Part shown: one piece after another, positions 1-64,000 of the stretch | Position numbering within the stretch: the first letter of the stretch is position 1 | How the letters are laid out: every line of letters begins with the position of its first letter | Source of the DNA: Planctopirus ephydatiae | GTDB taxonomy: Bacteria; Planctomycetota; Planctomycetia; Planctomycetales; Planctomycetaceae | NCBI RefSeq assembly: GCF_007752345.1 | Contig: NZ_CP036299.1 | Location: 2,619,001-2,683,000 of the forward strand | Length of the DNA stretch: 64,000 nucleotides | Direction: 5' to 3' | The notes under the pieces: model-generated | The model's input: only the letters and a program-made list of their open reading frames with translations | What the model was told of the DNA's origin: nothing | Database searches by the model: none | Translations under genes and position numbers: made by a program

Positions 1-843
1 AGCTCGTTAGCCCAGGCCCTGCATCTGTCGTTTAAGCGGATTCAATTCACTCCCGATTTAATGCCCAGCGATGTCTCCGGGACAGATATCATTCAGGAGA
101 ATCTGCAGACGCGTGAGCGTGAGTATCGATTTCTGCCGGGTCCACTATTCGCCAACATGATTCTTGCGGATGAAATCAACCGAACTCCTCCCAAAACACA
201 GGCCGCGATGCTCGAAGCCATGCAGGAACGGCAGGTTTCTGCGGGTGGAAAAGTCCACAAGCTGCCGAATCCGTTCTTTGTCCTGGCCACCCAAAATCCG
301 CTCGAGCAGGAAGGCACCTATCCTTTACCGGAAGCACAGCTTGACCGCTTCCTGTTGCATATTCGCGTCGATTATCCGTCGGCGGCCGACGAGTGGGAGG
401 TTGCCCGAAGAGTCACTTCAGGTGAAATGGGCACCATCGAACCTGTCATGACTGCCGCCGATATTGTCGAGTTTCAGAAACTCGTCACGAGAGTTCCCGT
501 CAGCGATCAGGTGCTGGGATATGCCTGGGCACTCGTGCGTGGTTCTCGGCCCAATTCCAAAGAGGCTCGCGAGTTTGTCAACAAGTGGGTCAACTGGGGT
601 GCCGGCCCGCGCGGCGTGATCACTTTAGTCACATGTGCGAAAGCCAGAGCCGTCCTTTACGGTCGATATCATGCGACCACGGCTGATGTTCAGGCGATCG
701 CACGGGGCGCTTTGCGTCATCGAATTGCACCGAATTATGCTGCGCAAGCTGCGGATATCAACAGCGATCGTTTGATCGAGATGCTGCTCGAAGAAATCCC
801 TGCTGACCGAAAATACTCCAAACCAGCAGCCGTCGCGGTGTAG
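1..843 (+). CDS. MoxR-family AAA+ ATPase (C-terminal part, cut by window edge)
   Basis: The reading frame is open from base 1, so the gene starts upstream of the window. The in-window protein begins inside the ATPase core, just after the Walker A region. It shows the MoxR Walker B segment ADEINRTPPKTQ, followed by a sensor-1 region (VLATQNP) and a sensor-2/arginine stretch with LPEAQLDRF. MoxR ATPases are chaperone-like and usually work with von Willebrand factor A or DUF58 partners. The next gene, 41 bp downstream on the same strand, is such a DUF58 protein, which supports a moxR-DUF58 operon. The family assignment is firm; the cellular target is unknown. Confidence 0.95.
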   Translation, partial: SSLAQALHLSFKRIQFTPDLMPSDVSGTDIIQENLQTREREYRFLPGPLFANMILADEINRTPPKTQAAMLEAMQERQVSAGGKVHKLPNPFFVLATQNPLEQEGTYPLPEAQLDRFLLHIRVDYPSAADEWEVARRVTSGEMGTIEPVMTAADIVEFQKLVTRVPVSDQVLGYAWALVRGSRPNSKEAREFVNKWVNWGAGPRGVITLVTCAKARAVLYGRYHATTADVQAIARGALRHRIAPNYAAQAADINSDRLIEMLLEEIPADRKYSKPAAVAV

Positions 844-884
844 TGTCAACGGTTCGTCGAATTGCATTTCTTTGAGGATGGCCC

Positions 885-1793
885 ATGGCTGGCAGTCTGT
901 TATCCCGCTACCTCGATGCGGAAACACTCGGTCGAGTGGCGGATCGAACCATTGAGCCGCGGGGGATGGTGCTGGGCAATCTTGCCGGTGCTCACAAATC
1001 TCCCCTTTGTGGCTTTGCTGTTGAGTTCGCCAGTCATCGCGAGTACGTGCTTGGTGATGATGTCCGGCACATTGACTGGCGTTTGTACTACAAGAGGGAT
1101 CGTTACTTCATCAAGCAGTACGAGATGGAGACGAACTTCGTCGCCCATCTGATTCTCGATATCAGTGCTTCGATGAGATATGGCGACGGGCTCGAACAAA
1201 AACTTGCATACGCAGCCCAGCTGGCAACGACTCTGGGTTATTCGATTGTCCGGCAGAACGATAAAGTCTCATTAGCTACGTTTGATAATCGCGTTCGCGG
1301 CTCGATTCCTGCCGGTAATTCGATGTCACAAATCATACGTATGGCCCGGCATCTGGATGAATGCGATGCGGTTGACAAGACCGATATGGCCAGTTGCCTG
1401 TCGCAACTCAACAGCCGTTTTGCGCGTCGTGAAATCATCATGATCTTCAGTGATTTTTTGACAGATGTCGAATCGCTGGAACCTGTCCTGCAGCGGATGC
1501 GCTATAACAACCACGAAGTCGTGTTATTTCATGTTCTTCACCATCATGAAGTTGCTTTCGACTTCACGGGAATGGTGAAATTCAAAGGGCTTGAACTTCC
1601 GGAGGAGTATCTTACTCAGACTGAAGATGTGCGGCGTGAGTATCTGGCTGCCTTCAATGAGTATCTTGAAAACTTCAAACAGATGTGCCTGCGAAATCGC
1701 ATTGAACACATTGTGATGGATACAAGAATCCCTGTTGCCGAAACCTTGATCGATTACCTGAACCGCAGGTCACTGGTCAAAGCCATTCGATAG
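885..1793 (+). CDS. DUF58 domain-containing protein (MoxR partner)
   Basis: A 302-aa protein. The DUF58 signature lies near residues 40-75 (FASHREYVLGDDVRHIDWRL). It is followed by a vWA-like fold with a MIDAS-type DISASM motif near residue 93, where the chain reads LILDISASM. A GAGGA ribosome-binding site sits 7 nt before the ATG. It lies directly downstream of the MoxR ATPase on the same strand, the classical pairing. No transmembrane segment is apparent, so it is probably cytoplasmic. The role in chaperoning or surface-structure assembly is inferred from the family only. Confidence 0.93.
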   Translation: MAGSLLSRYLDAETLGRVADRTIEPRGMVLGNLAGAHKSPLCGFAVEFASHREYVLGDDVRHIDWRLYYKRDRYFIKQYEMETNFVAHLILDISASMRYGDGLEQKLAYAAQLATTLGYSIVRQNDKVSLATFDNRVRGSIPAGNSMSQIIRMARHLDECDAVDKTDMASCLSQLNSRFARREIIMIFSDFLTDVESLEPVLQRMRYNNHEVVLFHVLHHHEVAFDFTGMVKFKGLELPEEYLTQTEDVRREYLAAFNEYLENFKQMCLRNRIEHIVMDTRIPVAETLIDYLNRRSLVKAIR

Positions 1794-1796
1794 CCA

Positions 1797-2672
1797 TCAC
1801 GTTTGGCGAGCGATCAGCCATTCACCGCGACCAATCGATCGTTGATCACCCAGATATCGATCAAACATGGGCGGCTTCTGTTCGCGGAACAACCATTGTT
1901 CGGCCAATTGATGGTCAAATTGCGAATAGAGCCGATGCAGTCGTCGAAAGAGCAGACTCAAATAGTTTGATGAAATCAGCCCTGCATAACGCCACGAACC
2001 GACAGCATCCAGCGGGTGAGCCGAAGTCTCATTGGCTGAAGCATCGATTGGTAAAGCTGACATCGAAATCAGCGTCGCACGCTTAAGTTCGAACCCCGAT
2101 GCCTGTCCGAAACCTTTCATCGTGGCCATGGTTCCGGCAATCGCACCGTGACCTGCCTGGGCTCCCATGGTTCCGCATGCCGCAATTAAGCCTCGCCGCA
2201 TGAACTGACCTGTATGACGCCCGGTCTTTCCTGCGACCAGGATCTCTCCTCCTTGCATACCAGCCATGGCTCCATACCGTGGCCCACCCAATCGATCACC
2301 AGCATTGCCATGAACAAAGAACTGTCCACCTTTCATGGCCGCGCCGCAGTCAGATCCACAATCGCCATGAATGAAGATTCTGCCACCAGACATCTCTGAG
2401 CCAATGAAACTGCCACAGTGACTGCGAATAACGAGATCGCCTTGCGACCATTGATGACCCAATCCATCACATCGGCTCAGGTCGCCGAGCATTTCGATCG
2501 AGTCGTGATCACCTGCTTCACAAGCGAGCCATTCCCGGGCTGCGGAGCGGCGATTCCCTTCGTAAACGGGCAACTGCATCACGTCAGTCGTGGTCATGCC
2601 AGTTCTTAACTCAGCAAAGAATCGTGAAAAATCCAATGCGAGGGCAGGTTGTTGAACAAGAGTCAGCTTCAT
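1797..2672 (-). CDS. fhcC: Formylmethanofuran dehydrogenase subunit C-like protein (FhcC/FmdC)
   Basis: The central half has glycine-rich repeats of the G-x-x-x-G-x-x-M-x-G-G-x-I type (SEMSGGRIFIHGDCG, AAMKGGQFFVHGNAG, AGMQGGEILVAGKTG). These form the parallel beta-helix of FmdC/FwdC and of glutamate synthase C-terminal domains. Planctomycetes carry the Fhc complex of the tetrahydromethanopterin C1 pathway, where subunit C belongs to the formyltransferase/hydrolase complex; this fits. The frame could start at 2738, but the conserved part begins at the Met at 2672 (MKLTLVQQ), so I chose that. No other H4MPT gene lies nearby. It converges with the DUF58 gene, 3 bp away. Confidence 0.85.
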   Translation of the reverse strand: MKLTLVQQPALALDFSRFFAELRTGMTTTDVMQLPVYEGNRRSAAREWLACEAGDHDSIEMLGDLSRCDGLGHQWSQGDLVIRSHCGSFIGSEMSGGRIFIHGDCGSDCGAAMKGGQFFVHGNAGDRLGGPRYGAMAGMQGGEILVAGKTGRHTGQFMRRGLIAACGTMGAQAGHGAIAGTMATMKGFGQASGFELKRATLISMSALPIDASANETSAHPLDAVGSWRYAGLISSNYLSLLFRRLHRLYSQFDHQLAEQWLFREQKPPMFDRYLGDQRSIGRGEWLIARQT

Positions 2673-2956
2673 CAAAATGCACCATGGCGAATGCTGCTGA
2701 AATGAAACATGCACACCAGGCGTGGTGATTTTTGGCAACAGGCTGGTATGCAGTTCATCATTTAAAAGACCGGCTCAGAGTTTTGAATTCCCTATCGAAC
2801 ACACATTAAACCTCTCAATTCGCGAGATTTCGCCCTCTGGTTGAGAGCAATTCTTGCAGTGTTGAAAGGTAACTCAACGAATACAGTTTGGCCAGAATTC
2901 CGGTACACCCCTTGCAATCTCCCCTATTGAACCTTGTGTCGTGGAGATTAAGCAAC

Positions 2957-4063
2957 ATGTATCACGTGATTCCTGTCACCGAACTCGAACATCTGGAACC
3001 TTTCCGCGAGGCCTGGACTCGGCTTGTACAAGAGGATCCGCGGGCACAGTTCACGCAGTCTCTGGAGTGGCTCGAGAGTTACTGGAAATGCTTTGGCCAC
3101 GATAAGTTTCTCGAATGCCATGTCGTCATGTTCGGTGATGAACCCGTTGGGTTTGCACCGTTGATCCTTAAGAATGTACCCACTCACTGGGGAAATGTCC
3201 GATTATTGACATGGCCGCTGGATAGCTGGGGGGTCGGATATCGACCGATTGGCAGGAATATCACCAGCACGCTCTTCCCCACATTTCGAGCTCTCCACGG
3301 GTCGAATGATTTCGATATTCTCGACTTGCGGTATCTCCCGGATGATCTCGGAATGTTGGATCGATGCCTGAGTGCCTGCCGACTGGCCCGCACACCAGTC
3401 AGTCATACTCGCTGGCAAAGATTTGCCTCATTCTCAACCGATTGTTACCAATACTGGGCGACCTATATTCATCGCGATCTTGAAATCATCGAAGTCAGTC
3501 GAGTGGCCCACGATTCATTGCAAATCGAGCGGCATCGTCCGGAAGAATTCACACTGGCTACCCGTCAGCTTTGGGAACGTGCTGAGGGCCACTTTGAGGA
3601 TTCACTCGCTCCATACTTGAGAGGTTGTGTCGAGGGGGCTGCCAAGCTGGGGATGCTGGATCTCGCAGTGGCCACCAGAGGTGAACTGATTGAGGCCGTA
3701 GTGATCGGTCATCATCACGGAGGCCGATATGAAGTGCTCGCAATTTCTCCTGCACGATCAGCCAGCCAGCAGGCTGCCAGATCATGGCTTTTGGGGAAAA
3801 TTCTGCTGGAGCTTCCCGAATATGGGGACGATACAGCTCTCTTTCGTGAGGAATACCTCTCCAGCGTCGGGAATTGGGGAGCCAGAATCGGCTGGACGAG
3901 TCGCTTGACGAACTTTCGAAGCCCCCGTTTCTCGACACATCTGCTTAAACTCAGCCGTCAATGGCTGGGTGCTCCAGCACCCGCCAAGCGTCGCACCATT
4001 CGACGAATCGATATGGAGCAGCCAGCGACGCCACTGCGTATTCATCAGGTCGATGCACTTTGA
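2957..4063 (+). CDS. GNAT-type acyltransferase, CelD/BcsL-like (Acetyltransf_6)
   Basis: About 368 aa. The N-terminal part (FREAWTRLVQEDPRAQFTQSLEWLESYWKCF) and the QLWERAEGHFEDS region resemble the double-GNAT FemAB/CelD-like family called Acetyltransf_6. The frame is open from a TTG at 2888. The ATG at 2957 has a GGAG about 10 nt upstream and begins the conserved N-terminus, so it is preferred. The gene stands alone between convergent and divergent neighbours. Members are linked to polysaccharide or cell-surface acylation; the substrate here is unknown. Confidence 0.7.
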   Translation: MYHVIPVTELEHLEPFREAWTRLVQEDPRAQFTQSLEWLESYWKCFGHDKFLECHVVMFGDEPVGFAPLILKNVPTHWGNVRLLTWPLDSWGVGYRPIGRNITSTLFPTFRALHGSNDFDILDLRYLPDDLGMLDRCLSACRLARTPVSHTRWQRFASFSTDCYQYWATYIHRDLEIIEVSRVAHDSLQIERHRPEEFTLATRQLWERAEGHFEDSLAPYLRGCVEGAAKLGMLDLAVATRGELIEAVVIGHHHGGRYEVLAISPARSASQQAARSWLLGKILLELPEYGDDTALFREEYLSSVGNWGARIGWTSRLTNFRSPRFSTHLLKLSRQWLGAPAPAKRRTIRRIDMEQPATPLRIHQVDAL

Positions 4064-4082
4064 GGAACGATTGACGATCTGC

Positions 4083-5660
4083 CTAATGACGGAAGTGACG
4101 ACGGCCCGTAAAGATCATGGCAATGCCATATTCATTGCAGGCTTCAATGACCTCTTCGTCTCGCTTGGAGCCGCCTGGCTGAATGATGGCCGAAATCCCG
4201 GCATGATGCAGTTGATCGACCCCATCGCGGAAAGGGAAGAAGGCATCAGAGGCCGCGACCGAACCTCGTGATCGATCGGCTGCTTTTTCGCAGGCAATTC
4301 GGGCTGAATCGAGGCGACTCATCTGGCCAGCTCCCACTCCGACACTGGCTCCATTTTTGGCGAGCAGAATCGCATTGCTTTTCACATGTTTGCAGACGGC
4401 CCAGGCGAACTCCAGATCTGCCCGTTCGATCGCAGTGGGTGTTCTTGATGTCACTACACGCCACTCATGAGTTTGTTCAGGCCGGTCATCCTGCTCTTGA
4501 ACCAGCAGACCTCCCGTGATCTTGCGGTACTCCAGTTGCCGTGGACGTGAATCAATCAGAGCCGGGCTCTTCAAGAGGCGAACACTGTGTCGCCACTTAG
4601 GTGCCGAGGTGAGCATGGTCAGTGCATCTGGCTCGTAACCGGGGGCAATAATCGCTTCGATAAATCGTCCCGGAGCACAAAGTTCCTCGGCAGTGGCCAG
4701 ATCGAGAGTGCGGTTGAATCCCAGGATCGATCCAAACGCACTCACCGGGTCACAGGCATCCGCCTGCACATACGCTTCACTGATTGACTCAGAAATGGCG
4801 CAGCCGCAGGGGTTATTATGCTTGATGACCGAAACGGCGGGCTTGGAGAACTCCCGCACAATCTGCATGGCTGCATCAAGATCCAGATAGTTATTGAAAG
4901 AAAGTTCTTTGCCGTGAAGGACCTCGGCTTTGGCCAGAGTCGCCGGATGCGGGCTGGTCTCGTGATAGATGGCGGCCTGCTGATGAGGGTTTTCGCCATA
5001 ACGTAATGTTGCGTGGCGCTGGAACTGCAATGCCAGCTTGCGAGGGAAGGTTGTTTCGGGTCCTTCCGAATCGTAATCCGTCAGCAGCCCCTTCATGTAA
5101 TCGGCAATGGCCCGGTCGTACAAAGCTGTCATTTCGAAGGCCGCTGCGGCCAGTTCACGGCGGAATTCGAGTGATACGGAATTGTGCTCGAGCGCTGTTG
5201 CTACGCGGTCATACTGATCTGGTGTAGTGACAATCAGGACGTGAGCGTGATTTTTGGCAGCTGAACGGACCATCGAAGGTCCGCCAATATCAATCTGCTC
5301 AATAGCCTCTTGTGCCAATACTCCGGGCTTGGAGATGGTTTCGACAAAGGGATAAAGATTCACGACAGCCAGTTCGATCGGAGTGATCCCATGGCTTTCC
5401 ATGGACTGGCGATCGCCTGGCAGATCGGGGCGGCCGAGCAGTCCACCATGAACCCGAGGATGCAGCGTCTTGAGCCGCCCATCCATCATCTCAGGGAACT
5501 GAGTGTAGTCTGAAACATCCGTGACTCGGACTCCACCTTCAGTGAGGGTTTTGGCAGTTCCACCTGTGGAGAGGATTTCGAATCCCAGAACTTCCAGCCG
5601 CCGCGCAAATGGCACAAGTCCGGTCTTATCACTACACGAAATCAATGCGCGGCGAACCAT
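4083..5660 (-). CDS. purH: Bifunctional AICAR transformylase / IMP cyclohydrolase
   Basis: Catalyses the last two steps of de novo IMP synthesis. The N-terminal MGS-like cyclohydrolase domain (ALISCSDKTGLVPFAR, GGTAKTL, TLHPRVHGGLL) is followed by the AICARFT domain with the Lys-His active site in SVIKHNNPCGCA and a C-terminal GISAIIQPGGS stretch. The length (about 525 aa) matches full-length PurH. The frame extends to an ATG at 5675, but that codon is immediately followed by a GGAGG that is ideally placed for the ATG at 5660, so 5660 is the start. Cytoplasmic; no purine operon partners nearby. Confidence 0.97.
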   Translation of the reverse strand: MVRRALISCSDKTGLVPFARRLEVLGFEILSTGGTAKTLTEGGVRVTDVSDYTQFPEMMDGRLKTLHPRVHGGLLGRPDLPGDRQSMESHGITPIELAVVNLYPFVETISKPGVLAQEAIEQIDIGGPSMVRSAAKNHAHVLIVTTPDQYDRVATALEHNSVSLEFRRELAAAAFEMTALYDRAIADYMKGLLTDYDSEGPETTFPRKLALQFQRHATLRYGENPHQQAAIYHETSPHPATLAKAEVLHGKELSFNNYLDLDAAMQIVREFSKPAVSVIKHNNPCGCAISESISEAYVQADACDPVSAFGSILGFNRTLDLATAEELCAPGRFIEAIIAPGYEPDALTMLTSAPKWRHSVRLLKSPALIDSRPRQLEYRKITGGLLVQEQDDRPEQTHEWRVVTSRTPTAIERADLEFAWAVCKHVKSNAILLAKNGASVGVGAGQMSRLDSARIACEKAADRSRGSVAASDAFFPFRDGVDQLHHAGISAIIQPGGSKRDEEVIEACNEYGIAMIFTGRRHFRH

Positions 5661-6061
5661 TGCAGCCTCCTTCAATCATCAGCAATCGTCAGAATCGTCT
5701 TTGAACCCAGAGTTTACCGACTCCCTCACGACGATACCAATCAAACGGGATTGAAGCCCCTTTGGGGATATCACTTGTGAGTAACACGACGCTTCGGCTC
5801 ATAGAAACGTGATCGAAAGTTTGAATTTTCAGTTGCATTCCTAATTCGTGGCGATGCTTCGAAAGCGGGATTGCATTTTCCGGAAGGCCCAGAATGGAAT
5901 GATTGCCAGAGGGGCTGGCGTTTGAGCAATGGCTCAGAATTACTTCCTCGATCACGTTCAACGGGCGATCACGTTCGACGGGATGACGACAATCAGAGAA
6001 CTCGCAGTTCAATTCTCGAGGACATCGAACGGAGAGATAGATTCAATCAGCAGGATCGAAT
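5661..6061. other. Intergenic stretch without a supported gene
   Basis: About 400 bp between purH and the porin gene, both on the minus strand. A 107-codon minus-strand frame (5689-6012) crosses it, but I recognise no family, signal peptide or convincing ribosome-binding site. It probably holds the purH promoter region and the porin terminator; I cannot mark either precisely. Confidence 0.4.
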
Positions 6062-7744
6062 CTAAAAGTTGTATTGGAAGACCGTCTGAATGCGATTGGC
6101 ACTTCCCGATTCACCATTCTGATTTTCTCGACGGCCCCAGAGGTACTCAATCCCGATGGATGCATTGCGGACGGGAACATACCACAGGCTGGTCGCGACA
6201 TAGTCCGAGCCTGCGAAACTGCTTCCTGGCATCGCATTGCTGCTGTCAACCTGCACATTCGAGTAGGTCAGGTTGGTCATCCAGCGCTCTGCCCACCAAT
6301 GCTCGTAGGAGGCCGTCATGCTGCGAATTCCTAAGGTTTCAAATCCACCATTGGCTGTCACAGCACCATCCAGACCAATACCGCTGGTATCCTGAATGTA
6401 ACGGCCAATCCCGGAACCCACAGCAAACTGCAGCAAAACTCGACTTCTTGTGATGGGTTGAGGATCAGTGTCTCTCAGTGGATTTTCGCCTTTGAGAATC
6501 GCCCAGGGAAGGAGGCTTCCAGTCAGATTCACACCCCAGCCAGCACGGCGATCAACCTCTTCTCCCGTCGGTCGATATCCAATGGATCTCACGATGGCAG
6601 CCGACTGCAAATGCCAGAGATCGCGTTGATATCGCAAATGTGTCGTGAAATCCGGGACATCTTGAACGTTGGTGCCCAATCCATTCGTCGTGATATCCGA
6701 AAATGGTTGTTCGAGTGCTGCCGCGACGAAAACATTCTCTGAGACCGGTAGTGTGATTCGCCCCAGCCCCTGGCGGGAATTGACGATCCCGTTCGGACCT
6801 TGAAAATCGGCCGTACGCGGGAAAACACTGGCATCCATAAAGACTGTTGTATCCTGTCCGATTCGAAAATAGCCGTAATCGACAAACGCAAAACGTAGGC
6901 GGGGGTTGCTGGAAGACCCCACAGCCGGTGGATTGCCACTGAGAAAATCGAACTGCACAAACGTGTGAACCACCCAGTCGTTGTGAGTGGTTGGCGTCCA
7001 CGTGTCGAGGCTGATGCGAGTGGGCCGGGCACTGTAGTTCACATTCTGCCCGGGAGTCTGAGGGACAGGAATCGTTCTCGTCACAAACAGATCGGGTGTA
7101 CCAACTGGCTGAAAGTCGTAATTGGCCCCCATGCGTACGAATCCGCTCAAACGGATGGATGTTGGTGTGCCCGGCACCATGAACGAACCAGGGACAGGCC
7201 CGCGAATGACGAGCCGATCAAAATCATCCTGAGAAATTGCCGGAGCCGGCGACAACCGGGTGTACAGGGATGCTCCGGGAGCTTCCTGATAATCGAGCGG
7301 ATAGAAGCCCTCTGGTGCGTAGTCGGCATATTGTTTGGGGCCAGTCGCCAGATCATCGTAATGACTGGCCAGCGATTGATACGCCATCATCGAATAATTC
7401 TGCCCAATGTCAGAATCGATCAAGGGGTCAAAGGGATCAAATGACGCCGACTGATAGTCTGTCGCAGGATCAACCAGATATTGAGCCGGCTGAATCTGGG
7501 AAGCTGCGGCTGGAGTAACTGGTGATGACAGAAGTGGAGTCGATTTTTCAGGTATTGAATTCTGCTCAGCTTCTTGTGCAAAAGGTGGCTGGATCGAACT
7601 GAGAACAGAAACCTCTTGCGCCTGTGCGATCGCGCCACAGAATTCGTTGCCGATAACGATCGCAGCGAGGAGAAGCAGTTTTCTCAGGAATGATCGATTC
7701 ATGGACCATCTAATCACTGTGGGGTATCGTTTGAACCAGGCCAT
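6062..7744 (-). CDS. DcaP-like trimeric outer-membrane porin
   Basis: A 560-aa protein with an extended N-terminus and a hydrophobic signal segment (LLLLAAIVIGNEFCGAIAQAQ) ending near residue 43, so it is exported. From about residue 195 the chain has the DcaP/OprP-like barrel pattern: LSGFVRMGANYDF, TRISLDTWTPT, VQFDFLSG, LRFAFVDYGYFRIGQDTTVFMD. It ends in VFQYNF, with the terminal aromatic typical of outer-membrane barrels. An AGGAG lies 8 nt before the ATG at 7744, supporting that start over the Met at 7702. The region before the barrel is low-complexity. Substrate unknown; DcaP homologues take up anionic small molecules. Confidence 0.82.
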   Translation of the reverse strand: MAWFKRYPTVIRWSMNRSFLRKLLLLAAIVIGNEFCGAIAQAQEVSVLSSIQPPFAQEAEQNSIPEKSTPLLSSPVTPAAASQIQPAQYLVDPATDYQSASFDPFDPLIDSDIGQNYSMMAYQSLASHYDDLATGPKQYADYAPEGFYPLDYQEAPGASLYTRLSPAPAISQDDFDRLVIRGPVPGSFMVPGTPTSIRLSGFVRMGANYDFQPVGTPDLFVTRTIPVPQTPGQNVNYSARPTRISLDTWTPTTHNDWVVHTFVQFDFLSGNPPAVGSSSNPRLRFAFVDYGYFRIGQDTTVFMDASVFPRTADFQGPNGIVNSRQGLGRITLPVSENVFVAAALEQPFSDITTNGLGTNVQDVPDFTTHLRYQRDLWHLQSAAIVRSIGYRPTGEEVDRRAGWGVNLTGSLLPWAILKGENPLRDTDPQPITRSRVLLQFAVGSGIGRYIQDTSGIGLDGAVTANGGFETLGIRSMTASYEHWWAERWMTNLTYSNVQVDSSNAMPGSSFAGSDYVATSLWYVPVRNASIGIEYLWGRRENQNGESGSANRIQTVFQYNF

Positions 7745-8132
7745 GAGCCTTGCTCCTGACTCATTGAAAGAACAGGCGTGAATTGCCGGTTTTCCGGTTG
7801 CCTGTAAGGGACACCTCTACTCATCGTTAAAATCGACAGGTTTTGATATCGGGTTGATGGATTTCTTCAGCCTTGAAGGTTTCATTGAGGAAGAAAAGAT
7901 TCAGGTCAGCAGCTTTTGGAAAATAGCGGCAAGAATTTCCATCCCGATTCATGATGTGTATGGGTTCACAATTTCGCATTCATCGAGAGCCACCTCCGAC
8001 TCGCCAGAAACTTCTCTTTTTCAGAGCTCAAAAAAACAGAAAGGCCTGCCGATTGGCAAACCCCTCTGCAGTACGGTGAATGGCTGCTTGACCACAAGCT
8101 GAGAACCAAAAGATTCTACGGAACCTGCGAGT
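7745..8132. other. Intergenic stretch without a supported gene
   Basis: About 390 bp between the porin start and the lysC stop. It presumably contains the porin promoter and the end of the lysC transcript. Around 8033-8060, read on the minus strand, a short hairpin (TGCC-GATT-GGCA) is followed by a run of seven T, a possible weak terminator for lysC. I see no gene. Confidence 0.35.
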
Positions 8133-9938
8133 CTACCTGCCTTGCTTATGGAACACACGATTGAGCGTTGCGAACGCCTTTTCCGCTTCAGCAGTGCCCA
8201 CCACGACACTGATCCGCGTTTCGCTGGTGTTGACCATCTGGATGTTAATCCCCGATTCCGCGAGAGCTGTGAACATCTTCTCGCCCACTCCCGTATGGCT
8301 CCGCAAACCAATCCCGATGACTGCAAGGAGAGCAATATCCTTATCGAAATGAAGCGAGGTTTCCGGCCACGGTTCGAGCAGTTCCCGCATCAACAGCAGG
8401 CAACGTTCCAGGTCTGGCCGAGGGACGGTAAACGAAAGATCGGCTCGTTGATCCTGTCCCACATTCTGGACGATCATATCGACCATCACGCCACCTTCAG
8501 CCACTGCCTTAAAGACTTCGGCAGCCACCCCTGGACGATCAGCAACATTCTTGACAGTAATCCGAGATTGAGCTGTATCGAGCTGGACATCACTGACGAC
8601 GATGTCTTCCATGCTTTGAAGGCGGCGGACAACATCCTGCTCGAGTTCATCGCGGGAGACACCCGCCCGTTGACGTTCAGGATCAATCTGCTTGAAGCCA
8701 ATCCGAGGCTGTGGAGACTGATCCAGATGCAACGAAAAGCCCGAGTGGACCGCTTCAAGAGCTTCCTGGGATTGATCGCGATTCACCAGCACTGAAATTT
8801 TGATTTCGCTGGTCGTAATCATGCGGATACTGACATTGGCCTCGGCCAGCGACTGGAACAGGTGGGCAGCCACACCCGTGTGTGTCCGCATTCCGGCACC
8901 AACGACACTCAGTTTCGCGAGGTTGGTACTGCTCCCGACATCGCCGGCACCCAATCGTTCGGCAGCTTCATTCGCTGCGGTCAATGTATCGGCGAGATCG
9001 TCCTGAGGAACGGTAAACGAAACATTCGCTACGCCTCCCTCAGCGATATCCTGAATCACCATATCAATCGGAATTCGTCGGCTCGCCATGCAGTGGAAGA
9101 CAATGGCCAGCACACCTGGACGATCCGGAATGTTCCTCAAGTGGACAATTGCCTCTTTCTTCACCAGGGCGATCCCGGAAACGACCGGTGCCTCCGCATC
9201 AAGTTGAGGGGCAATCAGCGTCCCTTCACCATCCGAAAATGATGGTCGAACCAATAGCGGAACTCGATACTTCTTCGCGAATTCGATCGATCGGGAATGC
9301 ATCTTCCCGCCACCCAGGCTCGTCAGTTCGAGCATTTCATCGTAAGAAATACGATCCATCTTCCGGGCCTTTTTGACGGCCCTTGGATCTGTCGTAAAGA
9401 TCCCTTCCACATCGGTGTAAATTTCGCAGACATCCGCTTCCAGAACCGCTGCCAAAGCGGTCGCAGTCGTATCGCTACCACCGCGGCCAAGGGTTGTGAT
9501 GTTGGAATCTTCATCCACACCTTGAAAACCGGCGGCGATGACAATCTTGCCAGCTTCCAACGCGGCACGGATCCGCTCAGTCGTAATTTTCCGAATGCGC
9601 GCCTTAGTAAAGGTGCTGTCGGTGAGAATGCCAATCTGGGCACCGGTCAGGCTGACAGCATCTTCACCCAACTCATGCACCGCCATCGCCACGAGTGCGA
9701 CCGACTCCTGCTCGCCAGTCGAGAGGAGCATGTCCATCTCGCGCGGCCGCGGATGGGCCGAAATGCTTCTAGCGAGATCCACAAGTTCATCAGTTTTTTC
9801 GCCGCGGGCACTGACGACAGCCACGACTTGATGGCCTTGCCGTTTTGTAGCCACGATGCGACGGGCAGCCGCCATAATTCGTTGAGCATCGGCGACGCTG
9901 GTACCACCAAACTTCTGAACAACAATCGACACAATCAT
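8133..9938 (-). CDS. lysC: Aspartate kinase with two ACT-domain pairs
   Basis: Phosphorylates aspartate, the entry to lysine, threonine and methionine synthesis. The kinase domain starts with [16 protein letters not shown] and includes the [23 protein letters not shown] substrate loop. Two ACT pairs follow: one from about residue 260 ([15 protein letters not shown], then [16 protein letters not shown]) and a second from about residue 445 ([16 protein letters not shown], then [16 protein letters not shown]). Typical aspartokinases are 400-450 aa with one pair; this one is about 600 aa. The frame opens at 9992 but [12 protein letters not shown] at 9938 matches the family start. It follows metX-metW on the same strand after about 140 bp. 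Confidence 0.95.
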
Positions 9939-10081
9939 GTTCCTGTCAGAAAAGGGCTTCGCGGGAGAATTCTGGCTGTCAATCAGAACCACAAATCATG
10001 GAATACGCAGGTGTTGTCGCTGCTGGCATCTCGTCGCTGCCTGTACTGCCTGAGATGCGTCAGACGCGAGGATCTCAGACT

Positions 10082-10771
10082 TCACACGGCTGAATCACTT
10101 TCGATCTCGGTCGCTGGTTTTTGGGGTTCTGGAATAGTAATCGGGATCACTTCATTCGTCATACGTTCGAGCACGAAGAGTGCACTTTCTGCTCTGAGAT
10201 TCGCCAGTTTCAGGCCTGCTTTTGCGACTCCACTGACGATCGGAAGCTCCCGCACAATTCGCAGTTGAAGACGTTCCGTCAATGCCCGGAAGTCAATCAT
10301 CGTGAGAAAGTGCAGGTTCGGTGTGTTGTACCAGTCATAGGGGAGTTCTGAGGTAATCGGAACTCGCCCATTGACGAGAATCTGCAGTCGGATTCTCCAG
10401 TGTCCAAAGTTGGGCACCACGACGATGGCCCGCTGGGCAGCACGGAGCATTTCATTGACGACATTCTCAGGTTGGATGACCTGCTGAAGCGTCTGACTGA
10501 GAACAGCATAATCAAAGGCATGGTCAGGAATTTCATCCAGTCCCTGATCGAGGTCTGCCTGAATGACGGGAACGCCTTTCGAGATGGCTGCAATCACAGC
10601 TTTGGGATCGCGCTCCACTCCCTGGATTGAAGCACCCATTTCATCCCTGAGTCGGCAGAGCAAGCGACCATCACCACACCCCAGATCCAGCACGCGGCTG
10701 CCAGCCGGGATTTGATCCATAATGATCCGGTCAATCAGCGCGGCAGCATGATCGGCAAGGAGATATTTCAT
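10082..10771 (-). CDS. metW: Methionine biosynthesis protein MetW
   Basis: A 229-aa class I methyltransferase-fold protein with the SAM-binding VLDLGCGDGRLLCRL motif near residue 26 and the MetW-specific VLSQTLQQVIQPENVV and VPNFGHWRIRLQ stretches. MetW partners MetX in homoserine acylation. The ATG overlaps the stop of metX by 4 bp (ATGA), so the two are translationally coupled. The last ~25 residues are polar and not conserved. Confidence 0.95.
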   Translation of the reverse strand: MKYLLADHAAALIDRIIMDQIPAGSRVLDLGCGDGRLLCRLRDEMGASIQGVERDPKAVIAAISKGVPVIQADLDQGLDEIPDHAFDYAVLSQTLQQVIQPENVVNEMLRAAQRAIVVVPNFGHWRIRLQILVNGRVPITSELPYDWYNTPNLHFLTMIDFRALTERLQLRIVRELPIVSGVAKAGLKLANLRAESALFVLERMTNEVIPITIPEPQKPATEIESDSAV

Positions 10772-11979
10772 CGATGACTTCCCCCGGAACGTGTGGAGGC
10801 GAGAGTCATCACTTCCGAAGAAATGGAATTAAGAAACGGCTTGAGCAGTGATTCGAGTTCTTCCAGCTCTAACAGAAATGAATCGTGGCCTTTGACACTT
10901 TCCAACTCGAGGTAAGTCACATTTTTTCCCGCTCCCAGCAGTGCTGTCACGATCTCCCGGCTTTGCGAAGGAGGGAAGAGCCAGTCACTACTATAAGAGC
11001 ACAGAAAAAATCGAGCGGCTGTCTGGCCCAGTGCGGCACCAATCGAACCATATTTCTGAGAAATGTCGAAGTAGTCCATCGCCCGTGTCAGATACAGATA
11101 ACAGTTCGCATCAAATCGCTCGATAAACCTTTGCCCCTGATAATGCAGATAGCTCTCGACCTGAAATTCGATTTCTTGTTGAAGTACATAGCCAAGCTGA
11201 TCACTGTTTTGGAGCTTACGGCCAAACTTTCTTTCAATGGATGTTTCCGAAAGATAAGTGATGTGAGCAATCATCCGTGCCAGAGCCAGGCCAAATTTTG
11301 GGCCTTCACCTTCGTAATAGTCACCATTCCTGTAATTGGGGTCGGCGTAGATCGCACGTCGGCCAACAGCATTGAAGGCAATCCCTTGTGCGGTGAGTCG
11401 TGCTGATGTTGCCAGGCCGACGATCGCATGCGCCATATCTGGAAATCGAGCGGCCCAGTCGAGTGCCATCATGCCACCCAGGCTTCCCCCCACAACGGCC
11501 AGAAGTTTTCGAATGCCTAACGACCGCACCAGTTGAGCATGAACTTCCACCATGTCACCGATGGTGATGAACGGGAATGTGGACCCCCAGGGCTTGCCAG
11601 TCGCGGGATTGGTCGAGCAGGGGCCTGTTGTTCCCTTACAACCACCCAGAACATTCGAGCAGATGACAAAGAATCGGTTGGTATCGAAGGTCTTGCCCGG
11701 GCCAACCATCCCATCCCACCAGCCGGCCTTTTTACTCTCCGGGCTGTGCTTACCGGCCACATTTGCGTCACCAGTGAGTGCATGGCAGATGTAAATGGCG
11801 TTGGAGGCATCCACATTGAGTTGCCCGTAGGTCTCGTAAGCCACGCGAACGGGCCCAAGTTCCACACCGCTTTCAAGTTTCAGCGGAGACTCCGCAGAGA
11901 ATAAATCGATCATTTTTGTCGAGACGATCCCAACCGAGCGATCGTCTCTCGGAAGTGGTGGTGCAGACGCGAGTGTCAT
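10768..11979 (-). CDS. metX: Homoserine O-acetyltransferase
   Basis: Acylates homoserine for methionine synthesis. A 403-aa alpha/beta hydrolase-fold protein with the LGPVRVAYETYGQLN beginning, the conserved HALTGDANVAG and GWWDGMVGPGK stretches, and the nucleophile elbow VVGGSLGGMMALDW. The Asp-His part of the triad is visible as SYSSDWLFPPSQS and GHDSFLLE near the C-terminus. It overlaps metW by 4 bp. Whether acetyl- or succinyl-CoA is the donor cannot be settled by eye. Confidence 0.95.
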   Translation of the reverse strand: MTLASAPPLPRDDRSVGIVSTKMIDLFSAESPLKLESGVELGPVRVAYETYGQLNVDASNAIYICHALTGDANVAGKHSPESKKAGWWDGMVGPGKTFDTNRFFVICSNVLGGCKGTTGPCSTNPATGKPWGSTFPFITIGDMVEVHAQLVRSLGIRKLLAVVGGSLGGMMALDWAARFPDMAHAIVGLATSARLTAQGIAFNAVGRRAIYADPNYRNGDYYEGEGPKFGLALARMIAHITYLSETSIERKFGRKLQNSDQLGYVLQQEIEFQVESYLHYQGQRFIERFDANCYLYLTRAMDYFDISQKYGSIGAALGQTAARFFLCSYSSDWLFPPSQSREIVTALLGAGKNVTYLELESVKGHDSFLLELEELESLLKPFLNSISSEVMTLASTRSGGSHR

Positions 11980-12560
11980 ATCGACCGATCATCCAACCGT
12001 CACTTGCTGATTTGACTGAACTTACGGGATCTGTATCCGTCTGAGTTCGAAGTCACAACTCCGCCTGACAAAACCCAGAATGTTCCCGCAATTCATTTTG
12101 AGTGCTTCTGTGAGCACTGCAAGTTGATGAATCATAAAGAAATCAATTGGACAAGTCGAGCGGCGGCAAAACGAGCCGTACGAACAATTCAAAGTGAGGC
12201 ACAACACGAGGCGATCGACTTCGAGCCGTGAACTTTGCTGAAGACTGTCATTTGGTACTCAGGCGGCGGGGCTTTGGAGTTCAGATTTCGGGAGAAAAGC
12301 GGCTTGCGTTAAATCGGGGCTGATGTTGCATGACTGCTGGATTTCACAAGGTCCCATATCATTGCTGATTTCGTCACATCGTAAATCGTCATGAGCCTGA
12401 TAGAATGACTTGTTGTCAGGAAGAAAAGTTCAATTTGAACTCGCTTCTTGTCGCAGGGCAGGATTGATGATCGAAAACTGAAACTGACTCTCAAATAAAA
12501 ATTCTCTGTGCCAATCATCTTTGTCAACCATCTGAGAAAATCCAGCTAGCAGGCCCAATC
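11980..12560. other. Intergenic stretch, probable divergent promoter region
   Basis: About 580 bp between the divergent metX and VOC genes. Minus-strand frames at 12022-12207 and 12309-12527 are short, lack recognisable families and look spurious. The leader of metX could hold a regulatory RNA, but I see no SAM-riboswitch consensus that I can defend. Confidence 0.4.
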
Positions 12561-12896
12561 ATGGAAACTCCCGTCATCGAAACGTCGTCTCTCAAATTGG
12601 ACGATCTGCATCACATTGCCATTTCAGTGACTGATGTCGCTCAATCGGTCGAGTGGTACACGTCTCACTTCCAGTGTCGGATTGCATATCAGGATAGTAC
12701 CTGGGCGTTGCTGAAATTTGGAAATCTCAGCCTGGCTCTGGTGATTCCTGAGCAGCACCCACCACACATCGCTTTCACGAGTGATCGAGCTGGAGAGTAT
12801 GGCACTTTAAAGACGCATCGAGACGGAACAAGATCCTGTTATATCCAGGATCCTTCCGGAAATTCGGTCGAACTGATGGATCCCACAAGTCTGTAG
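12561..12896 (+). CDS. VOC (glyoxalase/bleomycin-resistance) superfamily protein
   Basis: A 111-aa single VOC module. It begins LDDLHHIAISVTDVAQSVEWYTSHF, giving the first metal-ligand His, and ends with CYIQDPSGNSVELMD, giving the acidic ligand of the second beta-alpha-beta unit. It is shorter than most VOC enzymes and would need to dimerise to form a full active site. Substrate unknown. It precedes a secreted protein gene by about 45 bp on the same strand. Confidence 0.85.
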   Translation: METPVIETSSLKLDDLHHIAISVTDVAQSVEWYTSHFQCRIAYQDSTWALLKFGNLSLALVIPEQHPPHIAFTSDRAGEYGTLKTHRDGTRSCYIQDPSGNSVELMDPTSL

Positions 12897-12942
12897 GCCA
12901 TCTTCAAAACGTTCACGTTTTCCTGTGTTAATGGAAAATGTC

Positions 12943-13461
12943 ATGCACAGATTGTCTGCGGTTACCTGTCTGGTGTTTTTGGGGCTTGGGTTGTGCCTGT
13001 GGGCTCAGGAGAATCAACCAGATCTGAAACTCCGATTTTCCAGATTCCAGCATGCTGAGGATTTGGCCGAATCTCAGTTTGAAGCAGGAGTTCTGCGGGT
13101 AACGATTCTCTCCAGCCGAGGGATTGGACGTTGTACGATCACTCCTGAAGAAAAAAACTGGCCGGAACGCGTCGAGATCTTTTTTGCCGGGTTGACTGAA
13201 CTGGAAAGTCTGCAGTTGGAATCGGGCCGGTTTTCCGCTTCAGGCAGTCGCCGGCAATCGGGACAATTCCCTTTTGTGCTGTTAGCTCCGGCACCTGCTA
13301 CTCGCAATCACAAGGCAGGCGATAAACCACCTTTGCCAGCAGGTGTTCTGGATATCAGGGTTCGTCAGTCAGAAGGCGGAGTTCTTGTTGTCTTGCCGGA
13401 TCGTTTTCTTGTGGAAAAAGAGGCATTCAATCTGGCTTGGATCGATTGGCTGAGAATTTAA
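12943..13461 (+). CDS. Hypothetical exported protein
   Basis: About 172 aa. An N-terminal signal peptide (MHRLSAVTCLVFLGLGLCLWA) is followed by a mature part with alternating strand-like segments (FEAGVLRVTILSSRGIGRCTI, VEIFFAGLTELESLQLESG). The frame is open from a GTG at 12925 with another ATG at 12931; I prefer the Met at 12943, which begins a canonical signal peptide. No domain recognised. The upstream VOC gene may be co-transcribed. Confidence 0.7.
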   Translation: MHRLSAVTCLVFLGLGLCLWAQENQPDLKLRFSRFQHAEDLAESQFEAGVLRVTILSSRGIGRCTITPEEKNWPERVEIFFAGLTELESLQLESGRFSASGSRRQSGQFPFVLLAPAPATRNHKAGDKPPLPAGVLDIRVRQSEGGVLVVLPDRFLVEKEAFNLAWIDWLRI

Positions 13462-13693
13462 TGGGTGCTCGCTGAAGATGAAGCATTCGGGTGAATAAAG
13501 CACTCCGATTTTCAGAAGCGTCTGATGCTAAAGCATGCCATGACCGGGCATATGCCACACTGATACCTGTCGAGTGCATCGAGAATGGGTTGAGCTTTGG
13601 ATCCATCGCCACTTGGCTTCGAGGCACTAAACTTCAGAGTTGTGGCTCAAACTTACCACCCGGTTATCTTCATTCGATAAGACGGTCATCTCC

Positions 13694-15175
13694 ATGGCGT
13701 TTGTTCCAGAAGCTCCCTCAAGTCGTGTTTGGCAACTCAATTCTCATCCTTTGAGAAAGAGTGGACAGTATGTGCTTTACTGGATGATTTCGGCCCGGCG
13801 ACTCCAGTGGAATTTCGGTTTGCAGCAGGCCGTTCACAGGGCGCAAACGTTAAATCTTCCACTGGTCATTCTGGAGCCCATTGGCTGCCGGGCAAAGTGG
13901 TCGTCTGTTCGATTTCATCACTTTGTCCTTGAAGGGATGGCTGAGCACCATACTCTCTGTCAAGAGAGGGGGATCGCCTATCATCCTTATGTCGAACCCG
14001 AACCCGGGCATGGCGTTGGTCTCGTTGAAGCTTATGCTCAAAAAGCAGCAGCAGTGATCACCGATGATTTTCCCTGCTATTTCCTGCCCAGAATGGTTCA
14101 AACTTTAGGGCAAAGAATCGATGTCTTGCTGGAGTGTGTCGACAGCAACGGGTTATTCCCGATGCGAGTGACAGATCAGGTCTTCACTACGGCACATGCT
14201 TTCCGGCGCTTCCTGCAAAAGAATATCAAACCTTATCTTTCCGAGTTCCCTGTGGCCGATCCCCTGGCAGGCCCGATTCTCTCGATGGAAATTCCTAGTC
14301 ACATTGCTCGAAAGTGGTCGCCAGCCAACCCTGGCTTGCTCAATCGGGATGCCAGTGCTCTCGCTCAACTGCCCATCGATCAGACCGTTGGACCTGCCGC
14401 GTTTCGTGGTGGGCTCAAGGCTTCTCAGGAGGCTGTCGCACGGTTCTTCAAATCGCGTTTGTCGCGTTATGCCGATGATCGGAACAACCCTGAACAAGAA
14501 GCGGCCAGCGGATTATCGCCTTATCTTCACTTTGGCCATGTCTCTGCTCATGAGATCTTTTCGCGACTTGTGGCCAAGGAATCATGGAAGCCGGAGCTTC
14601 TCCCGGAAAAAGCTTCAGGAAGTCGGGAAGGCTGGTGGCAGATGTCCTCAGCGGCGGAGGCTTTCCTCGACGAACTGATTACCTGGCGAGAAGTGGGCTA
14701 CAATTTCACTTCGCATCGGGAAGATTACGATCAATATGAGTCGTTGCCAGCCTGGGCGCGGCAATCTTTAGAAAAGCATGCGGGTGATCATCGACCATCC
14801 ATCTATGATCTGCATCAGCTTGAGACGGCACAAACTCATGATGAACTCTGGAATGCGGCCCAGCGACAACTCGTCCGCGAAGGTCGAATGCACAATTACC
14901 TGCGGATGCTCTGGGGCAAAAAAGTTCTCGAATGGTCGCTCACTCCGCAGCAGGCTGTCGAGACGCTGATTCACCTGAACAATAAATATGCTGTCGACGG
15001 ACGAAATCCGAATTCCTATTCGGGAATCTTCTGGGTCTTCGGTCGATACGATCGAGCCTGGGGACCGGAACGTCCAATCTTTGGCACGATCCGGTATATG
15101 AGTTCGGACAATACGGCTCGCAAACTTCCCGTAAAGGACTATCTCAAACGCTATGCCGCATCCTCGGGAAAATAG
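13694..15175 (+). CDS. phr: Class II CPD photolyase
   Basis: Light-driven repair of cyclobutane pyrimidine dimers with FAD. About 493 aa. The N-terminal antenna-like domain reads RVWQLNSHPLRKSGQYVLYWMISARRLQWNFGLQQAV, the hallmark of class II enzymes. The FAD-binding C-terminal part has LSPYLHFGHVSAHEI, ELITWREVGYNF, YLRMLWGKKVLEW and NKYAVDGRNPNSYSGIFW. The frame extends to an ATG at 13640, but the conserved protein begins soon after the ATG at 13694. It converges with the CLC gene 5 bp away. Confidence 0.92.
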   Translation: MAFVPEAPSSRVWQLNSHPLRKSGQYVLYWMISARRLQWNFGLQQAVHRAQTLNLPLVILEPIGCRAKWSSVRFHHFVLEGMAEHHTLCQERGIAYHPYVEPEPGHGVGLVEAYAQKAAAVITDDFPCYFLPRMVQTLGQRIDVLLECVDSNGLFPMRVTDQVFTTAHAFRRFLQKNIKPYLSEFPVADPLAGPILSMEIPSHIARKWSPANPGLLNRDASALAQLPIDQTVGPAAFRGGLKASQEAVARFFKSRLSRYADDRNNPEQEAASGLSPYLHFGHVSAHEIFSRLVAKESWKPELLPEKASGSREGWWQMSSAAEAFLDELITWREVGYNFTSHREDYDQYESLPAWARQSLEKHAGDHRPSIYDLHQLETAQTHDELWNAAQRQLVREGRMHNYLRMLWGKKVLEWSLTPQQAVETLIHLNNKYAVDGRNPNSYSGIFWVFGRYDRAWGPERPIFGTIRYMSSDNTARKLPVKDYLKRYAASSGK

Positions 15176-15180
15176 AGGAT

Positions 15181-16998
15181 TTACTCACGATGGTTGGTAT
15201 GGATCGATCCCATGATTTGCTGAGATGTCAGCATCCCCAGATAGTGGTTAGCGGCGTCAGGATCGATTACGGGGATGACCCCATCTGCACTTTTCGCCAG
15301 ATCACTGATGGCCTGCGCCAGAGGGGTTGACAGCGTTAGCGTCATGGCGAAAGGTTGGGATAGATCGCGGGCGAAAGTCTTTGGCCAACCGGTTTGATCT
15401 TCCAGTCGGGGCAGAAGTTGATCGAGTGAAATTCTGCCGACAAGCGCACCATAGTGATCCACCACTGGAAAGACATTCTGGTGTGATGTCGTCAGCAGAT
15501 GCATGATCCGGGTCAAAGGTTCATCGACCCGCAAAACCTGAGTATGCGTGAGTTTGATGTCTTTGACGAACTTTTCAGCGAGTTGCGATGGAACCCAATC
15601 ATACTGATGGACTGGTGACTCACTTCTGGATTCGACCTGGCAATGGTAGAGCGTCCAGCCTCTGCAAAGTACGAAACATAGCGAAGAAACCCAGAGTGTG
15701 GGCAATAACAGGCCATAATCGCCGGTAATCTCCGAGACCATAAGCACTGTGGATATGGGGGCTCGGGCAGAACCTGCAAAAAAACCAGCCATCCCGACAA
15801 TCGCAAAGAGTTCCGGTTGTTTGACAATGCCAGGAAAGAAGTGATGAAAGATGAGTCCGCAGGCAGCTCCGAGACAACCTCCAATCACCATGGATGGGCC
15901 GAAAACGCCACCTGATCCGCCACTGCTGATGGTTAAGGATGTCGTGATGATCTTGGCGAAGGCGACGGCGCACAACAGGCCTATGCCTGCAGTCGAGGAA
16001 TTCGATAAGGCTACTTCGAGAGTTCCGTAGCCAGTCGCCAGGACACCCAATGCGAGAATGTTCCGATCAAACAGAAAGTAAAGTCCAATACCGATCAGAG
16101 CGGCCAAACCTGCACCAATCGCAGGTTTAAAATGTGGAGGAAGTGGAAGTTGATGTGTCAGACGGACTGTCCCATAGAAGGTGCGGACATAAAACCATGA
16201 CGCGCCGGACAGCAAGAGAGCCATCAATCCCAGGGGAATCAACTCCCACAGACTCGACATCACGTAGACCGTCTGGCTGCCAAATAAGGGCTGATTCTGG
16301 AATTCAACGGGAAGAAACTGGGAAAAGGTGGCATATCCAATAATCGAGGCGATGGCGGAAGGAACAATGACATCGCTTTCGATATCCGCATCTCGATACA
16401 TGATTTCTGCGGAGAACATGGCTCCTGCAAGGGGGGCACGAAAGATCGAGCCAATCCCGGCTCCCATCCCGGCAGCCATCAGGATGCGTCGCTCACGAAC
16501 GGAAAGCCTCAGCAGACGCGCCATGTTCGAACCAAATGCGGCTCCGATCTGTGCGATCGGTCCCTCGCGTCCTCCGGAGCCACCTGTCCCGATCGTGATG
16601 GCCGATGCCAGCAGTTTGACCAGCGGAACCCGGGCGCGGATCAAACCTCGCCCGTGGTGAAAGGCCGCAATCACGTTGTCAGTTCCGTGTCCTTCCGCTT
16701 CCGGAGCAATGCAGAAGACCAGTAGTCCGGAAATCAGACCGCCAATTGTCGTAATCAGAACCAACATCCACGGGACAAATGTGTGGCTTCCCGGCGGGAA
16801 CAGACGAGGTTCTCCTGTGGGTTCAGGAGCTGAGTAGCCCGCCCACGTTTCTAATGTTCCCCAGGTCACAAACTGACATAATGTCTGAAACAGAGCCGCT
16901 CCTAAACCTGCGACAACTCCCACAATCACGGAAAGAATTAAGATTCTCAACGTCGCATGACTGTAGAATGCCGTAATTCTGGGATGCGATGCAGACAC
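15181..16998 (-). CDS. CLC-family chloride channel/transporter with CBS domains
   Basis: A 605-aa membrane protein. The CLC selectivity-filter signatures are clear: GTGGSGGREGPIAQIG (GREGP) near residue 155 and SSGGSGGVFGPSMVIGG near residue 365. About ten hydrophobic helices occupy residues 15-450. Two C-terminal CBS motifs follow (QVLRVDEPLTRIMHLL and QPFAMTLTLSTPLAQAISDL with VIPVIDPD), which typically sense adenine nucleotides. Whether it is a channel or a Cl-/H+ exchanger cannot be read directly. Confidence 0.93.
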   Translation of the reverse strand: MSASHPRITAFYSHATLRILILSVIVGVVAGLGAALFQTLCQFVTWGTLETWAGYSAPEPTGEPRLFPPGSHTFVPWMLVLITTIGGLISGLLVFCIAPEAEGHGTDNVIAAFHHGRGLIRARVPLVKLLASAITIGTGGSGGREGPIAQIGAAFGSNMARLLRLSVRERRILMAAGMGAGIGSIFRAPLAGAMFSAEIMYRDADIESDVIVPSAIASIIGYATFSQFLPVEFQNQPLFGSQTVYVMSSLWELIPLGLMALLLSGASWFYVRTFYGTVRLTHQLPLPPHFKPAIGAGLAALIGIGLYFLFDRNILALGVLATGYGTLEVALSNSSTAGIGLLCAVAFAKIITTSLTISSGGSGGVFGPSMVIGGCLGAACGLIFHHFFPGIVKQPELFAIVGMAGFFAGSARAPISTVLMVSEITGDYGLLLPTLWVSSLCFVLCRGWTLYHCQVESRSESPVHQYDWVPSQLAEKFVKDIKLTHTQVLRVDEPLTRIMHLLTTSHQNVFPVVDHYGALVGRISLDQLLPRLEDQTGWPKTFARDLSQPFAMTLTLSTPLAQAISDLAKSADGVIPVIDPDAANHYLGMLTSQQIMGSIHTNHRE

Positions 16999-17274
16999 TC
17001 GGAACGCCTTTAGTTGATAAAATCGATCTTCTTTTTGGGTCGAGGGTTGATTCGCCCAGTTTCGAGGGAGCGAATACAGATGGTCATGGCAGATTTCCGA
17101 AGACAGTCGGGGACTAGTTCGTTATCGTGACAATTTGTGTGGATATCCACCAAGAATTTGAGGATGGTTTTCTTCTGCAGATTGACCGTAATGTCTGAAA
17201 ATGGACAGTGTTGGCTGAATGCTGTGCCATTCATTGGTTTTTTTGATTTTTAACGCTGCTGTAAAAGATGTTGT

Positions 17275-17841
17275 ATGGCCGAATCTTTGCGAGGAAAATT
17301 GCTCGTTGCTTCGAAGCAATTGAAGGATTCCAACTTTTACAAGACGGTCGTTCTGATTGTGGAAGATAACGAGAATGGTTCAATGGGATTGGTTCTCAAC
17401 CGGCCGTCATCGATTCTGGTCAACCATGCTCTCAGTGAACATTTCCAATTGCCGGAATCCGCCGAGCTGGTGCATGTGGGCGGGCCCGTCGAACCTGCTG
17501 CACTGTTTATTCTGCACAATCTGGAAGAGTTGAGCCATGATGGCACGGGAGTGATTCCCGGGGTGTGGTTAGGAAATTCGGGAGAGGCCTTCGAGGATGT
17601 GCTCAGATCCTCAGATCCTCACCAGCCTGGGGTTCGTTTCCGGGTCTTTTGCGGATGTGCCGGCTGGTCTCCAGGTCAATTAGAGGGTGAGCTTGCCCAT
17701 GGCGACTGGTATGTCGCACCCGCCATAAAATCGATTGTATTTGCCGAAGATCCTTATGAAATTTATGAGCAAATGCTTCAGGCGGTGTTTGAATCTCACC
17801 GGATTGTGCCCCATACATCGCCCAATCCACAGTGGAATTAG
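17275..17841 (+). CDS. YqgE/AlgH (UPF0301) family protein
   Basis: A 188-aa protein matching the usual UPF0301 length. It has the family's LRGKLLVASKQLKDSNFYKTVVLIVEDNENGSMGLVLNRP opening (cited in part) and the later FCGCAGWSPGQLEGEL block, both hallmark regions. Cytoplasmic. The biochemical function is unknown for the family; AlgH influences alginate regulation in Pseudomonas. Confidence 0.94.
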   Translation: MAESLRGKLLVASKQLKDSNFYKTVVLIVEDNENGSMGLVLNRPSSILVNHALSEHFQLPESAELVHVGGPVEPAALFILHNLEELSHDGTGVIPGVWLGNSGEAFEDVLRSSDPHQPGVRFRVFCGCAGWSPGQLEGELAHGDWYVAPAIKSIVFAEDPYEIYEQMLQAVFESHRIVPHTSPNPQWN

Positions 17842-18138
17842 GGCAGTGGAGTTAAGTCTGCTGATCATCCCGTTTCCGGCGCAACATCTTCATCCTGAGG
17901 CGAGTAACCGATGCGTTTCGGGCAGGAAATCGCTGCTCGATTGCGTTAATCTCTCGAATAGGTGCCAGTGAAAGGTCTGTCTCTTGACTAGCAAGGCACT
18001 GCACGAAGAAATCAGCGATCAGTGTCCTGGGGTGATCTTGTGATGGATTGGGGATGTACCCATCACGGATCTGATTCTTCAAACGAACCGCGGATGTTTG
18101 ACTCGACAACTCTGATTCTACAACGGGGATTATCTGCC
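17842..18138. other. Intergenic stretch without a supported gene
   Basis: About 300 bp between the YqgE-like gene and the PmoA-like gene on the same strand. The upstream extension of the latter frame (18022-18138) is not conserved-looking and is treated as leader. No other feature seen. Confidence 0.4.
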
Positions 18139-19137
18139 ATGCATTTGATGATCAGCAATGCCGCACTTCTGGCCAGAGGCGTGTTAGCCGTTCTCTCGGT
18201 GATGGTCTGTTCGGCTGCCACGAGTACAGCCGGTTTTGAGTGGAAGACCAATGCCGCGGGAACCGAAACGGATCTCACTCTGGATGGTCAACCCGTGCTG
18301 AAATATATGCACGCCTATGACCCCTCAACTCCCGAGCGTAATGCCGAAACCTATAAAGTCTTTCATCATGTGTTCGGCCCCGGGACAGGCGATCTGATTA
18401 CCAAAGGCCCGGGAGGCACGTTTCCCCATCATCGCGGCATGTATGTCGCCTGGAATAAGACACAAACCGACAAAGGCTCCTACGATTTCTGGCACTGTAC
18501 GAAAGGTGCCCATCAGAAACATATCAAGTTTCTCAAGCAGGAGGCCAATGATGTCGAAGCCACTGCCACCGCCGAGATTCACTGGGAAGATGCCGACAAC
18601 AAGCCTGTGATCCGCGAAGAACGGACTGTCAAAGTCAAAAAGTTGCCACTTGCGGATGGCAAGTTTGGCTGGCAGATTGACTGGTCGACAGTGCTGCATT
18701 CCGAGCGTGGGAAGATTCGCCTGACTGGTGATCGCCAGCATGCGGGTTTTCAGTTCCGTGCGCCACAGTCGGTCGCCGACGCGAACTCGGCTCGCTACAT
18801 TCGCCCCGCAAACTTTCCCCAACAGCCGGAAGCTGTTCAGGAAAACGATGGCCCGGCAGAACCCAAGCATGCCAATCTCGACTGGTGCGCGATGACGTAT
18901 CCCGTGAACGACAACAAGTACACCATTGCCTACTTCGAAGATCCCTCACTGCCTAAGCCCAGACGCTTTTCCGAACGACCTTATGGACGCTTTGGCTCAT
19001 TTTTTGAAACCGATCTGTTGCCGGAAGAACCTCTCAAAATGACCTACCGGATTCTGGTTTTCCCTGACAATTCTCAGACTTCTGAAAGTCTGCAGAAAGC
19101 CTATGACCAGTTCACAGCGACTCTCAAAAAATCATGA
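18139..19137 (+). CDS. PmoA-like (DUF6807) exported protein
   Basis: About 332 aa. A signal peptide (LLARGVLAVLSVMVCSAATSTAG) precedes a domain with the DUF6807/PmoA pattern: VFGPGTGDLITKGPGG, FPHHRGMYVAWNK, FWHCTKGAHQKH, and a late TIAYFEDPSLPKPRRFSERPYGRFGSFF. The name comes from a methane-oxidation gene cluster, but the family is mostly found near secreted carbohydrate enzymes; no methane role is implied. The frame opens at 18022. The ATG at 18139 has GGGGA upstream and begins the signal peptide, so it is chosen. A terminator follows at 19264. Confidence 0.82.
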   Translation: MHLMISNAALLARGVLAVLSVMVCSAATSTAGFEWKTNAAGTETDLTLDGQPVLKYMHAYDPSTPERNAETYKVFHHVFGPGTGDLITKGPGGTFPHHRGMYVAWNKTQTDKGSYDFWHCTKGAHQKHIKFLKQEANDVEATATAEIHWEDADNKPVIREERTVKVKKLPLADGKFGWQIDWSTVLHSERGKIRLTGDRQHAGFQFRAPQSVADANSARYIRPANFPQQPEAVQENDGPAEPKHANLDWCAMTYPVNDNKYTIAYFEDPSLPKPRRFSERPYGRFGSFFETDLLPEEPLKMTYRILVFPDNSQTSESLQKAYDQFTATLKKS

Positions 19138-19263
19138 GGTTCTTCACTTCCTCAGATAGAATTTCCAAGGCGAGCGTGACAGATTTGCAAAGGCACAATC
19201 CCAACTGAATGCTGGGGAGCATTCATCCCGAGTGGCGATTGGTCTCCATCGAAAACAAAGAAT

Positions 19264-19328
19264 GCGGCAGATTTCCATGGGTAGCTCCTCAGAGTTTACC
19301 GGGGGAAATCCTGCCGCTTTTTTTATTT
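19264..19328 (+). terminator. Rho-independent terminator after the PmoA-like gene
   Basis: Left arm GCGGCAGATTTCC (19264-19276) pairs with right arm GGAAATCCTGCCGC (19304-19317), leaving a single-base bulge and a 27-nt loop. A T-rich tract (TTTTTTTATTTT) follows directly. It lies about 127 bp after the stop of the PmoA-like gene. The rest of 19138-19560 holds no supported gene. Confidence 0.72.
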
Positions 19329-19560
19329 TGGCGAAACCTTCAGTGGAAATCCTGGTTTGAGAGATGAGTGATTCTGTGACATTCTCGGACTGTGGAAGGA
19401 GCTGCGGAGGCTCTCTAAGGCATTCCCAGATTGTTGAATGTCCCTGCGGCACTGGAGTCCATTCCATTGTGAGCTAAGGGCGTCGGCATGCTGCCCGTAA
19501 GATCCGCAGTCGTTTCTTATGGACGGTGGCGAGTTAACTTTGTGATTGGGAGAGTGAAAT

Positions 19561-20445
19561 ATGAAATGGATCGCTTGCTCAATTCGGACTGCTATCTGTG
19601 TTTGGGGGATTTTGTTTTGTCTACCTCCAAATATAGCCCTCGCCGCCGATCTTCAACCAGTCATGGATGTTCCCTATCGGGAAAAGATGCGAAATGAGCG
19701 CACTACCCTGGATGTTTACCCTGGTCCGACAGCGAATGCGCCGGTTGTTGTATGGGTTCATGGCGGTGCCTGGGAAATTGGCTCAAAAACTCCAGGGGCG
19801 AGGGAAAAGGCCGATTTTCTTTTCAAGCAGGGGTGGGGCATGGTCTCTATCAACTACCGCATGCACCCTGAGGTCAAATGGTCGGAAATGGCCAGTGATG
19901 TAGCTCATGCTATCGCGTGGGTCGTGAATACCAATCGTCCTGAGATCAAGTCTCCTGCATCGATTGTGCTGATGGGGCATTCAGCCGGTGCCCATCTGGC
20001 GGCTTTGGTGGCCACCGATCCCAGATATTTGAAGGCGGCAGATGTTCAGTTGAATCGCCTGTCTGGCGTCATCCTTCTCGACGGTGCCGGGTACGATATT
20101 CCTGAACAGATTCGTATCGCGAGGCTTCCTCGAATGAAGGAGATGTACGAGAAGATCTTTTCGGCTGACGAAGCCACTCAGAAGCAGGCAAGCCCGACAC
20201 TTGCTGTCCAGAAGGGAATCGGAATTCCACCTTTTCTCATCCTCTATGTGGCATCTCGGGCCGACAGCAGGCAGCAAGCCATGAAACTGCAAGAGGCATT
20301 GAAGCGGGCGGATGTATTGGCTGCAGTCGAAGGACTTGCGGGAAAAAATCACGTGACGATCAATCGTGAACTTCCTGTCGAGGGCGATTCGGGCGGCGTT
20401 TTGGTTCGAAAATTCCTCAGTGATCTTTCTTCATCGAAGAACTAA
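19561..20445 (+). CDS. Secreted alpha/beta hydrolase (BD-FAE/lipase-like esterase)
   Basis: A 294-aa protein with an N-terminal signal peptide ending around LAADLQP. The oxyanion-hole motif VWVHGGAWEIGSK is near residue 63, and the nucleophile elbow VLMGHSAGAHLAAL is near residue 141. A late GKNHVTINRE supplies the catalytic His. Planctomycete homologues are annotated as carboxylesterases or dipeptidyl-peptidase-like proteins; the substrate is probably an acylated polysaccharide or small ester, which is inference. GAGAG precedes the ATG. Confidence 0.88.
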   Translation: MKWIACSIRTAICVWGILFCLPPNIALAADLQPVMDVPYREKMRNERTTLDVYPGPTANAPVVVWVHGGAWEIGSKTPGAREKADFLFKQGWGMVSINYRMHPEVKWSEMASDVAHAIAWVVNTNRPEIKSPASIVLMGHSAGAHLAALVATDPRYLKAADVQLNRLSGVILLDGAGYDIPEQIRIARLPRMKEMYEKIFSADEATQKQASPTLAVQKGIGIPPFLILYVASRADSRQQAMKLQEALKRADVLAAVEGLAGKNHVTINRELPVEGDSGGVLVRKFLSDLSSSKN

Positions 20446-20674
20446 ATGTCCAGCCATTCCGAGTACGACATTCCTGTCGATTGTGAGATCACGCTCGAAT
20501 TTTTGGGACTAAATCACAGGCAAAATTTCAAGACAATCTTCTAAAATCTTGGTAGGATCAAAGATTCTTGTGATCTCTTTCTACATACGAATTGCGGAAG
20601 CAAGTCTGACTGGTCTTTGAACGAGTCAAACGATGGCTCGCCGCCCGTTCGGATTTTCTTGAGGACTGCTGAAA

Positions 20675-21256
20675 ATGATTTTTGAAAAGGGCATGCTCGA
20701 TCTGTCGAAGCAGGCGCCCCGTTTGCTCCCATCAACTGAACTGCCTGCTTACACCTTCATTCCAGGAAGTGATGCTCCGCATCCATATCGCGACCCTCGC
20801 GGACACAGTTACCAGAAGCGTCATCCCCCCTCGCGTCCATTGATTCCTGCATCGTGGGCTGAAAATCGCAATTACTTGCTGGCCATGGATTACTTCAATT
20901 ACGGCTACTACTGGGAATCTCACGAAGAGTGGGAACGCCTGTGGCGAGTTTCAACACCTGATTCGCTGGTTGGTCGATTCCTGAAGGGGCTCGTCAAGCT
21001 GGCTGCTGCGGGTGTCAAGGTGCGTGAAAACAGTATTCATGGCGTTCGCAGGCATTCCGCTTCGGCCGGTGAAATCTTCGCTGATGTGGCTGCTGAAGTT
21101 GATGCAGAGTTCTTCTGCGGACTGGAATTCACGGTTCTCCAATTTGCTTCGGATCGTGCTGCCCAGTTGGGCTTCCGCGAGAAAGTTGTGGGTTCGACGC
21201 CTGTTCGAATTTTCCCATTCGTCCTTGTTCCGGAACCCATGCCCCTGGCTGGCTGA
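20675..21256 (+). CDS. DUF309 domain-containing protein
   Basis: A 193-aa protein. The DUF309 helical core is visible at [19 protein letters not shown] (near residue 72), [22 protein letters not shown] and [18 protein letters not shown] lies about 9 nt upstream of the ATG. Function unknown; the conserved HExxE-like His-Glu pairs have prompted metal-binding suggestions for the family. A terminator follows at 21309. Confidence 0.88.
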
Positions 21257-21308
21257 TTACTGAACTCGCTGATCTAAAAGTTGAGACAAGTCGCTGCTCA
21301 TGCCAACA

Positions 21309-21349
21309 CCCATGAAGAGTCGAAGGACTCGACATGGGAGTTTGTTTTA
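21309..21349 (+). terminator. Terminator between the DUF309 gene and the heme/HEAT gene
   Basis: CCCATG (21309-21314) pairs with CATGGG (21333-21338), and an inner GAGTC/GACTC stem closes on a GAAG tetraloop. A T-rich tail (AGTTTGTTTT) follows on the plus strand. It overlaps the stop of the convergent minus-strand gene and may serve both directions. Confidence 0.68.
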
Positions 21350-24300
21350 ATTGGCAACACCTTCTGTGACAGTTTTCGTCACTTTGGAAGCTCTTAAGTT
21401 CTGTAGGAACGTCATGAGGTCGGCAAACTCTTGTGCTGTGAGCGGCTGCTCGAGCCCGTTGGGCATTGCGGAAACCCTGCCCACGGCGACTTCTTCGATT
21501 TCGTTGCGCCGAATCATTTTTTCCACGGGTTTATTGTCCTGAATCGTCGTGAGGATGAACTCCTCGGTCGTTTCTTTCCCTGCCAAACCTGTCCAGACTC
21601 GACCGTCATGTAAGGTGACAACAATCGGTTCGAACCCCCGGGCAAAGCTTGCACTGGGAAAAAGAATCGCTTCGAGAAGTTCTCGCCGGGTGCGAATTTC
21701 GCCAATGGCGGCAAGATCAGGACCGATCTTCGCTGGAGAGTTCGCTTTATCCTGGGAATCTGTTATGTGACACAAATGGCATTGAGTCTTGTTCATAAAA
21801 AGCAATCGACCTCTCTCGCTGTCACCCTTACATTCCTCAAGTCGCTGTTCCCATTCATTCAGTCGAATGAGATGATCATTCTTCGATTTTCTCAGTCGCT
21901 CAAGAAGAGGTGCCGCATCACGTTGTACTTCCTCTCCATGTGGTTTCAGAATTTGCTCGATCATGTCGAGCGCTGGAGTGGCTGAAGAGGCTTCAAGGGC
22001 CTCAATTAACTGTTCGATTGTGACTTTGTTCGTACAATTCATATAGGCAGCCAGTAGATAGGGTAACTCCACCGGATTGGCGACTTTCACGAACGGAAGC
22101 AATTGAGACAATCGCTGTTCATCGTGCGTCGTGTTGGCAATGACATCGAGTGCTGTAATACGTTCGCGGATTGGAGTCTCTGCCGAAAGTCTGGAAACGA
22201 GATAGTCAAACTCAGAGTCACTGAGTCTCTTGCCGAGAGTCGTTAATGTTCGTAGCGCTTTCAGTCGAAGTTGTAGCTCCCTGGCAGGTTCTTGAGCTAA
22301 CCGGCGAATTGATCTCTCCAAGGGTAGCAGCGAAAGTTTCTCGACCGCATCAAGCGCTGCCATGCATATCTCTGTATCCTCCGCTGCGAGCGACTCCTCA
22401 ATTCCGTTAAGCCATCCCTGAGGTATGCTCGATTTTTCCATTCTCGAAACGGCAACAAGGAGTGCTCGACGTGATGTTTTCGAGCGCAACTGCTGGTCTT
22501 GAAAGTTCCGGCTGATGGTTTCCTGCATTTGTGGCTCATGCTGAAGTGTGCGCACGAATCCTGCGATCACCTGGACTCGATCTTCATTGATCTGGTCACT
22601 TTTAAACCATTCATCAATCAGCGCGATGGATTCAGCAGTCCATTGGGGGTGTCGTGATAAAACTTGGATGGCCGCCTGTCTGAGTGGTGTATTGCCAGAA
22701 CTTAAAAGTGGTGTCAGATCTCTCGCATCAAGTATTGTTAATGGCATTTGATCGAGTGCGATCAGGGTGATTCGCTGCACGTCCGCAGAATGAGACAACA
22801 AGCCGGCACGAGTCGATTCTGCATGATTGATCTGGATGAGCGCAAAGGTAATGGCATGCTCCAGAAATCGATCAGCAGTCACCCGTTGTGAATTTTGTTG
22901 TCGTTCTAAGCTTTTGAGAAGAGCCGGGACCGACTCTTTCTGTTGAAGTCCCCCCAGGGCATTGGCAGCTTCTCGTCGCACTCCTGATGATTCATCAACG
23001 AGTAATGCTTCCAGTGGTTGACGTGCCAATCGATCACGGTGAAGACCTGCCGAGTAAGCAGCTGCCTGTCGCACACTGCTGCTGGGATCACTGAAGGCCA
23101 ACCGGGTCGCTGCCCGTGCCGCGTTGTCATCCATGCGGCAAAGTGCCCAAACAGCTCCAATTCGTTGCCTGAGCGTGGAATGTGGCGATTTCAGAAGAGT
23201 CGCCAAAGCGTCAATCATCGGCTGCTTTCTTCGCGCCGCTTCCATGATAGCACGCTCTTGCACCATGACCCGGGAATCATCGAGCAGGGCCAATAGCTCG
23301 TCCGTCGGTAAAGACATCCATGGAATTGAATTGCCATAAGGATCGTGAACCTTTGTAGAGGCAGTGCGATGGATTCGAAAAATTGATCCTTTGACTGTTG
23401 GCTGGCTCGAACCGGAGGCAGGGCAACAGGCGATAAACCAACCTCCCGTATCAACGATCAGCAAACTTCCATCAGCATCTTCCTGGACATCAGTGAAATG
23501 AACGGTTCCTTGTGGTGCTGAGGCAAACTCTTCGGTTTCACAACGATATGTTGCACCTTCAACCTTTAATCGATGCCGCAGAATCTTGCCTGTATTAAAG
23601 TGTGAAGAAAACAGGTTCTCTTGAAACTCGTCTCCCCAGAAGGAGCTCCGATAACTTGTTAAGCCACTGGGGGCTGTTGCAGTTAATGGGACGAGTGCGG
23701 GAAGATAATCTCCGGTTCGTATTCGGTCGGAATAGTCGCGATCTCGAACCGAGTACTCACCGCCTGCGACAGCATGAATCAGACCATCCCTCAGTCCTCC
23801 GGGAGCTGAGGGTTTGGCCCAGAATGTCCCCTGAATAAATGAATCACCGTTGGGAAGAAAAGCCACTTCAACGGGATTTCCTACTGCGCCAGAGACGAAC
23901 TCGACATCACTTCCATCCGGTCTGCAGCGCATCAGCCACGGGCCAACACCATCTCGTAGAGGCGTACCGTCCTTCAGGCGGACTTTATGGTGAAATCGAC
24001 CAGGTAAAAAATAGATCCGACCATCTGGCCCCACAGTCGTGCCATGCAGATCATCAGTACAACTTTGATTGAAAGCAAATCCAGTCACGAGCTCTACACG
24101 CTGATCGGCAATTCCGTCGCCAGTGGTATCTTCAAACCTCCAGAGGCTGGGTGGAGATGTGATGAATACGGCTCCATCGTGGCAGGCAATCCCTGTGCCA
24201 AACACGATTTTATCAGCAAAAATTGTGCTTTGATCGTAGATGCCGTCACCATTGGTATCCGTCAGGCGACGAATGACATCGGTGGGGTTCTTCATTCGAT

Positions 24301-24523
24301 CTCCACCATTCGATCCACCAGAATCAAGAACATAGAGATGTCCTGACTGATCAAGTGCTGCAAACATTGGGCGTTCGACGAGCGGAAAACTGGCCGCCTG
24401 CCGAATATCAAAACCTTCAGGCACTCTGATGGAATGGCGATCGGATTCAGCCCAGGTTGGTTGAATCATCAGAGAAAATGACAAGCACGATGTCACGAAA
24501 ACGCCAAAGCTTATGTGCTGCAT
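21347..24523 (-). CDS. Planctomycete heme-binding CxxCH/HEAT-repeat protein (membrane-bound dehydrogenase type)
   Basis: A 1058-aa secreted protein with an N-terminal signal peptide. Residues ~30-420 form a sorbosone/glucose-dehydrogenase-like beta-propeller with several DGDG/DTNGDG metal-loop segments. Residues ~430-860 are HEAT-like helical repeats (for example LRQRIGAVWALCRMDD and VRREAANALGGL). A single c-type heme site, CHLCH, starts at residue 915, followed by a cytochrome-like domain (LFPSASFARGFEPIVV). This layout is the PVC-type heme-binding family. It probably oxidises a sugar or alcohol in the periplasm. It is divergent from the esterase-cytochrome operon at 24935. Confidence 0.88.
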   Translation of the reverse strand: MQHISFGVFVTSCLSFSLMIQPTWAESDRHSIRVPEGFDIRQAASFPLVERPMFAALDQSGHLYVLDSGGSNGGDRMKNPTDVIRRLTDTNGDGIYDQSTIFADKIVFGTGIACHDGAVFITSPPSLWRFEDTTGDGIADQRVELVTGFAFNQSCTDDLHGTTVGPDGRIYFLPGRFHHKVRLKDGTPLRDGVGPWLMRCRPDGSDVEFVSGAVGNPVEVAFLPNGDSFIQGTFWAKPSAPGGLRDGLIHAVAGGEYSVRDRDYSDRIRTGDYLPALVPLTATAPSGLTSYRSSFWGDEFQENLFSSHFNTGKILRHRLKVEGATYRCETEEFASAPQGTVHFTDVQEDADGSLLIVDTGGWFIACCPASGSSQPTVKGSIFRIHRTASTKVHDPYGNSIPWMSLPTDELLALLDDSRVMVQERAIMEAARRKQPMIDALATLLKSPHSTLRQRIGAVWALCRMDDNAARAATRLAFSDPSSSVRQAAAYSAGLHRDRLARQPLEALLVDESSGVRREAANALGGLQQKESVPALLKSLERQQNSQRVTADRFLEHAITFALIQINHAESTRAGLLSHSADVQRITLIALDQMPLTILDARDLTPLLSSGNTPLRQAAIQVLSRHPQWTAESIALIDEWFKSDQINEDRVQVIAGFVRTLQHEPQMQETISRNFQDQQLRSKTSRRALLVAVSRMEKSSIPQGWLNGIEESLAAEDTEICMAALDAVEKLSLLPLERSIRRLAQEPARELQLRLKALRTLTTLGKRLSDSEFDYLVSRLSAETPIRERITALDVIANTTHDEQRLSQLLPFVKVANPVELPYLLAAYMNCTNKVTIEQLIEALEASSATPALDMIEQILKPHGEEVQRDAAPLLERLRKSKNDHLIRLNEWEQRLEECKGDSERGRLLFMNKTQCHLCHITDSQDKANSPAKIGPDLAAIGEIRTRRELLEAILFPSASFARGFEPIVVTLHDGRVWTGLAGKETTEEFILTTIQDNKPVEKMIRRNEIEEVAVGRVSAMPNGLEQPLTAQEFADLMTFLQNLRASKVTKTVTEGVAN

Positions 24524-24934
24524 TAATAGGCCGCTTTCAATGAGAACATTAAAAATGAGAACTGTTAAAAAGGGGCAATCGTATCATTGAGTTGTAATGT
24601 CGCGAGTACTGCGAGTGAGTAAACAAAGTGTATATAAATATTTGATATCCAGTTTCTTTGACTCATCGAATGACAATCAAAGTTAAGCCCAAAGCGGATG
24701 ACTCACTCATAACTCTAGAAGGAACTCGTTGATCCCATAGCTCTCTGATCTTTCAAGAGGCGATTGTGTCTTGAGGTGTTTCCCTCAGATTCATCGTGTT
24801 CCCCGAGAAATCAGGAGAATTGCAGATTAGTGAATAAGTATTTCCCGATGCGATCTGCAAAATTGAAAAAAACAGATTGAAATTGGAGAAAAATCGCCAC
24901 ATTGTATTTTGCGTGGTGAAAACAATTCGGCTCC
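24524..24934. other. AT-rich divergent intergenic region
   Basis: About 410 bp between the heme/HEAT gene (minus) and the acetylesterase operon (plus). It is AT-richer than its surroundings, as expected for back-to-back promoters. No gene, repeat or clear operator seen. Confidence 0.45.
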
Positions 24935-26218
24935 ATGATGAACTCTTTGAGATTTGCCCAAATGCTGTTTGTCAGAATACTGCTGTGCCAGCTTGCGTTG
25001 ATGGCTGTCAGTTCATGGACACTTCAGATTGCCTGCGCGGAAGCGAAGCCACTGAAAGTGTTTATTCTGGCGGGGCAATCCAACATGGAAGGGCACGCAC
25101 GCGTTGAAACGTTCGATTACATCGGTGACGACCCTGTCACGCTGCCGTTGTTGAAGAAAATGCGTGGCGCTGATGGCAAACCTGTGGTTTGTGAAGGAGT
25201 GTGGATTTCCTACTTCACAGGGAGTGGCGACAAGAACGGAGAAGGCTTTGGCCCTTTGACTGCGGGATATGGATCTCGCCGCAATCCTCAAGAGGATGGT
25301 GGAAAAATCGGCCCAGAGTTCACTTTCGGGATCGCCATGGATGCCGCCTTTGAGGAGCCCGTCCTCCTTATTAAAACGGCATGGGGTGGAAAAAGTCTCA
25401 ATACCGATTTTCGTCCGCCAAGTGCCGGCCCCTACGTCTTTAATGAAAAGCAGCTCAGCGATTTCCGCAAGCAAGGCAAAGATATTGAATCGATTCAGAA
25501 GGCAAAAGCTGAAGAGACAGGGCACTACTATCGCTTAATGGTCGATCATGTGAAGCACGTATTGAGTGATATTCCACGTGTCTGCCCGAAGTACGATGAG
25601 AAGCAGGGGTATGAGCTCTCCGGTTTTGTCTGGATGCAGGGTTGGAATGACCTCGTTGATACCGGAACCTACCCCAATCGATCAGAACCGAATGGATATG
25701 CTGCCTATAGTGAGGTGATGGCACATTTCATTCGCGATGTCCGCAAGGATCTCAATGCTCCACAGATGCCATTTGTGATTGGTGTCCTGGGAGTTGATGG
25801 TGAAAAACCCAATCTTCAAACCGCGAACTTTCGTGCAGCCATGGCTGCACCAGCCATGCTTCCTGAGTTTCGTGGAAACGTTGCTGCTGTTCAGACTGCT
25901 CCTTTTTGGGCGGAAGAGTTGGGAGCAATCGCTCAGAAGTACGATCAAGTGCGGCAGATGAATTATTTCCTGAATTCAAAGCATAAAGATCATGCCAATG
26001 CAGATGGTTCGATGACGGAAGAGCAGAAGCGGGCATATCTCAAGCAATTTGAGGAAAAGCTGATTTCCCCAGCAGAGGTGACTCTATGGAAACGGGGTGC
26101 CTCCAATGCCGGGTATCATTACCTGGGCTGTGCGAAGACGTTTGCTCAAATCGGCAATGCATTTGCGGAGGAAAATCTGAAGTTACTGAATGAGCAAAAT
26201 CGTGAGTTGTCGCGATAG
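24935..26218 (+). CDS. Sialate O-acetylesterase-like protein (SASA/DUF303)
   Basis: A 427-aa exported protein; the signal peptide ends near WTLQIACAEA. The SGNH-type nucleophile block KVFILAGQSNMEGHARVE follows directly, giving Ser in GQSNMEG. Other family blocks are LIKTAWGGKSLNTDFRP and SGFVWMQGWNDLVD, the latter matching the Gly/Asn block. A C-terminal NAGYHYLGCAKTFAQIG carries the likely catalytic His. It probably removes acetyl groups from sugars. First gene of a three-gene operon with the five-heme cytochrome and the propeller protein. Confidence 0.9.
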   Translation: MMNSLRFAQMLFVRILLCQLALMAVSSWTLQIACAEAKPLKVFILAGQSNMEGHARVETFDYIGDDPVTLPLLKKMRGADGKPVVCEGVWISYFTGSGDKNGEGFGPLTAGYGSRRNPQEDGGKIGPEFTFGIAMDAAFEEPVLLIKTAWGGKSLNTDFRPPSAGPYVFNEKQLSDFRKQGKDIESIQKAKAEETGHYYRLMVDHVKHVLSDIPRVCPKYDEKQGYELSGFVWMQGWNDLVDTGTYPNRSEPNGYAAYSEVMAHFIRDVRKDLNAPQMPFVIGVLGVDGEKPNLQTANFRAAMAAPAMLPEFRGNVAAVQTAPFWAEELGAIAQKYDQVRQMNYFLNSKHKDHANADGSMTEEQKRAYLKQFEEKLISPAEVTLWKRGASNAGYHYLGCAKTFAQIGNAFAEENLKLLNEQNRELSR

Positions 26219-26278
26219 TCAATGGATGTGAAATATTTGTGTCAATGGATGGTGTGTTAGGGAATCAGAATTCTCAAC

Positions 26279-28762
26279 GTGAGGCAATTCGAGGTGATCG
26301 GATCAAAGAATGGCACTCAATATTTAGTGACGCATCAGCAGATACCATGGCGCTACTTTTTTGTAAGTCTCATCGTGTTATGGGCTATGCAATGGAATGC
26401 TGCTAAGCCTGTCTTATCGGCCGAAACCGAGAGTGCAGCGTGGCCGGGACAGCATCCACTCACTGCAGCACAAGTGGGTAGTCTGCTGATTCATGAGTTG
26501 AAGTGCGGAGCCTGTCATACTGGGGTTGAGAGCGGAAGGATCTCCGAAAAGACCGCTCCCGATTTGACGAACGTGGGGGGGCGAGTCTCCCCGAAGTATC
26601 TCCAGGAGTTCATCGCACATCCCGCTCAAAAGCATCCCGGGACAACAATGCCTGATCTCCTGGCATCGCGACCTGAAACTGAACGCACAGCGATCGCAGA
26701 GGCAATTACTCACTTTCTGGTGGATCAATCCAAAGAAAAGTCTCTGCCTGCAGCAGGCAATCAGTCCGATCAACAGCGTGGAAAAACTCTCTATCACTCC
26801 ATAGGTTGTGTTGCCTGTCATGGCCCTCGGGAGGTCTTCGAGCAAGTCTCTGAAAAACCGAAGGAAACGGATGACGATTTCGATGATGAGCCCGAAGATC
26901 ATCGTGAAAAGCGAGTCCAGCCAGTCGCTTTCGGTCTTGATCATGTCCCAGAGAAGTACAACGTCGCTTCGCTGAGTCAGTTCCTGTTCGCACCGCTGCA
27001 TGTTCGTCAGTCAGGGCGCATGCCTGATATGAAACTGAAACCCGACGAAGCTTTGTCGATAGCGGCCTATCTGGTCGGAGATAGTAAGGTCGACGAATCG
27101 TTAAAAACCGACGAACGTCTGGTGCACCGTGGACGACAATATTTTCAAGAGCTGAATTGTGCGGCTTGTCACTCTCTCCCTGGTATCACTGCAGCCAAGC
27201 GAGTGAATCGTCTGACAGAGACCAGCCTTTCCCGTGGTTGTTTGACGGGCAAGGGCGGGACGTCTCCACAATATGCTGTGAGTCGGGAGCAGCGTCTTTC
27301 CATGGAGTTGTTCATCAAGGAGTCTACAAAAAGCGATTCTCCTGTCATCGATACGGATCAGGTCGCCATTGCAAAGACACTTGCGACATTTCACTGCATT
27401 GCGTGCCATACCCGCGATGATTTCGGAGGGGTACCTGATATCTACAATATGTTTTTCACGGGGAACGACTTGAAGCTGGGGGATGATGGGCGGATTCCAC
27501 CGCCACTCACTCATGTGGGTGCAAAGTTACGGCCCGCCTGGCTCAAAAAAGTCCTTTTCGATGGTGAGAGTGTGCGTCCTTATATGGTGACCCGCATGCC
27601 TCAGTATGGGGAGACGAATATCGGCCATTTGCCCGAGTTGTTTGCCAGAGTAGATCATCTGCAAGGAAAAGACCTCGCGATTCCCAGTGCAGAGGGAGCT
27701 AAGCCTCAGGACCGAGAGCGAGAGAAGCTTTTGCGACAGGCTGGGCGGGAGTTGTTAGGTGATAAAGGTCTCAATTGTATTGCCTGCCACAGCTTTAATG
27801 GGCGATCTTCTCAAGGAAGTCAGGGCATTGATCTGCTCACTAGTTATCAACGGCTCCAGCCGCAGTATTTTGATAGCTATTTAAGAAATCCAGGCTCCTT
27901 TCGTCCTCGAACCGTCATGCCTACGGCGTGGCCGAATGGAGTTGCGACGTTTACCACCATTCTTGACGGAGACACAGACCGCCAGATTGAAGCGATCTGG
28001 TACTATTTGTCACTGGGAACCTCTGCCGCGGATCCATCAGGTTTGCGAAGTGTTAACACAAAGTTGGTTGTGGATGGTTCAAAGGCCCAGATTCATCGTG
28101 GCAGGAGTCGGATTGCCGGTTATCGCGGGATTGCTGTCGGCTTGCCAGGAAAGTGGAATTTCGCATTTAATGCTGAAACAGGAACGATTTCCGGAATCTG
28201 GAAAGGGGACTATATTCAGGTGAACTGGAGTGGCCAGGGATCGGGTGATTTTCAACCTGCGACTGAAGCCGTCACCCTCCCGCAGGATATCTCTTTTCTT
28301 CCATTCGAGGGTGAGCCAACTGCCTGGCCCCGAATGCCTGTCATGACTAAAGAGGCTCGCACAAACCCCGACCCACTTTATCCGAAGAACGTCGGTTATC
28401 AATTTCGAGGCTATACTTTAGATAAAGATCACATTCCTACATTCTCATATCGATCTGGTGCCGTTGATATCTTTGATCGCACACAGATACTAGGAGATCC
28501 TGGTAACGAACGCTTGCAGCGGATCTTCCGGTTTGAATCGCCGACGACTCAAACGCTGTGGTTTCGCGGGTTGGCAGGGAAAGTCACCAAGGAAGATTCG
28601 CAAAACTTTCGCTTGGGAAACCTTCGTTTGTCTATTCCTGAGATCCCATTCCGACTGCGAGAAATACCAGGTCAAGCCGGCGAATTCGAACTCCTGATAC
28701 CAGTTCAGATTTCTCAAGGCCAATCGACTTTGGAGGTGAATTATGAATTACTTTCAAAGTAG
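26279..28762 (+). CDS. Secreted five-heme c-type cytochrome
   Basis: An 827-aa protein starting at GTG, with an N-terminal hydrophobic segment (YFFVSLIVLWAM) for export. Five CxxCH heme sites begin at residues 76 (CGACH), 177 (CVACH), 294 (CAACH), 373 (CIACH) and 500 (CIACH). A C-terminal part of about 230 residues is beta-rich without hemes. A highly acidic insert (DDDFDDEPEDH) lies near residue 200. It follows the acetylesterase by 60 bp and overlaps the next gene by 20 bp, so the operon is tight. Likely periplasmic electron acceptor for the neighbouring propeller dehydrogenase (inference). Confidence 0.85.
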   Translation: MRQFEVIGSKNGTQYLVTHQQIPWRYFFVSLIVLWAMQWNAAKPVLSAETESAAWPGQHPLTAAQVGSLLIHELKCGACHTGVESGRISEKTAPDLTNVGGRVSPKYLQEFIAHPAQKHPGTTMPDLLASRPETERTAIAEAITHFLVDQSKEKSLPAAGNQSDQQRGKTLYHSIGCVACHGPREVFEQVSEKPKETDDDFDDEPEDHREKRVQPVAFGLDHVPEKYNVASLSQFLFAPLHVRQSGRMPDMKLKPDEALSIAAYLVGDSKVDESLKTDERLVHRGRQYFQELNCAACHSLPGITAAKRVNRLTETSLSRGCLTGKGGTSPQYAVSREQRLSMELFIKESTKSDSPVIDTDQVAIAKTLATFHCIACHTRDDFGGVPDIYNMFFTGNDLKLGDDGRIPPPLTHVGAKLRPAWLKKVLFDGESVRPYMVTRMPQYGETNIGHLPELFARVDHLQGKDLAIPSAEGAKPQDREREKLLRQAGRELLGDKGLNCIACHSFNGRSSQGSQGIDLLTSYQRLQPQYFDSYLRNPGSFRPRTVMPTAWPNGVATFTTILDGDTDRQIEAIWYYLSLGTSAADPSGLRSVNTKLVVDGSKAQIHRGRSRIAGYRGIAVGLPGKWNFAFNAETGTISGIWKGDYIQVNWSGQGSGDFQPATEAVTLPQDISFLPFEGEPTAWPRMPVMTKEARTNPDPLYPKNVGYQFRGYTLDKDHIPTFSYRSGAVDIFDRTQILGDPGNERLQRIFRFESPTTQTLWFRGLAGKVTKEDSQNFRLGNLRLSIPEIPFRLREIPGQAGEFELLIPVQISQGQSTLEVNYELLSK

Positions 28763-30272
28763 TTCCTCGATGATTATCGTCGCTTTGTTGACGATCGGAT
28801 TTTCATATGTTCAGCCAGCTTCTGCAGAGGAAGTTGGTGAACGCTGGGGCACGGAAGAGCGAGAGCGGGTCTATTATCCGATTGTCAATATTCCACTCCC
28901 CAAAGAGACAGTTATCGAAGCAGGGGCCTTTGCGTTACTGCCTGATGGTCGTGTCGCCGTTGGAACACGCCATGGCGAGATCTATATCATCGACGGTATT
29001 GACGATGAAAAGCCGAATCCAAGGTTTCACCGTTTCGCCTCGGGGCTCGATGAAATTTTCGGACTCTCTTGGAAGGACCAGTCTTTTCTCGTCACCCAAA
29101 GCTGCGAACTGACTCGTGTGAGTGATTCAGATGGCGATAACATCGCAGATCGTTTTGAGACGATTTCTGATGCCTGGGGCTATGCGAATTACCACGAATA
29201 TGCATTTGGTTCTAAGCCGGATTCCGCGGGGAATCTGTTCATTGCTCTTGGACTTTCGGAGTCCTACCACTCATATGCACTCAATCGCGGTTTCATTATG
29301 AAGGTAGCTCCTGATGGAGCAACCACAGCCTTTGCCAGCGGTTTGCGAAGTCCCGGCGGAATTGGCCATGATGAGCATGGAGCGTTGTTTTACATCGAGA
29401 GTCAGGGGCCCTGGAACTGCTCATGCAGCTTGAAGGCGGTTACCAAGGGGAGCTTTCATGGGCACCCGGCGAGTTTTCCGTGGTATAAGACGGCTCCAGA
29501 ACTGGGCCCTGTCCCAGTGATGCCTAATTCTGGTACAAGAGTCATTACTGAACGTCAACGCGTAGCACAACTCGCCCCTTACGCTGTGATTTTTCCCTAT
29601 ATTCGCATGGGCCGCTCGATAACTGCTTTCACGGTCAATCAAACTCGAGGAAAGTTCGGTCCATTTGAGAATCAGTTATTTCTCGGTGACTACACACAAT
29701 CCATCGTCATGCGGGCCACGACGGAACAGGTCAAGGGAGTATGGCAAGGAGCCTGCTATCCCTTCCGAGAAGGCTTATCGACGGGGATTCTCAGCGTCGA
29801 ATTTACTCCTCAAGGTAAGCTGTTAACTGGTGGTACCAATCGCGGCTGGCCCGTTCGAGGTATCAAACCTTTCGCTTTGGAGCGAATTGAGTGGAATGGG
29901 AAAATGCCATTTGAAATTGAACGGGTGACGATTGAGCCCGAGGGGTTCAAGCTGACATTTACTAAACCACTCAAAAGGGAGGTTGGACAGTTGGTTGAGT
30001 CGTATCAAGTGTTCGCCTTCACACACCCTTACCATGCTGGCTATGGAGGACCGGAAATTGAGAAACATCAGCCGATGGTGCAATCAATCGAAATTTCCCC
30101 AGACGGCAGTTTTGCAAAAATAAAGATTGATCGACTTCAACCTGGATTTGTGTATGAGTTAAATTGTTCAAGGCTTCGTTCAATCGATGACGAATCTCTT
30201 CTACATCACCATGCCTTTTATACAGCGAATGAAATTCCTGATAAGATCGGTGAAGTTTCGGATGGGAAATAG
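28743..30272 (+). CDS. Secreted beta-propeller protein (PQQ-sugar-dehydrogenase-like)
   Basis: A 509-aa protein with signal peptide (MIIVALLTIGFSYVQPASA). The mature part has propeller blades such as AFALLPDGRVAVGTRHGEIYIIDG, SRVSDSDGDNIADRFET and FASGLRSPGGIGHDEHGALFYIE. A C-terminal segment resembles a small Ig-like domain. It overlaps the cytochrome gene by 20 bp, implying coupled translation. The domain pattern is that of planctomycete 'large multifunctional' propeller proteins. Dehydrogenase activity with the upstream cytochrome is inference. Confidence 0.75.
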   Translation: MNYFQSSSSMIIVALLTIGFSYVQPASAEEVGERWGTEERERVYYPIVNIPLPKETVIEAGAFALLPDGRVAVGTRHGEIYIIDGIDDEKPNPRFHRFASGLDEIFGLSWKDQSFLVTQSCELTRVSDSDGDNIADRFETISDAWGYANYHEYAFGSKPDSAGNLFIALGLSESYHSYALNRGFIMKVAPDGATTAFASGLRSPGGIGHDEHGALFYIESQGPWNCSCSLKAVTKGSFHGHPASFPWYKTAPELGPVPVMPNSGTRVITERQRVAQLAPYAVIFPYIRMGRSITAFTVNQTRGKFGPFENQLFLGDYTQSIVMRATTEQVKGVWQGACYPFREGLSTGILSVEFTPQGKLLTGGTNRGWPVRGIKPFALERIEWNGKMPFEIERVTIEPEGFKLTFTKPLKREVGQLVESYQVFAFTHPYHAGYGGPEIEKHQPMVQSIEISPDGSFAKIKIDRLQPGFVYELNCSRLRSIDDESLLHHHAFYTANEIPDKIGEVSDGK

Positions 30273-30691
30273 TCAGGCATTACTATCAGATATATATTCG
30301 ATAGGGTTTTCGAGATCTAAAAGGAAGTGTCTACTACTCAACGGCGCCTGGTCAGCCTGGAAGACATGTGTGTGTGTCCAAGTGTTCGGCATCTGCACGC
30401 CTAAATGAGAATGTCAGTTGACTGAGACGGCATTTCTTCTTCGCCTGTAAAAAGTGCTCAGAATTCCGGAGAGTGGGTGGGCCTGGGCAGGGCAATCATG
30501 ATTCGACACCTGTAGAAGAAAAAAGCGATAGACTTCTGTCGAGTGGTCAGCATAAGCTATGGTGGGTGACAATGGATACCTTATTTAGAGTTCTCAGAAA
30601 AGGTGAGTGTAGACTGCTGTATCGCTGCTCACTACAGGATTCAGAGAAGTAATCTCGCGGTGGCCCTGGAGGTTTTGACAGTGCCCTCGCC
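30273..30691. other. Intergenic stretch without a supported gene
   Basis: About 420 bp between the convergent propeller and NmrA-like genes. A plus-strand frame (30187-30408) is a shadow. I see no gene, repeat or clear terminator. Confidence 0.45.
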
Positions 30692-31624
30692 TCAACTGGA
30701 AATTGCCCGGGCTATTGCCTGCTGAACACTCATTGGACTGATCGAAAAGACTTTCAAGGCTTGGGTGTCTTGTACGACGGTCGGATTCTTCAATCCTTCG
30801 ATGAGATGGCGGCCAACTTCATAGGTGGCAGGAGTGACAAGGGCGAGCCAGAGCCCCGAAAGATAAGGTGTCAAGATTGGCACAAAGATCAGCCAACGAT
30901 TCAGGCTCCGCTGCCTGGCGTACTCGCGGATTAAATCCCCATAAGTGACAATATCGGGACTGCCAATTTCGAAGATGCGGCCTTCACCTCGTGGCAAGTC
31001 TTTCGCAGCACAAAGATAAGCCAGAACGTCGTCAATCGCGATGGGTTGAGTGGGAGTAGCCAGCCAGCGAGGGCAGATCATGACAGGAAGTCGATCTGTT
31101 AACGACTTCATCAACTGGAAGGAAAGACTCCCTGCTCCGATAACCATCCCGGCTCGAAACTCAATCGTTTCGACTCCCGACGCCTGCAAAATTTCGCCCA
31201 CCTCGTGACGACTCCGCAGGTGCGGGGAAAGTTTGGGGTCGTTGTCGTCTCCGAGCCCGCCGAGGTAGATGATCCGCTGGACGCCGGTTCGTCTGGCAGC
31301 GTCCGCGAAATTTTGCGCCGCCTGTCGGTCTTGCTGCTCGAAGTTAGCCGATCCCGACATGAGATGGACGAGATAGTAGGCTGTGTGAACACCTTCCAGT
31401 GCTGCATCCAAGGAAGCGGGATTCAGAACGTCGCCTGGGAGAATCTCAGTCGAATTCTTGGCGAGAGGTCGTAATTTGGCTGGGTTACGGGCCAGACATT
31501 TCAGTGCCAGGGGTTGCGCCTCAAGCAGCGGGAGCAATCGCCCGCCGACATATCCAGACGCTCCCGTCAGCAGAACGGTATTCTCAGAAAGGACTTGAGG
31601 CTTGTTGACTTCGGTGGACGGCAT
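30692..31624 (-). CDS. NAD(P)-binding NmrA/YbjT-like epimerase-fold protein
   Basis: A 310-aa short-chain-dehydrogenase-fold protein. The dinucleotide motif VLLTGASGYVGGRLLPLL is near residue 17. Other blocks are LKCLARNPAKL, GVHTAYYLVHLM and IIYLGGLGDDND. This resembles the atypical SDR NmrA-like group often fused to or near DUF2867. It is divergent from the DUF1990 gene, which is a common pairing. The lack of an extended catalytic YxxxK motif suggests a regulatory or specialised reductase role. Substrate unknown. Confidence 0.85.
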   Translation of the reverse strand: MPSTEVNKPQVLSENTVLLTGASGYVGGRLLPLLEAQPLALKCLARNPAKLRPLAKNSTEILPGDVLNPASLDAALEGVHTAYYLVHLMSGSANFEQQDRQAAQNFADAARRTGVQRIIYLGGLGDDNDPKLSPHLRSRHEVGEILQASGVETIEFRAGMVIGAGSLSFQLMKSLTDRLPVMICPRWLATPTQPIAIDDVLAYLCAAKDLPRGEGRIFEIGSPDIVTYGDLIREYARQRSLNRWLIFVPILTPYLSGLWLALVTPATYEVGRHLIEGLKNPTVVQDTQALKVFSISPMSVQQAIARAISS

Positions 31625-31693
31625 GGGTCGCTGTTAAATTCTCAGTTGGGCAACGGTTCACATAATGCCTATCATTCACATTGCCAGTTTACC

Positions 31694-32377
31694 ATGTTAA
31701 GGGCCGAGAAAAATACTTGGCGGCGGGATGTTGATAAAATGCGAATGTTGTACCTTCACAAACCGAGTGCAGATATTCTGGCTCGGTTCGTGGAGCAACA
31801 GGGGAAGCTGGATTTCAATTATTTCGCTGTGGGGGCCACTGCTGCGACGCCACCTTCCGGGTATACAGTTGACCGCACTCGGATTGAACTTGGCAACGGG
31901 GAAGAGGTTTTTGATGCCGCAAAGCTTGCACTTCTGAATTGGCAGCAATTTAGCCTGGGCTGGGTGGATGTGTGGTCAGCCGAAACCCCACTCGAAGTCG
32001 GTCAAGTTGTGGCCATTATGGGTCAAGCGGTAGGGCTGTGGTGGCTGAACGCCTGCCGAATCGTTTACACCATCGATGAGTCTGGCCCGATCCGCAGCTT
32101 CGGCTTTGCTTACGGAACATTGCCAGGCCATGTAGAAAGCGGCGAAGAGCGCTTCCTGGTCGAGTGGGATCAGAGCAGTGACCGGGTGACTTACGAAATT
32201 CTGGCGTTCTCAAAGCCGAATCACATCCTGACTCGGCTTGGCTATCCGCTGGTACGACGTAGTCAGAAGCGTTTTGGTCGAGATTCCGCCACGTCGATGT
32301 ACCGGGCTGTCAATGAAGCGCCAGGGATTCCCGAAGTGTATCAAAACACGGAGTTAATGAGCCAAGTTCCTGGGTAA
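31694..32377 (+). CDS. DUF1990 domain-containing protein
   Basis: About 227 aa. The DUF1990 signature is visible as FNYFAVGATAATPPSGYTVDR, the central VWSAETPLEVGQVVAI, FAYGTLPGHVESGEERF and the C-terminal GYPLVRRSQKRFGRDS. The frame extends to 31514 into the divergent neighbour; I take the ATG at 31694, with 31739 as an alternative. Function unknown; DUF1990 proteins frequently lie beside NmrA-like genes, as here. Confidence 0.85.
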   Translation: MLRAEKNTWRRDVDKMRMLYLHKPSADILARFVEQQGKLDFNYFAVGATAATPPSGYTVDRTRIELGNGEEVFDAAKLALLNWQQFSLGWVDVWSAETPLEVGQVVAIMGQAVGLWWLNACRIVYTIDESGPIRSFGFAYGTLPGHVESGEERFLVEWDQSSDRVTYEILAFSKPNHILTRLGYPLVRRSQKRFGRDSATSMYRAVNEAPGIPEVYQNTELMSQVPG

Positions 32378-32535
32378 TGTGAATGTTGCTCTCGCAGAAG
32401 CATCCCGAGAAGTGCACGAAATGCTTTTCGGATAGCCTGCAGGTCGTCTGATGAATGGCGATAGTCGCCACGCTGTTCATCTTTGGAGAACAAGAGTCGC
32501 ATTTATCAATTACAAGCAGACAAATCTCGTTGAGA

Positions 32536-33870
32536 TTACTTTGGAGTTTGCAACGGAAATCGCATCTCCAAGTTCTGATCCTCGATCAACTTTTGTAGCG
32601 ATTCTAAAACAACCTGAATCTGAGCAGGGTTATTCGGAACGCCGCCCATTAGTTCCATGTGCCAGCGGCCAAAGCGTACCAGTGCCACTCGATTTCCAAG
32701 ACTGATCGCAGCCTCGTCTCCGAGATCAGGGAGCGGACGGGGGTTACCATGGTACCGGCTACGTGACAGGAAATTTCGATGTGCAATGTCTTCGGAGGGA
32801 TATACACGCCACTGGGGCGTGCCGACCCCCAGTTTGGGGAGAGACTCTGGCCATTCGATCGAATACGAATGACCCGCTGGCAATTCCCAAGTCCCCTTGA
32901 AGGGGGTATTCATCTCGATGCGGCCTTGACCTCCGCCGAAATTCTTTAAGTCGATCGTTCCGGAAATCTGCCCGCTCCACGGGATTTGCGAAGCATCGCC
33001 CCCGAGTACCCGCTGGACAATCATTTGCATGGTATTTCGGTCAGCGGGAGTTAACGGGATTGGTTCCAGTTTTGCGCCGATTGGGGCCATTGAGACATAT
33101 TGTTTGGGATATTCTTCCTTCCAACTGACCTGTTCTGTTTGAAGCTGGAAATTGCCAGTCTTGAGGTCGATACGTCCCCGTGCATGTCCTTCGAGGTTCA
33201 GTTCATAGAGATTTGAAAGTACCTGTTTATGTACCTTAATTCGCACCCCAAGCCAGAAATCGGCTTCCAACTCGTTTGAGCCGGGAGTGTGTCGGAATGT
33301 CACAGAATGGAACCCTGAAAAGGCTCCTAAGGGAGCGTCTTCAAGGAAGAGGTCTCTCATCTTGCCAGTTGTTGAGTCATATAATTCCCTTTCACCAGCG
33401 AGTTTTACGATGGTGGGACTCACTGAAAGAACAAGCTGGCCAGGTGCGCGCGGGGGTGTCGACGGGAGTGGTATAGCCTTCACCGTGATCGATAACCGAG
33501 CTTCACCAATCTGGGCCGAGAAATCTTTGGTCTCCTCGAAAACCCGTACGGCCACTTCGTAGGAGCCTGGTTGAGTTTAAGCGTGCGAGTGCTTTGCCGG
33601 CTGTGGCAGACTCGGAGTGTGATCGCCAAAATCCCAGACATAGGTGCGTTTCGTTCCGACAGTGAGCTTGGGGCCAGTTACTTCGAATAGAACTTTTAAA
33701 CCTACTTCGGGTTGGGAGACAAGCGTGAAGACTGGTTTGGGAGCAGGGCATAATTGTCTGAGGCCATCGAGTTTGTCTGCTGCTCGCTCATGAGACTTCT
33801 CCACCTCAGCGAGTGGTACAAGCAGGCTTTCGAGGTGGCCGGAGAGCTGGCCGTCGATAGGGAAGTAATA
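32536..33870 (-). pseudogene. Broken PKD-domain protein gene
   Basis: A continuous minus-strand frame is interrupted by a single TAA at 33577-33579. It falls inside a PKD domain: upstream the chain reads YVWDFGDHTPSLPQPAKHSHA, and after the stop it resumes TQPGSYEVAVRVFEETK. A Tyr codon (HSHAYTQPG) is the expected residue. The frame is also open upstream of the GTG at 33804 to a TGA at 33871, coding FPIDGQLSGHLESLLVPLAEVEKSH with no start codon, so the 5' end is missing. The downstream 339-aa part keeps an intact-looking beta-rich domain and could be expressed from an internal start at 33555. The truncated 5' end meets the toxin locus. Confidence 0.75.
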
Positions 33871-33887
33871 TCAATAAGCAGACTATA

Positions 33888-34247
33888 ATGTCGTTGATCA
33901 GTCCGGTCCTTCAAGAGCCAGTCAGAAGCGCTCTTCCATCGAAACAGATCGAGACGTCAAGGTATGTGGCTCTTTCGAGTCAAATTCCTGATGATGTGCT
34001 CATTATTGATGAAGTATTTCCTGAAGATGAGTTAGATCTGATCAGCCAACGTTTTGAGCCGTACCTGAAGGAATATGGTGTCTTTCCATTCTTGGGGGTC
34101 CTTGGGGGGAATGTCGTCGCAATTGGTTGCGAAAATAGTAACCTAGGGAAGATATTTTATTTTGACTTTGATTTTGGGATATTCGAGTTAGATGCAACGC
34201 TCGACGAGTTCCTTTCTGGTCTACAGCCTCAGGGTGGCCCCGGTTGA
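33888..34247 (+). CDS. Orphan SUKH/SMI1-KNR4-type immunity protein
   Basis: A 119-aa cytoplasmic protein. The SMI1/KNR4 (SUKH superfamily) pattern is visible in the C-terminal half: GNVVAIGCENSNLGKIF, then FDFDFGIFELDATLDEFLSGL. SUKH proteins are immunity factors in polymorphic toxin loci. No toxin gene precedes it, since the upstream flank is the broken PKD gene on the other strand, so it is an orphan. Its last codons (GGPG-stop) lie inside the ~349-bp repeat that starts at 34230. The native C-terminus may therefore have been replaced by recombination. No strong ribosome-binding site. Confidence 0.72.
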   Translation: MSLISPVLQEPVRSALPSKQIETSRYVALSSQIPDDVLIIDEVFPEDELDLISQRFEPYLKEYGVFPFLGVLGGNVVAIGCENSNLGKIFYFDFDFGIFELDATLDEFLSGLQPQGGPG

Positions 34248-34578
34248 AATTCTGATTTCTACCGGAGTGGCTTCGCCACAGGAGGTTATTGGGCACCATC
34301 CTTCCCATGGCGTCCATCGTGGACTCAGAAACCTCCCAGGCCGACGATCTCCACACCGATATGACGTTTGATCTGGCGTCGTCTGGTTTTGGTTTGGATT
34401 ACGAGATCACCCAGAATCAGGGGCAATCCCACACCAAAGCCGGTTCTCTCACGGACGAAGTGGTCATCGGTGGCCGCAGCCGGTCACAGGATTCCACCAC
34501 CAATCTCTGGGTCAACCTCGCAGGCTATGGCAACTGGACAGAAACTAGCAGTTCCGGCTGGAGTGAAACAGTTTCCGA
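34230..34578 (+). repeat. Module repeat, copy 1 (5' end of the toxin gene)
   Basis: This stretch matches 37839-38186 base for base, with no net insertion or deletion over the first ~290 bases and high identity. It starts CAGGGTGGCCCCGGTTGA, with the first ~36 bases identical in both copies. It includes the leader and the first ~95 codons of the toxin gene. Each copy starts at or just after the 3' end of an immunity gene. Confidence 0.9.
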
Positions 34579-37360
34579 CTACGAGTTCTCCCGGCGGATC
34601 GATAAGTCCTACTGGTACGGTCGGCAAAGCTACCAGGTGAGCCCGGTCTCGTATGGCCGGACATCCAACTGGACCAGCAGTGGCTCTTCTGATCGATATG
34701 GCCCGGCTGACCCGTATGCCGGGGGTTCGTATCAGAATGCGATCTTCAATCCCGAGACCGGGATGGTCGATTACACCTATGCCGATGCCTCGTCACCCGG
34801 TTCTGATCCCACGGGCGATCACGGCTACTCCGAGTACGAAGGTGTCTTTGAAAGTGGCACTGCTCACGATCTGGCGGAATGGAATGTCACCTTCTCGAAT
34901 CCCATGAGCCTGATCAATCAGGCACTGGCTCCGTACAACTATTACAACCTGCCGTTCATCCCTCAGGCCTTCACCAATGCCATGGGTGGCTATGAACCGT
35001 CGTATTTGGGCGACTGGCATTTGTCGAGTGAAGGTTGGGCCAGTGATACGCAGTATTACAAGTACTACGAGAACGACCGCACAGGGGATTGGCGGATCGA
35101 TTACTGGGATCACAAGCCTGCCGAGAACGAAACACCGCAGCGCAGCGAATACGGCGGCCCCAGCTATGATTCGATCCAGCAGGAAGCCTACGCCGCCCAG
35201 CAACAGGCCCAAAGCCAGGCCAACCAGACACCTCCCGACGAAGCCCCTGCTGCCAAGAGTGCTGACCAGAACTATGCCGAAGAACAAGGTTCGGGAGGCG
35301 AATACAGCTCCAGTGTCCCCGAAGACGCAGCTCCTCCGGGTGATGAGGCTAAACAAGCACAGAATGGCGCTGAATCGCGCGCCGCTGAGCGAATTGAAAA
35401 AGTTGATCCTGAGCAAGGCACGGCGATCTCTGATTTTCTAAATGCGCCTTTGGCAATTCCCGGGATTACACAGCCAGATGGGGTTAATCAGGGCCCGCAA
35501 GCCCCGACTCCTCCATCATCGACCGTGCCTGGTCAACCATCGGCTCAAGATCAGGCAATTAAGGCACTCCAGCGTCTGGCCGCTTTGCAGCAGCAATTCA
35601 TGCTGGGTGCAGTTGAAGGGTTTGTGATCGACGGCTTTGTAGGGAGTGTCCAATCACTTAAGGATTTATTGTTTAGTGCTGTCAGCACAGCAGGGAGTTA
35701 CGCCTGGTGGCAGCTGGAGAGGCGATATGACGCTATCTCCAGCTTTGATCTCGGAAAGATTGGCTGGACATTTATCGCTGACCCATCAGGAATGGGCGAT
35801 GCAGCTCTTGCGGCCACTAAGAAGGTTAAAGAGTACCAAGACAAGTTGATGCCGTATGTGGCAGAGATTCAGTCCTTCGATAAAGAGACCTGGTGGAAGC
35901 TCTACGAAGGCAAGTTTGAGGAACTTGAAGGTCAAGTCTCATCCGTCGTACTTTTAGCGGCTAGAGAAGCTCATCGAGTTGTCAACGCTGTGTACGACAG
36001 TTTGATTGGCAAGATGTCGCCCGAGCGAGCGGCCAATATTGCCGGACGGCTCTTTGGCATGATTCTTTATGAAGTGGTTGAAGGAATTGTCGTCGGCGCC
36101 GTGACTGCCGGCGTAGGGGCGGCTGTCGGAAAATCTGCAAAAATAATGGGGATGATCAAGAGGATCAATAATTTCCCCGGTTTAGACAACCCGCTTCTGA
36201 AGCGAGTCGTCGACGACTTCGTGACCACGTTGGCGAAACTGGCAAACACCAAAGTGTGCTTCGTCGCTGGGACGATGGTTCATACTCTGGAGGGGCTCAA
36301 GCCAATTGAGCAGGTGGTGAAGGGCGATCTGGTATTGACCCGCTCCGAGTTCGCCGGACCAGATGATCGGAGCGTCGTATATCGGCCGGTGGTGGGGACG
36401 ATTGTCACACAACCAGTGGAACTGGTGCATCTTGAAGTGACGGCTGATGATGGCCGGACGGAAACGATCAGCACCACACCCGTGCATCCCTTCTTCGTCG
36501 TCGAACATCGTGGGTTCGTGCATGCCGGGAAACTGAATGCCGGAGATACGCTCTCACTGCCTGAGGGCCGGTCGGCAGTGGTTGCATCGGTGAGACGTGA
36601 GACTTCTGATCCGGGAACGTCGTTCACGACGTACAACATTGAAATCGAGGAGATGCACACCTACTTCGTCGGCAAAATGGGTGTGTGGGTGCACAATGAG
36701 AGCAACCTGGAGTGCGTGAAGGCCACGGCCCACTTCCTCAACCTCCAGAAGGCGGGTAAACTCTCACCTGCCGAGTTGCGAGAGGCGATTATCGACTGGT
36801 TCAGGGAGAAAGTTGCCAAAGGTGAACTGAGCGTAGAATCAGCATTTAAGCACATTGACGATACACTGGAGGAAGTGGGCCTACCCAAGGCTGGCGGACC
36901 GATCGATTTAACACCTAAGGGAATTGCTCCACGATTCCAAAGCGGCTCACCTGGATCTCCAGAGCATAAAGCGAATCGATGGGAAGAATACAAGGAAAAG
37001 GGTGGCAAATGGGATTATAATCGTTGGGAACAGACGTATGAATTAAACATGGCACGTGCGACAAAAGCGCATGAGGCTCTGAACCGGTACCATTCACAAA
37101 TCGGCTGGGGGAAACGCGAAGTTACTATTCCCGTCGAGGGGGTTAATCGAAGATTAGATATTGCGGATGTGGCAACACGAAGAGGAATCGAATACAAAAC
37201 TGGATATCAATCGGCAACTCAAGATAACTTGTGGGAAGTTGAACGCGACAAAGCATTGGTAAACAAAGGTTGGGATATTGAATGGGTTTTTGAGGGGCAA
37301 GCGAGTCAGCAGCTACTCGAAGCATTGGATAGAGCAGGTATACGCTATTCTTTTCGTTAA
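34289..37360 (+). CDS. Polymorphic toxin: unrecognised N-terminus, Hint autoprotease, PD-(D/E)XK-like nuclease tip
   Basis: A 1023-aa protein. Residues 1-300 are rich in Ser, Gly, Tyr and Trp; 300-430 is a Gln/Ala/Pro/Glu-rich linker. A Gly/Ala-rich hydrophobic helix lies near 590-622. A pretoxin Hint domain starts at Cys657 (KVCFVAGTMV) and ends in VWVHNES, with His802-Asn803. In between are the TPVHPFFVV and MHTYFVG blocks. The C-terminal 210 residues include Asp957 and a Glu968-Tyr-Lys970 motif (RLDIADV, GIEYKTG) of the PD-(D/E)XK type. No RHS repeats, no signal peptide. Start is TTG 34289 (GGAGG 3 nt upstream) or ATG 34307. An immunity candidate follows 22 bp downstream. Confidence 0.85.
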   Translation: MGTILPMASIVDSETSQADDLHTDMTFDLASSGFGLDYEITQNQGQSHTKAGSLTDEVVIGGRSRSQDSTTNLWVNLAGYGNWTETSSSGWSETVSDYEFSRRIDKSYWYGRQSYQVSPVSYGRTSNWTSSGSSDRYGPADPYAGGSYQNAIFNPETGMVDYTYADASSPGSDPTGDHGYSEYEGVFESGTAHDLAEWNVTFSNPMSLINQALAPYNYYNLPFIPQAFTNAMGGYEPSYLGDWHLSSEGWASDTQYYKYYENDRTGDWRIDYWDHKPAENETPQRSEYGGPSYDSIQQEAYAAQQQAQSQANQTPPDEAPAAKSADQNYAEEQGSGGEYSSSVPEDAAPPGDEAKQAQNGAESRAAERIEKVDPEQGTAISDFLNAPLAIPGITQPDGVNQGPQAPTPPSSTVPGQPSAQDQAIKALQRLAALQQQFMLGAVEGFVIDGFVGSVQSLKDLLFSAVSTAGSYAWWQLERRYDAISSFDLGKIGWTFIADPSGMGDAALAATKKVKEYQDKLMPYVAEIQSFDKETWWKLYEGKFEELEGQVSSVVLLAAREAHRVVNAVYDSLIGKMSPERAANIAGRLFGMILYEVVEGIVVGAVTAGVGAAVGKSAKIMGMIKRINNFPGLDNPLLKRVVDDFVTTLAKLANTKVCFVAGTMVHTLEGLKPIEQVVKGDLVLTRSEFAGPDDRSVVYRPVVGTIVTQPVELVHLEVTADDGRTETISTTPVHPFFVVEHRGFVHAGKLNAGDTLSLPEGRSAVVASVRRETSDPGTSFTTYNIEIEEMHTYFVGKMGVWVHNESNLECVKATAHFLNLQKAGKLSPAELREAIIDWFREKVAKGELSVESAFKHIDDTLEEVGLPKAGGPIDLTPKGIAPRFQSGSPGSPEHKANRWEEYKEKGGKWDYNRWEQTYELNMARATKAHEALNRYHSQIGWGKREVTIPVEGVNRRLDIADVATRRGIEYKTGYQSATQDNLWEVERDKALVNKGWDIEWVFEGQASQQLLEALDRAGIRYSFR

Positions 37361-37382
37361 ATAATCTTAGGAATACTTCAAT

Positions 37383-37820
37383 ATGATTGAACCATTACAC
37401 AACAGCCGTGATGAATTCGAACTTTGGTTGTCTAGCATGGACGATACCATTGAACTGTTTATTTCGCGGCAGAGTTCACATATTCAAAGAGACCTAGATT
37501 TCTCGCCGATGTCCCTGGATATAGTGGAGTCTATAATCCTTGACTCATACAGTAATACCACAGCGATGCTGGATCTCTCGCAAAGCTATGCCGTGAACGA
37601 GTTAGCGTGTTATGTTGGAGAGACTTTTCGCAAAAACCTCAACTGGAAGTGGGATTTACGCACCGACGATCCCGCATTTGTTTTCTATGGTATTCCTATC
37701 CTTGTTAATAGGGATAGCTCAGGCGATCCCGAATGCCCATTGAGCTTAACAACTGCTGCGGCAGATAGGCGTAAAGGACATTATCTTCGGACAATTCTTC
37801 ACAATATTATGAAAGATTGA
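37383..37820 (+). CDS. Candidate immunity protein for the upstream toxin
   Basis: A 145-aa, acidic, signal-less protein 22 bp after the toxin stop, exactly where immunity genes sit. No family recognised with certainty. The segment ELACYVGETFRKNLNWKWDL followed by DPAFVFYGIPILV resembles a pattern common in small toxin-locus proteins, where a YxGE motif precedes a Trp-rich turn. The function is inferred from position. It ends 18 bp before the second copy of the module repeat. Confidence 0.6.
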   Translation: MIEPLHNSRDEFELWLSSMDDTIELFISRQSSHIQRDLDFSPMSLDIVESIILDSYSNTTAMLDLSQSYAVNELACYVGETFRKNLNWKWDLRTDDPAFVFYGIPILVNRDSSGDPECPLSLTTAAADRRKGHYLRTILHNIMKD

Positions 37821-37838
37821 TCTAGAGTAGGGGAATTG

Positions 37839-38186
37839 CAGGGTGGCCCCGGTTGAAATTCTGATTTCTACCGGGGTGGCTTCACCACAGGGGGTTTTTG
37901 GGTACCACCCATCAAGTGGCGTCCATCGTGGGCTCAAGGACGTCCCAGGCCGACGGTCTCCGCACCGATAGGACGTTTGATCTGGCGTCGTCTGGTTTTG
38001 GTTGGCATGACGTGATCACCCAGGCTCAGGGGCAATCCCGCACTAGAGCCAGTTCTCTCACGCAAGAAGTCGTGATTGGTGGTCGCAGCCGGTCGCAGGA
38101 ATCGACCACCGATCTGTGAGTCAATCTCGCAGGCTATGGCAACTGGACAGAAACCAACACTTCCAGCTGGATCGAATCAGTCTCCT
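37839..38186 (+). pseudogene. Module repeat, copy 2: dead 5' end of a second toxin gene
   Basis: Matches 34230-34578 without net length change over the aligned part. The encoded peptide parallels the intact toxin (FDLASSGFG, EVVIGGRSRSQ, VNLAGYGNWTET), but TGG is changed to TGA in LxVNLAGYG (38116-38118). The GGAGG has become GGGGG, and the ATG equivalent to 34307 is lost. After 38186 similarity to copy 1 ends. The following bases up to 38407 contain only short frames and no recognisable domain. Confidence 0.85.
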
Positions 38187-38407
38187 GGAATGGCAAGGTC
38201 TGGCCGTCCGTGACCGACCTGTATCCCTCCAGGCGGACGAGGCATGTGAAGAGCCTCTCGCTGAGTTTCTCTGTGCAATACTAAGAAACTCTACTGTAAA
38301 AGACAGTACGAGCTTACTCAGGCAGGCACGCTAACTACAGCATTCGGAAGGACTTACGAAAAATACACCGGAGGCAACGGTTTTCGTGAAGACTCTCAGT
38401 CTAAAGG

Positions 38408-39412
38408 CTACTTTGCGTGTTGCTGGACAGCTGGCTTGTACTCCAGTTCTCCATTCGATTGGACAATTTTGGGCAAAACTGTCGTCAACTGATCTTTCGC
38501 GATTGGATCGTCAAGCAAAGTCCAACGCCAGAAAGCCAGAGTAACAGCTTTCACCTTGTCGTGGTTTTCCACGAGTTTCGGGTCGGCTTCCATGCCAGGC
38601 AGCAATGCAGCAATTCTTGGACGTTCCAGATTCCCTGAAAAGGTGAAGTGAGTGGCACCGTCGAGAACCAGTAACCACTGCTCAACATTGCTGGTGCGAT
38701 CAAACGGAACGCGGCGTTCTTTGGCTGGGAAGCTCTTGTCGGGCGGTGTATCAGCAGTGCCGGTAATCGACAGCATCGGCATCTTCATATCTTTGAACGC
38801 CGTAGCTGAATCTCCGAAACCAGGTCGTGGCAGCGAAGGGCTGAGAATGACGGCTCCCTTCAGTTTCGGTAGGCAAAACTGTTGCCCGTAGCCCTTCACA
38901 TCCTGCCCAGCAATCACCTGAGTCGTGATGCCGCCCAATGAATGTCCCGAAACTCCAATCCTTTCGGGATCGAGCCTACCGCGAAGCACCTGACTTAATT
39001 CGTTCTTCTCAACCTGCTGGACCGCAAACGCCACATCGCGGAATCGATCTGCACAAACTTTTGGATCATTGGCTGCATCTCGAATCGAGCGAGGACTGCG
39101 CCGAGACGCGCGGTCGTCGGTCCCCTCGTGTTGAAGGTGGATGCATACAAATCCGTGAGACGCGAGGTGATCGCCAAGCAATGGATTGCCTTCACGACTT
39201 CCACCGCCTCCGTGTGAAAACAATACGACCGGCAAACGCCCCTTACTGTTCGCCGGCGCATAGATTTTAAGCGGAATAACGCGATTGTTGCGTCCAGGAT
39301 CAGTCCATTGGTCAAGCTCGGTTTGAACTCGGTACCGACCCGGCTTGGACAAATCTTCTGCATAGAGAATGTTACCTGCCAGTAGCATCGCAAGGCTTAG
39401 CAGGCTTCTCAT
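38408..39412 (-). CDS. Secreted alpha/beta hydrolase (chlorophyllase/PET-hydrolase-like)
   Basis: About 334 aa from the Met at 39412, which begins a signal peptide (MRSLLSLAMLLAGNILYAE). Oxyanion-hole motif VVLFSHGGGGSREGN; nucleophile elbow IGVSGHSLGGITTQVIAGQD; catalytic Asp likely in TGTADTPPD and His in DGATHFTFSGN. The frame runs up to 39619, but that extension is over remnant DNA and lacks export features. The closest fold relatives are dienelactone-hydrolase/PAF-acetylhydrolase-like enzymes. Substrate unknown. Confidence 0.8.
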   Translation of the reverse strand: MRSLLSLAMLLAGNILYAEDLSKPGRYRVQTELDQWTDPGRNNRVIPLKIYAPANSKGRLPVVLFSHGGGGSREGNPLLGDHLASHGFVCIHLQHEGTDDRASRRSPRSIRDAANDPKVCADRFRDVAFAVQQVEKNELSQVLRGRLDPERIGVSGHSLGGITTQVIAGQDVKGYGQQFCLPKLKGAVILSPSLPRPGFGDSATAFKDMKMPMLSITGTADTPPDKSFPAKERRVPFDRTSNVEQWLLVLDGATHFTFSGNLERPRIAALLPGMEADPKLVENHDKVKAVTLAFWRWTLLDDPIAKDQLTTVLPKIVQSNGELEYKPAVQQHAK

Positions 39413-39533
39413 ACATGTTCGGAGGCTGATATGGAGAAACCAAAGTTGTCCATGCAAAGCATCACCGACACGATCATGTGGATGACCCGCGGCTAGGTTC
39501 GTGAGCATTGTTTTAGTCCTCTTGTTTGATACA

Positions 39534-39717
39534 TCATGTTCTTGCGGCAGTACGAATAAGCAGACGGTCGCCGACGGAGGTAACATAAAGTAATTCGTTT
39601 GCGGCATACGGAGTTGCATTCGACATATTCAGTCGCTGACCAACGGTCGGGTGTTTGAGTTCCTTCGGCGACACCACGCGAACCAGGCCCCCGAAACTGC
39701 GACCAGACCGTTTGATG
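39534..39717 (-). pseudogene. Remnant of a PQQ-like beta-propeller gene
   Basis: Two minus-strand frames carry pieces of one family. The first reads WSQFRGPGSRGVAEG and then DRWSATEYVE, the typical start of a mature PQQ-like propeller protein. The second, shifted in frame, reads PYAANELLYVTSVGDRLL, typical of a late blade. The middle of the gene (several hundred residues) is missing. It lies between the hydrolase and the sulfatase block. Confidence 0.5.
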
Positions 39718-39730
39718 GTTCGAGTGAGGC

Positions 39731-41197
39731 TCATTGCTTCTTCTTACCTTTGCCCTTCGCTTTGGCGGGCTCAGCTTCAGTGACAACATCGCCTTTCCAG
39801 GCTTCGCTGACGGCGGCGCGCATTTGCTTCACGCGGTCGGCTTGGTCGGGGACGGCGGCGAGGTTTTGCCATTCGTCGGGGTCGGCGTGGAGGTCGAAGA
39901 GCTTTTCGATTCCGTTGTTGGAGATGGAGTAACGGTATTGGTCGTTGACCATGCCGTGGTCTTTGTTTGCATGAATGAATGCGGGATGCGTCCACTCGGC
40001 GGCCGTCTTTTCGAGCAGCGGAACGAGACTGCGACCATCGAGGCGCAGGCCATCGACGGACACGCCTGTCAGCGCGAGCAGCGTCGGATACAAGTCGATG
40101 CTCTCGACAATGCGGCGGCAAACTCCGGCAGATTTTCCGGGGGCGTGGATGAGCAGCGGGATGCGGTTGGCAACGTGGTAAATCGTGTTCTTCCGCCAGA
40201 GGCCGTGCTCGGTGAGGTGGTAACCGTGGTCACCCCAGAGGATGATGATGGTGTTCTCCGCCTGACCAGACTTTTTAAGTTCCGTGAGGATGCGTCCGAC
40301 CTGCGCGTCCGAATACGACACGCTGGCGAGGTAACCTTTGATGAGTTCACCCGCCTCGTCGTCAGTCACGCCCTCGTTCCATTGCGCGGCGTCTTTGCTC
40401 ACACCGGAGCCGATGTCTTCTTTGAACAGGTCGCGTTTCGCTCCTTCCGGCAGTTTTGGCAGTTCAATCTTCGCGTCTCTGTAGAGGTCGAAATACTTCT
40501 TCGGCGCAATCCACGGCATGTGCGGACGGCTGAATCCGGCGCAGATGACGAAGGGTTTGTCCTTGGGCCGGTCGCGGAGGTAGCCCATGACGATGCTCGC
40601 AGTCTGGCCGTCGGTGAGGATGTCGTCGTCGCCGTCAACGGCCATGTAGAGAAGTGAACCTGAACCGCCGCCGTTCTTTCGGAAGTCTTCCACCACTTCC
40701 TTCGGACCGGCCTCGGCGACGACTTTTTTCATCAGCTCGGGTGACCAGTCTTTGAAGCCGTTGCGCCACATCTCGCCGGGAACATCCCACGCGGCGGTGT
40801 CCACCTTCGGCACGCTGCCGTGGTAGAGCTTGCCGGAGGTCGCGGTCCAGTAGCCTGCCTTGCGAAAGGAGGCGGGCCACGTCTGCTGCAGTTCAATGAG
40901 CGTTCCGAATTCGCGCTGCTTGCCGGGGCCGGAGTAATCAATGCGCCGGCCGGTGAGCATCGAGGCGCGCGATGGAAGGCATAGCGGATAAGTGACGTAA
41001 GCGCGGTCGAAGCGTACGCTCTTCGCGGCGAGGGCGTCAATGTTCGGCGTGACAGCGCGGTTCACGCCATACGCGCCGATTTCAGGTCGCAGGTCGTCAA
41101 TGGCGATGAAGAGGATGTTGGGTTGCGCTGCTGACGCCAAATGCGCAAACGTGAGCGACGAAAGAAACAATGCGAAGGCGAGGAGTTTGGCATTCAT
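39731..41197 (-). CDS. Sulfatase (iduronate-2-sulfatase-like)
   Basis: A 488-aa exported sulfatase; signal peptide ends ...AHLASA. Metal-binding start PNILFIAIDDLRPEIGAYG and the formylglycine motif Cys73-Leu-Pro-Ser-Arg77 (PLCLPSRASMLTGRR). The later IILWGDHGYHLTEHGLWRKNT block carries the second Asp-His. The C-terminus is a Lys/Gly/Ala tail (KAKGKGKKKQ). It needs formylglycine maturation. Last gene of the leftward run; 18 bp after the preceding sulfatase stop. Codon use is GC-rich compared with the toxin locus. Likely acts on a sulfated polysaccharide in the periplasm. Confidence 0.93.
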   Translation of the reverse strand: MNAKLLAFALFLSSLTFAHLASAAQPNILFIAIDDLRPEIGAYGVNRAVTPNIDALAAKSVRFDRAYVTYPLCLPSRASMLTGRRIDYSGPGKQREFGTLIELQQTWPASFRKAGYWTATSGKLYHGSVPKVDTAAWDVPGEMWRNGFKDWSPELMKKVVAEAGPKEVVEDFRKNGGGSGSLLYMAVDGDDDILTDGQTASIVMGYLRDRPKDKPFVICAGFSRPHMPWIAPKKYFDLYRDAKIELPKLPEGAKRDLFKEDIGSGVSKDAAQWNEGVTDDEAGELIKGYLASVSYSDAQVGRILTELKKSGQAENTIIILWGDHGYHLTEHGLWRKNTIYHVANRIPLLIHAPGKSAGVCRRIVESIDLYPTLLALTGVSVDGLRLDGRSLVPLLEKTAAEWTHPAFIHANKDHGMVNDQYRYSISNNGIEKLFDLHADPDEWQNLAAVPDQADRVKQMRAAVSEAWKGDVVTEAEPAKAKGKGKKKQ

Positions 41198-41215
41198 GTC
41201 TGGAGTCGAATGGTT

Positions 41216-42511
41216 CTATTCTGATAGGGGACGCTGGAAGCCCGCGCGGCTGGATTGCAGCGCGGTCAGGAGTTTCGTGTGGGCGGCTTTGGCCGGGCCA
41301 ACAAGCTGGGCTGTTTCGAACGGCATCGTTTCGTGCAAGTCAGCCGACCAATGGAAAAACCGTCCGTCGCCGTAGAGCCTGAATTCGCGGTCGAAGACGA
41401 CCTCGACAACTTCGTCCACTTGCGGGTTGTTGGCGAACCACTGGTAAATCCACTCGCGGCCGGTTGCGTCCTTATTGCCGCGGCAGTGCGCGAGAAAACT
41501 TTGTCCGTCGCATGCAATGTCCGTCGTCAACTTTACGCCCGTGATCTCCGCAATCGTCGGCAGGAAGTCCGTGAAGCCGACCAGCGCATCGCTCACTCCC
41601 GCTGGCACGCGGCCCGGCTGATTCACAATCAGGGGCACATGAACGCCGGTGTCACTCGTCTTGCCTTTGCCGCCGGGATACACGGTGCCGTCCTTGAGTT
41701 TCATCTCGACACCGTTCTTGCTGCCGTTGTCGCCCGTGAACAGCACCAGCGTGCGCTCACGAAGCCCGAGCGCATCGAGCTTGGCGATGATGCGGCCCAC
41801 ATTCGCATCCATGCGACGGACCATGTCGGGATAGTTCGCCTTCTCGTCCGTTCGCTGGTCAGCCGCTTCATAGCCCGGCGAGCTGGGCACCGGACTCAGC
41901 GGCGCATGGACCAGCACCATCGGGTAATAGAGCAGGAACGGCTTGTCCTTGCGGCGCTCAATGAAGTCCACCGCGTGGTCGCAAACAATGTCTGGCCCAT
42001 ACTCGCCACCCATGTGTTTCTCCACCTTCCCATTACGCAGGATGTCGGGGTTCTTGTAGCGCGGCGAATCATTGCGCAATCCCTCGGTCACGCAATGCTC
42101 ATCGAAGCCAAACCGCTCGGGCGTGGACTCCTTGCTTTTGCCCGTTAGCTTCCATTTGCCGACCACGCAGGTCGTGTAGCCCGCGTCTTTCGACACGTCG
42201 CCAAACGTCCGCTGGTCGGCCTCCAGCGTCGAGGCACGGGAAAAGTTCCGCCCGTTGTGCTGCCCGGTCATGAGCGCGACTCGCGACGGTGTGCAAAGCG
42301 GCATCGAATAACAATGGTCAAAACGCATCCCACCCGCCGCGAGCTTGTCGAGGTGCGGCGTCTCGAAGTTCACCGCGCCGTAGCAGCCGAGATTCCGATG
42401 GCTGAGATCGTCCGCCATGATGACGATGATGTTTGGCTTTTGCGATGAGGCGTCGGCAGCATGCAGCGCGGACAGAGGCGCGAGCAGCAGGGCGATGAGG
42501 ATGTGTTTCAT
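41216..42511 (-). CDS. Sulfatase (arylsulfatase-like)
   Basis: About 431 aa from the Met at 42511, which starts a signal peptide (MKHILIALLLAPLSALHAA); the frame extends to 42556 inside the upstream gene. PNIIVIMADDLSHRNLGCYG begins the metal site, and Cys73-Thr-Pro-Ser-Arg77 (PLCTPSRVALMTGQ) is the formylglycine motif. VLFTGDNGSKNG is the second metal-ligand block. 17 bp after the glycosidase-like gene, 18 bp before the next sulfatase. The signal peptide is nearly the same as in the sulfatases at 53942, 55461 and 56981. Confidence 0.93.
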   Translation of the reverse strand: MKHILIALLLAPLSALHAADASSQKPNIIVIMADDLSHRNLGCYGAVNFETPHLDKLAAGGMRFDHCYSMPLCTPSRVALMTGQHNGRNFSRASTLEADQRTFGDVSKDAGYTTCVVGKWKLTGKSKESTPERFGFDEHCVTEGLRNDSPRYKNPDILRNGKVEKHMGGEYGPDIVCDHAVDFIERRKDKPFLLYYPMVLVHAPLSPVPSSPGYEAADQRTDEKANYPDMVRRMDANVGRIIAKLDALGLRERTLVLFTGDNGSKNGVEMKLKDGTVYPGGKGKTSDTGVHVPLIVNQPGRVPAGVSDALVGFTDFLPTIAEITGVKLTTDIACDGQSFLAHCRGNKDATGREWIYQWFANNPQVDEVVEVVFDREFRLYGDGRFFHWSADLHETMPFETAQLVGPAKAAHTKLLTALQSSRAGFQRPLSE

Positions 42512-42528
42512 ATTGATCGCTTGGAGTT

Positions 42529-44760
42529 TCAATTTTGGCGTGTTCCAGGTTTCCAACTGCGGATGATTTCGATGTCTTCAGCGGCTTTGGCGGTCAAGGC
42601 TGGGATGTCGGCAGTACCAACGCGGTTAAGCAATTGAGGTGTGTATTGGCTGTCGTAGATGGCGGCGTACTGCTTCCAGTGAGCGAGGGCGGATTCCGCA
42701 TGTTTCATCGCGGTGACTTGCGCAGTCGCATCGGCACTGGCGTTGAACTCGGCGAGTTCAATGGCGGCGCGAATTTTGGCAGCGTAATAGCGTCCTAGCC
42801 ACGCTTGCGCCTCGTAGTCGGCTAGGGTAAGCAGTAGTTCTTTGTCAGTAACACCAGCTTGCGGACGGAGTTCGGTGAGGAGTTGCAACGTTGCGTCGGC
42901 ATCGCTTTCGAGGGCGGTGGCGACTTCGGGCGGAGTCTGTTTGGTGATTCTCTTGTTATCGCGTAGTTGTTCACGCCACTGGCCGATGCTGAGCACTTCC
43001 TCGCCGGGCATCGTTTTACCCTCCATGAAGTGCCGCACGCTGTAGAAGCCTTTGAATTGCTTGGGATGGCTGAGGTTCGCCTCGGGATACCAATGCACGT
43101 CGATGGAGCCCCAGTTGAAGCGAGTGACTTGCGGAATGATGCGCGAGGATGCCTGTGATGCCGCGAAGAGCTTTTCTGCATTCACCATCGGATGACGCGC
43201 GCCGAGCAATCGCTGAAAATGCGCATCGGGCAGCGTTGGGTCGTAGCTGAGGCGGCCCCAGAGATTGAAACTGAACCACTGCCGGTCCCAAACCAACTGC
43301 CGCCGTCCGTTGGCATCCACAGCATCACGGCTTAAAAAGTCGCGGCCCCAGATGTAGCCATCCGGCCCCATGTAGAAGCCGGCGAGTTTGTCGGGCCCCG
43401 GCATGTTATTGATAAACACGCGCGCGAAATCCGGATCACCCCACCGGAAGCTATACATGTCGTCATTGCGCACTGTCAGCCAAGTGCGGTGCTCGGACGT
43501 GATCTCGGGCAACACCTTCTGGATGAACGACGGTGCGCGGGAGGCATACATGTGAGCGACGGCGTATTTGAAGCTGACCTCGAATGGCCCCGGATACGTG
43601 CTCCATTGTTTCAAAATGGGTTGCAGACCTGTTTCATGCAGCCGGTGGATGAGGCGGAATTTGCGCTCGGGCTGCTTCTTTAGCGCGTCGCTGATGCCTT
43701 CACCGTAAGTCGCCCACAGCCATTCTTCCTTGCCCGACTGGCCGTCTTTATGGTCCATGTTCTCACCGGAGGTGATGCCGATGCCGGCGAGTCGCGGATA
43801 GGTCAGTACGGTTTCACGAATGCTTTTGCGGAAGTAGTCGCGCGTGGTGGCGTTGTCCAAGGCATCAGTGATGCCGTATTGACCGTCAGTGCCGTAAGTG
43901 AAGACGTTCCAGGTGAACCAATACACTTCGATGCCGCGTTCGTGCGCGTAGTTCATCACCGCGCGCCAGTGCGAGATCTTTTCGTCGATGGTGAGGCGTT
44001 TTACGACCTCCTTCTTCTCCAGCATCCACGGCTTCACCATGCCCGTGCCGCGCGTGGAGAAAGAGTTGAACGGCTCCACCAAGTCCGCCGTGGTGCGCCA
44101 GACATCATCCAGCGCGACCTTCGGATACTCCGGCACTTTCACGATCGACGGGAAGGGGTGCATACTCCAAAGCGTGAGCACATTGAAACGGTCCCGCGCC
44201 ATGTGGTCGATGAATTCGTGCCAGAAGTCCATGCTCCACATCTCGGGAATGTTTGCTTGTGCCGAGGTGCTGTTGTCGGAATAGCTCGGCGTCCGCAGGT
44301 CGAGCGGGATGTTAAACTTGATGCCGCGTTTGGCGATGTGCGGCTTGTGTTCGGCGCTTTTTAGCGAATCGAGTGTGCCGATGCGAATGGCCTCGGCGAT
44401 GTCGAGGCCGCCATACATGGCTCCCGTCTCATCCGCGCCGATGACGCGGAGTTTGTCGCCCTGACGCTCGATACGATAACTTTGAGGAGCTCCCGCAGCA
44501 TGCTTTTCAACACTGAGGGTAATGCTTACTGCGATGTCTTTGCCCGTGGCCTCGCGCTGTATCTCCTCAGCAGCAAACTTGCCAGGGCTGCCGGTGCTGG
44601 GGTCGTTGGTGAGTTGGACAGAGGCGGCAGAAGCATGGCCGAAAAAAAGAAGAGCCGCTAGAAAATTGGCGGTAAAAAAATAAAGGCCTCTGTATATGAC
44701 GCCCATTGTTCCGACGGATGACATTTGGACATTAGACTTGAGTTTCATGGTGGTTGGCAA
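42529..44760 (-). CDS. Large secreted glycosidase-like protein (alpha-glucuronidase/GH20-type N-domain)
   Basis: A 743-aa exported protein (signal segment LYFFTANFLAALLFFGHASA). Residues ~50-130 look like the beta-N-acetylhexosaminidase/alpha-glucuronidase N-terminal domain (KFAAEEIQREATGK, GAMYGGLDIAEAIR). A TIM-barrel-like region follows: MARDRFNVLTLWSMHPFP, HERGIEVYWFTWNVF, PRLAGIGITSGENM. The Trp-rich YMGPDGYIWGRDF and FNLWGRLSYDP segments resemble GH67 and related glucuronidases. The exact family is unassigned. It heads the 17-18-bp-spaced set with two sulfatases, suggesting joint action on a sulfated, uronic-acid-containing glycan. Frame starts at 44760; the Met at 44724 is possible. 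Confidence 0.7.
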   Translation of the reverse strand: MPTTMKLKSNVQMSSVGTMGVIYRGLYFFTANFLAALLFFGHASAASVQLTNDPSTGSPGKFAAEEIQREATGKDIAVSITLSVEKHAAGAPQSYRIERQGDKLRVIGADETGAMYGGLDIAEAIRIGTLDSLKSAEHKPHIAKRGIKFNIPLDLRTPSYSDNSTSAQANIPEMWSMDFWHEFIDHMARDRFNVLTLWSMHPFPSIVKVPEYPKVALDDVWRTTADLVEPFNSFSTRGTGMVKPWMLEKKEVVKRLTIDEKISHWRAVMNYAHERGIEVYWFTWNVFTYGTDGQYGITDALDNATTRDYFRKSIRETVLTYPRLAGIGITSGENMDHKDGQSGKEEWLWATYGEGISDALKKQPERKFRLIHRLHETGLQPILKQWSTYPGPFEVSFKYAVAHMYASRAPSFIQKVLPEITSEHRTWLTVRNDDMYSFRWGDPDFARVFINNMPGPDKLAGFYMGPDGYIWGRDFLSRDAVDANGRRQLVWDRQWFSFNLWGRLSYDPTLPDAHFQRLLGARHPMVNAEKLFAASQASSRIIPQVTRFNWGSIDVHWYPEANLSHPKQFKGFYSVRHFMEGKTMPGEEVLSIGQWREQLRDNKRITKQTPPEVATALESDADATLQLLTELRPQAGVTDKELLLTLADYEAQAWLGRYYAAKIRAAIELAEFNASADATAQVTAMKHAESALAHWKQYAAIYDSQYTPQLLNRVGTADIPALTAKAAEDIEIIRSWKPGTRQN

Positions 44761-44923
44761 CTGGTGGATGGTTAGGTGTCTGCGAACAAAGCAAAGGCGA
44801 TGAGCGTGAGGAGTAGATTCATTTTTATGGCGGTGTCGTGGAATGCGTTCTGCCCGATTGCTCGGAAGAACTGTTTTGCAGAAGCGGAGTCAAAAGTCAT
44901 ATCGCAGCTGTTCTCCTTTCCGA

Positions 44924-46495
44924 TTACCTTAGCCCGGCTAAGTTCCGCTTCGGTTTGATTGTTGGGTCAGGGGTTTTTTTGGCGGAGGCCCCGGTTGTGT
45001 CCGCGGCATCATCCAGACCTTTCTTCGGCTTTTTTGCTTTAGATTCGGGAAGGCTATCGACCTCATCGGCTGGAAGGAAGGTGCGCAAGTAGGCTTTGAT
45101 GGATTCGACGTCGGAGGACTTGATTGAAGCAAGGTTTGTCCATTCCATCGGGTCCTTCTCTAAATCGTAAAGCTCTTCGACCTCGCCTCCATAGGTGATG
45201 AAGTGCCACTTTTCCGACATCACTGAGTGATTGCCTTTGCCCGCAGTAGTAACAGTGGGTATCCATGGCTGCTCAGGGTCTTCAAGAAGTGGCTTGAAGG
45301 ATTTTCCTTCCAGCTCCTTCGAGGGGAGTCCGCAAACTTCGATCAAAGTTGGGTAGAGGTCAAGTAAGTTCACATTACGGAAGCAATCTTTTCTATCGAT
45401 CATTCCTGGAAGATGAACAATGAGTGGCATCTGAGTTGCCTCTTTCCAGAGCGTGGCTTTACGGAAACGGAGTTTCTCGCCAAGATGCCAGCCGTGATCG
45501 CCCCAAAGGACGACAACGGTGTTGTCGGCATAAGGGCTGTTCTTGAGCGCATCGAGCATGACACCAATACATTCGTCGGCATAGCTACACGCGGCAAGAT
45601 ACGCCTGCACGGCTCGTTCATGAAGTCCATACTCACGCACCCAGAGAAAGTCTTCGTGGGGCTCGAAGGTGCGATGCTTTTTGCCTCCCCCAATATCATC
45701 GAGATCGTCCATGCGGAACTCTGGGACTTTGATGCTCTCCAGCGGATGCATATCGTAATACTCTTGCGGCACAAACCAGGACAGATGCGGTTTGGAAAGG
45801 CCGGCGAGCATGAAGAAGGGCTTGTCGTGCTGCTCCTTCAGTTGTTGTTCGAACCACTTCGCGGTACGGTAGTCCTGAGTGAACTCCTTCCCCTTCTCCG
45901 TCACGCCCCACGAAAACTCGGAGCCGCCTCCCACCTTGTGTTTTGGGTTCTCAATTGGCTTGCCAGCGATGATAGCTTTGTTGCGAGAGTAAACAGTCTC
46001 CTCTTTCTCGCCGCCGCGATTCAGCTCGTCATGCCAGACGTCGTAAGCCCAATGGCCAGCATCAAAGCCACTTGAGGTTTCATGTTTGTGAAATATCTTG
46101 CCGCACGAGATGGTCCTATAACCGTTCTTGGAAAAATACTCTGGCATGGTGGCATGCGTCTGCACGAGCTTGGAATCGAGCATGTTGGTGTCGTTTCCAT
46201 AAGCACCTGTCGTACTGGGCCTGAAGCCTGACAGCAAAGCCGATCGAGATGGCCCGCACACCGGTCCAGCGCAACTTGCATTACGAAACACTATCGAGCG
46301 TCCAGCGAGCCGGTCCATGTTGGGTGTCTTGGCCTGAGGATTCCCGCCAAACGCCCCGACCCAGTCGTTGAGATCATCCACGGCAATCATGAGGATGTTG
46401 TAAGGTTTGGTGGGTTTGTCCGCGCCCGTTTGAGCGTGTACGCTGGATGTCAATGTGACTAACGCTGTATAGATGATGAGATGCTTGATATTCAT
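44924..46495 (-). CDS. Sulfatase (iduronate-2-sulfatase-like)
   Basis: About 523 aa from the Met at 46495 (signal peptide MNIKHLIIYTALVTLTSSVHA). PYNILMIAVDDLNDWVGAFGG starts the metal site; Cys80-Gly-Pro-Ser-Arg84 (PVCGPSRSALLSG) is the formylglycine motif. VVLWGDHGWHLGEKLRFRK gives the second Asp-His block. It has a basic/Lys-rich C-terminal tail. The start lies 13 bp after the PhoD-like gene stop on the same strand. Base composition is AT-richer than the sulfatases at 39731-42511. Confidence 0.93.
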   Translation of the reverse strand: MNIKHLIIYTALVTLTSSVHAQTGADKPTKPYNILMIAVDDLNDWVGAFGGNPQAKTPNMDRLAGRSIVFRNASCAGPVCGPSRSALLSGFRPSTTGAYGNDTNMLDSKLVQTHATMPEYFSKNGYRTISCGKIFHKHETSSGFDAGHWAYDVWHDELNRGGEKEETVYSRNKAIIAGKPIENPKHKVGGGSEFSWGVTEKGKEFTQDYRTAKWFEQQLKEQHDKPFFMLAGLSKPHLSWFVPQEYYDMHPLESIKVPEFRMDDLDDIGGGKKHRTFEPHEDFLWVREYGLHERAVQAYLAACSYADECIGVMLDALKNSPYADNTVVVLWGDHGWHLGEKLRFRKATLWKEATQMPLIVHLPGMIDRKDCFRNVNLLDLYPTLIEVCGLPSKELEGKSFKPLLEDPEQPWIPTVTTAGKGNHSVMSEKWHFITYGGEVEELYDLEKDPMEWTNLASIKSSDVESIKAYLRTFLPADEVDSLPESKAKKPKKGLDDAADTTGASAKKTPDPTIKPKRNLAGLR

Positions 46496-46508
46496 AATCA
46501 TTGGCTTG

Positions 46509-47936
46509 CTAACGAGTAACACGATTTAGTGAGTTGCCACGAGAGTCGAAGTGTTCGAGCGTAAGTTGCTCAGCGGCGGTGATTTGGAGGAAGCCACCCA
46601 ACGGAGTAGCGGAGGTGAAGGGTTGTTTGATGCGGGCTTCCGGATCGGAGCCATTCTTCGCGCCGGGAGCGACTCCCATGCGTGAGTTTTCGTCGTTCAA
46701 TGCCCCACATGCAAATTCCTCTATCCCAGAGGGATGAATGCTGTGATATTGCCAGTGGCGATCACCACAAACGAGTTTGAGATTGTCGATCTTGCTCTCC
46801 TTCAGCCAGGCGAAGAATGCGTCGGCTTCGTGTCGGAAGCCACTGATGTCAGCGTGATTGTCGATCTTCTTCTTATCATCCGGACCGACCATAGGCGTGG
46901 GTGAAATTATAATCTTCCATTTCGCGTCACTCGCTTTGAGCGTGGTCTTCAGCCATTCTCGTTGCTCCGTACCCCAGAGCGATTTCTCGGGCCCGTCCGC
47001 CATTCCGTTAGGTGAGCGATAGTCACGGCCCTCGGTAAGCCAGATTTGTAGGTGCTTACCGACTCGATGCGTGCGGTAGGTTCGTTTGTCAACGCCGGGA
47101 GCGGTGATCGGCAACTGCTCGCGAAAAATGTCGATGCCGGTTTTGGGCAGTGGTAATTCGTCGGACGTATTGTCTGACTCGTTGAATCGAAAATCATGAT
47201 CGTCCTTGGACCAATACGTTGGTACGCGCCGAAAGAACTCGATCAAACGAGGAAAGCGAAATTGCTCATGCCAGCAAAGTCTGAGTTGCGGTACCGTCTT
47301 CGCAACACGCAATGGGTGATCGTAATAGACGATGTCGCCGGTACCTATGAAGAAGTCGGGGTTCAGCTTCAGCATCGATTCAAACGAAGGGAATCCAAGC
47401 CGCTTGTCTTCCTCGGTTGCGGTCTCAGGGCCGCTTGCCCTGCCATTCTTACCAAGCATGAATTTATTGTAATTCATGCAACTTCCCACGATAAACCGCA
47501 CTGGTGTGTCGGCCCTCTCTGCAGGCAAGGTTTTGAATGAGCAAACGGGGCCGGGCTTAACGCTTTTCTCTGAGCGACCAAAGACCGTCCGATAGTAATG
47601 GGTGGTGTTCGGTTTGAGAGTGGTAAGTTCGGCACGGACAATGAAATCCTGGGCATCACTCGCTGCCTGAAAGGGCGTGCATTGAGCAACACCAAAGTCT
47701 GCTTCCGTACTCCATTCAAAGCAAACCACACCGTTGGCGCCAGGAAGGTCGCCGTTGGCATCGAGCTCAGTGGCGCTTGTCAACCGCGTTTGCAGGAGGG
47801 CTGTGGACTGGGTGACCTCACCACAGATTGTGCCTTGTCCGAGACACAGTTGTTCGGAGGTAGACGCCGCCAGTTGAGAAGCAGGAATAGCACTCAGGGG
47901 CAGCATTTTCAGAATCGTTCGGCGGGGTAGTTTCAT
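46509..47936 (-). CDS. PhoD-like metallophosphatase (alkaline phosphatase D family)
   Basis: A 475-aa protein with a Tat-type leader (LPRRTILKMLPLSAIPASQLAAS). An N-terminal fibronectin-like PhoD domain (TTLKPNTTHYYRTVFG) is followed by the phosphoesterase core: RFIVGSCMNY, FIGTGDIVYYDHPL, YWSKDDHDFRFNES, and a late LVCGDRHWQYHS. These match the PhoD metal ligands. In an operon with a sulfatase; PhoD-like enzymes can hydrolyse phosphodiesters. A role in polysaccharide or lipid phosphate removal is inference. Confidence 0.88.
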   Translation of the reverse strand: MKLPRRTILKMLPLSAIPASQLAASTSEQLCLGQGTICGEVTQSTALLQTRLTSATELDANGDLPGANGVVCFEWSTEADFGVAQCTPFQAASDAQDFIVRAELTTLKPNTTHYYRTVFGRSEKSVKPGPVCSFKTLPAERADTPVRFIVGSCMNYNKFMLGKNGRASGPETATEEDKRLGFPSFESMLKLNPDFFIGTGDIVYYDHPLRVAKTVPQLRLCWHEQFRFPRLIEFFRRVPTYWSKDDHDFRFNESDNTSDELPLPKTGIDIFREQLPITAPGVDKRTYRTHRVGKHLQIWLTEGRDYRSPNGMADGPEKSLWGTEQREWLKTTLKASDAKWKIIISPTPMVGPDDKKKIDNHADISGFRHEADAFFAWLKESKIDNLKLVCGDRHWQYHSIHPSGIEEFACGALNDENSRMGVAPGAKNGSDPEARIKQPFTSATPLGGFLQITAAEQLTLEHFDSRGNSLNRVTR

Positions 47937-47946
47937 GTTGGTTGGG

Positions 47947-50481
47947 CTATCGGTTTCGGAAAAGCTCGCTGGTCACAACCATCTCGATGAGTGATCGCAA
48001 GCCGTATTCATGTTTTGGAAGTTCGGAGACGATCTTTTCTACGATAGGCTCTTCGAGTGCACCCATGCGGCGTCCACAAGCGTAAGTGAGCAATCTATCG
48101 GTTAACATCCGAGCGAACATGTCCTGACGCTGGACCAGAATCTTTTTTAACCCGACAACATCGGAGAATGTTTCTCCACTCGGTAGTTCGCCACTCGCGT
48201 CGACCTTGGTATTCTCGATGCGATCTCTCCAACCACCGATAGGGTCGAAATTCTCTAATGCAAAACCGAGCGGATCAATCTTCTGATGGCACACCATACA
48301 ACTCGCGGACTCACGATGCTTACTCAATAATTCTCGCATCGATTTCGCTCCGCGGACATCTGGGTCAATCGCAGGCACATCATCCGGAGGCGGAGGAGGC
48401 GGCGTACCTAGGATGTTCTCTAACAAGTAGACTCCGCGAACGACCGGTGAGGTTTCAATACCGTTGGCAGTTATCGTGAGAACCGATCCCATCCCCAGTA
48501 GTCCGCCTCGCTTGGAGTCGGTAAACGTGACTTTGCGAAACTCATGAGCTTTCGCCGGATCGCCGAGTTCACCGAGACCATAGTGAGTCGCTAGAGGCTG
48601 GTTGACAAAGCTATAATCGCTATCGAGAAAATGAATGATACTCGCATCGCGTTCGATCAAGTCTCGCATGAAGAGCTGAGTCTCTCGCTTGAAAGCTTGC
48701 TCAAGTCCTTTATAAAAATACTCTTCAAACTCCCTTCGATCTGGAGGCATACCGCCAAGATTGCGAAGGTTGAGCCAACTATCGAGAAAGCTGACTACAA
48801 ACGTATCCGAACGAGGACTTGCGAGCATGCGTCGCGTTTGAGCAAGAAGCACTTCCGGCTTCCTAAGTTGTTGGTCACTTGCCAGCCGTATTAGTTCCTC
48901 ATCCGGCATCGATGACCAAAGGAAGTATGAGAGTCGCGTCGCAAGGGCGTAGTCGTCAAGCTTTGGAGGCTTTGACGGGGCCGTGTTATCTGGCAAGACA
49001 CTTTGCGAATGATAAAGAAAAGCGGGTGAACAAAGGATACTCTTGACGGCATCTTTGAATGCTTCTTGCGGCGAATGGCCTGCTCTCACTCGCTGTAAAG
49101 CAACTTCCATGTGCCTTTCAAGCTCGTCTTGAGTGATTGGACGTCGATAAGCCCGGCTCGCGAAGGCTTTCAGAACTTCTCGAACCTTCTTTGGATCACG
49201 TGATGCTTCAGCCAAAGCGATCTGTTGCGGAACGGCAACAGTTCCGTCTGTTAGCGGTCCTCGGATCGTTACTTCATGGATTCGGATATGAGGTACCTTT
49301 CCATCGACGATCGCGACACGGTGGGCCTCTGTGATTGGAAGCCGACCACTATCATTCTTAGTCATCTTCCATTTGTCCTTGTGATACTCAGCGATCTTCT
49401 GCCAAGAGCTTCGAGCATCTCGTGGTCCATTAGGGAAAACGAAACGAGGCGTATGGCCGACATCCAGCCATACCTTCATCGTGTACCATTCCGGCTCTCC
49501 ATCCCCCAAGGCCAGCTCAGCCAACATCGGTTGAAGCGGTTGAGGTTGTTCAAGCGGACCGGCTTTGTAATCCCCAGGGACGACACCAAGGCGGTATGGT
49601 TCGCGATGATCGATCCCAAAAATCGCCGGGTCGTAAGGATTCTCTCGATGCATAGCATGGGCAAGAACCCTAATTTCGTAGAGGCCATCGACTGGGACAC
49701 CTTCCTTGAAACCATCAATAAAGGCATAGCCGCCCACGTGCTTCTCCGTGTCCATGCACTCATAGATGTTTAAGTAGCGGTTGTCGTACTCCCGTTGCGG
49801 ATTCGATTGTTTGCGTTTCGATTGAAAGTTGCCATTGAAATGCCATTCGTTTTCGGGAGTTAGTTCCTGAAGAGCAAAGACCTTCTCGACGATCACGTCG
49901 GCCGCATCGAGATATTGATCGAGCAAGTAACCCGAAGTCTGAAGAACATCGCCGAGGTTCTCCATGTTTTCTTCGGTTTGATCCCGCGGGAATTGAGTGG
50001 TCGGATCGAAGGCAGCCATATTCAACCCGAACAAGTCGCCGATCGTGTTGATGTATTCGCGGCGGTTTAGGCGTCGAAGAACCGTACTGCCCCCAGTGCT
50101 TGCGAGTTTTTCGCGGCCTTCGGTGAGAGCTTGTGTTGCTTGTTCAATAAATGCCTTCAACTCTTCGGTCGACGGTTGTTTGGATTTCTTCGGTGGCATA
50201 TCACCAAGATTTAGCTGGTCAAGAATATCCTTAAGCTCAATCAACGTGTCGACCTTAGCAGCAGGAAGTTCCAGCTTATCAAAGCGTCGGTCCCCTTTCT
50301 GTTTCGCCGCCCCATGACAATCGATGCAATATGTCTTTAGGAAGTGTTGAACTTCCAACGGACCAGCGAGAAGTGCCCGAGAAAAAAAGGCAGCTAAGGG
50401 CAAACAAAGAAAAACAACAAGCTTTCTTACTTTGGTTGAGTTGCTAGGCACAGTGATATTAACCAGTTCTGTTAGTGACAT
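47947..50481 (-). CDS. Planctomycete cytochrome protein with DUF1587/1592/1588/1585 domains
   Basis: An 844-aa exported protein. The N-terminal cytochrome motif Cys52-Ile-Asp-Cys55-His56 (YCIDCHGAAKQKGD) is followed by RRLNRREYINTIGDLFGLN (DUF1587-like), the ATRLSYFLWSSMPDEELI block (DUF1592), and near the C-terminus RGVYLLENILGTPPPPPP with ASCMVCHQKIDPLGFALENFDPIGGWR (DUF1588/1585). The CMVCH is a second CxxCH. It precedes PhoD by 10 bp. Partner DUF1552 gene lies just upstream (50556). The pair is ubiquitous in Planctomycetes and has no settled biochemistry. Confidence 0.92.
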   Translation of the reverse strand: MSLTELVNITVPSNSTKVRKLVVFLCLPLAAFFSRALLAGPLEVQHFLKTYCIDCHGAAKQKGDRRFDKLELPAAKVDTLIELKDILDQLNLGDMPPKKSKQPSTEELKAFIEQATQALTEGREKLASTGGSTVLRRLNRREYINTIGDLFGLNMAAFDPTTQFPRDQTEENMENLGDVLQTSGYLLDQYLDAADVIVEKVFALQELTPENEWHFNGNFQSKRKQSNPQREYDNRYLNIYECMDTEKHVGGYAFIDGFKEGVPVDGLYEIRVLAHAMHRENPYDPAIFGIDHREPYRLGVVPGDYKAGPLEQPQPLQPMLAELALGDGEPEWYTMKVWLDVGHTPRFVFPNGPRDARSSWQKIAEYHKDKWKMTKNDSGRLPITEAHRVAIVDGKVPHIRIHEVTIRGPLTDGTVAVPQQIALAEASRDPKKVREVLKAFASRAYRRPITQDELERHMEVALQRVRAGHSPQEAFKDAVKSILCSPAFLYHSQSVLPDNTAPSKPPKLDDYALATRLSYFLWSSMPDEELIRLASDQQLRKPEVLLAQTRRMLASPRSDTFVVSFLDSWLNLRNLGGMPPDRREFEEYFYKGLEQAFKRETQLFMRDLIERDASIIHFLDSDYSFVNQPLATHYGLGELGDPAKAHEFRKVTFTDSKRGGLLGMGSVLTITANGIETSPVVRGVYLLENILGTPPPPPPDDVPAIDPDVRGAKSMRELLSKHRESASCMVCHQKIDPLGFALENFDPIGGWRDRIENTKVDASGELPSGETFSDVVGLKKILVQRQDMFARMLTDRLLTYACGRRMGALEEPIVEKIVSELPKHEYGLRSLIEMVVTSELFRNR

Positions 50482-50555
50482 TCTTTCGAGTGCTCATTCC
50501 CAATCTCATCTTTGCCACTGATTGGATTGAATGCGTTTGATAAAACACTTGACAG

Positions 50556-51872
50556 CTATGCAAGCCCGGTGAGGGTGCTGGAGCTGGTTCCAAATTTGTC
50601 GACTTCGACACCGAAGCGTTGTAGCATCGACAAATAAAGATTACATAAAGGCTGGCGATCTAAGCCTTTCGTTGGGTAGACTTTGTGCTCGCCGTGTTTA
50701 AATCCGCCACCGGCCAGGACGAGCGGTAGATTGCTATTCGTGTGTGAGTTTGCGTTGCCCATACCACTGCCGAAGAGGACCATCGAATGGTCTAGCAACG
50801 TGCCCGAACCATCTTCGGTCGATTTCAACTTGCTTAGGAACCTCGCAAACTGTTCAGTCTGATAACGTTCCATTTTGATGAGAGCTTTGATCGCCTCTTC
50901 ACGCATACCGTGATGTGACAAAGCGTGGTAGCCGGACTTGAGATCAAAAGCGTTGGCTTCGAAGTCTCCGCCAATCTCAAGGGTTGCGATGCGCGTCGAA
51001 TCAGTTTGCAAGGCGAGGGCAATCAAGTCATACATCACCGGCAAATCGGAGACAAAGTCGCTGTTTTTCGGTTCTTCGATCTTGGGATTGGGTTTGGGGA
51101 CGTACGCCCATTTCCGCCGTAATTCGATCTGTTTTTCGACGTCGCGTACCGAAGTGAAATACTCGTCGAGTTTTTCCTTGTCGCGCTGGCCAAGGTGACG
51201 TTCAAGCGATTTCGCATCTCCCTGCACGGCGTCGAGAATGGAATCCTTTAGGTCAAGTCGATCGATCGAAGCCGCAACGTCGGCTGCTCCTTCGGAGACG
51301 AACAGTTTGCGAAATAGCTCACGAGGCGTACTGATTGGAGGAACACGTGAGCCACTTCGAGTCCATGACATGAGGCAGCCACCGTGAATGCCGCTCTCCG
51401 AGCCTAGCGCAAGCGTCGGAAACCGAGTAGAACCGCCCAGGGTCTCGGCCGCTCGTTGATCGATTGTGATGTTTCCCTCGGGCATTCCTTTGGCATCGGC
51501 CGTGCGAACGCCGCTCAGGTAAGAGCTCATCGCAAAGTGCCCCCCTTTCACACCGTGGTCGAGCCCCGAGAAAATCGTTAAGTCTTTTCGATGAGGTTGG
51601 ATCGCTTCGACCGACTCGGGGAAGCGGTACTCCGAACCGGACTCCTTTGGGAAAAAAGCATCCGGATAAAAGCCGAGCAAGTTACCAATACATACCATCC
51701 GCATCGGACGCTCTTCACCTGCCGGCTTACCCGGCAACGTTCCGACGGCCGAGTCTTGAGCAAAGACTCGACCACCCAAAGATTCCATTGCGGGTAAAGC
51801 AAGACTGACACCGCTTGCTCGCAGGAAGTGACGACGGCTTAAAGAAGAAGGAGAAAGCTTTAAAGATGACAT
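50556..51872 (-). CDS. DUF1552 domain-containing exported protein
   Basis: A 438-aa protein with a Tat-like leader (LSRRHFLRASGVSLALPAMES). The DUF1552 pattern includes RMVCIGNLLGFYPDAFFP, FSGLDHGVKGGHFAMSS, QFARFLSKLKSTEDGSGTLLDHSMVLFGSGMGN and GGGFKHGEHKVYP. The fold is alkaline-phosphatase-like. It is the usual partner of DUF1592 cytochromes, which follow 75 bp downstream here. Function unknown. Confidence 0.92.
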   Translation of the reverse strand: MSSLKLSPSSLSRRHFLRASGVSLALPAMESLGGRVFAQDSAVGTLPGKPAGEERPMRMVCIGNLLGFYPDAFFPKESGSEYRFPESVEAIQPHRKDLTIFSGLDHGVKGGHFAMSSYLSGVRTADAKGMPEGNITIDQRAAETLGGSTRFPTLALGSESGIHGGCLMSWTRSGSRVPPISTPRELFRKLFVSEGAADVAASIDRLDLKDSILDAVQGDAKSLERHLGQRDKEKLDEYFTSVRDVEKQIELRRKWAYVPKPNPKIEEPKNSDFVSDLPVMYDLIALALQTDSTRIATLEIGGDFEANAFDLKSGYHALSHHGMREEAIKALIKMERYQTEQFARFLSKLKSTEDGSGTLLDHSMVLFGSGMGNANSHTNSNLPLVLAGGGFKHGEHKVYPTKGLDRQPLCNLYLSMLQRFGVEVDKFGTSSSTLTGLA

Positions 51873-52013
51873 CGTTTTTTCTCTAGTTATTGATGGTGTG
51901 TTGTGAGTAAAGGAGGGAAAGGCTTTCAGTCTGTCATGGTCTTTCGCGTTCCGATTCGTCTTAAAGCCTCACCTGCGAACGATTTCATCCTTGGGGAGCA
52001 AAAGCGACAATCC

Positions 52014-52949
52014 TCAAGGCTGTATTCCCTGCGGTGTGAGCAAAGTTACTTGGACATCATCAAGGTAGTGGACAAACGCATTCTCAGACGCGTTCTCTGG
52101 TGGCACGGCTCCTAAAATGAAGACCAGCGTTTTCGATCCGCGTGGAAGCGGCATTTTCAACGAGAATCGTTGCCAGTTCGACTCGCCTGGGACGCTGTCA
52201 AATCGCTGTGACATCGAAACCACGTCGTCGTTCTCTGTTTTCGACCAAAAATCTCTGGTTGCTTTCGAAGGTGGCTCAGAGAGTGCCACTGCGCGAATTA
52301 GATATCGCGAGCAGAGTTCGCTTTTGCTCGAGTAGAACGAGGCGGTCACCTTGACTTCTGTATCTATGGATATGGCGTCTGTTGGCAAAGAGCCAAGATC
52401 AAGCACATGATAAACTCGTGACGCATGATTCTTCACTTTCTTCTCGCGCGGGATCGGCTCAAGCCGTAGCATCTGCTTTCCTTCCAAGGGTCGCACGCCG
52501 TTTTCCGTACCGACCACCACGGCAGAATCAACTCCCCACTGCCCTGATCTACGCGGCATGCCGTCGTCGATTTCCTGCTTTGTATCTTCAAATCCATGAT
52601 CAAAAACTTCCAGCGGAATTCTCTTGACGGCTTTTACGCGCTGGGCAACAAATCCGAAGACCAACGAAGTACAGAACAAGCCAATCATGATTCCGGCAGC
52701 CGCGGCCGAGAGAGGACGCCACGAAAGCCAAGGACTTCGACCCGATGGCTTGTTTGTTTCAATGGGAAAGGTGATCGCTTTCGAAACGGCGATCAAAGCC
52801 ACGTCGATATTTGCGTATTGTACATAAGCTTTGCGGAAGCCAACGTCCTCGCGCAGACTGTCCTCGAGTTCCGCAAGTTCTTCCGCCGTCGCTTGGCCGT
52901 CTCTGCACCGGCGAATGAGTTCAAATCGAGGGTCGCTGGTTTTCATCAT
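52014..52949 (-). CDS. Membrane-anchored anti-sigma-like protein
   Basis: A 311-aa protein. The N-terminal ~60 residues resemble planctomycete anti-sigma N-domains (FELIRRCRDGQATAEELAELEDSL). A single transmembrane helix follows (SAAAAGIMIGLFCTSLVFGFVA, about residues 82-103), then a C-terminal beta-rich ectodomain of about 200 residues. Its ATG overlaps the sigma gene stop by 4 bp (ATGA), so it is translationally coupled to it. The ectodomain is not a recognised FecR domain. Signal sensed unknown. Confidence 0.78.
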   Translation of the reverse strand: MMKTSDPRFELIRRCRDGQATAEELAELEDSLREDVGFRKAYVQYANIDVALIAVSKAITFPIETNKPSGRSPWLSWRPLSAAAAGIMIGLFCTSLVFGFVAQRVKAVKRIPLEVFDHGFEDTKQEIDDGMPRRSGQWGVDSAVVVGTENGVRPLEGKQMLRLEPIPREKKVKNHASRVYHVLDLGSLPTDAISIDTEVKVTASFYSSKSELCSRYLIRAVALSEPPSKATRDFWSKTENDDVVSMSQRFDSVPGESNWQRFSLKMPLPRGSKTLVFILGAVPPENASENAFVHYLDDVQVTLLTPQGIQP

Positions 52950-53476
52950 CTTCCTTCCAATGCAAGCACCCGTTGCGTGCAGTCAATAAGCGTGAGACGG
53001 ATTCGGTGCAGCGTTTTGTAGACAGCCATCGCTGTCCGCCCTAGCTCTTCGGCTAGCTGGTCAATCTTAACTCCAGGTGAGTACGCCGCCTGAACGAGTT
53101 GACGTTGGCTGTCGGAAAGTTTCTGCATGCAGTTATCGAGGGCCCGTCGCTGTTCCTCAAGCTCGTCGGATTGATCCAGCACCGCCTGAGCGAGCAACTC
53201 ATAAACATCCTCGCCAAAACTATGCCGATCCCGAGCACGGTCACGCCGGAACGCAAGCACCTCCATCCGAGCCACGCCAAACGCCCATCGACAGAACGCT
53301 TGACTATCCATTCCCGCATCAAACTTTCGCCAAAGAACCACGGCCACTTCCTGCATAACCTCTCGCTCTTCGTCATGCGAGAACAGCAAAGATCGCACGA
53401 AGACTCGCAAAGATTCTTCGTGCTCCATAAAGAGTCTTAGAAAATGGTCGTGTTGATTGTGATCGGGCTCGGTCAT
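52946..53476 (-). CDS. ECF-type RNA polymerase sigma factor (planctomycete family)
   Basis: About 176 aa from the Met at 53476 (MTEPDHNQHDHFLRLFMEHEESLRVFVRSLL), the usual start of this family; a GGAG lies upstream. The frame runs on to 53596, but that extension overlies a sulfatase fragment on the other strand. Region 2 is visible at DEEREVMQEVAVVLWRKFD and FCRWAFGVARMEVLAFRRDRARD; region 4 at LSDSQRQLVQAAYSPG with KIDQLAEELGRTAMAVYKTLHRIRL. It heads the leftward gene run and probably controls it (inference). Confidence 0.9.
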   Translation of the reverse strand: MTEPDHNQHDHFLRLFMEHEESLRVFVRSLLFSHDEEREVMQEVAVVLWRKFDAGMDSQAFCRWAFGVARMEVLAFRRDRARDRHSFGEDVYELLAQAVLDQSDELEEQRRALDNCMQKLSDSQRQLVQAAYSPGVKIDQLAEELGRTAMAVYKTLHRIRLTLIDCTQRVLALEGR

Positions 53477-53597
53477 ACGTGAATGATGCTCCAGGAACTC
53501 GTCCGGTTTGCCGTCGAATTTTGAGAAATTCCGAAAATTGCGCACTTCTCGCTTGTCGCCGCTGAATCGCCAATCCGAAGAAGCCAAAAACGCCATC

Positions 53598-53807
53598 TCT
53601 CTGACGCTTGGGAAACGACCCGGTGAAAAACTTTATCATCTCCGCACCGATCCGGATCAGATCAACAATTTGGCATCGGACTCAGCCTACGCAGACAAAA
53701 AAGAGAAACTGGCTGCGACTCTATGGCAAATCCAGTATGATACGCAGGACCCGCGGCTTGTAGACGCATTCGATCGAACACCTTACGTTTTGAAGCAAAA
53801 ATCATAG
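53598..53807 (+). pseudogene. C-terminal remnant of a sulfatase gene
   Basis: The plus-strand frame reads GKRPGEKLYHLRTDPDQ followed by LASDSAYADKKEKLAA and DPRLVDAFDRTPY, a typical C-terminus of heparan-sulfamidase-like sulfatases (LYDLKTDPDQ pattern). No catalytic part or start precedes it; upstream bases belong to the 5' region of the divergent sigma gene. The rest of the parent gene has been lost or displaced. Confidence 0.75.
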
Positions 53808-53941
53808 TCGGACAACGCCACATTCACCCGTTTGGAAACCCGAACGCAAGTTTCGAAACTGCGGCAACAATACCAGCATGACTCGCAAGCGAATGAACCC
53901 TCTTTGTTTCATCAACCCCGCCCTCGCTCGCTGATTCCAAC

Positions 53942-55420
53942 ATGAAACCGATTCTCTCACTCCTCACCGCCCTACTGCTTGCGCCGCTGGCCGCGGTGCG
54001 CGCGGAGGACACAACGACGTTGCCGGCTAAACCCAACATACTATGGATCGTCATGGATGACGTGGGAGTGGAAATGCCCTGCTATGGCGAGAAGGCGATT
54101 CAAACACCGAACATCGACCGTCTGGTACACGAAGGCACGACGTTCACCCGCGCCTTCCTCACTTCTCCGGTTTGCTCCACGGCCCGCTCGGCGATGATCA
54201 CCGGCATGTATCAGACCACCATCGGTGCCAACAACCACGTGAGCGGAAGGGGCCCACACCGGATTGAACTGCCCGCTGGTGTGGAACCGGTGACCGCAGT
54301 CTTTCATCGGGCCGGCTACTACACGTCTAACGGCGATTATCCACTCAAAAGCAAAGGCATCGGCAAGACGGATTACAACTTCGAGTGGGATCACAAGATG
54401 TATGACGGCAATGACTGGGCGGGTCGCAAGTCGGGGCAGCCCTTCTTCGCGCAGATTCAACTCTGGGGCGGAAAGAACCGCAATGGCGATGGTGGCTGGT
54501 ATCGCAATGAGGCGCTCAAAGCCTTGGGCACACTGACCAAACCAGAGGAGGTCAGCTTGCCACCATACTATCCCCGCGACCCGGTGTTGCTGGAGGATTG
54601 GGCTCAATACCTAGACTGCATCCGGCTTTGCGACAAGCAGGTCGGCGAGATTCTCAAACGTTTGGAAACGGAGGGGATTCTTGATCAGACCCTGATTATT
54701 TTGATGGGCGATAACGGCATCAGTCACGCGCGAGGCAAGCAGTTCCTGTATGATGAGGGGGTTCGGACGCCGTTCATCGTGCGCGGACCGGGCATCGCGC
54801 GCGGGGCAGTCCGGACCGACCTCATCGAACACATTGACATGGCGGCCACTTCGCTGGCTTGGGCGGACCTGCCAGTGCCAGCCTGGACGCAGGGGTGCGA
54901 TGTTTTCTCTCCTGATTACCAAAAGCGAGCCGCTGTTTTTGCCGCGCGCGATCGCTGTGGCGAGACCGTCGATCGGATCCGCAGTGTACGAACGGAACAG
55001 TTCAAATACATTTGTAATTTTTATCCCAAGCGGCCTTTGCTTCAGCCCAGCAATTACAAGGACACCAAACCCATCATCGTCTGTCTCCGGGAATTGCATG
55101 CTGCGGGAAAGCTCAATGAATTGCAGGAAAAGTTGCTCTTTGCGCCGTCGCGGCCGTCCGAAGAACTCTACGATGTGGAAAAGGATCCGTTTGAAACTGT
55201 CAACCTTGCGGGCGAGCCCCAATATGCAGCCATCCTTGGAGAACTCCGCGTCCGGTTGAACCAATGGTCGCTCGACACCAAGGATCCCGCCCCGGAGTCC
55301 GCCGAAACATACGATCTCGAAATGCGATCCCAGGTCTCGCGAACGAAAGATCCGGCAGAAAAAACCAACGTATTGCGGAACATCGACTTGATGAAGCAAT
55401 GGGCCAAGGAAGGCAAATAG
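53942..55420 (+). CDS. Sulfatase (sulfamidase-like) with a variant active-site motif
   Basis: A 492-aa exported sulfatase; signal peptide MKPILSLLTALLLAPLAAVRA. PNILWIVMDDVGVEMPCYG starts the metal site. The formylglycine region reads Cys78-Ser-Thr-Ala-Arg82 (PVCSTARSAMITGMYQT), lacking the usual Pro at position 3. This variant also occurs in heparan N-sulfatase-like proteins. LIILMGDNGISHARGK is the second metal block. C-terminal SEELYDVEKDPFETVNLA. First of three rightward sulfatases; GC-rich. Confidence 0.92.
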   Translation: MKPILSLLTALLLAPLAAVRAEDTTTLPAKPNILWIVMDDVGVEMPCYGEKAIQTPNIDRLVHEGTTFTRAFLTSPVCSTARSAMITGMYQTTIGANNHVSGRGPHRIELPAGVEPVTAVFHRAGYYTSNGDYPLKSKGIGKTDYNFEWDHKMYDGNDWAGRKSGQPFFAQIQLWGGKNRNGDGGWYRNEALKALGTLTKPEEVSLPPYYPRDPVLLEDWAQYLDCIRLCDKQVGEILKRLETEGILDQTLIILMGDNGISHARGKQFLYDEGVRTPFIVRGPGIARGAVRTDLIEHIDMAATSLAWADLPVPAWTQGCDVFSPDYQKRAAVFAARDRCGETVDRIRSVRTEQFKYICNFYPKRPLLQPSNYKDTKPIIVCLRELHAAGKLNELQEKLLFAPSRPSEELYDVEKDPFETVNLAGEPQYAAILGELRVRLNQWSLDTKDPAPESAETYDLEMRSQVSRTKDPAEKTNVLRNIDLMKQWAKEGK

Positions 55421-55460
55421 CAGCCGCAAGCATTCATATTTAGCTCAACAAGCAACCTCC

Positions 55461-56984
55461 ATGAAACTCGCTTCTACACTCATCGCCGCTCTGCTGTTCG
55501 CGCCGTTGGCCGCACTGCACGCCGCCGGGCCGCCATCGCCCCAGAAACCCGCTCGCAAACCAAACATCGTTCTCTTCTTGGTTGACGACATGGGCTGGAT
55601 GGACTCCGGCGTCTATGGCTCAAGATACTATGAGACGCCGAACATGGACCGCCTCGCAAAGCGATCCAAGCGCTTCACCAGTGCCTACGCGCAGCCGCTG
55701 TGCTCGCCGACCCGAGCCTCGCTGCTGACGGGGCAATACTCCGCGCGACACGGCATCACCAGCGCTACGGGACATCGCCCGCCACAGCCTGAGGGTCATG
55801 CGTTCATTGAGGACACCGCGCCGCCGGACGAGCCGATGCTGAAGCCGGAGAGCAAGAACTACCTCGAACCCGCGCAAATCACCTTGGCCGAGGTGCTGAA
55901 GGGCGCGGGGTATCGCACGGCGCATATCGGCAAGTGGCATCTCGGACTCACGCAGCCGCATTGGCCGGAACAGCAGGGCTTTGATTTCGCCTTCCACTGC
56001 CATCCCGATCCGGGTCCGCCTGGCAACTATTTCTCGCCCTACCATGTGCTGCCGAATGCCGTCAAGAACCCGAAGTTCAAGGTCGGCACCATCACCGATG
56101 GGCCGCAGGGCGAATACATCGTGGATCGTCAGGCGGCGGAGGCGGTGAAATTCATCTCGGAAAGCAAAAGCGGTCCGTTTTTCCTCAACCTCTGGTGCTA
56201 CGGCGTCCACGGCCCGTGGGGTCACAAGCCGGAATACACACAGGCTTTCATGGAGAAAAAGGATCCCTCGGGCCGGCAAGGTAATCCCATCATGGCCTCG
56301 ATGCTCAAGAGCGTGGACGAATGTCTTGGGCGCATCCTGGATGAACTGGAGAAGCAAGGCATTGCCGACAATACCATTATCATTTTCAATTCAGACAACG
56401 GTGGCAACACGTCCACCAAACCTATGCATACGGGCCCAATCCCTGGCCGAGAAGACTGGCGGAAGTGGGCAGGCAACAAGCGACCCACGAGCAACTCCCC
56501 GCTGCGCGATGGCAAAGGCTCGCTCTACGAAGGTGGCACCCGCGTGCCCCTGATGTGGGCGTGGGCCGGGAGAATCGCGCCCGGCAGCACCAGCGAAGCC
56601 GTCGTCGGGCCGATTGACTTGTATCCCACCGTGCTCGACCTGATCGGCATCGCGAAGCCGGAAGAGCAGCATATTGACGGCGTCAGCTACGCCAAGGTGC
56701 TGAAGGGCGAGGGCGAACTCGATCGCGCGGCCTACTTCAACTACTTCCCACACGGCGGGGCGAGCGGTGGCGTGTGGGTGAGAAGCGGCGATTTCAAACT
56801 GCTGCGCTGGTTCGGAAATCCAGATACTTATGAGCTCTACAATCTCCGCGAAGACCTCAGCGAAGCCACCGACCTCGCCGCCGAGATGCCGGACAAAGTG
56901 AAGGAACTCGACGTCCTTATTGATGGCTTTCTCAAAGACACCAGTGCCACCTATCCGCGTCCCAATCCGGCTTATCGCAAATGA
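55461..56984 (+). CDS. Sulfatase (arylsulfatase A-like)
   Basis: A 507-aa exported sulfatase; signal peptide MKLASTLIAALLFAPLAALHAA. PNIVLFLVDDMGWMDSGVYG starts the metal site; Cys81-Ser-Pro-Thr-Arg85 (PLCSPTRASLLTGQYSARHG) is a canonical formylglycine motif. HIGKWHLG is the catalytic Lys/His block and IIFNSDNGGNTST the second metal block. It overlaps the next sulfatase by 4 bp (ATGA), so both are coupled. Confidence 0.94.
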   Translation: MKLASTLIAALLFAPLAALHAAGPPSPQKPARKPNIVLFLVDDMGWMDSGVYGSRYYETPNMDRLAKRSKRFTSAYAQPLCSPTRASLLTGQYSARHGITSATGHRPPQPEGHAFIEDTAPPDEPMLKPESKNYLEPAQITLAEVLKGAGYRTAHIGKWHLGLTQPHWPEQQGFDFAFHCHPDPGPPGNYFSPYHVLPNAVKNPKFKVGTITDGPQGEYIVDRQAAEAVKFISESKSGPFFLNLWCYGVHGPWGHKPEYTQAFMEKKDPSGRQGNPIMASMLKSVDECLGRILDELEKQGIADNTIIIFNSDNGGNTSTKPMHTGPIPGREDWRKWAGNKRPTSNSPLRDGKGSLYEGGTRVPLMWAWAGRIAPGSTSEAVVGPIDLYPTVLDLIGIAKPEEQHIDGVSYAKVLKGEGELDRAAYFNYFPHGGASGGVWVRSGDFKLLRWFGNPDTYELYNLREDLSEATDLAAEMPDKVKELDVLIDGFLKDTSATYPRPNPAYRK

Positions 56985-58609
56985 AACAAACCCTCACACT
57001 CCTCACGGCTCTGCTGCTCGCGCCTTTGGCCGCACTCCATGCCGCCGCTGCACCAACGAAGCAGCCCAACATCGTCGTCATCCTTGCCGATGACCTCGGC
57101 TTCTCGGATCTCGGCTGTTACGGCAGCGAGATCGAGACACCGAATCTTGACCGCTTGGCCACGAATGGCGTGCGCTTCACGCAGTTCTACAACACGGCCA
57201 AGTGCCATTCATCGCGGGTGAGCCTGCTCACCGGGCGCTGGTGCAGGCAGGCGGGCAACAATGGAATGAGGCGTGCGGTGACTCTTCCTGAAGTGCTCGC
57301 ACCCGCCGGATATTTCACGGCGATGACCGGGAAATGGCATCTAAACAATGAGCCGACTGACTTCGGATTCCAACGCTTCTTCGGCCATCTTTCCGGTGGA
57401 ACGAACTATTTCACCGGCGATGAAACCTTCCGTCTGAACGGCAAACCATGGAAGGTTCCGGGGCAAGGTTTCTATACCACGGTCGCCAACGTGGATCACG
57501 CGCTGAACTTCCTAGGAGAAGCACGCGCGGAGAAGAAACCGTGGTTACTTTACATCGCCTTCAATGCGCCTCACGCGCCCTTGCAACCACTCGAGGCGGA
57601 TTACAAAAAATATCTCGGTCGCTACGACGCGGGATGGGACACCATGCGGGCCGCACGGTTGGCAAAACAAAAGCAACTCGGCCTTTTTGGACGTGACGTC
57701 GAACCTGCGCCACGTCCCGATCACGTTCCCGCGTGGGAAGCCCTGAAGCCTGAGCTTCGCACCTCGGAGGCTCGTCGCATGGCGGCGTATGCCGGGCTAA
57801 TCGATCGCGTGGACCAGGAGATCGGAAGGTTATTGCGCGACATCGACGCAAAGGGTGAACTCGATAATACAATCGTTATGTTTTTCTCCGATAACGGTGC
57901 CTGTGCTTTCGGATCGCACTCCGTCGGCAAGAATCAAGAGCCCTACGATCCAAACACAGAATGGACCGACAGCACCGGGTGGGCGTGGACGCGCAACAGC
58001 CCGTTCCGCCTCTACAAACAGAATCAGTTCGAGGGTGGCATCGCTTCGCCCGCCATCATCCACTGGCCCGCAGGTATCAAGCTCAAGCCGGGTGCTTTGG
58101 TGCATTCCCCCGCGCACCTTGTGGATGTGCTCCCCACACTCGCCGAGACCGTCGGAGCCACCGTTCCGGACACTTATCCAGAACGCGAACCTACTCCGCT
58201 GGCCGGTATCTCACTCGCCCCGATCCTTGCTGGAAAAGAAACCGGCCCGCGCCCGCCGATCCATCTGCTCTATCACACCGACCGCGGCCTTCGCGACGGC
58301 GATTGGAAACTGGTCAGTTTCCAGAGTCAGCAGTGGGAACTCTATAACATCAAGGATGACCGCACCGAGCTGCATAACCTCGCCCAGAAACATCCCGACA
58401 TCGTGGCACGCATGGAAAAACAGTGGCACGCCATGGCCAAAAATGATCTGCGCACCATTCCATTAGAACAAGAGCCGGTTGCCAAAACCGCCGCCGATTA
58501 TCAAAACATAAGGTGGGCGAATTACTCGGATGCCTCTCCACCAAATTCCGAAGCGACTGGGAAAAAGAAGCGGCCGAAGCAAGCAGCTGCGTCTCCGCAA
58601 GACAACTAG
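56981..58609 (+). CDS. Sulfatase with a CHSSR active-site variant
   Basis: A 542-aa exported sulfatase; signal peptide MKQTLTLLTALLLAPLAALHAA. PNIVVILADDLGFSDLGCYG starts the metal site. The formylglycine region is Cys75-His-Ser-Ser-Arg79 (KCHSSRVSLLTGRW) with Ser in place of Pro. TGKWHLN and IVMFFSDNGACAFG are the later catalytic blocks. Lys-rich tail (KKKRPKQ). The ATG overlaps the previous stop by 4 bp. Same architecture as arylsulfatases of the S1 family. Confidence 0.93.
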   Translation: MKQTLTLLTALLLAPLAALHAAAAPTKQPNIVVILADDLGFSDLGCYGSEIETPNLDRLATNGVRFTQFYNTAKCHSSRVSLLTGRWCRQAGNNGMRRAVTLPEVLAPAGYFTAMTGKWHLNNEPTDFGFQRFFGHLSGGTNYFTGDETFRLNGKPWKVPGQGFYTTVANVDHALNFLGEARAEKKPWLLYIAFNAPHAPLQPLEADYKKYLGRYDAGWDTMRAARLAKQKQLGLFGRDVEPAPRPDHVPAWEALKPELRTSEARRMAAYAGLIDRVDQEIGRLLRDIDAKGELDNTIVMFFSDNGACAFGSHSVGKNQEPYDPNTEWTDSTGWAWTRNSPFRLYKQNQFEGGIASPAIIHWPAGIKLKPGALVHSPAHLVDVLPTLAETVGATVPDTYPEREPTPLAGISLAPILAGKETGPRPPIHLLYHTDRGLRDGDWKLVSFQSQQWELYNIKDDRTELHNLAQKHPDIVARMEKQWHAMAKNDLRTIPLEQEPVAKTAADYQNIRWANYSDASPPNSEATGKKKRPKQAAASPQDN

Positions 58610-58620
58610 GCCACTACGAC

Positions 58621-59428
58621 TATGAAATACACTCTGGCGTTCCTCAGTTCCCTCCTGCTTGCTGTGCTGACCACACGGCCAGCCGCCAAGCACGAGAGGC
58701 GCGGGAGACTCTGATTGCGAACGACGTGCTTTCCATACGCGACGGGCGGTTCCATCGCGACGGCTGCCCTTCAAACGTCACGGAGTTTCCGCGGGCCCAC
58801 TGCGTGACGGCAAGATGAGTACGTTTGAAGGTGGCCGACGAGTGCCCCGCATCATGTGGGCTCCCGGTCGAAGTCCTGCAGACACTGTGTGCGATTCACT
58901 TGCATCGACCATCGACTTGCTGCCCATGATCGCCGCCCTGACGAACAAGCCACTTCCCGACGATCGATCCATCGATGGCGTCGATATCTCGTCCTTATTG
59001 TTTGGCGGCGCTAAGTCCCCACGCGAAGAGTTTCTTTATTTCAACAACGGTGGACTGCTGGAGGGATCCCTATCGGAGATTGGAAGTTGCTGACGAAGCA
59101 AACCCAAGGCAAGAAAGACGGAGTCGCCGCGAAGTCCTCGCAAAGCGGATTCTGGATCTGCCGTATTTCAGTCCCCAGCGGGATCGACTCAAGGAGCTGG
59201 CGCCCGGAGTGTTCTACCTCTCTTCCAGGCGGCTACTCGATCAGCTTCACGGGCACGAAAATATTGAAACAGGACGGCTCAGCGCATCATGGAGTCGGCA
59301 TTTATCCAACCGTGCCTGCGGTGCCGACCCGTAAGGGCCTTGCCGAAGGACGCGATGAAGTGATTGAAGCAGCCTTGGCGCTTGTGTTGGCTCGGATCGC
59401 CCACAGCTCAATCCAAGCAAAACCTTAA
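58621..59428 (+). pseudogene. Chimeric gene debris: signal peptide, sulfatase middle, S41 peptidase tail
   Basis: Three pieces in series. At 58621 a signal peptide (MKYTLAFLSSLLLAVLTTRPA) runs into a stop after 30 codons. At about 58760-59120, in other frames, the middle of a sulfatase is readable: GPLRDGKMSTFEGGRRVPRI, LASTIDLLPMIAAL, then, after a frameshift, GDWKLLTKQTQGKKD. From about 59125 to 59428 come parts of an S41 peptidase, LKELAPGVFYL and, again frame-shifted, LPGGYSISFTG with HHGVGIYPTVP and GLAEGRDEVIEAAL. No intact product is possible. Confidence 0.75.
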
Positions 59429-59459
59429 CAGATCGCGAATATGACGGACGCCATTGGAA

Positions 59460-60422
59460 TCATTCGTTCGCGGCAATGACTGCGTCCGAGACCGTGACGT
59501 CTTTGCCACGCAAGTTTCGGTCGAAGAATGACTTGACTCGAGACTCAATTTCTGAGCCACCGATACCGTGACCGCCGCCTTCGATCTTAACGAGTATTGT
59601 ACTCATCCCCGCATCTCGCTGTCGTTGGTAAAAGGAAACACCTTGATCGAGAGGGACTGTCTTGTCAGCGGTACCATGGACAATCAGGAATGGAGGATCG
59701 TCTTTCGATACGTGCGTCGTTGGCGATGCTTGCTTGGCCATCTCCAACTTTTCCTTGAGGGGACCGCCAAAGAGTTTGTAGACGGGTTGGCCGGGTTGGC
59801 TCATCTTAGGAGCATCCGTATCGAATCGTAGAAAGTCGCTGGGTCCACAATAATCGACAACGCACGTGACGCGACTGCCGACGCCGGTTGTTCCAAGATC
59901 GCCTTCCAACTCTTTGACATCGCCTGATGTTCCGAGCAAACTGACAAGATGCCCACCAGCCGATGAACCCCAGACTCCAATCCGCTCGGGGTCGATTCCA
60001 AGTTGCGTGGCATTCGCGCGAAGGTATCTTATGGCTGCCTTGCAATCATGAATCTGGGCCGGCCAACTGGCGACGTCTGTTAAACGGTATCCGATACTCG
60101 CACCGGCATAATCTCCAGTTGCTACCCATTTGCCAACGCGAGCCAATCCGCTTGACTTGTCACCGTTCTGCCAACCGCCGCCGTGAATCCAGACGATGCA
60201 CGGCAATGGTCCATTCGCCGATGTTTTGGGAGTGTAAAAATTGAGCTTCAAACGAACATCGCCGACCATCGCATATTCGACATCATTCCGAATCGTGATT
60301 TTTTCTTCAATAGCTGCAAGCTGCTTTGCCTTGCCCTTTGCTTGGTCGGCTTTGTCCTGGGCCGAGGTTGGGGTTATGGAAGTCAGCATCAAAAGAATGA
60401 AAACGCAAATCTCTGTACGCAC
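59460..60422 (-). CDS. Secreted acetyl-esterase/lipase-like alpha/beta hydrolase
   Basis: The frame runs to 60509; a hydrophobic export segment (EICVFILLMLTSITPTSAQ) suggests a start near 60422 (GTG) or 60467. Oxyanion motif IVWIHGGGWQNGDKS; nucleophile elbow IGVWGSSAGGHLVSLLG; catalytic His in GGGHGIGGSE. DVRLKLNFYTPK is the typical esterase opening. It lies on the opposite strand to the sulfatases. Likely deacetylates or de-esterifies carbohydrates (inference). Confidence 0.87.
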   Translation of the reverse strand: MRTEICVFILLMLTSITPTSAQDKADQAKGKAKQLAAIEEKITIRNDVEYAMVGDVRLKLNFYTPKTSANGPLPCIVWIHGGGWQNGDKSSGLARVGKWVATGDYAGASIGYRLTDVASWPAQIHDCKAAIRYLRANATQLGIDPERIGVWGSSAGGHLVSLLGTSGDVKELEGDLGTTGVGSRVTCVVDYCGPSDFLRFDTDAPKMSQPGQPVYKLFGGPLKEKLEMAKQASPTTHVSKDDPPFLIVHGTADKTVPLDQGVSFYQRQRDAGMSTILVKIEGGGHGIGGSEIESRVKSFFDRNLRGKDVTVSDAVIAANE

Positions 60423-60509
60423 GATTGAATCTCCACAGAAAATGAAGGTGGACGCGGTGAAAAACATTTGTAGCCAGCATAAATCGCGGCATTCACCGAC
60501 AAGGCGCAT

Positions 60510-60882
60510 TGTAACTGACTTTTCAAGTTCGGCGTCGCCTCCCTATGTGGCTAACGGCAGTCAGCTTTATCGTCGGTCGAGACCTGCTTCATCGCGACAT
60601 GCGTGTTTTTCCTGAAAGCGGCTGTTCCCGAATGAAGGCGGCACTATACTAATGGATTGTCACAGCTGAATTTTTGGGAAGTGGACGAGGTCACGAGTCC
60701 TTTTTAGTCGCCAACGGTCGCGGGACTCGTAACCTCGTCCACTACAGACAACCCCAATTTGAAGCCTTGACGAACCACTAGATTCATTCCCCGGGGCTGC
60801 GAGTTCAACCGTGGCTGTTTTTCTAGGGACCACACCTGGCGAAAGTGGCGCCGATCAGCGGGATGAACATAGCCAAATCACG
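60510..60882. other. Intergenic stretch holding an inverted repeat
   Basis: About 370 bp between divergent genes (esterase, minus; truncated sulfatase, plus). Apart from the inverted repeat at 60680-60743, I see nothing. Frames that cross it are short. Confidence 0.5.
60680..60743. repeat. Long inverted repeat (MITE- or REP-like)
   Basis: Two 21-bp arms (60680-60700 and 60723-60743) are inverted copies with one mismatch; the left arm reads AGTGGACGAGGTCACGAGTC plus C. The loop is 22 bp and begins TTTTT. It stands in intergenic DNA among gene fragments. No transposase is nearby. Confidence 0.85.
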
Positions 60883-61509
60883 ATGAGAATTAAACGAAAA
60901 GAAATATTTCCGTGGCTTCTGGCCAGGACTTTATCAGCCGCGATATTCGTGTTGCCGATCATCGGAATGTCGATGACTGTGGCTGCTGACCGGCCGAACA
61001 TCGTGATCATTCTTGCGGATGACCTCGGGTACGGAAGCCTCAATTGTTACGGCGCTGACGAGTCGCATGTCCGAACTCCAAACATCGATCGGCTGGCAAA
61101 GCACGGACGACGCTTTACTGATGCGAATACTCCCTCCTCTGTTTGCTCGCCAACTCGCTATGGATTACTTGCCGGCCGGTATGACTGGAGGACGAATCAA
61201 AAGCACGGCGTAATCAACACCACTGATCCGTTGCATATTGAAACGTCACGCTCCACCATCGCTTCAATGTTGAAGTCGACCGGTTATCGTACGGCTGCGA
61301 TCGGGAAGTGGCACCTTGGTTATGGTAAGGAAAAAGCGGACTTCACAAAGTTACTCACACCGGGGCCGTTGGATATCGGATTCGACTATCACTTTGCCGT
61401 GCCGCAGAATCATGGAGACGCGTCAGGGGTTTATGTCCGCGATCGGCAAGTCGTCGGCTTGCGCAGCGACCAAAAAGCCGGAAGTCTTGAAAACCGTCGT
61501 TATTTGTAG
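60883..61509 (+). pseudogene. Sulfatase gene truncated after its N-terminal half
   Basis: About 208 codons from the ATG at 60883. The signal segment (ARTLSAAIFVLPIIGMSMTVAA), PNIVIILADDLGYGSLNCYG, and Cys88-Ser-Pro-Thr-Arg92 (VCSPTRYGLLAGRY) with AIGKWHLGYG are intact. The frame stops at 61509 just after DRQVVGLRSDQKAG, before the second metal block. Normal relatives are ~480-520 aa, so the product could not be a full sulfatase. The 3' half is absent; DNA to 61723 holds only short frames. Confidence 0.8.
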
Positions 61510-61723
61510 AAAATCGACACTCCGACGGGCCATCCCGGCGTGCCAAACCGGTGCGAGTTGGGCAGGCTAATTAGTCATCGGTCGCCGTATCTGGAGGCCG
61601 TATCTGGAGCTTGATGCTGCAACGCATAAACCGCATCAGGTTCCTCCTCCCGATACGATTCGACCAACGTTCGCAACTCGGGGCTTGTTAGTAAGTCAAA
61701 TTCCGTCGCTGGAAATCAACATG
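61510..61723. other. Debris region between the truncated sulfatase and the DUF1501 gene
   Basis: No recognisable gene. A short perfect tandem duplication of about 13 bp (GCCGTATCTGGAG twice) occurs near 61590-61615. Confidence 0.45.
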
Positions 61724-63121
61724 TCACGTCATGATATCGTTGATGACATTACCCTTTACATCCGTCAGTCGGAAATCTCGGCCGGCGTGGCGATAGGTGA
61801 GTGATTCGTGGTCTAACCCCAGAATGGCCAGCATGGTTGCGTGCAGGTCTGCGATCTGGACTGGGTTCTCAACGGCTTCGTAGCCATAATCATCGCTCCG
61901 GCCGTAAGTGATGCCCGGTTTCACGCCGCCGCCAGCCATCCACATGGAAAAGGCTTTCGTATTGTGATCGCGTCCTTCCTGACCTTCGGCATAGGGAGTG
62001 CGACCAAATTCTCCAGTCCAAACAATCAACGTGTCTTTCAACAGGTCTCGCTGCGCCAGATCGGCCAACAATGCGGCAATCGGTTGATCGACCTCATCAC
62101 AGCTCTGCTTTAGTTTCGTATTGAGACTGAAATGATGGTCCCAGTTACCATGAGTGATCTCTACAAAACGGACTCCTGCTTCGATCATGCGGCGCGCAAG
62201 CAAACACTTGCGGCCCATATCGTCACATGGTTCTACCCCAATGCCATAAGCCTTCTGAGTTGCTGCCGTTTCACTAGCGAGATCGAGCACTTCTGGCATT
62301 TCTCGCTGCATCCGAAACGCCAGTTCATAGGATTGAATCACGCCGTCCACTTCTGGATTGAACGAGTCACGATTCAACTTGTCGCGATTGAGTGTCTGAA
62401 TAAAGTCCAACTCCTTTCGCTGGTCGGCAACTGGCTGTTTGGCAGCAAGATTGGGAACGCTGGCGAATCGAATAGGGCGATCACTGTGCCCGATTCGCGT
62501 TCCCTGGTAGACCGCTGGTAGAAACGAACTGCCGTAGTTGGTTGCGCCGCCAAAGCCGCTGGGAGGCGTCAGACTGACAAAGCCTGGTAGATTTTGATTC
62601 TCAGTTCCCAGCCCATACAACGTCCATGCACCAAGGGACGGGCGAACAAACTGAGCAGTGCCGGTGTGCAACTTGATGAATGCTTGCGGGTGCGCTGGCA
62701 CGTCGGTCTGCATCGATGAAACCACACACAGTTTATCAGCATGTTTTGCCAGTTGCGGAAGCAGCTCCGACATCCACAAGCCACTCTGTCCGTGCTGAGC
62801 AAACTTCCATTTCGACCCCAGCCACTGTGAACCGGGCCGAGGCCCCGGCTTTCCCGAATCACGATTCAATTGGGGTTTGTAGTCCAGCAGGTCCACATGG
62901 GACGGAGCACCGCTCATGCAGAGAAAGATGACTCGCTTGGCCGTCGGTTTCAGCGGAGTTTTCTTGGGAGCCAGGGGTGAATCGTCGTCTGCTGCTTGTG
63001 CTATCTGAGCACCAGCCAAAGCCGAGAAGGCCATCCAGCCAAAGCCGCATGCCGTCGACTGAAGCACATCGCGTCGTGTCAAAAGCGCGTTCACTCTTGA
63101 ACAGGTCTTCGAATCATTCAT
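61724..63121 (-). CDS. DUF1501 domain-containing exported protein
   Basis: A 465-aa protein with a Tat-type leader (LTRRDVLQSTACGFGWMAFSALAG). DUF1501 pattern: RVIFLCMSGAPSHVDLLDYKP, MQTDVPAHPQAFIKLHTG, LPGFVSLTPPSG, ARRMIEAGVRFVEITHG and TLIVWTGEFGRTPYAEG. Alkaline-phosphatase-like fold. It follows the DUF1549/1553 gene, the invariant partner in Planctomycetes. Function unknown. Confidence 0.94.
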   Translation of the reverse strand: MNDSKTCSRVNALLTRRDVLQSTACGFGWMAFSALAGAQIAQAADDDSPLAPKKTPLKPTAKRVIFLCMSGAPSHVDLLDYKPQLNRDSGKPGPRPGSQWLGSKWKFAQHGQSGLWMSELLPQLAKHADKLCVVSSMQTDVPAHPQAFIKLHTGTAQFVRPSLGAWTLYGLGTENQNLPGFVSLTPPSGFGGATNYGSSFLPAVYQGTRIGHSDRPIRFASVPNLAAKQPVADQRKELDFIQTLNRDKLNRDSFNPEVDGVIQSYELAFRMQREMPEVLDLASETAATQKAYGIGVEPCDDMGRKCLLARRMIEAGVRFVEITHGNWDHHFSLNTKLKQSCDEVDQPIAALLADLAQRDLLKDTLIVWTGEFGRTPYAEGQEGRDHNTKAFSMWMAGGGVKPGITYGRSDDYGYEAVENPVQIADLHATMLAILGLDHESLTYRHAGRDFRLTDVKGNVINDIMT

Positions 63122-63160
63122 TTTCGTTACGCTTTCAAAATTACGTAGGTTATCAGTGCT

Positions 63161-64000
63161 TCAATCAACAAATCGGAACTCTGCAGATCCGAACAGACCG
63201 CGAACGATACTCGTCCATGCAGCCCGCGAGTTGCCATTTGCCTTCACCAATGATTTAGCAGCCATCGATTCGGCCTGAGACGGGTCACGATTGAGGACCT
63301 GCCGGAATACAAACCGCAGTCTTTCATCAAACGAAGACTGAGGAGATGCCCCCGGGTGAGCCTTTAATGCCAGATCCGCAAGAGCCTGAGATTGGTCGGC
63401 GACGAAATCGCTGTTCAACATGAACAGAGCTTGCGCTGGCACGTTGGTAGCATCGCGAGCTCCGTTGGTGGCTGAATTGTCAGGAGGATCAAAGGCTGAG
63501 AGCAATGCAGGCTTCACGCTGCGAGTTGCAGGAAGGTAGATAGAGCGAAAGTCGTTGGCAGCACCTTCGATCTGCTCCAGAGTCACCGCTTGAAGACGCT
63601 CGCCGCCGATGGGACCATCGCCAGCCCGACCGATCAGCGAACCTGGCGGAGGCTGTCGATTCAGCCGCCCCGATGCCGCCAGCATTCCATCGCGAATTTC
63701 TTCCGCTTCCAGTCGTCGCGAATTGTGTCGCCACAACATCGTATTGGCTGGATCGGCGGCGAAGTATGTCTCGTCGTAGCTCGATGACAGGCGATAGACT
63801 CGACTGAGCGTAATGTCGCGAATCAATTGTTTGATGGACCATCCATTTCGAACAAAACGCGTCGCCAGGTAGTCCAGCAACTCCGGATGAGACGGCTGCC
63901 CGCCCGTAGTTCCGAAGTTATCAACGCTTTCGACGAGTCCCCGTCCAAACATCCAGTGCCAAACTCGATTGACGATCACCCGTGATGTCAAAGTATTCTC
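63161..64000 (-). CDS. DUF1553-type (DUF1549/DUF1553) protein, 3' end, cut by window edge
   Basis: The frame is open through base 64000, so the gene begins beyond the window. The visible C-terminal ~280 residues are the DUF1553 domain: TSRVIVNRVWHWMFGRGLV, FGTTGGQPSHPELLDYLA, FVRNGWSIKQLIRDITLSRVY, RRLEAEEIRDGMLAASG, and VPAQALFMLNSDFV. The N-terminal cytochrome and DUF1549 parts would be upstream. It precedes DUF1501 by 39 bp on the same strand, probably an operon. Confidence 0.93.
   Translation of the reverse strand, partial: ENTLTSRVIVNRVWHWMFGRGLVESVDNFGTTGGQPSHPELLDYLATRFVRNGWSIKQLIRDITLSRVYRLSSSYDETYFAADPANTMLWRHNSRRLEAEEIRDGMLAASGRLNRQPPPGSLIGRAGDGPIGGERLQAVTLEQIEGAANDFRSIYLPATRSVKPALLSAFDPPDNSATNGARDATNVPAQALFMLNSDFVADQSQALADLALKAHPGASPQSSFDERLRFVFRQVLNRDPSQAESMAAKSLVKANGNSRAAWTSIVRGLFGSAEFRFVD

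Follow-up and report, generated by a model that had tools for sequence, protein, structure and literature searches.

What is a near-perfect inverted repeat doing between two divergent genes of Planctopirus ephydatiae, and how far does it extend? The repeat lies in the window analysed here, a stretch of 64,000 nucleotides of this genome, and an earlier note had read it as a dispersed element of the MITE or REP type or as a strong bidirectional transcription stop. We compared the locus with its own genome and with those of other planctomycetes.

The inverted repeat and the element around it

The inverted repeat is real and non-random. Its 21-nt arms (60680-60700 and 60723-60743) match at 20 of 21 pairs across a 22-nt spacer that starts with TTTTT, just as the note had described. 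The dinucleotide shuffles of the window gave no such repeat in 60 (21-nt arms, at most one mismatch, spacer 0-40), against one in the real window. The RNA fold of 60660-60763 reached -42.7 kcal/mol (z -5.25 against shuffles), and the DNA fold of 60680-60743 a z of -6.82. The sole mismatch between the arms (GTC vs GTT) lies within the variable GNNA loop of the arm. The arms are present as first described, but that extent was too small, since they form the inner part of a longer element (60649-60781, Table 1).

This element is short (133 bp) and bounded by terminal inverted repeats (TIRs) in which 11 of 14 bases match. The covariance model R1 scored the window copy at 122.7 bits (E 2.3e-27), with this copy among its 16 training sequences. 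Score matrices for the flanks, derived from 14 further elements and not from the window copy, gave 25.2 on the left (control maximum 13.2) and 29.6 on the right (control maximum 7.3), and none of 127,322 control placements in the window reached either score. Decay is visible as GTAG turned into GAAG in unit 1 and as three TIR mismatches. The window copy is a single decayed full-length relic of mobile-looking DNA, in which a further pair of inverted ends encloses two small hairpins.

Table 1. Parts of the element and its neighbouring genes (positions in the window)
Feature	Position	Strand	Remarks
BD-FAE type alpha/beta hydrolase	59460..60509	-	Pfam PF20434, E 5.9e-63; start codon uncertain, ~60422-60509
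Whole element, MITE-like, 133 bp	60649..60781	.	one copy found in genome
Left TIR, CTAATGGATTGTCA	60649..60662	+	11/14 bases are the reverse complement of the right end
Left shell segment, TIR to REP unit 1	60663..60677	+	29-nt left shell in alignment A1
REP unit 1, GAAGTGGACGAGGTCACGAGTCC	60678..60700	+	1 mismatch to family pattern; GTAG foot decayed to GAAG
Inter-unit loop, 22 nt, TTTTT start	60701..60722	.	20-22 nt loops in 65/123 pairings
REP unit 2, GTAGTGGACGAGGTTACGAGTCC	60723..60745	-	0 mismatches; consensus intact
Right shell segment, CAACCCC type	60746..60767	+	36-nt right shell in alignment A1
Right TIR, TGACGAACCACTAG on + strand	60768..60781	-	inverted match to left TIR, 11/14
Sulfatase N-terminal fragment, 208 aa	60883..61509	+	Pfam PF00884, E 4.7e-22; domain positions 1-121 of 301

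As had been claimed, the location is intergenic, between the hydrolase gene and the sulfatase fragment. The hydrolase is 51-53% identical to proteins of other genera (best listed) vs 41% to the one same-genus match listed, which is consistent with, though no proof of, arrival by transfer. When 60440-61710 was compared with three genus mates, two gave short DNA matches only (39 and 53 bases) and the third none. The hydrolase is flanked by two fragments in reversed order, one resembling a sulfatase C-terminus (58815-59428; by eye, no Pfam match) and the other the N-terminal one (60883-61509). Directly after the latter, the window carries a perfect 13-bp tandem duplication at 61584-61609 (GCCGTATCTGGAG). 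The largest group of neighbour genes near the motif comprised 15 ORFs in 11 loci, sulfatases by eye, with two places counted twice. Since the sulfatase family is large in these bacteria, we did not count this as an association. Other gene arrangements were seen at individual loci. At L334 (G443) and L335 (G387), REP doublets and genes of the RlaP family (PF10127) follow one another in alternation, and four of the five ORFs scanned were RlaP. In L333 (G393), REP units lie between or at the ends of a row of co-oriented genes: three for sulfatases, one of the FecR/laminin-G kind and one for an oxidoreductase.

A dispersed REP-type unit and its shell

An arm search at up to three mismatches through all 5,214,061 bases of the genome, a single contig, returned the two window arms only. 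A 101-base query against the same genome returned the window place and three matches at E 5.55, and the whole-element covariance model found the window place alone at E <=0.5. Arm pattern and covariance model found nothing in the three genus mates searched. Further away, the picture changed: GGACGAGGTTACGAGTCC occurred at up to one mismatch in 9 of 170 genomes in the family-level search, and the 23-nt unit GTAGTGGACGAGGNNACGAGTCC, at the same stringency, in 24 of 397 genomes of the class sample, nine of which belong to the same family as the window (f1) and 15 to a second family (f5). A scan at up to three mismatches matched 20 of 23 genome handles, most of which had been chosen because of known matches and two of which (G020 and G178) are one genome. 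Arm units numbered 679 in MAG SJ586 (G170), 250 in G121 and 107 in Rhodopirellula maiorica (G171), against 0-1 for a reversed pattern in the same genomes. The hosts among the matches listed include R. maiorica SM1, Rhodopirellula sp. SM50, Stieleria sedimenti, Rubripirellula obstinata and strain SV_7m_r. An exact 20-mer gave no match in viral contigs, nor did blastn with the 133 bp (E up to 0.01) in plasmids and phages.

The idea of a dispersed MITE- or REP-like element thus suits the family, whose REP-like arms are scattered through other genomes, some of them in a MITE-like shell, but not this genome, in which one copy was found. Counting arm copies here and in other planctomycetes, as had been proposed, gave one place in this genome, yet positives elsewhere in the class. 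A single copy together with no conservation in relatives had been named as grounds for giving up the reading, and only the first half of this was observed. The high copy number expected of a REP is likewise seen in some other genomes and not here, where there is one doublet. What looked like an odd inverted repeat becomes a member of a large planctomycete repeat family.

Aligned copies extend the arm to the 23 nt of the unit: in 328 units, the positions directly 5' of the search word held G (309), T (303) and A (296). A GT[AG]G foot precedes the hairpin; window unit 2 carries GTAG and unit 1 GAAG. The arm can be written as a hairpin composed of GTAGT, a 7-nt stem side, the GNNA loop and a second 7-nt stem side, in which GGAC pairs with GTCC, followed by G·A, A·G and a G-C pair closing the loop. 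Covariation was examined in 521 raw units, 418-423 being used per pair. At stem pair 9/20, 14 units co-changed (13 Watson-Crick) vs 1.03 expected, and at 12/17 eight did so (seven Watson-Crick) vs 0.54 expected. Pairs 6/23, 7/22 and 8/21 showed no clear covariation (one, zero and two double changes), the two G·A pairs had no double changes, and one-sided changes occurred at every stem pair. Fewer stem pairs co-vary (two of seven) than a reading of the whole stem as paired would suggest. Among doublets with a compensated arm, the change was confined to one arm in 10/10 cases at 9/20, 5/5 at 12/17 and 1/1 at 8/21, which points to pairing within the arm being kept over pairing between arms where the two conflict. 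These cases represent few events (from G046, G443, G387, G351 and G302 at 9/20, and from G020, G443 and G387 at 12/17) and come partly from loci fetched for motif clustering.

Variant stem families keep the same frame, GGACTTC-GCCA-GAAGTCC and GGATCTT-GTTA-AAGATCC, and both fold as 7-bp hairpins. Under a standard DNA energy model the G·A arm alone reached -1.8 kcal/mol, no better than shuffles. Loop positions 14 and 15 are where the two arms of a doublet most often disagree (31 and 51 of 148 doublets). Loop frequencies among the 328 aligned units are skewed, most loci having been retrieved by an exact word with TT at the loop. Each unit is an imperfect palindrome, judging from the within-arm covariation and the variant stem families, and units occur as inverted doublets (148 doublets; 123 pairings listed, alternative pairings in clusters included). 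Other doublets do not conserve the inter-arm loop, T-run included. The window doublet is intergenic, and some doublets of relatives overlap predicted ORFs. Each arm resembles a separate REP hairpin, and the covariation supports a fold of each arm alone, with the GTAG feet pointing outward. The constrained unit, the 23-nt arm, can now be separated from its variable settings, loop and shell. At one locus (L337, G302 C1, 2541-3292), seven units in the same orientation follow each other with a period of ~121 bp, the whole element or a portion of it being repeated in tandem there. For the motif clusters, a reading as integron attC sites was dropped by eye, the units being mostly inverted doublets.

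The doublet flanks in SJ586, G020 and KLAP7 share a common outer sequence with inverted ends of the form CTAGTG[CG]T[TC]TGTC, and the full-length relatives read are mostly 132-134 bp. Exact TIR matches in SJ586 numbered 46 vs 3 for a control. In 16 aligned elements, the TIR column pair 7/136 was C-G in eight and G-C in seven, a compensated change. Of the 32 element ends in alignment A1, 20 read CTAG, compatible with a duplication of TA or CTAG. Two elements from unrelated places in G357 and G403 are 91% alike over 134 bp, where the alignment stops, a length close to that of shell plus core. Multiple copies with unrelated flanks are present in relatives, and not in this genome. Among 160 doublets with enough flank, the shell was found on both sides in 29 (14 of which had trained the flank matrices), on one side in 22 and on neither in 109. 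The comparison of two 200-kb stretches of G357 and G403 revealed no empty site; in the first, long blocks match but not the sequence to the left of the candidate site, and the second was not syntenic. Elsewhere (L226 2099, G170 C2), two element ends lie back to back with one common CTAG (GGACAAAGCACTAGTGCTTTGTCC), as if one copy had landed at the tip of another.

The same shell was also found around other cores. In G020, 9 of 10 loci read with another REP core scored at least 16.4 for the shell. The threshold of 10.2 applies to placements beside a doublet, and the 20 loci concerned (L289-L308), selected by a model of which the shell is part, were scored from end to end; hence a matched control was used, in which 1 of 3000 arm-free stretches reached 16.4 (99.9% point 13.4, maximum 26.6; 91 stretches near an arm dropped). 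The stretch scoring 26.6 (L376 ~2938, G403) may be a further shell with another core. Shell-like flanks around other cores occurred in G125 (three loci, 12.8 to 20.2) and G150 (one locus, 23.2), while the flanks of L302, L303 and L308 did not score as shell. A different long double palindrome, formed by CTGGGGACGAGTCTTCGAGCCCCCAG and a nearly inverse copy, gave a weak model match in L302 and L303 (G022). Conversely, the same arms stand in other flanks that recur within a genome in KLAP7, G121 and SM50/Stieleria, and less regularly in R. maiorica (by eye). G357 has two flank kinds, each with its own loop and with arms identical in kind. On these sequences, shell and core appear exchangeable: one shell is found with other REP cores, and one core in other flanks.

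Candidate enzymes and competing readings

Genes for mobilising enzymes were sought around both layers. In 50 Y1_Tnp loci scanned at up to five mismatches, no RAYT was flanked by the arm, and the one copy present was a variant doublet in L162, ~0.8 kb from a Y1_Tnp gene; the association with a RAYT expected of a REP was thus not seen in these loci. They contain about half of 106 hits, including all of those in G170 (7), G171 (11) and G121 (9). Some 14-mer starting with GTAG or GTGG recurs in 21 of the 50 (no control run), which would be expected of RAYTs that have their own REPs. As to the shell, DDE_3 gave no match in G020, G170, G171 and G173, and none of 24 DDE_Tnp_1 loci of G000, G020 and G170 had an inverted pair of the CTAGTG type. 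G121 contains two IS630-type elements whose ends begin with TAGTG (the search required TA). No autonomous IS630-type partner with shell ends was found in DDE_3 searches of six genomes and DDE_Tnp_1 searches of three, and IS630 and DDE_Tnp_1 elements were rejected as the source of the shell for want of a partner in the genomes examined. About 14 kb beyond the element and outside the window, a weak DDE_3 (IS630-type) remnant scores below the curated cut-off (G000:C1:2693768-2693893). With no cognate transposase in the loci and genomes examined, we infer both the movement and the enzymes.

The inverted repeat likely forms the centre of a decayed yet full-length copy of a planctomycete element that is dispersed and non-autonomous, with a REP doublet in a TIR shell. 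The inner layer is an inverted pair of 23-nt REP-type units with GTAG feet outward, and the outer layer a shell with ~14-bp TIRs of the CTAGTG type. By analogy with what has been proposed for REPINs, the arms would be putative sites at which a REP-type (Y1, RAYT-like) nuclease recognises the single strand. The shell may have been moved in trans by a putative DDE transposase targeting CTAG or TA, possibly IS630-like. The window copy would have come from outside, perhaps with the neighbour gene, and would now be immobile and carry out no required function. It is probably a stray, immobile copy of a REPIN-in-MITE composite, and the simplest account would be one incoming copy that later decayed.

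Four other readings were weighed. That the repeat arose by chance, or as a fold-back artefact of assembly, can practically be dismissed: it would suit the single copy in this genome, but not the 60 shuffles without a hit, nor the recurrence of arms and shell in genomes that were assembled independently. It is very improbable that the element is a strong bidirectional terminator or RNA hairpin of its two neighbours, the other suggestion of the earlier note. The long hairpin is very stable and a T5 run follows unit 1, but the element lies 5' of both genes, which are divergent and transcribed away from it, a setting that makes a terminator role unlikely. Moreover, no T-run follows the long 21-bp stem at either end on either strand, the loop is not conserved and no Rfam family was reached at curated score. 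A simple terminator scan did not report the element; one of its two sites (0.8 expected) lies just outside, at 60795-60816. Two microRNA models of Rfam scored far below their curated scores and were rejected.

The remaining two readings each keep one layer of the element. A pure REPIN or BIME moved by a RAYT, with the shell as conserved flank or hitch-hiking sequence, is a possibility to which we give limited weight. It would account for the GTAG foot, the hairpin arms, the inverted doublets often with 20-22 nt loops, the many copies in some genomes, the tandem or clustered units and the 109 doublets with neither flank of this shell. Against it speak the 50 Y1_Tnp loci without a motif-flanked RAYT, the likeness between unrelated places that reaches to or near the shell ends, and the compensated TIR pairs in the shell. 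We consider it unlikely that the element is an ordinary MITE of a DDE insertion sequence whose inner palindromes have no REP-type role. The TIRs, the mostly uniform length, CTAG at the ends of A1 and the two IS630-like elements of G121, whose ends start with TAGTG in a search that required TA, would all suit such a MITE, but the same arms stand in other recurrent flanks (KLAP7, G121, SM50/Stieleria; by eye) and also as tandem units, they occur in G357 in two flank kinds with different loops, and the compensated changes act on the arm. The composite of REP doublet and shell remains our preferred reading. We tentatively raise a further, rather doubtful proposal, that of a two-tier mobile element in which a REP cassette serving as Y1 substrate would be swapped between unrelated MITE shells moved by DDE transposases. 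If true, single-strand and double-strand mobility would spread each other. If the exchange of shell and core is real, the spread of REP doublets without a linked RAYT becomes testable.

Comparison with known systems

REPs in planctomycetes are already known; a REP doublet inside a TIR shell is a setting that we did not meet in the titles, abstract openings and selected passages of the literature searched. MITEs of the IS630/Tc1-mariner type, among which passages of PMC2817692 name the Correia and RUP elements, resemble ours in being short and in having TIRs, and the ends of ours begin with TAG as in the two IS630-type elements of G121. They differ in that no autonomous partner was found here, that the core holds REP units and that the target duplication is putative. 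RAYTs are also treated in PMC2817692, and Y1 classes in PMC6006769.

REPINs are described, in the parts of Bertels and Rainey (2011, PMC3116915) considered here, as REP doublets forming hairpins, and excision junctions are reported there for REPINs of P. fluorescens. The present doublets agree with that description in their two inverted REP units, a less conserved spacer, outer ends that are the most conserved part, and dispersal as a pair. Unlike them, some doublets here sit in a TIR shell (on both sides in 29 of 160), and no arm-flanked RAYT was seen. The GTAG foot is shared with the REPs recognised by TnpAREP, for which passages of PMC8266576 give stem irregularities or loop bases as recognition features. 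The E. coli REP described there has an AA/GC bulge, whereas the present arm has tandem G·A pairs and a GNNA loop, and its enzyme was not found.

A precedent from a planctomycete host is given by Di Nocera et al. (2013, PMC3733652). The portions of their text considered report different GTAG REP families in R. baltica, together with many tyrosine transposase genes with flanking repeats. They also describe two Pseudomonas transposase genes enclosed by TIRs in which degenerate GTAG-1 units are joined to stem-loops unrelated to them, and hundreds of such TIR structures in P. putida and P. fluorescens. A REP doublet in a TIR shell, as found here, is not described in those portions. The GTAG at one end, the short stem-loop, the dimers and the planctomycete host are common to both, and the arm may already be among the REPs drawn in Figure 1 of that paper.
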